Positions 1 to 35,811 of a stretch of 35,811 nt of DNA are shown here, piece by piece. Source of the stretch: Actinomycetota bacterium (GTDB lineage Bacteria; Actinomycetota; Actinomycetes; Streptosporangiales; Streptosporangiaceae). The translations under genes and the position numbers were made by a program. The notes under the pieces are model-generated. The model searched no databases and was not told where the DNA came from. It saw nothing but the letters and a program-made list of their open reading frames with translations. The stretch spans positions 1-35,811 of the forward strand of contig JAJPIV010000044.1 in NCBI GenBank assembly GCA_021324595.1, given 5' to 3'. Position 1 is the stretch's first letter, and the number at the start of each line of letters is the position of its first letter.

Positions 1-49
1 CGCCCGCGAGCACCTGAACCAGATGCCCACCGCGAGCCCCGTGCGCTAG
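1..49 (+). CDS. 3' end of an unidentified gene (partial)
   Basis: An open frame enters at the left edge (codons from base 2) and ends at TAG 47-49, giving a 15-residue tail AREHLNQMPTASPVR. It faces the end of dtd, whose stop lies 28 bp further on, so the two genes are convergent. The tail is too short to assign to a family, and a chance open frame of this length cannot be excluded. Confidence 0.35.
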   Translation, partial: AREHLNQMPTASPVR

Positions 50-76
50 GCGCCCCTCGCCGGCGCCCGCGCTGGC

Positions 77-502
77 TCAGGCGTCGACGATCAGCGTCAC
101 CGGGCCGTCGTTGACCAGCGCGACCGCCATGTCCGCGCCGAACACGCCGGTCTGGACGCTTGCGCCGAGCGAGCGCAGCGCGTCGGCGAACGCGGTGACC
201 AGCGGCTCGGCCACCTCGCGCGGGGCCGCCGCCTGCCAGGTGGGCCGGCGGCCCTTCGACGTGTCGGCGTACAGCGTGAACTGGCTGATCACGAGCAACG
301 GCGCCCCGCTGTCCGCGCACGATCGCTCACCCGGCAGGATGCGCAGGTGGTAGACCTTGCGTGCGAGCGCGGCCGCGTTCTGCGCCGAGTCGTGGTGAGT
401 GACCCCGACGAGCACGACGAGCCCGGGGGCGCTCAACGCGCCGACGACCTGTCCGGCTACTGTGACGCTGGCCTCGCTGGCACGCTGGACGACAGCTCGC
501 AC
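77..502 (-). CDS. dtd: D-aminoacyl-tRNA deacylase
   Basis: A trans-editing enzyme that hydrolyses D-aminoacyl-tRNAs (known for D-Tyr-tRNA; the family also removes Gly from tRNA-Ala). The 141-residue length fits the family. The two active-site motifs are visible: SQFTLYAD at residues 73-80 and NDGPVT at 131-136, the latter forming the Gly-Pro loop that rejects L-amino acids. I chose GTG at 502 because the protein then begins VRAVVQR, matching the usual MRAVVQR start. The frame stays open to an ATG at 532, but those ten extra residues have no family counterpart. A GGAAG lies about 11 nt upstream of the GTG. It is divergent from the BKACE gene, with only 20 bp between starts. Confidence 0.93.
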
Positions 503-522
503 GGGAAGGCATTCTTCCGCCG

Positions 523-1422
523 ATGACAGCACCAGGCAGCAACCGGCCCCCCGTCGGCGGCGGCGCGCCCGGGCGGGCGCCGTCGCCTGCCGCCACGGCG
601 GCGACCATGATCACGGTCGCGCCGACCGGGGCCGAGGTGGACAAGTCCGCGGTGCCCGCTCTCCCGGTCACGCTCGATGAGCTGGTGACGACCGCGCGGG
701 AGTGCCAGGAGGCGGGCGCCGCGATGATCCACGTGCACATCAGGGACGCCGACGCCAGGCCCACGCTCGACCTGGGGAGGCTGACCGAGACGGTCCGCGC
801 GCTGCGCGAGGCCACCGACCTGATCGTCCAGCTGTCCACGGGGGGCGCCGTCACCGACAGCTACGAGAGCAGGCTGGCCGTGCTTGACGCGCAGCCCGAC
901 TGCTGCTCGCTGACCTGCGGGACGGTCAATTTCGGCGATGAGGTCTTCATGAACCCCTGGCCGTTCATGCGCGAGCTCTACGCCAGGACCCAGGAGCGCG
1001 GCATCGTGCCCGAGTTCGAGCTGTTCGACTTCGGGCACATCGCGGCGCTGCACCGGCTGCTCGACGCCTGCGGCCCGCCGGCCGGCGGCCACGTCCACTG
1101 TGACCTGGTGATGGGCGTGCCGGGCGGCATGCCGGGCGACGCCGCCACGCTGGTCGCCGCGGTGGCCGCGCTGCCCCGCGGCGCGACCTGGTCGGCCACC
1201 GGGATCGGCCGGAGCACGCTCCCGGTGATGCTGGCGGCGCAGGCGGCCGGCGGCCACCTGAGGGTCGGCATGGAGGACACGGTCACCTTCGCGCGCGGGC
1301 GAGCGGTGACCGGCAATGCCGAGCTGGTCGAGCGCGCCGCCGCGCTGGCCCGGCTGGCCCAGCGCCCGCCGATGACCCCCGCGCAGGCACGGGTCATGCT
1401 CGCGGTGCCCGGGCGGCGCTGA
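523..1422 (+). CDS. BKACE family (3-keto-5-aminohexanoate cleavage enzyme-like, DUF849)
   Basis: A zinc-dependent condensation/cleavage enzyme of the beta-keto acid cleavage family, which cleaves beta-keto acids with acetyl-CoA to give acetoacetate plus an acyl-CoA. Visible family features are ITVAPTGAE near the start, the metal-binding HVHIRD at about residues 70-75 (H70, H72), STGGAVT, the WSATGIGR strand and a late GMEDTV. The substrate cannot be read from sequence because members of this family accept many different keto acids. Start uncertain: ATG 523 gives 299 residues with about 28 extra disordered residues; ATG 607 would start MITVAPTG exactly at the conserved strand but lacks a clear ribosome site. 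The asparaginase gene follows after 5 bp, so the two are probably co-transcribed. Confidence 0.85.
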
Positions 1423-1427
1423 CAGCG

Positions 1428-2432
1428 GTGCGAACCGAGCCGGCGAACCCCGTGCTCGCCGAGGTGATCAGGTCTGGCGCGCGCGAGTCAGTCCACCGCG
1501 GCGCGATCGAGGTGCTCGACGCCAGCGGGGTGCCCGAGCTGAGCGCCGGGGGGACCCGCGCCCCGGTGTTCCCCAGGTCGGCGAACAAGCCGATGCAGGC
1601 CGCGGCGATGCTCGCCTGCGGCCTCGGCCTCGGTGGCCGCCTGCTGGCCCTGGCCGCGGCCAGCCACTCGGGCGAGGACTTCCACCTGGCGGGCGTGCGC
1701 GAGATCCTGGCCGGGGCCGGCCTGACCGAGGCGGACCTGCGGTGCCCGCCGGACCTGCCGCTGGACGAGGGCGCGCGGGCAGCGCTGCTGCGCGCCGGCG
1801 GCGGCCCGGAGCCCATCCGCATGAACTGCTCGGGAAAGCACGCCGCGATGCTCGCGACGTGCGTGGCGGCGGGCTGGCCGGCGGACGGCTACCGTGACCC
1901 GGCCCACCCGCTCCAGGCAAGGATCAGGCGCGAGATCGAGGAGCTGGCCGGCGAGCCGGTGGCCGCGGCCGGCACCGACGGCTGCGGGGCGCCGCTGCTG
2001 GCCATCTCCGTGTCCGGGCTCGCCTGGGCCTTCCGCGCCCTGGTGCTGTCGCCTCCCGGCTCGCCCCGGCGCCGGGTCGCGGACGCGATGCGCGCCCACC
2101 CGGCCTGGGCCTCCGGGACGGCCCGGCCTGAGGCCGCGCTGATGGCAGCCGTTCCCGGGCTGCTGCTGAAGTCCGGTGCCGAGGGGGTGTGCGCGTTCGC
2201 CCTGCCGGACGGCCGGGCCGGGGCCGTCAAGATCGACGATGGCGCTCCGCGCGCGGTGCAGCCGCTGATGGCGGCCGTGCTCCGGGACATGGTGGTGCGT
2301 GCGCCGGGGGGCCGGGCCGGTGCCGATCTCGCCGCGCTGGACCGGCTCGCCACCGTGCCGGTCACCGGAGGCGGCGAGCCCGTGGGCCAGATCCGCGCCG
2401 TCCGGCTCGGCTGGCCCGCGGCGCGGTCCTAG
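1428..2432 (+). CDS. L-asparaginase II family protein
   Basis: A predicted amidohydrolase of the thermolabile Rhizobium etli-type asparaginase II family (PF06089), unrelated to E. coli AnsA/AnsB. It converts L-asparagine to aspartate and ammonia. Residues matching those reported for the structurally known family member are present: SxxK at S51/K54 (RSANKP), a second Ser-rich loop HSGEDFH at 80-86, NCSGKH at 133-138 (C134, K137) and TDGCGAP at 183-189 (D184, C186), forming the Ser/Lys site and the metal-bound Cys/Lys/Asp/Cys cluster. The 334-residue length is normal. It starts at GTG 1428, five bases after the BKACE stop. A strong 11-bp hairpin follows the stop, suggesting the transcript ends here. 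Confidence 0.88.
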   Translation: MRTEPANPVLAEVIRSGARESVHRGAIEVLDASGVPELSAGGTRAPVFPRSANKPMQAAAMLACGLGLGGRLLALAAASHSGEDFHLAGVREILAGAGLTEADLRCPPDLPLDEGARAALLRAGGGPEPIRMNCSGKHAAMLATCVAAGWPADGYRDPAHPLQARIRREIEELAGEPVAAAGTDGCGAPLLAISVSGLAWAFRALVLSPPGSPRRRVADAMRAHPAWASGTARPEAALMAAVPGLLLKSGAEGVCAFALPDGRAGAVKIDDGAPRAVQPLMAAVLRDMVVRAPGGRAGADLAALDRLATVPVTGGGEPVGQIRAVRLGWPAARS

Positions 2433-2440
2433 GCACCGGC

Positions 2441-2475
2441 CCCGGCACCGCGGCCCGGCCGGCGGCGGTGCCGGG
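2441..2475 (+). terminator. Stem-loop after the BKACE-asparaginase unit
   Basis: Perfect 11-bp arms (CCCGGCACCGC at 2441-2451, GCGGTGCCGGG at 2465-2475) enclose a 13-nt loop 8 bp after the asparaginase stop. No U-tract follows, which is common for actinobacterial terminators. The following gene is on the same strand, so it may have its own promoter. Confidence 0.55.
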
Positions 2476-2543
2476 TCCTCGCCCGGCTGCGGCGCATGCC
2501 GGGGCGATTTGCGGCCGTGAACGCAGCGGGCGAGACTGAAGGC

Positions 2544-2996
2544 ATGAGCCCGGTCAGCGTCAGCAACATCGGCGCCTACATCCGCGAGCAGCGCGAGCAG
2601 GCGAAGGACTCGATCCGCCAGCTCGCCCAGGCCGTCGGCGCCTCCAGCCCGTACCTGAGCCAGGTCGAGCGGGGCCTTCGCAGGCCGAGCGCGGAGATCC
2701 TGCAGCAGATCGCCAGGGGCCTGCGGATCTCCGCGGAGGCCCTCTACGTCCAGGCCGGGATCCTCGACCACCGTGAGGGCCAGGCCACGGTCACCGACGC
2801 CATCATGGCCGACACCGAGCTGACGGAACGCCAGAAGCAGATGCTCATCGACATCTACGAGTCGTTCCGCAAGGAGCTCAGGGCCAGCGCGGGTATCTCG
2901 GGCGAGGCGGAGCGGGCCCCTGCGCCCGGCCGGGAGAGCGGCGAGCCCGCCGGCGAGCGCGCCGAGCCGGACGTGACGGTGACCGGCACCGGATAG
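2544..2996 (+). CDS. XRE-family helix-turn-helix regulator
   Basis: A 150-residue DNA-binding protein. An HTH_3/Cro-like domain spans about residues 8-68 (IGAYIREQREQAKDSIRQLA, then VGASSPYLSQVERGLRRPSAEILQQIARGL) with the SxxYLSxVExGxRRPS recognition-helix pattern. Residues 75-112 are probably helical (ELTERQKQMLIDIYESFRKE) and may dimerise; residues after 115 are a charged, Pro/Glu-rich disordered tail. I chose ATG 2544 because the protein then starts directly before the HTH; the frame is open to 2496. Together with the next gene it resembles the mycobacterial Rv0474/Rv0476 neighbourhood (XRE regulator near a DUF2516 protein), here without an HbhA-like gene between. The target genes are unknown. 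Confidence 0.85.
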   Translation: MSPVSVSNIGAYIREQREQAKDSIRQLAQAVGASSPYLSQVERGLRRPSAEILQQIARGLRISAEALYVQAGILDHREGQATVTDAIMADTELTERQKQMLIDIYESFRKELRASAGISGEAERAPAPGRESGEPAGERAEPDVTVTGTG

Positions 2997-2999
2997 ATT
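2994..2999 (+). promoter_or_regulatory. -10 element TAGATT of a probable leaderless promoter
   Basis: TAGATT fits the actinobacterial TANNNT -10 and stands exactly 6 nt before the GTG start of the DUF2516 gene, so transcription would begin at or next to the start codon. Its first three bases are the TAG stop codon of the preceding XRE gene. No SD-like sequence precedes the GTG. Confidence 0.5.
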
Positions 3000-3005
3000 G
3001 GCTTC

Positions 3006-3350
3006 GTGACGAACTTCTCCGCGTTCACGCCGCTGTACTGGCTGTTCTGGGTGCTCGGCGTCGCGGCGCTGGTGGTGGAGGCCTGGGCGCTGGTCGACGC
3101 GATCAGGCGGCCCGGGGCCGCGTTCCCCGCGGCGGGTAAGCAGACCAAGCCGCTCTGGCTGGTCATCCTCGGCGTGAGCGTCGCGATCGGGCTCTACGGC
3201 GTCACCTACGGCGGCGGGTTCTCGCCGCTCAACATCCTGGAGGTCGCCGCGTTCATCGCCGCCGCCATCTACCTCACCGACGTCCGGCCGAAGGTGCGCG
3301 AGATGGGCGCCGGCGGCTCGTCGCGCAACGGCCCCTACGGGCCCTGGTGA
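3006..3350 (+). CDS. DUF2516 family small membrane protein
   Basis: A 114-residue inner-membrane protein of unknown function. Predicted membrane segments lie at about 9-31 (YWLFWVLGVAALVVEAWALV), 49-68 (LWLVILGVSVAIGLYGVTYG) and 75-92 (LNILEVAAFIAAAIYLTDV). The conserved EAWALVDAIRRP motif after the first segment and the K-rich loop before the second are typical of DUF2516. The C-terminal 20 residues are Gly/Ser/Arg-rich and probably cytoplasmic. The GTG start has no ribosome-binding site but sits 6 nt after a -10-like TAGATT, consistent with leaderless initiation. The AlaX gene follows after 7 bp and is probably read from the same transcript. Confidence 0.85.
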   Translation: MTNFSAFTPLYWLFWVLGVAALVVEAWALVDAIRRPGAAFPAAGKQTKPLWLVILGVSVAIGLYGVTYGGGFSPLNILEVAAFIAAAIYLTDVRPKVREMGAGGSSRNGPYGPW

Positions 3351-3357
3351 GCCAGGG

Positions 3358-4089
3358 ATGAGCGGGGTGACCTGGCGCACGCACCGGCTCGAGCTCGACG
3401 ATCAGACGCTGCGCGAGTGGGACGCGACGGTGCTGTCCAGCGGTGCGGACGGGATCGTGCTCGACCGTTCCGCCTTCTACCCCGGGGGCGGGGGGCAGCC
3501 ACCCGACCACGGGGTGCTGCTCTGGGGAGGGGTGCAGACCCCGATCGCCGGGGCGCGCAAGGGTGACGACCTGTATCTGATCCCGGCGCAGGGCGCTCCC
3601 CTGCCGCCGCCGGGCACCGCCGTCCGCGGCGCGATCGAGGACGAGCGCCGGACGGCGCTCATGCGCACCCATTCCGGCCTGCATGTGCTGTGCGGCGTCG
3701 TCTTCCGTGACTACGGCTCGCTGGTCACCGGCGGGAACATGGAGCCCTACTCCGCGCGGATGGACTTCGACCTGCCCGAGCTGCCCGCCGGCTTCAGGGA
3801 CGCGGTCGAGGCCGCCTGCAACGCCGAGATCGCCGCGGGCCGCCGGATCGACGTGCGGGTGCTGCCCAGGGACGAGGCGTTCGCCATCCCCGGCATCGTC
3901 CGGACGGCGACGAACCTGGTCCCCGACGATGTCAAGGAGGTCAGGATCGTCGACATCGTCGGGCTCGATCAGCAGGCGGACGGAGGCACCCACGTGGCCA
4001 CCACCGCGCAGATCGGCCGCATCGAGGTCGTCAAGATCGAGAACAAGGGCCGGGGCTTCCGGCGGCTCCGGATCAGGATCACCGACTGA
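3358..4089 (+). CDS. AlaX-type alanyl-tRNA editing protein
   Basis: A free-standing homologue of the AlaRS editing domain, which in trans deacylates Ser- or Gly-tRNA-Ala. The 243-residue size corresponds to AlaX-M: an N-terminal beta-barrel region (SAFYPGGGGQPPDHG at about 38-52, the family's FYPxGGGQ motif) followed by the editing core. The first zinc pair H105-xxx-H109 is present in RTHSGLHVL. The second motif, normally CxGTH, reads ADGGTH, so the usual Cys ligand is Asp208, while H212 is kept. This could mean altered metal binding; such variants may be common in actinobacterial AlaX, which I cannot check here. ATG 3358 follows the DUF2516 stop by 7 bp, with CAGGG as a short ribosome site. 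Confidence 0.9.
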   Translation: MSGVTWRTHRLELDDQTLREWDATVLSSGADGIVLDRSAFYPGGGGQPPDHGVLLWGGVQTPIAGARKGDDLYLIPAQGAPLPPPGTAVRGAIEDERRTALMRTHSGLHVLCGVVFRDYGSLVTGGNMEPYSARMDFDLPELPAGFRDAVEAACNAEIAAGRRIDVRVLPRDEAFAIPGIVRTATNLVPDDVKEVRIVDIVGLDQQADGGTHVATTAQIGRIEVVKIENKGRGFRRLRIRITD

Positions 4090-4122
4090 CGCGGCCGCTC
4101 ACGACTGACGCGGCCGCGTCAG
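4083..4122. terminator. Tandemly duplicated palindromic terminator between convergent genes
   Basis: The 16-mer CGACTGACGCGGCCGC occurs at 4083-4098 and again at 4102-4117. The second copy is completed into a perfect 18-bp palindrome at 4105-4122 (CTGACGCGG and its complement), which contains the M56 stop codon; the first copy contains the AlaX stop TGA at 4087-4089. It sits tail-to-tail between the two genes, so a bidirectional terminator is the natural reading. Confidence 0.5.
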
Positions 4123-5141
4123 ATCGGCAGCAACAGCGCGGCGACCGGCGTGATCACCAGCGCCGCGGTCACCGCGGCCACCAGCACCGCGGCCGGGGCG
4201 GGCAGGCCAGGCGGCGGGCGCAGCAGCCGGATCACCCGGGCCGCGAGCTCGGCCGAGGCGGCGGGCTGGCCGGATGCGGGAAGCTGGCCGGAGGCGGCGC
4301 CAGGCCGGGCGGCGTTCTCGCTCGCCGCCGCGGCGGCCGCCAGGGCCCCGGCCGGGGCCACGCCGGCTCCGGCGGCCCCCACCCGCAGCAGCGCGGTGGC
4401 CAGCTCCCTGGCCGGCCGGTGACGCCGCGCCCGGTCGTCGGCGAGCATCTCGACGAGCAGCGCCACCTCGCGGTTGGCGTCACGGGCGGTCGCCGACCAG
4501 CGGAACGCGCGCAGCAAGGCAGTGAACGGGAGCAGCACCAGGTCGTGGCGCGCGCGCAGGTGAGCCCGCTCGTGAGCCAGCACGGCCGCGAGCTCGGCCT
4601 GGTCGAGCAGGCTGAGCGTGCCCGCGCTGAACACGATCGCCGAGCGCAGCCCGGGCACGCAGTAGGCGGCCGCCGCCGGGTGGTCGACCACGAGCGCGCC
4701 GGGGACCTTGGGGTCACCGTGGGCGAGCAGGCCGAGCAGCGACAACTGCCGGTGCCTGGCTCGCATCACCGCGGCGATCGCGGCGAGCAGGATCCAGCAG
4801 AGCACGGCCAGCAGCACCGTGCCCGCGCCGAGCGCGAACAGGCGGAGCCCGGCCGCCAGGCTCCACGGGCGGCTCGCTGGCCGGCCCAGCCCGGCCAGCA
4901 TCCAGACGGCCTGGCCGGCGTCGGCGGCCAGGCTGGACAGCCGCCCGCCCTCATGCAGGCCCAGGGTGCCAAGTCCGGTGATCGCGCCGACCGTCGCCAG
5001 GCCCCAGCCGAGCCCGAGCGCCTGCCACAGGGCGATCGCCAAGGCGGGCGACCGCCTCGACCATCGCGCACCGGTCAGCAACCGCGCGGCCAGGACGGAG
5101 CCGACCGCGACGAGACCGAGCAGGGCCACGGTGCCTGGCAC
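4119..5141 (-). CDS. M56-family membrane metallopeptidase (BlaR1/MecR1-like)
   Basis: A multispanning membrane zinc protease of family M56. Predicted membrane segments lie at about 2-22, 33-60, 98-126 and near the C-terminus (about 313-338). The zinc motif HERAH is at 190-194 in LAHERAHLRARHD, with the upstream catalytic region CVPGLRSAIVFSAG typical of M56. Unlike BlaR1 there is no C-terminal penicillin-binding sensor domain: 340 residues end in an Ala/Pro-rich stretch and a last helix. The signal it senses is therefore unknown. The GTG start at 5141 lies 6 bp after the stop of the BlaI-type gene, so the pair forms an operon. By analogy with BlaR1/BlaI the protease may relieve repression by its partner; this is inference. 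Confidence 0.82.
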   Translation of the reverse strand: MPGTVALLGLVAVGSVLAARLLTGARWSRRSPALAIALWQALGLGWGLATVGAITGLGTLGLHEGGRLSSLAADAGQAVWMLAGLGRPASRPWSLAAGLRLFALGAGTVLLAVLCWILLAAIAAVMRARHRQLSLLGLLAHGDPKVPGALVVDHPAAAAYCVPGLRSAIVFSAGTLSLLDQAELAAVLAHERAHLRARHDLVLLPFTALLRAFRWSATARDANREVALLVEMLADDRARRHRPARELATALLRVGAAGAGVAPAGALAAAAAASENAARPGAASGQLPASGQPAASAELAARVIRLLRPPPGLPAPAAVLVAAVTAALVITPVAALLLPI

Positions 5142-5147
5142 GGCAGG

Positions 5148-5513
5148 TCAGGTCCCGTCGGCTCCGGTGAGCGTCTCGAGCGCGGCGCGCAGGGCGCGCG
5201 CCTCGGCCTCGGACACGCTGCGGGCGAACCTGGTCAGCGCTGCCTGCCGGTCGCCGGTCTGATCGAGGGCCGTGAGCATGAGCTCGGCCACGTACGCCTC
5301 GCGGCTCTCCGCCGGGCGGTACAGCCATGCGCGGCCGGCCCGCTGGCGGCGGGCGAACCCCTTCTTGGCAAGCCGGTCGAGCACTGTCATGACCGTCGTG
5401 TGGGCCAGGCCCCGGTTGGGCAGGCTGGCGCTGACCTGCCTGACCGTCATCGGGCCGGCCGACTCCCACAGGACTTCCATGATGGCCCGCTCAAGGTCTC
5501 CGAGCCGGTTCAT
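5148..5513 (-). CDS. BlaI/MecI/CopY-family transcriptional repressor
   Basis: A 121-residue winged-helix repressor (Penicillinase_R family): LGDLERAIMEVLWESAGPMTVRQVSASL, then AHTTVMTVLDRLAKKGFARRQRAGRAWLYRP, the standard HTH, recognition helix and wing, followed by a C-terminal dimerisation helix pair. Starts at ATG 5513 or GTG 5516; the frame is open to 5618, but the extra Pro/Arg-rich residues are not family sequence. A -10-like TATCGT lies 6 nt before ATG 5513 (3 nt before GTG 5516), so the mRNA may be leaderless. The bases before the start contain TGTAGT, similar to half-sites of BlaI operators, so autoregulation is plausible. No beta-lactamase gene is adjacent. Confidence 0.88.
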   Translation of the reverse strand: MNRLGDLERAIMEVLWESAGPMTVRQVSASLPNRGLAHTTVMTVLDRLAKKGFARRQRAGRAWLYRPAESREAYVAELMLTALDQTGDRQAALTRFARSVSEAEARALRAALETLTGADGT

Positions 5514-5519
5514 CACTAC

Positions 5520-5550
5520 ACGATACGAGGCAATGCCGCGCGCCCCGCAA
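5520..5550 (-). promoter_or_regulatory. Candidate promoter/operator of the BlaI-M56 pair
   Basis: On the reverse strand, TTGCGG (5550-5545) and TATCGT (5525-5520) are separated by 19 bp, with the start codon immediately downstream, giving an essentially leaderless transcript. The overlapping TGTAGT resembles a BlaI-type half-site. The -35 is weak and the spacer long. Confidence 0.35.
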
Positions 5551-5644
5551 GCCCCCCGCGGCGACCGCGGCGGGCCCGCCGGGCGCGGCATACTTCCTGA
5601 CAGGGCACCAGGCAGCATCGGGGGCGCGAAGGGACGGCGCGGGC

Positions 5645-6169
5645 ATGCGGATCTCCATCTGCCGGGGCGACATCACGGACCAGCGCGTGGACGCGATCGT
5701 GAACGCGGCGAACTCCTCGCTGCTCGGCGGCGGTGGCGTGGACGGCGCCATCCACCGCAAGGGAGGCCCGGCGATCCTGGCCGCGTGCCGCGAGCTGCGC
5801 GCCGGCGCGTACCGCGACGGCCTGCCTGCGGGCCAGGCGGTCGCGACGACCGCGGGCAACCTGGCCGCCCGCTGGGTGATCCACACCGTCGGGCCGGTCT
5901 ACTCGCGGCAGGAGGACCGCTCGCCGGTGCTGGCTTCCTGCTACGTTCAGTCCCTGCGGGTCGCCGACGAGCTCGGCGCGGCGACGGTCGCGTTCCCCGC
6001 CATCTCGGCGGGCGCCTACGGCTGGCCGCTCGGCGAGGCGGCGCGGACCGCGCTGTCCGCGGTGACGGCGGCGCCCTCCCGGGTAGCCCACGTGCGCTTC
6101 GTGCTCTTCTCCGACGCCGCCCTGGATGCCTTCCTGCGGGCGCGCGCCGCGCTGTCGCCGGGAAGCTGA
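5645..6169 (+). CDS. Macrodomain protein (O-acetyl-ADP-ribose deacetylase-like)
   Basis: A 174-residue single macrodomain of the YmdB/MacroD type. It binds ADP-ribose and probably removes O-acetyl-ADP-ribose acetyl groups or reverses mono-ADP-ribosylation. Signature elements: GDIT at 8-11, IVNAANSSLLGGGGVDGAIH at 18-37 (Asn20/Asn23/Asp33 and the Gly-rich loop), HTVGPVY, and the phosphate-binding loop AFPAISAGAYGWP. All catalytic-site positions I know of are kept. It lies 39 bp before an NrtR-like gene on the same strand; NrtR proteins respond to ADP-ribose, so a shared link to ADP-ribose or NAD turnover is plausible. Start ATG 5645. Confidence 0.92.
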   Translation: MRISICRGDITDQRVDAIVNAANSSLLGGGGVDGAIHRKGGPAILAACRELRAGAYRDGLPAGQAVATTAGNLAARWVIHTVGPVYSRQEDRSPVLASCYVQSLRVADELGAATVAFPAISAGAYGWPLGEAARTALSAVTAAPSRVAHVRFVLFSDAALDAFLRARAALSPGS

Positions 6170-6196
6170 ACCGTCCTGTGGCGCGCCGGATCGCGC

Positions 6197-6202
6197 TAGG
6201 TT
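6197..6202 (+). promoter_or_regulatory. -10 element TAGGTT of a probable leaderless promoter
   Basis: TAGGTT lies exactly 6 nt before ATG 6209 of the NrtR-like gene, and no SD precedes that ATG. A leaderless transcript is likely, independent of the macrodomain gene upstream. Confidence 0.5.
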
Positions 6203-6208
6203 GCGGGC

Positions 6209-7024
6209 ATGGAGATGCCAAGGGTCGCGGTGAGCGTGGACCTCGTCATCCTCACCGTGCGCCGCAGCGCGCTCTCGGCGCTGGTGTGGCGGCGGGACCG
6301 GGAGCCCCACCGCGGGCTCTGGGCGCTGCCCGGGGGATTCATCCGGCTCGATGAGGACCTGCCCGCCACCGCGGCCAGGGTGCTCGCCGAGCGGGCCGGG
6401 CTGCCCGACGCCCCGGTCCACCTTGAGCAGCTCCAGACCTACGGGTACCCGGACCGTGACCCGAGGCAGCGAGTGGTGACGGTTGCCTACCTCGGCCTCG
6501 CGCCCGACCTGCCGGCCCCGGAGGAGCCGAGGATGAGCTGGCAGCCGGTGGACAGCCTGCACCGGATGGCCTTCGACCACCTGCGCATCCTGCAGGACGG
6601 GGTCGAGCGGGCCCGGGCCAAGCTCGAGTACACGTCGCTGGCGGCCGCGTTCTGCCGGGACGAGTTCACCGTCGCCGACCTGCGCCGGGTGTACGAGATC
6701 GTGTGGGGCACCCCGCTCGACCCGCGGAACTTCCACCGCAAGGTCACCGGCGCGGAGCGCTTCCTGGTGGAGACCGGCTCGGCAAGCTCCTCCCGCGGCA
6801 GGCCCGCCCAGCTCTACCGCCGCGGCGACGCCGACCTCCTCCACCCGCCCATGCTGCGGCCCCGGCCGCGCCAGCCCGGTGAGCCCGCGCGCCAGTCGCC
6901 GTCCGGGCCGGTCCGGGAGCAGCCGGGCGCTCCGCCCGGCCGGGCCGCGGACGGGGACGGCGTACCCTCATCACATGCGGGACGCCGCCGCCCCGGCGAG
7001 GTCCCGGCCCGTGCGCTGCAGTGA
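6209..7024 (+). CDS. NrtR-like regulator: degenerate Nudix domain plus winged HTH
   Basis: A 271-residue protein. Residues about 6-140 form a Nudix fold ([24 protein letters not shown], then [10 protein letters not shown]); residues 145-215 match the C-terminal winged helix of NrtR-family regulators ([24 protein letters not shown] ... [10 protein letters not shown] ... GRPAQLYRR). The Nudix box is broken: in GX5EX7REUXEEXGU the residues are G43, E49, R57, then V58 and R62 replace two catalytic glutamates (E61 is kept). That indicates a sensor rather than a hydrolase, as in NrtR, which binds ADP-ribose and represses NAD genes. The last 55 residues are Pro/Arg-rich and disordered. ATG 6209 or 6215 could start it. 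The regulated genes are unknown; the macrodomain gene next door is an obvious candidate. Confidence 0.82.
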
Positions 7025-7101
7025 ACGCTCGACGGGCGCCCCCGGTCCGGCCGATGCGGGTCGCCGGCGGCGCGCCCGCCCGATCAGGCGGGAGGACGAC
7101 G

Positions 7102-8202
7102 ATGTCCGCGCGGATGCCCCAGACGCCGGCCGCGGTGACGCCACGCTTCCGGCCCGTGCTTGACCGGTTCGCCCCGTACCAGCCGGGCAAGCGCCCGCCC
7201 GGCGGGGCCGGCGCGGCCTACAAGCTGTCCTCCAACGAGTCGCCATTCGGCCCGCTGCCGTCGGTCGCGGCCGTCATCGCGGAGGCGGCGGCCGGCGTCA
7301 ACCGGTACCCCGACCACGCGGCCCGCGAGCTCACCGACGCGATCGCCGCGCGGTTCGGCGTGCCGCCCGGGCACGTGGCGGTCGGCTGCGGATCCGTCGG
7401 GCTCATCCAGCAGCTTCTCGAAGCGGTCAGCGATCCCGGCGCGGAGGTGCTCTACGCATGGCGCTCGTTCGAGGCCTACCCCTACCTGTCCGACCTGGCC
7501 GGCGCCCGGTCGGTGCGGGTGCCGCTGCGCGATGAGGGCCATGACCTGGGCGCGATGGCCGCCGCGATCACCGCGCGGACGAGGCTGATCTTCATCTGCA
7601 CCCCGAACAATCCCACCGGCACGATCGTGCCGCGCGCGGACCTTGAGCGGTTCCTGGACCAGGTGCCCGGCGACTGCCTGGTCGCGCTCGACGAGGCCTA
7701 CGTGCAGTACGTGCGCGATCCGGCCGCCGCCGACGGCCTGGAGCTGTACCGCGAGCGCCCGAACGTCGCCGTGCTGCGCACGTTCTCCAAGGCCTACGGG
7801 CTCGCGGGGCTGCGGGTCGGCTTCCTGATCGGGCACGAGGCCGTCGCCGCGGCGGCCCGCAAGACCATGCTCACGTTCACGGTGAACTCCATCGCGATGG
7901 CCGCGGCGATCGCCTCGCTCGCCGCCGAGGCCGAGCTGCTCAGGCGGGTGGACCTCGTCGTCGCCGAGCGCGAGCGGGTCCGCGGCGAGCTGCTGCGCAT
8001 GGGCTGGACGGTGCCGCCGAGCCAGGCGAACTTCGTGTGGCTGCGCCTGGGCTCCGCGACGCCGGAGTTCGCCGCCGCCTGCGATCACGCCGGGCTGGCG
8101 ATCCGGTCGTTCGGGCAGGAGGGGGCGCGGATCTCGATCGGCGAGCCGGCGGCCAACGACCGGTTCCTTGAGGTCGCGGCCACATACCCGCGCCGGGCCT
8201 GA
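7102..8202 (+). CDS. Histidinol-phosphate/aromatic aminotransferase family (HisC/Pat-like)
   Basis: A fold-type I PLP aminotransferase of 366 residues. Motifs: [11 protein letters not shown] at 41-51, TPNNPTG at 168-174 (N170), LDEAYVQY at 196-203 (D197/Y200), and the Schiff-base lysine K230 in [14 protein letters not shown]. It transfers an amino group between glutamate and histidinol phosphate or an aromatic keto acid. Without other his genes nearby, the actinobacterial Pat (phenylalanine aminotransferase) role is as likely as HisC. I chose ATG 7102 because GGAGG at 7091-7095 precedes it by 6 nt and the protein then aligns with the family; a GTG 27 codons upstream overlaps the previous stop but adds only Arg/Pro-rich sequence. 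Confidence 0.88.
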
Positions 8203-8205
8203 CCC

Positions 8206-8238
8206 GGGCGCCGGGCCGGCCCGTCAGCGCCGGCGCCC
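8206..8238 (+). terminator. Stem-loop after the HisC-like gene
   Basis: Nine-bp perfect arms GGGCGCCGG (8206-8214) and CCGGCGCCC (8230-8238) with a 15-nt loop begin 4 bp after the stop codon. No U-tract. This is the first of two hairpins in this tail-to-tail gap. Confidence 0.55.
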
Positions 8239-8261
8239 TCTGCGGAGCCTGGCGCCCCGCT

Positions 8262-8283
8262 CCCGCGGGCCGCGGCCCGCGGG
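8262..8283. terminator. 22-bp perfect palindrome, terminator of the murA-like gene
   Basis: The sequence from 8262 (CCCGCGGGCC...) to 8283 is its own reverse complement over 22 bp and lies 9 bp beyond the stop of the reverse-strand murA-like gene. It can fold into a hairpin on either strand. Confidence 0.5.
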
Positions 8284-8292
8284 CGGCGCTAG

Positions 8293-9573
8293 CTAGCGGG
8301 CCGGCTCCTCGGCGATGTCGGCGCCCAGGCTGGTGAACCGCGCGGCGACCGCGGCGTGGCCGCGGTTGATGGGGTAGCCCGGCGTCACGACCGTCTCGCC
8401 TTCGGCGGCCAGCCCGGCCAGGATCAGCGCGATGCCGGTGCGCAGGTCGTGGGCGGTGACGCTGGTGCCGCGCAGCGGGGTCGGGCCGTGCACGCGGGCG
8501 ACGCCATCGGCGACCTCGACCTTGGCGCCCATCTTGTTGAGCTCACCGGCGAGCGTGTACCGGCCGTCGAAGATCGTCTCCCGGATGTAGCTCGTGCCGT
8601 CGGCGAGGCAGGACACGGTCATGATCGGGGACTGCAGGTCGGTCGCGAAGCCGGGGAACGGGCTGGTGATCACGTTGATCGGCCGGAGCGGCCGGTCCCT
8701 GCGGACCTGCAGCACCGCGCCCTGCGTGGTGAACTCCACGCCCATCTGCTCCAGCTTCCAGCGGACCACGCCGAGGTGGTCGAGGGAGGCGCCGACCAGG
8801 CTGATCTCCCCTCCGGTGATCGCCGCCGCCATCGCGAACACGGCGGCGTCGATCCGGTCCGGCATGACCGTGTGCTCGACGGCGGACAGCTCGCTGACGC
8901 CCTCGACGGTGATGAACCCGGTGCCGCCGCCGCTGATCTTCGCCCCCATCTTGGTGAGGAACGCGATCACGTCCTGGACCTCGGGCTCCTGGGCGGTGTT
9001 GTCGATCACCGTGACCCCGGGGGCGAGCGAGGCGGCCATGATCAGGTTCTCGGTCCCGGTGTGCGACGGCGTGTCGAGGTACAGGTGGGCGCCGCGCATG
9101 CCGTCGGCCTTGACCCGGATCTGGCTCTCGCCCTCCTCGACGGTCGCCCCGAGCCTGGCGAAGCCGCGGTAGTGGAAGTCGAGGCTGCGGCTGCCGAGGT
9201 TGCAGCCCCCGACGGCCTCGAGCACGGCCTCGCCGAGCCGGTGCAGCAGGGCCGGGACGAACAGCACCGATCCGCGGAACTGCCGGCTGATCTCCCCTGG
9301 CAGCACCGGGCTGGTCAGCTCCGAGGCGTCCACCACCAAGGTCCGCTCGGCCTCGTGGAACTTGACCACCGCGCCGACCGCCTGGGCCAGTTCGACCGCC
9401 CGCCGCACGTCCTCGATCACCGGGACGTTGCGCAGCACCGTGCGGCCCTTCCCGGCGAGCAGCGAGGCCGCGATCATCTTGAGCGCGGCGTTCTTGGCGC
9501 CCTGCACGAAGACGGTGCCCTGAAGCGGGTTGCCGCCCCTGACCCGGTAGCGGGTCTGCTGGCCGCTGGTCAT
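8293..9573 (-). CDS. murA: UDP-N-acetylglucosamine 1-carboxyvinyltransferase (MurA-type)
   Basis: Transfers enolpyruvate from PEP to UDP-GlcNAc, the first committed peptidoglycan step, in the cytoplasm. At 426 residues it has the EPT fold. Key residues correspond to E. coli K22/N23 (GAKNAALK), R91 (QFRGS), C115 with R120 and H125 (GGCNLGSRSLDFH), D305 (FATDLQSP), R371 (HDLRTG) and R397 (YPINRGH). The loop cysteine is kept, unlike the Asp of mycobacterial MurA, so fosfomycin sensitivity is predicted. The loop reads RSLDFH rather than the usual RPxDLH, so this may be a second, divergent MurA. Start ATG 9573 (or GTG 9576) has AGGAG about 9 nt upstream; the frame stays open to 9762. Confidence 0.85.
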   Translation of the reverse strand: MTSGQQTRYRVRGGNPLQGTVFVQGAKNAALKMIAASLLAGKGRTVLRNVPVIEDVRRAVELAQAVGAVVKFHEAERTLVVDASELTSPVLPGEISRQFRGSVLFVPALLHRLGEAVLEAVGGCNLGSRSLDFHYRGFARLGATVEEGESQIRVKADGMRGAHLYLDTPSHTGTENLIMAASLAPGVTVIDNTAQEPEVQDVIAFLTKMGAKISGGGTGFITVEGVSELSAVEHTVMPDRIDAAVFAMAAAITGGEISLVGASLDHLGVVRWKLEQMGVEFTTQGAVLQVRRDRPLRPINVITSPFPGFATDLQSPIMTVSCLADGTSYIRETIFDGRYTLAGELNKMGAKVEVADGVARVHGPTPLRGTSVTAHDLRTGIALILAGLAAEGETVVTPGYPINRGHAAVAARFTSLGADIAEEPAR

Positions 9574-9818
9574 CACGCTTGAGCTCCTGTCCCTGGGGGG
9601 TGGGACGTCATCATCCCGGCGCGCGGCGTGCGTGCTCACATCCTGCGGCAGGACCCGGACCAGATCCGGCGCCCGGGTTCCGGCCGCGTCGCGCGTACCC
9701 AAGTATTCCACTGCCGGTCGACCCCCGATGACCATGGCGACGCCGATACAGAACGTATCCAATCAAGTTCGCTACGTAACAGAAATGCGCACGGGCGAAC
9801 GTCGGCCGCGGCCGCCGT
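9574..9818 (-). promoter_or_regulatory. 245-bp leader of the murA-like gene with an inverted repeat
   Basis: This gap separates purC (ending 9819) from the murA-like start. Bases 9742-9788 are much richer in A/T than the surroundings and hold an inverted repeat GATAC-AGAAC-GTATC (9745-9759) and a TACGTA palindrome (9773-9778). I could not fit a convincing -35/-10 pair. A promoter or operator for the murA-like gene is the likeliest content. Confidence 0.35.
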
Positions 9819-10676
9819 TCAGCGGTGATCCTCCCAGGTCCTGCCGGTGATCCGGGTGTAGGCGCTGACGTAGGCCTGCCGTGTCCTCGCGACCACCTCG
9901 CCGGGCAGCGGGGGCGGCGGCTCGCCGGAGGAGCGGTCCCAGCCGGACGCGGGCGAGAGCAGCCAGTCGCGCAGGTACTGCTTGTCGAGCGAGGGCTGCG
10001 GCCGGCCCGGACGCCACCGGTCGGCGGGCCAGAACCGGGACGAATCCGGGGTGAGCAGCTCGTCGCCGAGGCGGAGCAGCCCGTCGGCGTCGAACCCGAA
10101 CTCCAGCTTGGTGTCGGCCACGATGATCCCGCGCGGCGCGGCGATCCGCGCGCCGCGCTCGTAGACGGCGAGCGTGATCTCGCGGAGCCGCCCGGCGAGG
10201 TCGGCGCCGAGCATCGACGTCAGCTCGGCGTGGGAGATGTTCCGGTCATGCTCGCCGCGCGGCGCCTTGACCGCCGGGGTGAAGATCGGCTCGGGCAGGC
10301 GCGACCCGTCCTGCAGGCCGGGGGGCAGCCGGATCCCGCAGACGGCCCCGTCGCGCCGGTACTCCTCCAGGCCCGAGCCGGCGAGGTAGCCGCGGGCCAC
10401 GCACTCGACCCCGATCATGCTCAGCGGCACGCAGGCCATCGCCCGCCCGGCGAACTGCTCGGGAATGGGCGCCTGCGCCAGGTGGTTCGGCACCACGTCC
10501 GCAGTCCGGCTGAACCACCACAGCGACAGCTGGGTGAGGATCTTGCCCTTGTCCGGGATCGTCGTGGCGAGCACGTGGTCGAACGCGGATATCCGGTCGG
10601 TGGCCACCATCAGAACGATCCCGCCGTCGGCCTGGTACAGCTCCCGGACCTTTCCGGAGTACAGATGAGTCAGCAT
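9819..10676 (-). CDS. purC: Phosphoribosylaminoimidazole-succinocarboxamide synthase
   Basis: The purine-pathway SAICAR synthetase, joining CAIR and aspartate with ATP. At 285 residues it has the expected elements: YSGKVRELY at the N-terminus, ATDRISAFDHVLATTIPDKGKILTQLS, VECVARGYLAGSGLEEY, and the C-terminal IVADTKLEFGF plus LGDELLTPDSSRFW. ATG 10676 is preceded by GGAG at 8 nt and overlaps the purB stop by 7 nt, so translation is probably coupled. The frame runs open far upstream to 11312, antisense-like through purB, which is a GC-rich shadow. Last gene of the purA-purD-purB-purC run. Confidence 0.95.
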   Translation of the reverse strand: MLTHLYSGKVRELYQADGGIVLMVATDRISAFDHVLATTIPDKGKILTQLSLWWFSRTADVVPNHLAQAPIPEQFAGRAMACVPLSMIGVECVARGYLAGSGLEEYRRDGAVCGIRLPPGLQDGSRLPEPIFTPAVKAPRGEHDRNISHAELTSMLGADLAGRLREITLAVYERGARIAAPRGIIVADTKLEFGFDADGLLRLGDELLTPDSSRFWPADRWRPGRPQPSLDKQYLRDWLLSPASGWDRSSGEPPPPLPGEVVARTRQAYVSAYTRITGRTWEDHR

Positions 10677-11980
10677 TCCAGCTTCTCCAGCCGGTCGAAG
10701 ACGCCGCCGAGCCTGGCGACGTACCGCTCGGGCTGGAACACCTCGTCCAGCCGCGCCAGGTCCAGCGGCATCCCCCGGGCGCCGGCGAGCTCGGCGAGCG
10801 CGTCCCGGAAGGGCTGGGTGCCCTCCCATGCCCGCGCCGCCGCCTGCTGGACCAGCGAGTAGGCGTCCTCGCGGGACAGGCCCGCCCGCACCAGGTAGAG
10901 CAGGACCGCCGAGGAGTAGATCAGCCCGCCGCTGGAGTCCAGGTTCGCCCGCATCCGCGCCCGGTCGACCACCAGCCCCTCGATCAGCGAGGTTGCCTCG
11001 CTGAGCAGGAAGTCCGTGGCGATGGCCGCATCGGGCAGCGCGACCCGCTCGGCGGATGAGTGCGAGATGTCGCGCTCGTGCCACAGCGGGATGCCCTCCA
11101 GGACCGGGACGACCTGCGCCCGGACGATCCGGGCCAGGCCGCAGATCCGCTCGGAGCGGACCGGGTTCCGCTTGTGCGGCATGGCCGAGGACCCCTTCTG
11201 CCCGGCGGCGAACGCCTCGGCCAGCTCGGCGACCTCGGTCCGCTGGCCGTGCCTGACCTCGAGCGCGATCGCCTCGCACACCGTCGCGATCAGCGCGAGG
11301 ACGCAGGCCCACTCCGCGATGCCGTCCCTGAGCACGACCTGGGTGGCCACGTCCGCGGGCCGCAGCCCGAGCCCGGCCATGACCCTCGCCTCGATGGCCG
11401 GGTCGATGCTGGAGTAGGTGCCGACCGGGCCGGACAGCTTGCCGACCGCGATCGCCTCCCGGGCACGGCCCAGCCGCCCGGCGCAGCGGGCCATGGCGAA
11501 CGCGAAGTCGGCGACCCGGTGCCCCCAGACGTCGGGCTCGGCGTGGACGCCGTGGGTGCGGCCCGGGCGCAGGGCGTCCCGGTGCGCCAGCGCGTGGTCG
11601 CGCAGCGCCGCCGCCAGCGCCCTGCTCCGGGCGATGAGCAGGTCGGTGGCCTCGGTGAGCTGCAGCGCGAGCGCGGTGTCCAGGAGATCCGAGGAGGTCA
11701 TGCCGTAGTGGACATAGGCGGCGGCCTCCCGGGGGGTGGTGTTGTCCGCCCAGGCGGACAGGAACGCGATCACGTCGTGACGGGTCACCGCCTCCACCGC
11801 CGCGACCGCCTCGGGCGTCGGGGGCGGCGCCGCGCGCACCGGCTCGACGCAGTCGGAGGGGACCACGCCCGCCGCCGCCTGCGCCTCGAGCACCCGGGTC
11901 TCGACCAGGGACCAGAGCTCGTACCTGTGCGCCTCGCTCCAGATGCGCCCCATCTCCGGCAGCGTGTACCGCTCGATCAC
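10670..11980 (-). CDS. purB: Adenylosuccinate lyase
   Basis: Cleaves SAICAR to AICAR plus fumarate and adenylosuccinate to AMP plus fumarate. The fumarase/aspartase-superfamily signature GSSAMPHKRNP is clear, as are the conserved HYGMTSSD (about 92-99) and GRTHGVHAEP segments. The 436-residue length is normal. Starts at GTG 11980, 4 bp after the purD stop, with GGGAG upstream. Its 3' end overlaps purC by 7 nt. Because purB acts in both the IMP and AMP branches, its place between purA/purD and purC is functionally coherent. Confidence 0.96.
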   Translation of the reverse strand: MIERYTLPEMGRIWSEAHRYELWSLVETRVLEAQAAAGVVPSDCVEPVRAAPPPTPEAVAAVEAVTRHDVIAFLSAWADNTTPREAAAYVHYGMTSSDLLDTALALQLTEATDLLIARSRALAAALRDHALAHRDALRPGRTHGVHAEPDVWGHRVADFAFAMARCAGRLGRAREAIAVGKLSGPVGTYSSIDPAIEARVMAGLGLRPADVATQVVLRDGIAEWACVLALIATVCEAIALEVRHGQRTEVAELAEAFAAGQKGSSAMPHKRNPVRSERICGLARIVRAQVVPVLEGIPLWHERDISHSSAERVALPDAAIATDFLLSEATSLIEGLVVDRARMRANLDSSGGLIYSSAVLLYLVRAGLSREDAYSLVQQAAARAWEGTQPFRDALAELAGARGMPLDLARLDEVFQPERYVARLGGVFDRLEKLEC

Positions 11981-11984
11981 CTGG

Positions 11985-13289
11985 TCATTCTCCCGCAGGC
12001 GCGGCCGGCGGCCGCGCGCCGGGCGCGCGGCCCGGGAACTCGGCCGGAAGAGCCGGCGGCTTCGCGGCGATGTCGGAGCGGTACCAGCCGCCGCGCATCC
12101 GGATCAGCCCGGCCGCGTGGTAGGCCGCCGCCCGGGCGGCGGCCAGGTCCGGCCCGGTGCCCACCACGTCGAGCACCCGCCCGCCGGCGGACACGACAGA
12201 CCCGGCCCGGACCGCGGTGCCCGCGTGCAGGACATAGGCCCCGGGGACCTGCTCCGCCTGTCCGATCCCCTCCACCGGGTCGCCGGCCTGCGGCCTGCCG
12301 GGGTAGCCCTGCGCGGCGATCACCACCGTCACCGCTGCGCCGCCGGCCCACCGCAGCGGGCCGGCCCCGGCCAGGTCCCCTCCCGCCGCCGCGGCGAGCA
12401 GCCCGCCCAGGGGCGTGGCCAGGCGGTCCAGGACGACCTGGGTCTCCGGGTCGCCGAAGCGGGCGTTGAACTCGACCACCCGCAGCCCGCCCGCCGTGAG
12501 CGCGAGCCCGGCGTACAGCAGCCCGCGGTACGGCGCGCCGCGCCTGGCCAGCTCGGCGACGACCGGCTCGATCGCCTCGGCGAGCGCCCGCTCCGCCAGG
12601 TCCGGCGGCGCCCACGGCAGCGGGGCGTACGCGCCCATGCCACCGGTGTTCGGGCCGCTGTCCCCGTCGCCGGCCCGCTTGTAATCCCGGGCGGGCAGGA
12701 GCGGCACCGCCCGGGTGCCGTCGGCGAGCGCGAAGACCGACGCCTCGGGGCCGTCGAGGAACTCCTCGATCACCACCCGGCCGCACCGGAGGGCATGGGC
12801 GGCCGCCTCCGCCCGGTCGGAGGTCACCACCACGCCCTTGCCCGCCGCCAGGCCGTCGGCCTTCACCACGTAGGGCGGGCCGAACTCGTCGAGCGCCTCG
12901 TTCACCTGGCCGTCGCCCTCGCAGGCCCGCGCCGCCGCGGTCGGCACCCCGGCGGCCGCCATCACCTGCTTGGCGAACGACTTCGAGCCCTCGATCATCG
13001 CGGCGGCCCGGTCCGGGCCGAAGCACGCGAACCCGGCGGCGCGCAGCGCGTCGCCGGTCCCGGCGAGCAGCGGCGCCTCCGGCCCGATCACCACCAGGTC
13101 CGCCGCCAGGCGCCGGGCCAGGGCGGTCACCTGGCCCGGGTCGGCCGGGTCCGCCGGGTGGAGATCGGCGAGCAGGCCGATGCCGGGGTTGCCCGGCGCG
13201 GCGTGCAGGCCGGTGACGTCAGGGTCGCCGGCCAGGGCACGGGCGAGCGCGTGCTCGCGGCCTCCCGAGCCGAGCAGCAGGACGCGCAC
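11985..13289 (-). CDS. purD: Phosphoribosylamine-glycine ligase
   Basis: GAR synthetase, second step of IMP synthesis, ATP-grasp fold. Domains in order: N-terminal VRVLLLGSGGREHALA, the ATP-grasp core with VVKADGLAAGKGVVV, IEEFLDGPEASVFALADG, DYKRAGDGDSGPNTGGMGAYAP, and FNARFGDPETQVVLDRL for metal binding. The 434-residue length is slightly above the usual 420-430 because of a Pro/Ala-rich C-terminal tail. I chose GTG 13289: GAGG lies about 6 nt upstream and overlaps the purA stop codon, suggesting coupled translation. The reading frame is open to 14888 through purA, which is a compositional artefact. Confidence 0.95.
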   Translation of the reverse strand: MRVLLLGSGGREHALARALAGDPDVTGLHAAPGNPGIGLLADLHPADPADPGQVTALARRLAADLVVIGPEAPLLAGTGDALRAAGFACFGPDRAAAMIEGSKSFAKQVMAAAGVPTAAARACEGDGQVNEALDEFGPPYVVKADGLAAGKGVVVTSDRAEAAAHALRCGRVVIEEFLDGPEASVFALADGTRAVPLLPARDYKRAGDGDSGPNTGGMGAYAPLPWAPPDLAERALAEAIEPVVAELARRGAPYRGLLYAGLALTAGGLRVVEFNARFGDPETQVVLDRLATPLGGLLAAAAGGDLAGAGPLRWAGGAAVTVVIAAQGYPGRPQAGDPVEGIGQAEQVPGAYVLHAGTAVRAGSVVSAGGRVLDVVGTGPDLAAARAAAYHAAGLIRMRGGWYRSDIAAKPPALPAEFPGRAPGARPPAAPAGE

Positions 13290-13297
13290 CGGTGACC

Positions 13298-14581
13298 TCA
13301 GAGCACCGGGCGGACCAGGACGGTCTGGTCCCGCCGCGGGCCGACGCCGACGGCCGCCACCGGGGCGCCGATCATGTCCTGCAGGGCCAGCACGTAGGCG
13401 CGGGCGCCGGCCGGGAGGTCGGACAGCTCGCGCGCGCCGGAGATGTCCTGCCGCCACCCGTCCAGGTACTCGTAGACCGGCCTGGCATGGTGGAACTCGG
13501 TCTGGGTCACCGGGACCTCGTCGTGGCGGGTCCCGTCGACGTCGTAGGCCACGCAGACCGGGATCTTCTCCAGGCCGGTCAGCACGTCGAGCTTGGTGAC
13601 GAAGTAGTCGGTGATCCCGTTCACCCGGGTCGCGTAGCGGGCGATGACCGCGTCGAACCAGCCGGTCCGGCGGGGTCGGCCGGTCGTGGTGCCGTACTCG
13701 CCCCCGGCCTCGCGCAGCCGCTCGCCCTGCTCGCCGGTGAGCTCGGTGGGGAACGGGCCGGACCCGACCCTGGTCGTGTAGGCCTTGGCGATGCCCAGCA
13801 CCTTCGTGATCCGGGTGGGGCCGAGGCCCGAGCCCACGCACGCCCCTCCCGCGGTCGGCGAGGACGACGTCACGAACGGGTAGGTGCCGTGGTCCACGTC
13901 GAGCATCGTGGCCTGGGCGCCCTCCAGCAGCACGGCCTGGCCCTGGTCGAGCGCCCGGTTGAGCACCAGGCTCGTGTCCGCCACGTACCTGCTGAACCGC
14001 TCGAAGTGGCGCAGGTACTGCTCGCAGACGGCCCCGGCGTCGATCCCGCGCCGGTTGTAGACCTTGGTGAGCACCTGATTCTTCTCCCGCAGCACCAGGT
14101 CGAGCTTCTGGCGCAGGATGCCGGGATCGGCCAGGTCCTGCACCCGGATGCCCATCCGGGCCGCCTTGTCCGCGTAGCTCGGGCCGATGCCGCGGCCGGT
14201 GGTGCCGATCCTCGCCGTGCCGAGGTAACGCTCGGTGACCTTGTCCAGGGCGATCTGGTGCGGCATGATCAGGTGCGCGTTGGCCGAGACCAGCAGCCGG
14301 TCGCAGGAGACGCCGCGGGCCTGCATGGCCTCGATCTCGGCGATCAGCACCGCCGGGTCGATCACGACGCCGTTGCCGATCACCGGCACTGCCCGGTCGG
14401 ACAGGACCCCCGAGGGCAGCAGGTGCAGGGCGTAGCACTCGTCCCCGATCACGACCGTGTGCCCCGCGTTGTTCCCGCCCTGGTAACGGACCACGTAGTC
14501 GACGCGGTCGCCGAGCAGGTCCGTGGCCTTGCCCTTGCCCTCGTCGCCCCACTGGGCACCGACGATCACGATCGCGGGCAT
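13298..14581 (-). CDS. purA: Adenylosuccinate synthetase
   Basis: Uses GTP to join IMP and aspartate, the first AMP-specific step. At 427 residues it shows all signatures: [17 protein letters not shown] at 7-23 (GTP P-loop), [10 protein letters not shown] at 35-44, [14 protein letters not shown], and the C-terminal [16 protein letters not shown] with guanine-binding TKLD. Starts ATG 14581, 9 bp after the DUF3151 stop, so DUF3151, purA, purD, purB and purC appear to form one transcription unit. Confidence 0.97.
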
Positions 14582-14590
14582 GGGTCCAGG

Positions 14591-15013
14591 CTAGCGGCCC
14601 GGGCCGAGCGCGCCGGCCGCCACCGGGGACGCCTCGCGCAGGAACTGCCTGGTCCTGGCGGCCTCGTCGGCCTCGCCGATGGCCTCGGCGGCCTCGCCGA
14701 GCAGGTGCAGCGACTGCAGGAACCCGCGGTTCGGCTCGTGCTCCCACGGGATCGGCCCGTGGCCCCGCCAGCCGGCGCGGCGAAGCTGGTCGAGGCCCCT
14801 GTGGTAGCCGGTCCTGGCGTAGGCATAGGCGGTGACCGGGTCGGCCGCGAGCGACCGCCGGGCCAGCGCGGCCCAGGCCGCGCTGCACGACGGGTGCCTG
14901 GCCGCGACCTCGGCGGGGTCCTCGCCGGCGGCAAGGGCGCGTGCGGCCTCCTCGTTCGCCGGCAGGTACGTGGGCGGCGGGGTCGGCTCGCCGAGCAGGT
15001 TCTGACGGGTCAT
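14591..15013 (-). CDS. DUF3151 family protein
   Basis: A 140-residue actinobacterial protein of unknown function, largely helical with repeated Ala/Glu-rich segments ([57 protein letters not shown]). The conserved motif [22 protein letters not shown] is characteristic of DUF3151. It lies next to purA in many actinobacteria, including mycobacteria as I recall, so a link to purine metabolism is possible but unproven. ATG 15013 was chosen because the conserved protein begins MTRQNLLG; the frame runs open to 15139. It is divergent from the aldo/keto reductase, with 58 bp between starts. Confidence 0.88.
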
Positions 15014-15057
15014 GGGGCTATCCTGCCGTGCCCGGCCGGGGTCCCCGCGCCGCCGGG

Positions 15058-15063
15058 TAGGGT
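15058..15063 (+). promoter_or_regulatory. -10 element TAGGGT upstream of the aldo/keto reductase
   Basis: TAGGGT lies 8 nt before the GTG at 15072, with no SD between, consistent with a leaderless or near-leaderless transcript. The divergent DUF3151 start is only 45 bp away, so both promoters share this short region. Confidence 0.42.
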
Positions 15064-15071
15064 TGGCGGAC

Positions 15072-15947
15072 GTGACCACGACGAGTCCGCACGCCGGCCC
15101 GAGCGGCACGTTCGCCCTCGGCGGGAGCGTGACGGTCACCCGGCTGGGCTACGGGGCCATGCGGATCACCGGACCGGGAATCTGGGGGGAGCCGGCCGAC
15201 CCGGACGGCGCGGTGCGCCTGCTGCGCCGGGTGGCCGAGCTCGGCGTGAACTTCATCGACACGGCGGACTCCTACGGCCCGTTCGTGAGCGAGGAGCTCA
15301 TCAGGCGGGCGCTTCACCCTTACGACGGCATCACGGTGGCGACCAAGGGAGGCCTGGTCCGGACCGGGCCGGACCAGTGGCACCCCGTCGGGCGGCCTGA
15401 GTACCTGCGGCAATGCGTGGAGATGAGCCTGCGCAGGCTCGGGCTGGAGACCGTCCCGCTCTACCAGCTCCACCGGGTCGACCCCCAGGTGCCCCTCGCG
15501 GATCAGGTCGGAGTCCTGGACGAGATGCGGCGGGAGGGGAAGATCGCGCTGATCGGCCTTTCCGAGGTCGGCATCGGGGAGATCGAGCGGGCCCGCGCGA
15601 TCGCCCCGATCGCGTCCGTGCAGAACCTCTACAACGTGGTGAACCGCCGGTGGGAGCCCGTCGTCGAGTACTGCGAGCGGGAGGGCCTCGCCTTCATCCC
15701 CTGGTATCCGGTGGCCACCGGGGATCTGGCCCGGCCGGGCGGGCGGCTCGCGGAGCTGGCCGCCCGGATCGGGGCGACGCCCGCTCAGGTCGCCCTCGCG
15801 TGGCTGCTCAGGCGATCCCCGGTGATGCTGCCGATCCCGGGGACCGCCTCCATCGCCCACCTGGAGGAGAACGTCCGCGCCGCCTCCCTCGGCCTGACCG
15901 CCGACCTGTTCGCCGAGGTCTCCGCGCTCCGCCGGCGCTCCCGCTAG
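15072..15947 (+). CDS. Aldo/keto reductase
   Basis: A 291-residue NADPH-dependent (beta/alpha)8-barrel oxidoreductase. The catalytic tetrad is visible as Asp and Tyr in IDTADSYGP, Lys in VATKGGLV and His in YQLHRVD. The cofactor-binding C-terminal region reads [17 protein letters not shown]. The family reduces many carbonyl substrates, so no physiological substrate can be assigned. GTG 15072 is preferred to ATG 15012 because the upstream stretch overlaps the DUF3151 start and is Arg-rich, and because of the -10-like TAGGGT just upstream. It converges on fba; the gap holds a 12-bp palindrome (CCACCCGGGTGG, 15970-15981). Confidence 0.9.
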
Positions 15948-15981
15948 CGTGCCGCCGCCCGCTCCCCAGCCACCCGGGTGG

Positions 15982-17001
<1,020 letters not shown>

Positions 17002-17169
17002 GACCCTGGCTCCCTCGTTCACGGCGTGCCCCTAGTATCCCTCCCCGGGCGCCGGCCAACCATGGGGCCGGGCAGCGGGCGTCCCCCTTCAGGGTGATCG
17101 GGCCGTCCGCCGGCCCGGCCGGCCGGCCCCGGTGCCGCGCGGGCCGCGTGCCCTCGCGCCGTGGGCCAG

Positions 17170-17706
17170 TCAGCCGATCCCGAGGTCGGCCAGGCCGAAC
17201 GCGGCCAGGTACGGCAGTCCCCGGGCCTCCACGGCCGCGCGGGCGCCGCGGTCGACGACGACGGCGACCCCGACCACCCGGGCGCCCGCCTGGGTGAGCG
17301 CGTCCACCGCGGCGAGCACCGAGGCGCCGGTGGTGGAGGTGTCCTCGACCGCGAGCACGGCGCGCCCGGCCACGTCGGGCCCCTCGATCCGGCGCCGCAG
17401 CCCGTGCTCCTTCCCGGCCTTGCGCACGACGAACGCGTCAAGCGGCGTTCCCCGCTCGGCCGCGGCGTGCATCATCGCGGCGGCGACGGGGTCGGCGCCC
17501 AGGGTCAGGCCGCCCACGGCGGCGTAGGAGAGGCCGGAGGTCAGGTCGAGCATCACCCGGCCCGCCAGCCGGGCGGCCGGGCCGTGCAGCAGCACCCGGC
17601 GAAGATCGATGTACCAGTCGGCGCGCTGCCCGGACGACAGCGTCACCGGGCCGCGTATCACGGCCCTCGCCCTGATCTCGGCGAGCAGGCCGTCCCGGTC
17701 GGTCAC
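17170..17706 (-). CDS. pyrE: Orotate phosphoribosyltransferase
   Basis: Transfers the phosphoribosyl group of PRPP to orotate, giving OMP in pyrimidine synthesis. At 178 residues it has the compact actinobacterial length. The PRPP-binding signature VLAVEDTSTTGAS matches the VVEDxxTTGxS type; the SSGQRADWYIDLRRVLL segment near residue 25 is the orotate/substrate region, and VVRKAGKEHG carries the catalytic-loop Lys. GTG 17706 is chosen because upstream in-frame sequence to 17787 is Pro/Arg-rich and unlike the family. The 168-bp gap to fba holds GC-rich self-complementary runs around 17113-17135, perhaps ending the pyrE transcript. Confidence 0.93.
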   Translation of the reverse strand: MTDRDGLLAEIRARAVIRGPVTLSSGQRADWYIDLRRVLLHGPAARLAGRVMLDLTSGLSYAAVGGLTLGADPVAAAMMHAAAERGTPLDAFVVRKAGKEHGLRRRIEGPDVAGRAVLAVEDTSTTGASVLAAVDALTQAGARVVGVAVVVDRGARAAVEARGLPYLAAFGLADLGIG

Positions 17707-17806
17707 GGCTGGCCAGCCTACCGGCCCGGGCAGCCCGCGCCGCGGCCGGGAGCCCCGGGCAGGGCCGTGATCTGCGCGATCGGTCACGAAGGCCGCGAGC
17801 CGCTGG

Positions 17807-17812
17807 TAACGT
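17807..17812 (+). promoter_or_regulatory. Candidate -10 (TAACGT) for the NYN-domain gene
   Basis: TAACGT lies 28 nt upstream of the GTG at 17841. With AAAGGA at 17826-17831 as the ribosome-binding site 9 nt before the start, this is a conventional leadered arrangement. No good -35 is seen. Confidence 0.35.
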
Positions 17813-17840
17813 CTCGGGTCAGGGGAAAGGATGGTGTCCA

Positions 17841-19769
17841 GTGGATCGCTGCGCGCTGTTCGTCGATGCGAGCTATGCCCTGTCCGATGGCGCCATGGCC
17901 GTCCACGGCACCCGCCGGCGGGACTCGGTCACCTGGAACCACGCCGGCCTCCTGACCCTCCTCGCTGGCCTGGCCAAGGATCGCACCGGCCTCCCGGTGC
18001 TGCGCTGCTACTGGTACGAGGCGGCCCCCGAGGGCCGGACCGCGGAGCAGGACGCACTGGCCGAGATGCCCGGGCTCAAGCTGCGCCTGGTGAACACCCG
18101 TCCCGGCCGGAGGGAGGGCATCGAGACCCAGCTGCGGCGCGACCTGGTGACGCTGGCCAAGAACGGCGCGATCAGCGACGCGTTCATCGCCAGCGCCGAT
18201 GAGCATCTCGCCGAGATCGTGGCCGAGGTCCAGGATCTCGGCCTGCGGGTGGTCGTCCTGCACATCGCCTCTGACGGCGGCTGGACGATCCCGCAGCCCC
18301 TGCGGCAGGAGTGCGACGACATCGTGGAGATCTCCGCCGTCCACCTGCGCCCGTTCGTGGAGCTGGTCCGCGGCGCGGAGCCCCCGGCGATCAGCGAGTC
18401 CTACGCCCGCAGCGGCTATGAGGCGCGCGGGCTGCCCGAGGGCGGTTCCGGCGGCGTGATGTCGCAGCCGGCCGGCTACGGCCAGCCCGCCGCGGCCTAC
18501 GCCGGGCCGCAGGCCGTGGCCGGGGGGCACGGCGGCCCGGGCAGCGGCGGGCCGGGTGCTCATCCGGGGCCCGGCCAGGCGGGCGCGCAGCCGGGCCAGC
18601 CGGGCGGGCAGCAGCCCTCCGCCAACGGGCTCTTCAGCCAGAACGGCCACACGGGATCAAATGGGTACGCGGGCCTGAACGGGCAGCAGGCGCCAGCCGG
18701 GCAGCCGGCCCTGCCGGGCGGGCACCAGCCCGGCGGGCCGGGGCAGCCGGGCGGACCGGCCCAGTATGGCACCGTCGGCGCGGCGGGCGCTCCGGGTGCG
18801 GGCGGCCAGGCCGCCGGCCACCCGGTGCCCGGCGGCCTGGCCAGCGGCGGCCCCACCCCCGGGTACCCGGGCGCGAACGGCGGCTCCTACCAGAACGGCG
18901 CCGGCGCCGAGGGCGCCGCGCACGGCGGCCCAGCGGAGCCGCCCGGCGCTCCCGGGGCGCAGGCCCCTTCCGGCCTCGCCAACTACCCGGCGCCGGAAGG
19001 CCCGCTCGCGGCGAATGGGTACCACGGGGCAGGCGCCCGCGATGCGGGCGCTCCCCACGATGGCCCTCCGCGCGACAGCGGAGCCGCGCCCGGCTACCCG
19101 GCGAGGGGATACCCGGCCGGCCCTGGCGGGACCGCCGAACCGCAGCCCGGCGTGGCCTACCCGCAGAACGGCCCTCAGCACGGCCCTCAGCCCGGAGCCG
19201 GGTACCCGCCCGGCCCGCCGCCGAACGGCGGGTACCCGATCGGAGCGCAGCCGAGCCCGGCGCCGCCCGCCTACCAGGCGGCCCCGGTCACCGGGCAGCC
19301 GCAGTACTACCCGCCGGCGGGCGGCAGCCAGTTCGCCGGCCAGCCCGCCCAGGCGCCGTTCGCGGGGGCCCGGCCGTCCCAGGGGCAGGCGCCGGATCAC
19401 GGGCAGCCGCCGCAGGGAGCGCTGATCGGCAGCCACCCGCAGCAGTACCCCGCACCGCCGGGCGGGCCGGCCCAGCAGCCGGCTGCCCAGGTGCCGGCGC
19501 TCCGGGCGTCGCAGCCGGTCGCGTTGCCACTGCCCGAGGCGGTGAAGGCGGCGCACGCCGAGGGCTACCGGTTCGGCGAGTCGGTGGGCCGGGACGCCCC
19601 CGGCCTGTGGCTCGAGGCGGTCCTGGCGCGCAAGCCGAGGATGCCGTCCGATCTGGAGGCCCGGCTGCTGCAAGGTTCCGCCTTGCCGATCGACTCGCTC
19701 CTGCACGACGAGGTACGCCATTCGCTCCGGCGCGGGTTCTGGGACGCGCTGGAAAGCGCCAGGCGATAG
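17841..19769 (+). CDS. NYN-domain (PIN-like) putative RNase with a long disordered linker
   Basis: A 642-residue protein in three parts. Residues 1-180 are a NYN/LabA-type PIN-like nuclease domain: FVDAS with Asp9, ETQLRRDLVTLAKNG (acidic Asp), FIASADEHLAEIV and GLRVVVLHIA, placing the acidic metal-binding residues as in the family. Residues about 190-560 are low-complexity Gly/Pro/Ala/Gln/Asn/Tyr sequence (repeated GQPG, GGP, NGY, GYP), predicted disordered. Residues 564-642 are a conserved-looking helical domain (LPEAVKAAHAEGYRFGESVG ... DEVRHSLRRGFWDALESARR). A metal-dependent RNase role is likely from the fold; the RNA target is unknown. GTG 17841 has AAAGGA 9 nt upstream. A TPR-like gene follows after 48 bp. 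Confidence 0.85.
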   Translation: MDRCALFVDASYALSDGAMAVHGTRRRDSVTWNHAGLLTLLAGLAKDRTGLPVLRCYWYEAAPEGRTAEQDALAEMPGLKLRLVNTRPGRREGIETQLRRDLVTLAKNGAISDAFIASADEHLAEIVAEVQDLGLRVVVLHIASDGGWTIPQPLRQECDDIVEISAVHLRPFVELVRGAEPPAISESYARSGYEARGLPEGGSGGVMSQPAGYGQPAAAYAGPQAVAGGHGGPGSGGPGAHPGPGQAGAQPGQPGGQQPSANGLFSQNGHTGSNGYAGLNGQQAPAGQPALPGGHQPGGPGQPGGPAQYGTVGAAGAPGAGGQAAGHPVPGGLASGGPTPGYPGANGGSYQNGAGAEGAAHGGPAEPPGAPGAQAPSGLANYPAPEGPLAANGYHGAGARDAGAPHDGPPRDSGAAPGYPARGYPAGPGGTAEPQPGVAYPQNGPQHGPQPGAGYPPGPPPNGGYPIGAQPSPAPPAYQAAPVTGQPQYYPPAGGSQFAGQPAQAPFAGARPSQGQAPDHGQPPQGALIGSHPQQYPAPPGGPAQQPAAQVPALRASQPVALPLPEAVKAAHAEGYRFGESVGRDAPGLWLEAVLARKPRMPSDLEARLLQGSALPIDSLLHDEVRHSLRRGFWDALESARR

Positions 19770-19805
19770 CGGCGGCCGCCGATGTTGGAGGGCAGCGCCG
19801 ATGGG

Positions 19806-19811
19806 TACCTT
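19806..19811 (+). promoter_or_regulatory. -10 element TACCTT of a probable leaderless promoter
   Basis: TACCTT is followed by exactly 6 nt and then GTG 19818. The spacing matches the -10 elements before the DUF2516 and NrtR-like genes in this window. Confidence 0.45.
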
Positions 19812-19817
19812 GCAGGC

Positions 19818-20387
19818 GTGGCGATCCTGAGTCGTGAGGAATTCGACGCCATCGAGTTCGACGCGGCGTACACGGGGGACCACCGCGCCGCCGCCCAGCG
19901 GATGAGCGCCCTCGCCGCGACCGGGGTCGCGACCGAGTCGATGCCCAGGGCCGAGGCATTCGTGCGGGCCGGCGAGCAATGGCTGCTCGCCGATGACCCG
20001 CGCGCCGCGGCAGGCCAGTTCCGGATGGCGATCGCCGATGGCGGGCCATCCGACATCGACCCTCGCGTGCCGATGTGCCGCGCGCTGTTCCTGCTCGACG
20101 ACGCGGAGCAGGCCCGGGCGCTGATCGGCGAGCTGAAGTCCGAGGGCCCGGCGGATCCGCGCGCCTGCACCATGCTCGCGGAGACGCTGTTCGAGCACGA
20201 CGACCTGAACGGCGCCCTGGAATGGGCGACCGCGGGAATCGAGCTGATCCTCCAGGGAGGCGGGCGGCCCGCCTGCGGGGAGCCTGCCTCCTACGCCGGC
20301 CTGGACGACCTGCTCCGGCTGCGCTACCGGATCCGCAACGACCTGCGGCTGCCCGAGGACGAGTACGACCGGATGATGGGCGACTGA
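19818..20387 (+). CDS. Small TPR-like helical protein
   Basis: A 189-residue, soluble, mostly alpha-helical protein. Repeated helix pairs of TPR type are visible: AEAFVRAGEQWLLADDPRAAAGQFRMAIADGG, DPRVPMCRALFLLDDAEQARALIGEL and ACTMLAETLFEHDDLNGALEWATAGIEL, with the Trp-Leu...Ala...A spacing of TPRs. TPRs mediate protein contacts, and no catalytic motif is present. The GTG start is supported by an upstream TACCTT at the leaderless distance; an ATG at 19782 is possible. It converges on clpB with only 16 bp between stops. An association with the NYN protein or the chaperones is inferred from position only. Confidence 0.75.
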   Translation: MAILSREEFDAIEFDAAYTGDHRAAAQRMSALAATGVATESMPRAEAFVRAGEQWLLADDPRAAAGQFRMAIADGGPSDIDPRVPMCRALFLLDDAEQARALIGELKSEGPADPRACTMLAETLFEHDDLNGALEWATAGIELILQGGGRPACGEPASYAGLDDLLRLRYRIRNDLRLPEDEYDRMMGD

Positions 20388-20403
20388 CCGGCGGCAGCCC
20401 CGC

Positions 20404-23022
<2,619 letters not shown>

Positions 23023-23045
23023 TGTCGTCGTCTCCTTGCAAGTCC

Positions 23046-23074
23046 GCGGCACCGGTCCGGAGGAGCGGTGCCGC
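23046..23074 (-). promoter_or_regulatory. Intercistronic stem-loop between hspR and clpB
   Basis: Nine-bp perfect arms GCGGCACCG (23046-23054) and CGGTGCCGC (23066-23074) enclose an 11-nt loop, 4 bp after the hspR stop and 23 bp before the clpB start. No U-tract follows on the reverse strand. It could be a partial terminator, an RNA-processing site or an mRNA stabiliser. Confidence 0.5.
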
Positions 23075-23078
23075 CGGT

Positions 23079-23588
23079 TCAGGCCGGTGCCTCGCGCGCC
23101 TCTCGCGCGGCGGGCTCCGACGGCCGGATGGCGCCCGCCTCGCGGACCGGGACGAGCGCCCCGCCCTGCGCGCGGTCCCGCAGCAGGGCGGCCAGGCGCG
23201 CGGCCACGGCCCGGGTCGACTCGAGCTCGGCACGGAGCCTGCTGACCTCCGCGTGAAGTTCCGCGAGCATCACCCGGCTCCGCTGCGTCTCGTTCTCCAG
23301 TTCGAGGATCCGCTTGATGCCGGAGAGGTTGACGCCTTCCTCCTGGGACAGCCGCTGCACCTCGCGCAGCATCAGGATGTCGCGGAGCGAGTAGCGCCTT
23401 CCCCGGCCCGCGGAGCGGCCCGGGCTGACCAGCCCGAGACGGTCGTAGGTCCGCAGCGTCTGCGGGTGCAGCCCGGACAGCTGCGCGGCCACGGAGATCA
23501 CGTAGACGGGGGTGTCGTCGGTCAGCTCGAAGTCGCCCGGCAGCTCCGGCCCGCTCCGGGCGCCGCCCGCGCCGATCACCGCGGACAT
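23079..23588 (-). CDS. hspR: MerR-family heat-shock repressor HspR
   Basis: A 169-residue repressor of the dnaK regulon that binds HAIR sites, with DnaK as co-repressor in Streptomyces and mycobacteria. The MerR-type winged helix spans about 25-100: [66 protein letters not shown], followed by a coiled coil ([30 protein letters not shown]). The C-terminal 40 residues are Ala/Arg/Glu-rich. ATG 23588 overlaps the dnaJ stop by one base (TGATG), so translation is coupled. Two perfect HAIR operators lie at the operon head, fitting autoregulation. Confidence 0.95.
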
Positions 23589-24727
23589 CACGCCCTGCCC
23601 TTGCGCAGCAGCTCGGCCCGAGGATCCTCGTCCATGGTGGCGGCCCGGAACTTCTCCAGCGCCTCCCGGGCGGCGTCGGTGAGCTTGGCGGGCACTTGGA
23701 CCTCGACCTTGACCAGCAGGTCGCCCATCGTGCCGTCGGATCGGCGGATGCCCTTGCCGCGGACCCGGAACACCCGGCCGTTGGGCGTGCCGGGCGGGAT
23801 CCTCAGGCTGACCGGCAGGCCCCGGAGCGCCGGCACCTTGATGTCGGCGCCGAGCGCGGCCTCGGCGAAGGTCACCGGCACGGTGACGGTCAGGTTGTGG
23901 CCGCTCCTGCCGAAGACCGGATGCGAGCCGACATGCACGCGCACGTACAGGTCGCCCGGCGGCCCGCCGCGCTCGCCGGGCGCGCCCTTGCCCTTGAGCT
24001 TGATCCGCTGGCCGTCGGCGACCCCGGCCGGGATGCGCGCCTGGATCGTGCGGGCGCTCATCGCCCGGCCGCTTCCCGAGCAGGCCGGGCACGGGTCGTC
24101 CACGATCAGGCCCCGGCCCCGGCACGTGGTGCACGGCTCGGAGAACGCGAACGCGCCGAGGTCCCGGCTGGACTGGCCGCTGCCCTGGCAGGACGGGCAG
24201 ACGCGGGGCACCGTCCCGGCCCTGGCCCCGGTGCCGCGGCAGGTCCGGCACGGCCCCTCGTCGGTCAGCCGGAGCGGCACGGTCGTGCCGTCGATCGCGT
24301 CGGCGAACGACAGCGAGACCTCGGTCTCGACGTCCGCGCCGCGCCGCGGCCTGGCCTGCTGGCCGCTCCGGCCGCCGAACATGCCGCCCAGGATGTCGCC
24401 CAGGCGGCCCCCCGCGCCGGTCGTCCCGAACAGGTCGCCGAGGTCGAAGCCGCCGAACGGGCCGCCGCCGCCCGGCGCCCGCGCGCCGGTGCCGAACAAC
24501 GACCGTGCCTCATCGTACTCGGCCCGCCGCTTGGGATCAGACAGGACGTTGTACGCCTCGGAGATCTCCTTGAACCGCTCCTCGGCCGCGGCGTCGCCCT
24601 TGTTCGCGTCGGGGTGGTACTTGCGGGCGAGCTTGCGGTAGGACTTCTTGATCTCCTCGGCGGACGCACCCTTGGAGACACCGAGGACCTTGTAGTAGTC
24701 CTTCTCGAGGTAGTCCTTCGTGCTCAC
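23588..24727 (-). CDS. dnaJ: Chaperone DnaJ (type I Hsp40)
   Basis: The J-domain co-chaperone that delivers substrates and stimulates DnaK ATPase. At 379 residues it has the J domain at about 9-75 ([20 protein letters not shown] with the HPD motif in [10 protein letters not shown]), a Gly/Phe linker ([16 protein letters not shown]), four CxxCxGxG zinc repeats ([32 protein letters not shown]) and the C-terminal substrate domain. It is thus full type I. GTG 24727 has AGGAGG 6 nt upstream. It lies 142 bp after the grpE stop, a gap containing a hairpin. Confidence 0.97.
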
Positions 24728-24796
24728 CAGGGTCCTCCTGGCCGGGGGCTGATCGGTGTCATCGTCTGGTGGTCTCTCTCATGTGCGTCCCGCCTC

Positions 24797-24829
24797 CTGC
24801 CGCCGCGCCTCCCGCCCGGCGGGCGGCAG
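24797..24829 (-). promoter_or_regulatory. Intercistronic stem-loop between grpE and dnaJ
   Basis: Eight-bp arms CTGCCGCC (24797-24804) and GGCGGCAG (24822-24829) enclose a GC-rich loop that can itself pair. It lies in the 142-bp grpE-dnaJ gap, otherwise without visible features. It may tune the amount of distal dnaJ-hspR-clpB message. Confidence 0.4.
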
Positions 24830-24869
24830 CGCGCGGGCGCCGGGCGGGCGCGGGCAGGGCGGGCGTGGG

Positions 24870-25856
24870 TCAGCCCGCTCCCGGCTGGGCCCGGGCATCG
24901 CCGGCGGCGCTGCCGGCGTCCGGGGCGTCGCCGGCGCTGGCGGCGGAGCCAGGAGCGTCGCCGCCACTGGGGCCGGCCCCGGTGGCTGCGCCCGGCCCGG
25001 TGGCTGCGCCCGGCCCGGTGGCTGCGCCGCGGCCCGCGTCAGCGGGCGGCCGGGCGCCGGACGGGTCGGTCGGCTCGGCCACCGCCACCCGGGCCGGGCG
25101 CAGGATCCGGTCGCCGACCCGGTAGCCGGGCAGCAGGATCTGGACGCACGTCGGCTCGGTGACCTCCGCCGAGTAGGAGTGCATCAGGGCCTCGTGGACC
25201 TTCGGGTCGAACGCCTCGCCGGCCTCGCCGAACGCCGTGAGGCCGAGCTTGGCCACCGCCGCCTCCAGCGACTCGGCCACCGACTTGAACCCTCCGGTCA
25301 GCTCGCCGTGCTCGCGGGCCCGGCCGATGTCGTCCAGCACCGGCAGCAGCTCGGCGATCACCGTCGCCAGCGCGTGCTCCCGGACCGCCGCGCGGTCCCG
25401 CTCCACCCGCTTGCGGTAGTTCGCGTACTCGGCCTGGACGCGCTGCAGGTCAGCGGTCCGCTCGGCCAGCGCCACGGCCAGGTCCGGGCTCCCGCCCGGC
25501 TGCCCGTCACCGTTCCGGGGCGGCTGCGCCGGCCCGGCCTGCGGCTCCTGAGGCTGGGCCTGGGCCTCCGGCGGCGCCTCGGGGCCGGGCGCGGCCGGCC
25601 GGGGCTCCCCGGATGGACGCTCCGCCCGCGGGCCGGCCGCCTCCCCGGGCACCGGCCCGGCCGCACCCGGCTGCTCGCCGCGCGCGGCCTCGCCGCGCGG
25701 GCTGCCCGGCTTGGAGACGGCATGCTTGCCCGGCCGCGGGTGGCCGGCCCTGGGCGCCTGGCCGCTCCCTGCGTCCCTGGGCTGGCCGGTGACCGGGTCG
25801 ATGCGCCTGCGGTCCCTGATGACCGGCCCCTGGCCCTGTTCCTGCGACGCCGACAT
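24870..25856 (-). CDS. grpE: Nucleotide exchange factor GrpE with long extensions
   Basis: Releases ADP from DnaK. The conserved core is at about residues 125-265: a coiled coil (LAVALAERTADLQRVQAEYANYRKRVERD) and the beta-wing with VLDDIGRAREHGE, FDPKVHEALMH, VTEPTCVQILLPGYRVGDRILRPARVAVAE. At 328 residues it is well above the usual 180-220, because of a Pro/Gly/Ala-rich N-terminus of about 120 residues and a Gly/Ala C-terminus of about 60 residues. The C-terminal part includes three GAATG-type repeats from an 18-bp DNA repeat. ATG 25856 overlaps the dnaK stop by one base (TGATG), so the two are translationally coupled. Confidence 0.94.
   Translation of the reverse strand: MSASQEQGQGPVIRDRRRIDPVTGQPRDAGSGQAPRAGHPRPGKHAVSKPGSPRGEAARGEQPGAAGPVPGEAAGPRAERPSGEPRPAAPGPEAPPEAQAQPQEPQAGPAQPPRNGDGQPGGSPDLAVALAERTADLQRVQAEYANYRKRVERDRAAVREHALATVIAELLPVLDDIGRAREHGELTGGFKSVAESLEAAVAKLGLTAFGEAGEAFDPKVHEALMHSYSAEVTEPTCVQILLPGYRVGDRILRPARVAVAEPTDPSGARPPADAGRGAATGPGAATGPGAATGAGPSGGDAPGSAASAGDAPDAGSAAGDARAQPGAG
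24981..25029. repeat. 18-bp tandem repeat, about 2.7 copies, inside grpE
   Basis: The unit GGTGGCTGCGCCCGGCCC begins at 24981 and 24999, and a partial third copy begins at 25017. It encodes the Gly-Ala-Ala-Thr-Gly-Pro repeats in the disordered C-terminus of GrpE. A length-variable microsatellite-like repeat in coding sequence; 18 bp keeps the frame. Confidence 0.85.
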
Positions 25857-27718
25857 CAGGCTGAGCCACCTCCCGAGCCAGGCTGGTCATCCTCGATGAT
25901 CTCGGCATCCACCACCTCGTCCTCGGACGGGCCGCCGGACGCGCCGGACGCGCCGGACGCGCCCTGGGCGGCGCCCTCCTGCTGCGCCTGCGCGTAGATC
26001 GCGGTGCCCATCTTCTGGCTGACCTGCGCGGCCTTCTCGGACGCGGCGCGGATCGCGTCGGTGTCGGTGCCCTCGAGCGCCTTCTTCAGGTCGGCGATCG
26101 CTGTGTTGACCTCGGCCTTCACGTCCTCCGGGATCTTGTCCGAGTTCTCGGACAGGAACTTCTCGGTGGTGTAGACGAGCGTCTCGGCGCGGTTGCGGGT
26201 CTCCGCCTCCTCGCGGCGCTTGCGGTCCTCGTTCGCGTACTTCTCCGCGTCCGCCATCATCCGCTCGATCTCCTCCTTGCTCAGCGCCGAGCCGCCGGAG
26301 ATCGTGACGGACTGCTGCCTGCCGGTGCCGAGGTCCTTCGCGGAGACGTTCACGATGCCGTTCGCGTCGATGTCGAAGGTGACCTCGATCTGCGGCACGC
26401 CGCGCGGCGCCGGAGGGATCCCGGTCAGCTCGAACATCCCGAGCTTCTTGTTGTAGGCCGCGATCTCGCGCTCGCCCTGGAAGACCTGGATCTGCACCGA
26501 CGGCTGGTTGTCGTCGGCGGTCGTGAAGATCTCCGAGCGCTTGGTCGGGATCGTCGTGTTCCGCTCGATGAGCTTGGTGAAGATGCCGCCCTTGGTCTCG
26601 ATGCCCAGCGACAGCGGGGTCACGTCCAGCAGCAGGACGTCCTTGACCTCCCCCTTGAGCACGCCGGCCTGCAGGCAGGCGCCCACCGCGACGACCTCGT
26701 CCGGGTTGACGCCCTTGTTCGGTTCCTTGCCGCCGGTCAGCTCCTTGACCAGGTCGACGACCGCGGGCATCCGGGTCGATCCGCCGACCAGCACGACGTG
26801 GTCGATGTCGCTGAGCTTGATCCCGGCGTCCTTGATCACCTGCTGGAACGGCCCCTTGCACCGGTCGAGCAGGTCCGAGGTCATGCGCTGGAACTCCGCG
26901 CGGGTCAGCTTGGCGTCCAGGTGCAGCGGGCCCTGCTCGGAGTGGGTGATGTACGGCAGGTTGATCTGCGACTCGGACGAGGCGGACAGCTCGATCTTGG
27001 TCTTCTCGGCGGTCTCCCGCAGGCGCTGCAGCGCCATCTTGTCCGCGGACAGGTCGATGCCGTAGCTGTTCTTGAAGTTCGTGACCAGCCAGTCGACGAT
27101 GCGCTGGTCCCAGTCGTCGCCGCCGAGGTGGTTGTCGCCGCTGGTCGCCTTCACCTCGACGACGCCCTCGCCGACCTCAAGCAGCGACACGTCGAACGTG
27201 CCCCCGCCGAGGTCGAAGACCAGGATCGTGGCCTCGGTGGCCTTGTCCAGGTGGTAGGCCAGGGCCGCCGACGTCGGCTCGTTGATGATCCGCAGCACGT
27301 TCAGGCCGGCGATCTGCCCGGCTTCCTTGGTGGCCTGCCGCTGGGCGTCGTTGAAGTACGCCGGGACCGTGATGACCGCGTCGGTGACGGTCTCGCCGAG
27401 GTAAGCCTCCGCGTCCCTCTTCAGCTTCTGCAAGATGAAGGCGCTGATCTGCTGCGGGGTGAACTTCTTGCCGTCGATGGTGATCGTCCAGTTGGTGCCC
27501 ATCTGGCGCTTGACCGACCGGATCGTCCGGTCGACGTTGGTCACCGCCTGACGCTTGGCGACCTCGCCGACGAGCACCTCGCCGTTCTTGGCGAACGCGA
27601 CCACGGACGGGGTCGTCCGCGAGCCCTCCGCGTTCGCGATCACCGTGGGCTCGCCGCCCTCCAGAACGGCGACGACGGAGTTGGTCGTCCCCAGGTCAAT
27701 GCCTACCGCTCGTGCCAT
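25856..27718 (-). CDS. dnaK: Chaperone DnaK (Hsp70)
   Basis: The central ATP-dependent chaperone and, in actinobacteria, co-repressor with HspR. At 620 residues: the nucleotide-binding domain begins [16 protein letters not shown], with phosphate-2 and adenosine motifs [16 protein letters not shown] and [19 protein letters not shown]; the linker [16 protein letters not shown] leads into the substrate-binding domain; the C-terminal tail is Gly/Ala-rich and ends in acidic residues ([13 protein letters not shown]). ATG 27718 has AAGGA about 7 nt upstream. The frame is open to 27790, but that stretch lies in the operator region. First gene of dnaK-grpE-dnaJ-hspR-clpB. Confidence 0.98.
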
Positions 27719-27770
27719 GTGTCTGTCCTTGGTGGTCTCAGGCCCTTGAGAGGACGCTGTTCGTGCAAAG

Positions 27771-27791
27771 CTTGAGTCTAGACGACTCAAG
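27771..27791 (-). promoter_or_regulatory. HAIR operator 1 (HspR-binding inverted repeat)
   Basis: A perfect match to the consensus CTTGAGT-N7-ACTCAAG: CTTGAGT at 27771-27777, ACTCAAG at 27785-27791. It lies 53 bp upstream of the dnaK start codon. HspR with DnaK is expected to bind here and repress until heat shock titrates DnaK away. Confidence 0.93.
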
Positions 27792-27822
27792 TCTGCCGCC
27801 CTGCGAGGTGAAAGTCAAATGA

Positions 27823-27843
27823 CTTGAGTCAGTCAGACTCAAG
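27823..27843 (-). promoter_or_regulatory. HAIR operator 2 (HspR-binding inverted repeat)
   Basis: A second perfect HAIR: CTTGAGT at 27823-27829, ACTCAAG at 27837-27843. It is 52 bp from operator 1, close to five helical turns, so both sites face the same side of the helix. A TTGACT between the sites on the reverse strand is a possible -35, with a weak CAGACT 17 bp further; I am not confident of the exact promoter. Confidence 0.92.
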
Positions 27844-27864
27844 TCTGCTTCCTGCCGGGGCCGG

Positions 27865-27902
27865 GGATCGCCGGGGGCCGGCTCGTGGCCGGCCGCCGAT
27901 CC
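27865..27902. other. Two-part stem-loop between the dnaK operators and the mannosyltransferase-like gene
   Basis: An outer stem GGATCG/CGATCC (27865-27870 with 27897-27902) and an inner stem GGCCGGC/GCCGGCC (27876-27882 with 27888-27894) are separated by small bulges. It lies between divergent transcription units; a TAGCAT at 27914-27919 just beyond may be the -10 of the forward gene. Function unknown. Confidence 0.35.
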
Positions 27903-27996
27903 GGGCGCCGGGGTAGCATGACGCGCCGGGTCGTGCCGGGCACGGCCCGGCCAGGGGACCGTTCACGTCATCGGCGAGGAGCGAGGGAGGCCGGGC

Positions 27997-29262
27997 ATGC
28001 AGACCGGCCTGCGGCAGGGCTCGGCGTGCCCGCCGGGAAGCCGGCGTGCCCGCCGGGCCGTCACCCGGTGGCTGGCCGATCCCCAGGTCAGGAGCGCCGC
28101 CGGGCTGTGGCTCGCGTCCAAGGCGATGCTCGCCGTGCTGGCCTGGGCGGCGAGCTGGGTGATGCGCCCGGCCGGGCAGGCCGCCCCCCTCTGGGCGGCG
28201 TGGGAGCACTGGGACGCGGCGCAGTTCCGCCTCATCGCCGAGCGTGGCTACGGCAGGCTGGCGGGCAGCGACCGGATCGCGTTCCTGCCCGGGTTCCCGC
28301 TGCTGCTGCGCGCCGCGCACCTGCTGATCGGCTCGTGGGCCGCCGACGAGCTCGTCGTGACGTCGGCGGCGAGCTTCCTCGCGGTGCTCGGCCTGATCCG
28401 GCTGGCCGACGACTGCCGGCCCGGCTCGGGCACCCGGGCCGCGGTGTTCCTGCTCGCCTCGCCGGCGGCGGTGTTCCTGTCGGTCGGCTACTCCGAGGCC
28501 GCGTTCCTCGCCGCGGCGCTTCCGGCCTGGCGGGCAGCCCGGGCCGGGCGGTGGACCCGGGCGGCGGTGCTGGCCGCCGTCGCCTGCGCGATCCGGGTGA
28601 GCGGGATCTTCGTGCTGGCCGGCCTGGCCGTGCTGGCGGTCCAGGAGGTGACGTCCGGGCTGCCCGCGGCCGCCCGTGATGCGACGAGCCGCAGCCGCGG
28701 CGCCCCGGGGGCCGCCCGGACCGGGCCGCCCGCCGCGGTCCGCCGGCCCGCGGCGGCCAGGTCGCTCGGGCTCGCGGCGCGGCTGGCGATCCCGCTGCTG
28801 CCGCTGGCCGCCTATGAGGCGTACCTGTACCGGGGGACCGGTGACTGGCTCGCCTGGGATCACGCGGAACGGGCGGGCTGGGGACGGTACTTCGGCGATC
28901 CGGTGCGCACGTTCACCACCACCTGGCGGGCCGCGTTCGGGCTGGAGTTCCGGCCACCGCTGGCATTCATGTTCCAGCTGGAGCTGGCGGCGATGGCGGT
29001 GCTCGCCGGCACGGCGGCCTGGCTCGCCTGGCGGCGCCGGTGGGCCGAGGCGGTCTATGCCGCGCTCACCGTGGCCGCATTCGGGTTCGGGACGTGGTAC
29101 GAGTCGGTGCCCCGGGCGCTGCTGCTGATGTGGCCGCTGTGGTGCGGCCTCGCCGGGCTGGCGGGCCGGCGCCGCCTGGCCGGCTGGCTCTGGCTCGCGG
29201 TTTCCGCGCCGCTGATGGTGGTGACCGCGCTGCTGTACCTATCCGGGAGCTGGGCGGGCTGA
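27997..29262 (+). CDS. PIG-V/GPI-mannosyltransferase 2-like membrane protein
   Basis: A 421-residue GT-C-type polytopic membrane protein. The first loop carries WEHWDAAQFRLIAERGYG and the second RIAFLPGFPLLLRAAH, matching the WDxxxF...FxPxxP pattern of the actinobacterial mannosyltransferase family related to PIG-V; the Asp of WD is the likely catalytic residue. About nine or ten membrane helices are visible (for example 35-58, 97-117, 122-136, 148-172, 186-212, 256-276, 325-345, 350-395, 400-418). It probably uses a polyprenyl-phosphate sugar donor on the outer face. GGGAGG precedes ATG 27997 by 7 nt. Divergent from the dnaK operon. The acceptor is unknown. Confidence 0.8.
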   Translation: MQTGLRQGSACPPGSRRARRAVTRWLADPQVRSAAGLWLASKAMLAVLAWAASWVMRPAGQAAPLWAAWEHWDAAQFRLIAERGYGRLAGSDRIAFLPGFPLLLRAAHLLIGSWAADELVVTSAASFLAVLGLIRLADDCRPGSGTRAAVFLLASPAAVFLSVGYSEAAFLAAALPAWRAARAGRWTRAAVLAAVACAIRVSGIFVLAGLAVLAVQEVTSGLPAAARDATSRSRGAPGAARTGPPAAVRRPAAARSLGLAARLAIPLLPLAAYEAYLYRGTGDWLAWDHAERAGWGRYFGDPVRTFTTTWRAAFGLEFRPPLAFMFQLELAAMAVLAGTAAWLAWRRRWAEAVYAALTVAAFGFGTWYESVPRALLLMWPLWCGLAGLAGRRRLAGWLWLAVSAPLMVVTALLYLSGSWAG

Positions 29263-29270
29263 CCGCACGG

Positions 29271-29288
29271 CCCGCCCGCGGCGGCGGG
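29271..29288 (+). terminator. Candidate stem-loop after the mannosyltransferase-like gene
   Basis: CCCGCC (29271-29276) and GGCGGG (29283-29288) pair around a 6-nt loop, 8 bp after the stop. Short but GC-only. A TAGACT at 29362-29367 may be the -10 of the next gene. Confidence 0.35.
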
Positions 29289-29436
29289 TCCCGTGGTCAC
29301 GGCGGGTTGACCACTGCCCACGGACTGTCCTGCCGGGGCGGCCGGCGGGCGGCGGCGCGGGTAGACTCCCGCAGCAGGCGCTGATGACGCCCGCCCGGCG
29401 GTGCGGCCGGCCGGCCGAGGACAGGTGGATGAGCCC

Positions 29437-31482
29437 ATGGCGTCCGATGCCGCGGTGAGCCCCGCCGCCGGGACCAGCGGTCCCGTCCGGGCCGGCCGTC
29501 CCGGTGCCCGCCGCCCGCGGGCGGTCGCCCTCGTGCTGGCCGGGTACGTGGCCGCCGCGTTCGCCGTCACCTGGCACCTGTGGGCCGGCCCGGCCCGGCT
29601 GGCGGTGGCCGGCAACCCCTGGGACGCGGACCTGTTCGCCTGGTACCTGCGCTACACCGCGGCCGCCCTGGCCCACGGCCACCTGCCCGCGCTGATCACG
29701 ACCAGCCTGAACGCGCCGCGGGGCGTCAGCATGATGTGGAACACGGCCGTCCTGCTGCCCGGCATCGTCCTCGCGCCGGTGACCCTGCTCGCCGGCCCGC
29801 AGGCCAGCCTGACGCTGATGCAGACCGCCGGGTTCGCCGGGTCGGCCGCGAGCCTGATGCTCGTGCTGCGGCGCTGGCGGCTGCGCACCGGGCCGGCCGC
29901 GATCGCCGGGGCGGTCTACGGGTTCTCCCCGGCCCTGGTGCAGTCCGCGATCGGCCACTACGACCTGCAGTTCGCCGTCCTCCCGCCGCTGCTCATCGAC
30001 GCCGGGCTGCGCCTGTTCGCCGTCCCGGCGCCCGGGCCGCCCGGCTCGCCGCCGCGGGTGACCCGGCCGGGGCCGGCCCGCGCCGCCCGGACCGGCATCC
30101 TGCTCGGCCTGCTCGCCGCGGCGCAGCTGTTCGTCGCCGAGGAGACCCTGGCGATCAGCGCGGTCACCGGGGCGCTGCTCGGCCTGGGCCTGATCCTGGC
30201 CCGGCCCGCGGGGCTGGTCAGGTGGGCACTTGCAGCGTGCCGGGCGGGCGCGGGCCAGCCCTCCGGGCCCCGGAGGAGGACGGCCGGGAGCCGGCTGGCG
30301 GCTGCGGCCGGCCGGCTGGCGGCGCCCGCCGCCGGAGCGGCCACCGCGTGCGGCGCGTTCCTCGCGGTGGCCGGGATCGCGCTCGCCACGCAGTTCACCG
30401 GACCGCTCGCGCAGCACGGCAGCCCGTTCTACCCCGACTACTACAAGAACGACCTGACGGTCTTCACCGACCCGTCCGGCTACGTGATCTGGCATTCGTC
30501 GGCCAGCGCGTACGCGGCCTCGTGGCTGCCCGGCGGCGCGCCCGAGCAGCTCGGCTACCTCGGCTGGCCGATGATCGCCGTGCTCGCGGCCGGCACGGTC
30601 GCGCTGTGGCGGGACCGCCGCGTGCGGGTGCTCGCCGTCCTGGTCGCCGGGTACGAGCTGCTCTCCCTCGGCGGCCACCCGGAGATCCACGGGGTGACCG
30701 ACCCGCGCGTGACGCTGCCGTGGCACTGGGTGGAGGGCTGGCCGCTGCTCGGGCTGGCCCTGCCCGACCGGCTCTCGATCTTCGCCGACGGGATGGCGGC
30801 CGTCCTGCTCGCCGTGTTCCTCGACCGGACCTCCGCCGGCGGGCCGGCGCGCCCGCTGCCAGAGCCGGCCGGGGGTGCGCCGGCGGCGGCCGGGAGTGCG
30901 GGGCACTTGCGGGTGCCGGCGGCCGGCGGCCGGCCGGCCGCGCCGTGGCTGGGCCTGGCCCGCGCGGCCCTGATCGCGGCGGCCGTGGCGCCGCTGGTCC
31001 CGCTGCCGCTGCCGGCCGCCGCCGTGCCGTCGGTCCCCGCCGGGTGGGCGGCGGCGTTCGCCGCGCTCCGGCTTCCGCCCGCCGCCCGGGTGCTCGCGGT
31101 TCCCGTCCCGAACGCGGGGCTGACGGAGGCGATGCGCTGGCAGGCGACCACGGGGACGGACATCTCCCTGATCGGCGGGTACTTCCTGGGGCCGGCGGCC
31201 GGCGGGCAGGCCTACGTCGACGGGCAGGGATCCCGGCCGACCGCCAACTACCTCGACTGGCTCTGGCTGCGCACGCCCGCGGGGCGCGGCGCCCCGACCG
31301 GGCCGGTGACCCCGGTCGCCAGGCCCTCCCTCCCGGTGGTGCGCGCGGACCTGGCCTGGTGGCGGGCCGCGGCCGTGGTCGCGGACACCACCCCCGGCAC
31401 CGCCCTGGGCCGGTACCTGACGGGAATCCTCGGCCCGCCCGCCGTGACCGCCGGCTCGGTCATGGCCTGGCGGCTGGGCTGA
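29437..31482 (+). CDS. Large polytopic membrane protein, GT-C glycosyltransferase-like
   Basis: A 681-residue membrane protein with a GT-C topology: helix 1 at about 26-48, then a first periplasmic loop with NPWDADLFAWYLRYTAAALAHGHLPALITTSLNAPRG, where the acidic pair (WDAD) sits as in GT-C enzymes. About ten further hydrophobic helices follow, and a C-terminal soluble part from about 565 (LRLPPAARVLAVPVPNAGLTEAMRWQATTGTDISLIGGYF). Similar actinobacterial proteins are annotated only as glycosyltransferase or membrane protein; I cannot name donor or acceptor. Start uncertain: ATG 29437 with AGGTGG 8 nt upstream is preferred, but in-frame GTGs at 29401 and 29425 are possible. Converges on the GH26-like gene. 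Confidence 0.72.
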   Translation: MASDAAVSPAAGTSGPVRAGRPGARRPRAVALVLAGYVAAAFAVTWHLWAGPARLAVAGNPWDADLFAWYLRYTAAALAHGHLPALITTSLNAPRGVSMMWNTAVLLPGIVLAPVTLLAGPQASLTLMQTAGFAGSAASLMLVLRRWRLRTGPAAIAGAVYGFSPALVQSAIGHYDLQFAVLPPLLIDAGLRLFAVPAPGPPGSPPRVTRPGPARAARTGILLGLLAAAQLFVAEETLAISAVTGALLGLGLILARPAGLVRWALAACRAGAGQPSGPRRRTAGSRLAAAAGRLAAPAAGAATACGAFLAVAGIALATQFTGPLAQHGSPFYPDYYKNDLTVFTDPSGYVIWHSSASAYAASWLPGGAPEQLGYLGWPMIAVLAAGTVALWRDRRVRVLAVLVAGYELLSLGGHPEIHGVTDPRVTLPWHWVEGWPLLGLALPDRLSIFADGMAAVLLAVFLDRTSAGGPARPLPEPAGGAPAAAGSAGHLRVPAAGGRPAAPWLGLARAALIAAAVAPLVPLPLPAAAVPSVPAGWAAAFAALRLPPAARVLAVPVPNAGLTEAMRWQATTGTDISLIGGYFLGPAAGGQAYVDGQGSRPTANYLDWLWLRTPAGRGAPTGPVTPVARPSLPVVRADLAWWRAAAVVADTTPGTALGRYLTGILGPPAVTAGSVMAWRLG

Positions 31483-31531
31483 CCGCCGCGGCGGGGCCCG
31501 GATCGCGGGCTGGCGGGACAGCGGCAGGATC

Positions 31532-32500
31532 TCACCGGTATCCGATCAGCCGCAGGCCCCGGCGGAACGCCGCGATCGCCGCGCGGTGACCCTCGAGCCT
31601 CCAGTCCTGGTGGTAGAGGCTGCCGTGCTGGGCCGTGTCGAACCAGACGAGCCCCAGCAACCGGTCCCGCTTGATCCCGGCGAACAGGCCCGGGATCTCG
31701 CGTGCCTGGCCCGCCACCTGCCCGATCGCCACCTCGGACACAAGTATCGGCCGGCGGGTCACGTGACGCACCGCCGTCACCGTCCGGCCTATCACCGAGG
31801 CGAAGGTGTCGGACCTCGTGAAGTAGTAGCAGTCGATTCCCACCCAGCCCACGTACCTGCTCCCTGGCCACCAGTCGCGCAGCGGCCCGGTGGCCGGGCC
31901 CACCCGGTTGATCGTCCAGATCCAGGTCACGTTGGCGGCGTGCTGGCGGCGGAACAGCGTCACGACATGGCGCCACGCGGCCACCCAGAGGGCGGGCCGG
32001 GTCCGGCGCCAGCCCCACGGGTCCCAGTCCCCGTTCATTTCCGCCGCGAAGCTCAGGAGCACGTGCCAGCCGTAGGCCCTGGCCTGGTCGGCGAAAGCAG
32101 TCAGGTAGTCGTCGAACCTGCCATCAGCGATCGACGCCATGGGGACCTTGCCCGGATTGATCTGTATGAATGGGATGGCCTTGTGCGCGCGGATGGCAAG
32201 AGCGAGGCGAGATGTGAACGGGTCGCCCCAGGCGAGATAGTACAGCACTATATCGGGATTCTTGCCGACCGCCCTGGAGAAGGTCTCGATTGGCCGGTAG
32301 CTCTTCATGGCACCGGACTCGGTGACGCCGAGGTAGGATGCTGCTCGGAGACGGAGGGGCGGAGCGGTCCGACGTGATGCCGTCGTGACAATTCGCGCCG
32401 GCGCCCGGGTTACCGGGCGGGTCGCATACGCGACACTCGCCACGAGCACGAGGAAGGTGGTGGCGAGCAGGACCAGCATCTTGCCTGTCAACCCCATCAT
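31532..32500 (-). CDS. Membrane-anchored GH26-like glycoside hydrolase
   Basis: A 322-residue protein: an N-terminal signal-anchor at about 7-27 (KMLVLLATTFLVLVASVAYA) with no clear cleavage site, a Thr/Arg-rich linker to about 50, then a (beta/alpha)8 glycosidase domain. Clan A features fit family GH26: the acid/base Glu154 in AAEMNGDWDPWG and the nucleophile Glu256 in ILVSEVAIG, with the aromatic WVGIDCYYF strand between. In classical GH26 mannanases a His precedes the acid/base (HEMNG); here it is Ala153. Family members cut beta-1,4-mannan, beta-1,3-xylan or mixed glucans; this one may trim the polymer of its operon partner. ATG 32500 overlaps the GT2 stop (ATGA), with AAGGAGG 6 nt upstream inside the GT2 gene. 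Confidence 0.8.
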   Translation of the reverse strand: MMGLTGKMLVLLATTFLVLVASVAYATRPVTRAPARIVTTASRRTAPPLRLRAASYLGVTESGAMKSYRPIETFSRAVGKNPDIVLYYLAWGDPFTSRLALAIRAHKAIPFIQINPGKVPMASIADGRFDDYLTAFADQARAYGWHVLLSFAAEMNGDWDPWGWRRTRPALWVAAWRHVVTLFRRQHAANVTWIWTINRVGPATGPLRDWWPGSRYVGWVGIDCYYFTRSDTFASVIGRTVTAVRHVTRRPILVSEVAIGQVAGQAREIPGLFAGIKRDRLLGLVWFDTAQHGSLYHQDWRLEGHRAAIAAFRRGLRLIGYR

Positions 32501-34020
32501 GAGGCCTCCTTCACCTGCCTATTGCGCCAGCTCTTGTCGTGCAGCTTGGTCAAAGCGTAGTACCGGAGCGGCAATAGCAGCAGCATGCTCATCAGAGTGG
32601 CCACTGGCGTACCGATGAGCAGGGACTTCGCCTTCTCGCCGAATGGCATGTCGGGGCGTCCGGACAGATAGAGGACGGCCAGCGCGTACTTCACGACGAT
32701 GAAGGACATCACATACGGCAGCGTGACCCAGATGTGCGCTAGCTGATGGTGGAATCCGAAGGTCCACGATGCCAGCGCCCACACGTATAGAAACGGAGCC
32801 GACAGCGCCTGGATGAGCCCGATGGTCGGCGAGATGATGGCGTTCCAGCCCAGCCGCCGGTAGACGAACGGCAACATCCACCACCAGGACCTGGCCCAGC
32901 GCAGGCGCTGGTTGAAGGTACCCCTGATGTCAGATGGCATGTCAGTCTCGACGATCGCCGCGTTGACCCCGATGACCCGTCCCCGCGTGAGCGCCCGCAT
33001 CGTCAGCCAGCGATCGTCGCCGGTGCCGCATTCGACTTCGTAATCAGCCAGGTTGTCATACAGCACGGGCCCCCGGTAGAGGGCGAGCGCGCCGGACGTG
33101 GTCTCCAGCGCGCCGAGCGCGGACCTGGAGGAGCGCATCATGACGCAGGACGCTCCGATGTTCACGTCCGCTGCCCGGGCTATGAGGCTCTCATCATAGT
33201 TCCGGACCCAGATCCAGCCGGTGACGGCTTGGATGGATTGGTCGCTCATCGCCCTCAGGAGATGCTCAAGCGCGTCAGGCCGAGGGGTCGAGTCGCTGTC
33301 GACGGTCAGGACGAAATCGACGTCCGCTGCCCGGAATCCCCGAAGGGCGGTTGCGTGAGCTCCGCGCTTCCCGCGATTAGCCTGTCTGACCCAGTCGACG
33401 CGCGGATGATAGAAGGGAATCACGGGCTCCGCGGACCCGTCGTCCACCACGACTATGCGGTCGAGGGGTACGGTCTGGGCGAGCAGGCTCCGCACGCAGG
33501 CGTGAAGCTTGTCGGTCGGCTCGTTGTAGGCCGGAACGATGGCCAGAACGCGCCCGCTGGCGATGGGTAGATCGCGGTAGCCGCGGCTGTTGGCGTAGGT
33601 GAGCAAGCAGAAGACGATTTCTATCGCGTTGAACGTCCAGTACGCTATGATGACGGTGCTGACAGACAGCCGCGCGGTGATGGCTATCGTCACCGCGAGG
33701 ACGACGAATACCGCCGAGACGATGATGACTTTGAGCGCTCGCGCTCTCGGAAGGTCAGCAGCCGGTAGAGGGCGACTCCAGTCATAGTCGTGATCACGGA
33801 CCCCAAGATGGCGGCGCTGACCAGCCTGGTAACGTCGCTCAGGATAGTGGCGGGCGTTGTCAGGGAAATGGCGCGGGCTGCTGTGCTGATAACGGTGCTC
33901 AGTGCGCGGTGCATGAAGTGACCTGCCGGATTCCGCGGTCGGGACCGCTTCGGCCAGGTAGAGCAGGAGGTCGAGTGCCTGGCTCTGCGAGGCCGGGGTG
34001 GCGTGGTGCAGGCCGGTCAT
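32497..34020 (-). CDS. GT2 processive glycosyltransferase, hyaluronan/cellulose-synthase-like
   Basis: A 507-residue membrane polysaccharide synthase. After two helices (about 97-118, 121-143) the GT2 domain shows VPAYNE (162-167), VVDDGS (191-196), the metal DSDS (241-244), TSGALALYR acceptor segment (308-316), the GTGDDRWLT base-containing motif (332-340) and QRLRWARSWWW (371-381), the QxxRW processivity motif. The arrangement GDDR...TDMP...QRLRWxRSW is closest to class I hyaluronan synthases. Three or four C-terminal helices follow (about 398-425, 430-453, 466-490). It should polymerise and export a chain from UDP-sugars. Start ATG 34020 overlaps the dehydrogenase stop (ATGA). Residues 37-95 look out of frame (see the alternate-frame entry). 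Third-position GC is below that of the core genes. Confidence 0.85.
   Translation of the reverse strand: MTGLHHATPASQSQALDLLLYLAEAVPTAESGRSLHAPRTEHRYQHSSPRHFPDNARHYPERRYQAGQRRHLGVRDHDYDWSRPLPAADLPRARALKVIIVSAVFVVLAVTIAITARLSVSTVIIAYWTFNAIEIVFCLLTYANSRGYRDLPIASGRVLAIVPAYNEPTDKLHACVRSLLAQTVPLDRIVVVDDGSAEPVIPFYHPRVDWVRQANRGKRGAHATALRGFRAADVDFVLTVDSDSTPRPDALEHLLRAMSDQSIQAVTGWIWVRNYDESLIARAADVNIGASCVMMRSSRSALGALETTSGALALYRGPVLYDNLADYEVECGTGDDRWLTMRALTRGRVIGVNAAIVETDMPSDIRGTFNQRLRWARSWWWMLPFVYRRLGWNAIISPTIGLIQALSAPFLYVWALASWTFGFHHQLAHIWVTLPYVMSFIVVKYALAVLYLSGRPDMPFGEKAKSLLIGTPVATLMSMLLLLPLRYYALTKLHDKSWRNRQVKEAS
33690..33914 (-). other. Alternate-frame ORF inside the GT2 N-terminus (74 codons)
   Basis: In another frame, ATG 33914 opens a 74-residue ORF with a plausible amphipathic start and membrane helix (VTRLVSAAILGSVITTMTGV, then ALYRLLTFRERER). 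By hand count its third positions are G/C in 47 of 59 codons (to about 33738), whereas the GT2 frame over the same bases has only about 34 of 59 and reads as an odd His/Arg/Tyr-rich peptide. Flanking GT2 codons are 29 of 35 and about 52 of 62. An AGG lies about 7 nt upstream. This is either a small overlapping membrane-protein gene or the true reading of the synthase after two compensating frameshifts. Confidence 0.45.
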
Positions 34021-35324
34021 AGGCGCTCGCCGGCGGGGAGCACGCCGCGGGTGTCCAGGATCAGCGGCGCGTAGCTGGTCGCGCGCTCGAGGTCGAACAT
34101 GCTGTGGTCCTGGAGCAGCACGGCGAGGTCGGCGAATGCGGTGGCGTAGGCGGCGAGCCGCTCGGCGTTCTCGACGGGTTCCCCGTCGACCAGCCAGTCG
34201 GGCACGTGCGGATCGAGATAGCACAGCCGTGCCCCGGCGCGCCGGAGCAGGCGGGCGAGCGGCACGGCGGGAGTCTCCCGCAGGTCGGCGCTGTCCTTCT
34301 TGTAGGTGACGCCGAGCAGCAGGATCCGGGCGCCGTTGAGCGGCCGGCCGGCCTGGTTCAGCAGCGAGGCGCAACGGGTGAAGACGTAGGAGGGCATCCG
34401 GTTGTTGATCTCGTGGGCGAGGTCAATGAACCGGAACCGATGGCCGAGCGTGCGGACCTTGTAGGACAGGTAGTTCGGATCGATCGGTATGCAGTGGCCG
34501 CCTACACCGGGGCCCGGATAGAAGGCCTGGAAGCCGAACGGCTTCGTGGCCGCGCACCTGATCGCGTCCCAGAGGTCGAGGCCCAGCTCGTGGCTGAGAA
34601 CCGCCATCTCGTTGACCAGCGCGATGTTGACGTGGCGGTAGGTGTTCTCCAGCAGCTTGGCCATTTCCGCCTCGCGGGCGGATGCGGCGGTCACGACCTG
34701 GTCACACAGCCTGCGGAAGAAGGCGGCGGCCACCTCCGTGCAGCGGGGCGTGATCCCGCCCACGATCTTTGGCGTGTTGCGCACGCCGAAGGCTCGGTTG
34801 CCCGGGTCGATCCGCTCTGGCGAGAACGCGAGGTGGAAGTCTAGCCCGGCGCAGAGCCCTGATCCCTTCTCGAGGATTGGCCGCACTACCTCATCTGTGG
34901 TGCCCGGGTAGGTGGTCGACTCGAGTACCACCAGGGCACCTGGCCGCAGCAGCTTCGCGGTCGTGCGCGCTGCCGACCTCACCGCGGTCAGGTCGGGCCC
35001 GCTGTCGGCTGTCAGCGGGGTGGGCACGCAGATCACCGTCACGGCCGGCGTGCCGATGGTAGCGGGGTCGCTGGTGGCCCGGAAGCCGCGTGCCCGCATC
35101 GCCGTCACCTCGGCGTCCGAGATGTCCGGGACGCGGGAGCGCCCATTGTTCAGGCCGGCCACCACCGCCGGGCTCAGGTCGTATCCGGTTACCATCAGCC
35201 CTGACCGGGCGGCCTCAGCCGCCAAGGGCAAGCCCACATAGCCGAGGCCGATCACGAGGAGATCGGGATCCGGATCACCATGCGGCTTGCCGTTCGGCGT
35301 AACTGCGCTCTTCCGGTGGGCCAT
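34017..35324 (-). CDS. UDP-sugar 6-dehydrogenase (UDP-GlcNAc/ManNAc or UDP-Glc dehydrogenase)
   Basis: A 435-residue NAD-dependent enzyme that oxidises C6 of a UDP-hexose twice to a uronic acid. Rossmann motif GLGYVGLP at 26-33; central domain with LAFSPERIDPG (166-175), KLLENTYRHVNIALVNEM (223-240); the catalytic Cys278 in GPGVGGHCIPIDPNYL (271-286); C-terminal domain with LGVTYKKDSADLRETPA. The GVGGHCIPxDP form is typical of the UDP-N-acetylhexosamine dehydrogenases (WbpA/WecC/VipA type) rather than GFGGxCxxKD of UDP-glucose dehydrogenases, so the product is probably a UDP-N-acetylhexosaminuronate. Substrate calls from this motif are not certain. ATG 35324 has GGAAG about 11 nt upstream. 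First gene of a three-gene operon; its TGA overlaps the GT2 ATG. Confidence 0.9.
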   Translation of the reverse strand: MAHRKSAVTPNGKPHGDPDPDLLVIGLGYVGLPLAAEAARSGLMVTGYDLSPAVVAGLNNGRSRVPDISDAEVTAMRARGFRATSDPATIGTPAVTVICVPTPLTADSGPDLTAVRSAARTTAKLLRPGALVVLESTTYPGTTDEVVRPILEKGSGLCAGLDFHLAFSPERIDPGNRAFGVRNTPKIVGGITPRCTEVAAAFFRRLCDQVVTAASAREAEMAKLLENTYRHVNIALVNEMAVLSHELGLDLWDAIRCAATKPFGFQAFYPGPGVGGHCIPIDPNYLSYKVRTLGHRFRFIDLAHEINNRMPSYVFTRCASLLNQAGRPLNGARILLLGVTYKKDSADLRETPAVPLARLLRRAGARLCYLDPHVPDWLVDGEPVENAERLAAYATAFADLAVLLQDHSMFDLERATSYAPLILDTRGVLPAGERL

Positions 35325-35811
35325 GGCTGCCGAGGCTTCCTTTCTCGCTAGGCCCGGACAAGCAAGTCACTCGTCATGTAGATACTCGCCATATCGGGCA
35401 AACAGGGCGCGGCAACCAGTCATTTGCGAGGCAATCGGGCAAAACGAGCGCCGCTCATGTGATCGCGATGATGGCTGTGCGATCCCGCACTATAGCGCGC
35501 GGACAGGTGCCAAGATTACGAAATGCGTGATCCACCTCACTTCCCCATGGCAAGTGGATGATCAGATCCAAAGATGCTCAGCCGGTACTACAGTTCGGGT
35601 TCGTGATCTAGCGCCTGGGTGATCATGGGGTGTCCGGGGCCGTGTGCCGGGCACGGGGACGGCCACCTGAATGATCGGGTGCTGTGGCGCATCACGATCG
35701 GCAGGTGGCCGCTGCGGCCTTCGTAGCGGGCAGTGCCTGGCTGGGGAGCCAGCTGGAGAAAGGGCGGATGCCGGCCGGAGTCGCCCGCCAGCATGCCGGG
35801 CCCGCCGGCCA
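35325..35811. other. 487-bp upstream region of the polysaccharide operon, no confident gene
   Basis: Bases 35340-35600 are distinctly richer in A/T than the rest of the window and probably hold the operon promoter. A TATAGT on the reverse strand (35494-35489) is the best -10, without a good -35. The 10-mer ATCGGGCAAA is repeated at 35393-35402 and 35434-35443, 41 bp apart, and GTGATC occurs four times between 35459 and 35625. From about 35600 the GC content rises again. A reverse-strand frame (stop at 35588, open past the window edge) could be the end of another gene, but its peptide (GRHPPFLQLAPQPGTARYEG) matches nothing I recognise. Confidence 0.4.

What the first reader, a model, noticed from the sequence alone, without database searches (positions are those of the whole stretch)
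31532..35324. Compact dehydrogenase-synthase-glycosidase operon: a candidate new exopolysaccharide system
Three genes on one strand are joined by ATGA overlaps at both junctions: a UDP-sugar 6-dehydrogenase, a hyaluronan-synthase-like GT2 and a signal-anchored GH26-like hydrolase. Established systems pair a processive GT2 with a uronic-acid-forming dehydrogenase (HasA/HasB) or with a polymer-trimming hydrolase (BcsA/BcsZ, and PslG in the Psl system). This locus has both functions in three genes, with a GH26-type enzyme in the hydrolase slot. I infer a minimal synthase-dependent pathway for an unknown uronic-acid polymer.
Basis: partly seen in the sequence, partly recalled or inferred. Interest (0 to 1): 0.75.

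Follow-up and report, generated by a model that had tools for sequence, protein, structure and literature searches.

The report
Acidic polysaccharide synthase operon with hydrolase
Three overlapping genes of an actinobacterium look like a small factory that makes, exports and trims an unknown acidic sugar chain; each part is of a known kind, but this combination, and the wider pairing of this hydrolase family with sugar-chain synthases, has not been described as far as I could find.

Summary
The trio is real: minus-strand genes for a nucleotide-sugar dehydrogenase (DH), a hyaluronan-synthase-like GT2 and a GH26 hydrolase, joined by 4-base overlaps. The same order with two 4-base overlaps occurs in one further genome (G074). 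A third locus keeps only a DH remnant before GT2-GH26 (L078), a fourth, in another family, has GT2-GH26-DH with a UDP-glucose-type DH and another GT2 subfamily (L226). Wider patterns: a DH-GT2 pair without GH26 in 20 of 20 Streptomyces loci retrieved; a GT2 directly upstream of at least 45 of 75 GH26 genes of this clade. The GT2 model matches hyaluronan synthases best (Z 33.8), but three acceptor-pocket residues differ. The window DH carries most of the residue signature of UDP-N-acetylhexosamine 6-dehydrogenases, not that of HasB. The GH26 is closest to lichenase CtLic26A, with both catalytic glutamates. Best reading: a minimal synthase-dependent pathway for an acidic polymer, probably with an N-acetylhexosaminuronic acid, cut outside the membrane by GH26. 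Reader partly supported; a new variant of a known kind; polymer untested.

The parts
34017..35324 (-). nucleotide-sugar 6-dehydrogenase, 435 aa, UDP-N-acetylhexosamine type; catalytic Cys278 in GPGVGGHC
   Evidence: Pfam and NCBIfam, PDB relatives, group-specific residues with E. coli WecC and Ugd as controls
32497..34020 (-). hyaluronan-synthase-like GT2, 507 aa (ATG at 34020)
   Evidence: Pfam, PDB profile hits to HAS, AlphaFold2 model and structural match to HAS
33751..34020 (-). N-terminal extension of the GT2 (residues 1-90), predicted disordered; present in window and G074, absent from the eight closer Streptomyces rows aligned
31532..32500 (-). GH26 hydrolase, 322 aa, N-terminal hydrophobic segment (residues about 8-26), catalytic Glu154 and Glu256
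34017..34020 (-). 4-base ATGA overlap, dehydrogenase stop / GT2 start
   Evidence: GTGA at the same junction in G074
32497..32500 (-). 4-base ATGA overlap, GT2 stop / GH26 start (alternative start ATG at 32497)
   Evidence: GTGA in G074
32505..32511 (-). AAGGAGG, Shine-Dalgarno-like, before the GH26 start
   Evidence: read directly

Best explanation
The trio is a minimal synthase-dependent pathway for an acidic polysaccharide. Step 1 (inferred from residue signature): the dehydrogenase oxidises C6 of a UDP-N-acetylhexosamine, most likely UDP-GlcNAc, to UDP-HexNAcA. Step 2 (inferred from fold and motifs): the GT2 polymerises this sugar, alone or alternating with a second UDP-sugar such as UDP-GlcNAc, through beta linkages and pushes the chain through its own membrane channel as hyaluronan synthase does. 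Step 3 (inferred from homology and position): the GH26, exported or anchored by its N-terminal segment, cuts the emerging chain, setting its length or releasing it. Shown here: gene identities, overlaps, recurrence of the trio in a second genome, folds (as models), catalytic residues, the GT2-GH26 linkage over the clade. Not shown: activity, polymer, linkage, localisation.
For: Same trio with two 4-base overlaps in G074; window and G074 are sister rows in the DH tree (99/99) and the GH26 tree (98/90). GT2: a profile of 20 rows finds HAS first in the PDB (E 6e-43 and 1e-38); the model matches Chlorella virus HAS at Z 33.8 over 360 residues, 2.6 A, above chitin and cellulose synthases; GDDR, Q, R and W of QxxRW and gating-loop W and R invariant in the 20 rows. 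DH directly upstream of the GT2 in 20 of 20 Streptomyces loci and 5 of 5 Mycobacterium/Mycolicibacterium/Smaragdicoccus loci. A second, independently built DH + GT2 + GH26 locus with a UDP-glucose-type DH (L226) and a DH remnant in front of a third GT2-GH26 pair (L078). DH: 6 of 9 UDPNAMDH-group residues identical, Ile (an allowed alternative) at a seventh, and Glu at index 355; E. coli WecC and Ugd behave as expected in the same alignment (group residues from passages of PMC4794789). GH26: GT2 directly upstream in at least 45 of 75 clade genes, against 3 of 75 downstream and 2 of 75 on the other strand; Glu154 in 75 of 75, Glu256 in 74 of 75.
Against: The intact ordered trio is in only 2 genomes found. 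A 53% identical GT2 in another class (L116/L136) has no DH or GH26 nearby; a Thermoleophilia contig (L143) has none in the 10 kb upstream that is held. In the 16 of 20 Streptomyces loci measured, DH and GT2 are 191-488 bases apart on the starts I used; 45 and 9 bases in two Mycolicibacterium loci. DHs 58-65% identical on plasmid-collection records are not beside a GT2 and the two closest branch nearer to the window DH than the Streptomyces paired DHs do (85/87), so the pairing may have arisen twice. Two group residues of the UDP-HexNAc enzymes (indices 391, 418) and the N-acetyl-contacting Arg 393 are not kept. A UDP-Glc dehydrogenase model (AglM) scores 159 bits and CalS8, recalled as acting on a glucose nucleotide, 180 bits; no equivalog model reaches its cut-off. 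GH26 enzymes in the PDB list are titled mannanase, xylanase or lichenase, none for a uronic polymer.
Confidence: 0.63

Rival explanations
1. The GT2 makes a neutral beta-glycan (chitin-like or mixed-linkage glucan-like) that the lichenase-like GH26 trims, and the dehydrogenase feeds a different glycan that is only co-regulated.
For: GH26 nearest to the lichenase CtLic26A in sequence and structure; GT2 without linked DH in L116/L136; 43 of 45 GT2-GH26 loci of the clade have no intact DH on the same strand within 4.5 kb; NodC is the best NCBIfam hit, 120 bits, far under its 550 cut-off.
Against: DH beside the GT2 in 26 of 41 loci retrieved with it, a double overlap kept in two genera, and a DH of another type in L226. 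HAS, not chitin or cellulose synthase, is the nearest structure.
Confidence: 0.17
2. The GT2 is not a polymerase: it adds one or a few sugars to a lipid or protein acceptor.
For: PcManGT, titled a mannosyltransferase, ranks next after HAS (Z 28.1); a PMT_2-like gene lies near 29 of 45 GT2-GH26 pairs of the clade.
Against: HAS-like membrane part and gating-loop W and R, plus QxxRW and GDDR; a glycosidase partner would have no obvious chain to cut. No PMT gene in this trio.
Confidence: 0.1
3. The product is ordinary hyaluronan, or a GlcA/Glc polymer like the type 3 pneumococcal capsule.
For: HAS-like GT2 with a dehydrogenase partner; the Arg near GlcA in XlHAS1 (R296) is kept.
Against: Dehydrogenase has most of the UDP-HexNAc signature; XlHAS1 Y288, F292 and C307 correspond to I288, C292 and T307 here (mapped by hand; roles from passages of PMC11750622).
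Confidence: 0.06
4. The GH26 is an unrelated scavenging enzyme that happens to sit behind the GT2.
For: 28 of 75 clade GH26 genes have no GT2 upstream by my rule.
Against: Strand- and side-specific linkage (45 of 75 against 3 and 2 of 75) in a genome with 14 such GT2 genes per 4.09 Mb; overlap at this junction in both trios.
Confidence: 0.04

Closest known systems
Class I hyaluronan synthase operons (HasA/HasB; Chlorella virus and Xenopus HAS structures)
   Same: GT2 fold, channel helices, GDDR, QxxRW, gating-loop W and R; co-encoded sugar dehydrogenase
   Different: three acceptor-pocket residues differ; dehydrogenase of UDP-HexNAc type; a glycosidase is added (none in has operons, recalled)
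Bcs/Ccs/Pga/Alg systems with a hydrolase or lyase (BcsZ GH8, CcsZ, PgaB, AlgL)
   Same: synthase and polymer-cutting enzyme in one locus (titles and abstract starts)
   Different: hydrolase family is GH26; no PilZ or BcsB-like domain in the three proteins or the two neighbours by Pfam
CtLic26A, GH26 lichenase of Clostridium thermocellum
   Same: best sequence and structural match; both catalytic Glu
   Different: about 25% identity; Ala instead of His before the acid/base Glu; specificity unknown
Actinoplanes missouriensis wps-1 cluster (WpsE, GH26), PMC13390465
   Same: an actinomycete exopolysaccharide cluster with a GT2 and a GH26 gene
   Different: 11 genes, with Wzx/Wzy-type parts; the authors say no Wzx/Wzy cluster with a GH26 had been characterised (passages)
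PMT_2-GT2-GH26 cassettes of the same family, and acyltransferase-GT2-GH26-DH in L226 (seen here)
   Same: GT2 directly followed by a GH26
   Different: other GT2 subfamilies; PMT_2 gene instead of DH, or DH of UDP-glucose type placed last

Membership tests
Class I hyaluronan synthase | HAS fold including membrane channel | tested here: met
   Z 33.8, 360 residues, 2.6 A to 8snc; model pLDDT 78.6, residues 1-88 mostly under 50
Class I hyaluronan synthase | GDDR and QxxRW motifs | tested here: met
   G334-R337 and Q371-W375
Class I hyaluronan synthase | gating loop WGTSGRK/R (WGTRG in the Chlorella virus enzyme) | tested here: inconclusive
   W498 and R501 invariant in 20 rows, but WRNR in the window; WGTR in L139-L142, L144-L147 and L149, 24-37% identical; motif
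Class I hyaluronan synthase | acceptor collar Y288, F292, C307 (XlHAS1 numbers) | tested here: not met
   I288, C292, T307, by hand from the profile alignment; W382, S385, D342, R343 are kept
Class I hyaluronan synthase | makes a GlcA-GlcNAc polymer | not testable with these tools
   no activity data
UDP-N-acetylhexosamine 6-dehydrogenase group (UDPNAMDH) | group residues E215, R259, P262, R359, V407, H410; common residue E355 | tested here: met
   E135, R171, P174, R230, V274, H277; E226 (indices from PMC4794789)
UDP-N-acetylhexosamine 6-dehydrogenase group (UDPNAMDH) | V414 (Leu or Ile in 4 of 38) and F418 | tested here: inconclusive
   I282 and Y285
UDP-N-acetylhexosamine 6-dehydrogenase group (UDPNAMDH) | H391 and the N-acetyl-contacting R393 of the UDP-ManNAc enzymes | tested here: not met
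   TKPFGF in place of the HPR segment of Cap5O and WecC, so not filed as a UDP-ManNAc dehydrogenase. TKPFGF is recalled as typical of WbpA-like UDP-GlcNAc 6-dehydrogenases, not checked
UDP-glucose 6-dehydrogenase (HasB/TuaD/Ugd) | L359, A355, K215 and Lys at 414 | tested here: not met
   R230, E226, E135, I282; E. coli Ugd and the L226 DH show the UDP-Glc pattern in the same alignment; TuaD model 98 bits for the window DH, 368 for the L226 DH
GH26 | Pfam PF02156 over cut-off, TIM barrel, two catalytic Glu | tested here: met
   32.2 bits against 20.2; Z 29.6 to CtLic26A; E154, E256 (that they are the catalytic pair is recalled, read from the alignment)
GH26 lichenase | activity on beta-1,3;1,4-glucan | not testable with these tools
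   nearest solved relative only
Synthase-dependent exopolysaccharide system with hydrolase | co-encoded extracytoplasmic polymer-cutting enzyme | tested here: inconclusive
   hydrophobic N-terminal segment, mean hydropathy 2.3 over 19 residues, possible AYA cleavage site in the window protein; export and cutting not shown

The most novel reading that the evidence does not exclude
Actinomycetes hold an undescribed class of exopolysaccharide systems defined by a GT2 synthase followed by a dedicated GH26 hydrolase, whose further gene (UDP-HexNAc or UDP-Glc dehydrogenase, PMT_2 glycosyltransferase or none) decides the polymer; the window trio is an acidic branch that makes an N-acetylhexosaminuronic acid polymer by a hyaluronan-synthase-like mechanism.
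Probability: 0.38. Interest if true: 0.72.

Novelty: new variant of a known kind. Interest (0 to 1): 0.5.

Why it matters
If right, three genes suffice to make, export and trim a new acidic polymer, easy to test by expression in laboratory strains. It gives a function-linked home to a GH26 clade that is abundant in one actinobacterial family (7 matches in the window's own genome) and makes one question testable: what GH26 enzymes that sit behind synthases cut. It also shows a HAS-like enzyme paired with a UDP-HexNAc-type dehydrogenase.

Tried and rejected
HasB-type UDP-glucose dehydrogenase: rejected on group residues. True hyaluronan: disfavoured by pocket residues and dehydrogenase type. The trio as a widely conserved operon: not found; 341 family genomes, 396 sampled phylum genomes and one scan of genome contigs gave one further intact ordered trio. 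These searches are limited: searches scored 3 or 4 candidates a genome, one search used two short peptide patterns, and loci reach at most 10 kb from the GT2, less at contig ends. Plasmid-collection DH relatives as further trios: 4 looked at (L193-L196), no GT2 or GH26 within 6 kb by my seeds. Rfam on L116 gave nothing. The promoter and terminator scan found none, 0.7 and 1.2 expected by chance. Papers: searches; their listings show no DH-GT2-GH26 or GT2-GH26 module, in a library without most subscription journals and without bioRxiv. I saw passages of PMC13390465, PMC4794789, PMC11750622, PMC12987647 and PMC10374906; other papers as listings only.

Limits of my counts: GT2 seeds for one search were picked from GH26 loci, so unlike GT2s are missed; some GH26 genes counted as without GT2 (for example in L098 and L179) have one that my coordinate rule dropped. 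The 75 GH26 genes come from the P0003 hits of about 100 bits and over in 150 family genomes, all of which I fetched, re-scored at 90 bits. Gene calls in relatives were my own ORF heuristics. Pfam was run on chosen proteins only. GH26 model: 4 sequences, mean pLDDT 71, five models 52-71.

Full report
Anatomy. The contig (G000:C129, 35,811 bases, of a 4.09 Mb assembly in 168 contigs) carries at its end three minus-strand genes: a 435-aa nucleotide-sugar dehydrogenase (DH), a 507-aa GT2 and a 322-aa GH26. Both junctions are ATGA overlaps; at the second an alternative ATG three bases on has the better Shine-Dalgarno spacing. The next genes downstream are convergent: a 693-aa protein without Pfam hit (29401-31482 +) and a PIG-V-like protein (27997-29262 +). 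Neither neighbour gave a Wzx or Wzy match; the contig ends just upstream of the trio.

The trio elsewhere. A profile of the GT2 found 10 of 341 genomes of the family at E 1e-45; only the window's and G074 exceed 50% identity, and 0 of the 4 other held genomes of the genus had it. G074 (L065; the same contig in genome contigs, L121, is titled a Nocardiopsis soil MAG) has DH 70%, GT2 52% and GH26 56% identical by local alignment, in the same order, with GTGA overlaps at both junctions. In trees the G074 DH and GH26 are sister rows of the window's. Among 396 genomes drawn from the phylum only G354, of another class, gave a further hit: 53% identical, no DH or GH26 in the 20 kb fetched. A scan of genome contigs gave 41 loci: L121; 16 Streptomyces at 53-55%; 4 Streptomyces at 39-40%; G354's contig again (L136) and one Thermoleophilia contig (L143), both without DH; 5 Mycobacterium, Mycolicibacterium or Smaragdicoccus loci at 28-32%; L148 without DH; and 12 distant hits without DH. 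A DH lies directly upstream in 26 of 41 (L121, the 20 Streptomyces, those 5), a GH26 in 1 of 41. In Smaragdicoccus the pair is followed by a polysaccharide deacetylase (PF01522, 63 bits). The DH tree leaves open whether the window's pair and the Streptomyces pair have one origin.

Two more loci with all three kinds. In L078 (G017) only short pieces of a DH, residues 21-42 (86% identical) and 346-429 (36%), lie directly before a GT2d-GH26 pair: a decayed DH or an assembly fault. In L226 (G966, another family of the class) the order is acyltransferase (Acyl_transf_3 with SGNH), GT2, GH26 (41.6 bits in Pfam), DH on one strand; this DH has the UDP-glucose residue pattern and scores 368 bits with TuaD, and this GT2, nearest to the GT2e seed (28%), carries QQLRW and WGTR. 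So a uronic-acid-type dehydrogenase has joined GT2-GH26 pairs more than once, with different DH types and GT2 subfamilies. L227 (G849) has acyltransferase-GT2-GH26 without DH.

GT2 and GH26. P0003 matched 117 of 150 family genomes at E 1e-3, mostly weakly. I fetched the surroundings of the places of about 100 bits and over. Of 75 GH26 genes with 90 bits or more, in 27 genomes, 45 (24 genomes) have a GT2 directly upstream on the same strand within 1.5 kb, 28 have none by this rule and 2 lie at a contig edge; a GT2 lies downstream in 3 and on the other strand in 2. The window's genome has 14 GT2 genes of this Pfam family at E 1e-3 (15 matches, two in one open frame, one under the cut-off), so by my arithmetic chance would give well under 1%. 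The partners fall to seven seed subfamilies: 30 GT2b, 6 GT2d, 3 GT2c, 2 GT2a (window and G074), 2 GT2g, 1 GT2e, 1 GT2f; 29 of the 45 also have a PMT_2-like gene on the same strand within 4.5 kb, 2 an intact DH. Outside the family, of the 29 loci, 7 have GH26 of 115 bits or more and 5 of these have GT2b upstream (L197-L200, L203; not L201, L202); of the 22 weaker ones 4 have a GT2 upstream (L215, L217, L223, L225). The GH26 tree tends to group by GT2 partner, with partner changes.

What each protein is. GT2: a profile search of the PDB puts Xenopus HAS1 (E 6e-43) and Chlorella virus HAS (E 1e-38) first; the AlphaFold2 model (mean pLDDT 78.6, pTM 0.77) matches HAS at Z 30-34, PcManGT 28.1, yeast Chs1 26.7, BcsA 25.5. 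Of the XlHAS1 residues around the acceptor sugar (passages of PMC11750622), W382, S385, D342 and R343 are kept, Y288, F292 and C307 are I, C and T here; of the two Arg near GlcA, R296 is kept and R287 is N (my reading of the alignment). DH: nucleotide sugar dehydrogenase (406 bits), then UDP-ManNAc models (263, 234), TviB 209, AglM (UDP-Glc) 159, TuaD (UDP-Glc) 98; no equivalog model reaches its cut-off. In the PDB the first relatives are a UDP-ManNAcA dehydrogenase (4r16, 222 bits) and Cap5O (209), then 3g79 (183), CalS8 (180) and a UDP-glucose dehydrogenase (128). Six of nine group residues place it with UDP-HexNAc dehydrogenases, while H391 and R393 of the UDP-ManNAc enzymes are missing. 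UDP-GlcNAc as substrate is inference, resting partly on a recalled likeness to WbpA. GH26: CtLic26A is nearest in sequence (E 4e-26) and structure (Z 29.6, against 23.6 for AlXyn26A and 22.5 for the best mannanase); the residue before the acid/base Glu is Ala in the window, G074 and one more of 75, His in 60, Pro in 12, so substrate may differ within the clade.

Mechanism and verdict. The parts fit DH making a UDP-uronic sugar, GT2 polymerising and extruding, and GH26 cutting outside. Gene identities, recurrence of the trio, model folds, catalytic residues and linkage are shown; substrate, polymer, linkage and export are inferred. The larger finding is the GT2-GH26 linkage, of which I saw no description; the nearest is the A. 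missouriensis wps-1 cluster (PMC13390465, passages), whose authors remark that no Wzx/Wzy gene cluster involving a GH26 enzyme had been characterised.

Noticed in passing
window 26798-27772 (+): An ORF antisense to a DnaK-like gene (25856-27790, -; named from its sequence, no call) scores 254 bits against Pfam PF10712 'NAD-GH'; this looks like a family built on antisense of dnaK.
   Followed up: no
L086, L087, L098, L099: PMT_2-GT2b-GH26 cassettes occur in tandem copies, up to three on one stretch (L087).
   Followed up: partly
L197-L200, L203: GT2b-GH26 cassettes, some with a PMT-like gene, also lie outside the window's family.
   Followed up: partly
L226 7049-13476 (-): Acyltransferase-GT2-GH26-DH locus with a UDP-glucose-type dehydrogenase in another family.
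   Followed up: partly
L078 11579-11829 (+): Remnant of a dehydrogenase gene directly before a GT2d-GH26 pair.
   Followed up: partly
L079 4826-6010 (-): UDP-glucose-type dehydrogenase on the opposite strand between GH26 genes.
   Followed up: no
L144 11293-12873: The Smaragdicoccus DH-GT2 pair is followed by a polysaccharide deacetylase, a different enzyme in the third slot.
   Followed up: partly
window 33751-34020 and L121 7957-8211: The GT2 has a basic N-terminal extension of about 90 residues with lower GC at third positions (0.68 against 0.84 and 0.92) in both trios, predicted disordered in the window.
   Followed up: partly
L116 9222-10532: GT2 53% identical to the window's, without DH or GH26 nearby, in a 1.7 Mb genome of another class.
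   Followed up: partly
L065 5527-6471 and 10442-11362 (-): Two more GH26 genes flank the G074 trio, both on the opposite strand.
   Followed up: no
L193, L194, L195: Dehydrogenases 60-65% identical to P0001 on a Streptomyces and a Streptantibioticus megaplasmid and in Nonomuraea, without GT2 or GH26 nearby.
   Followed up: partly
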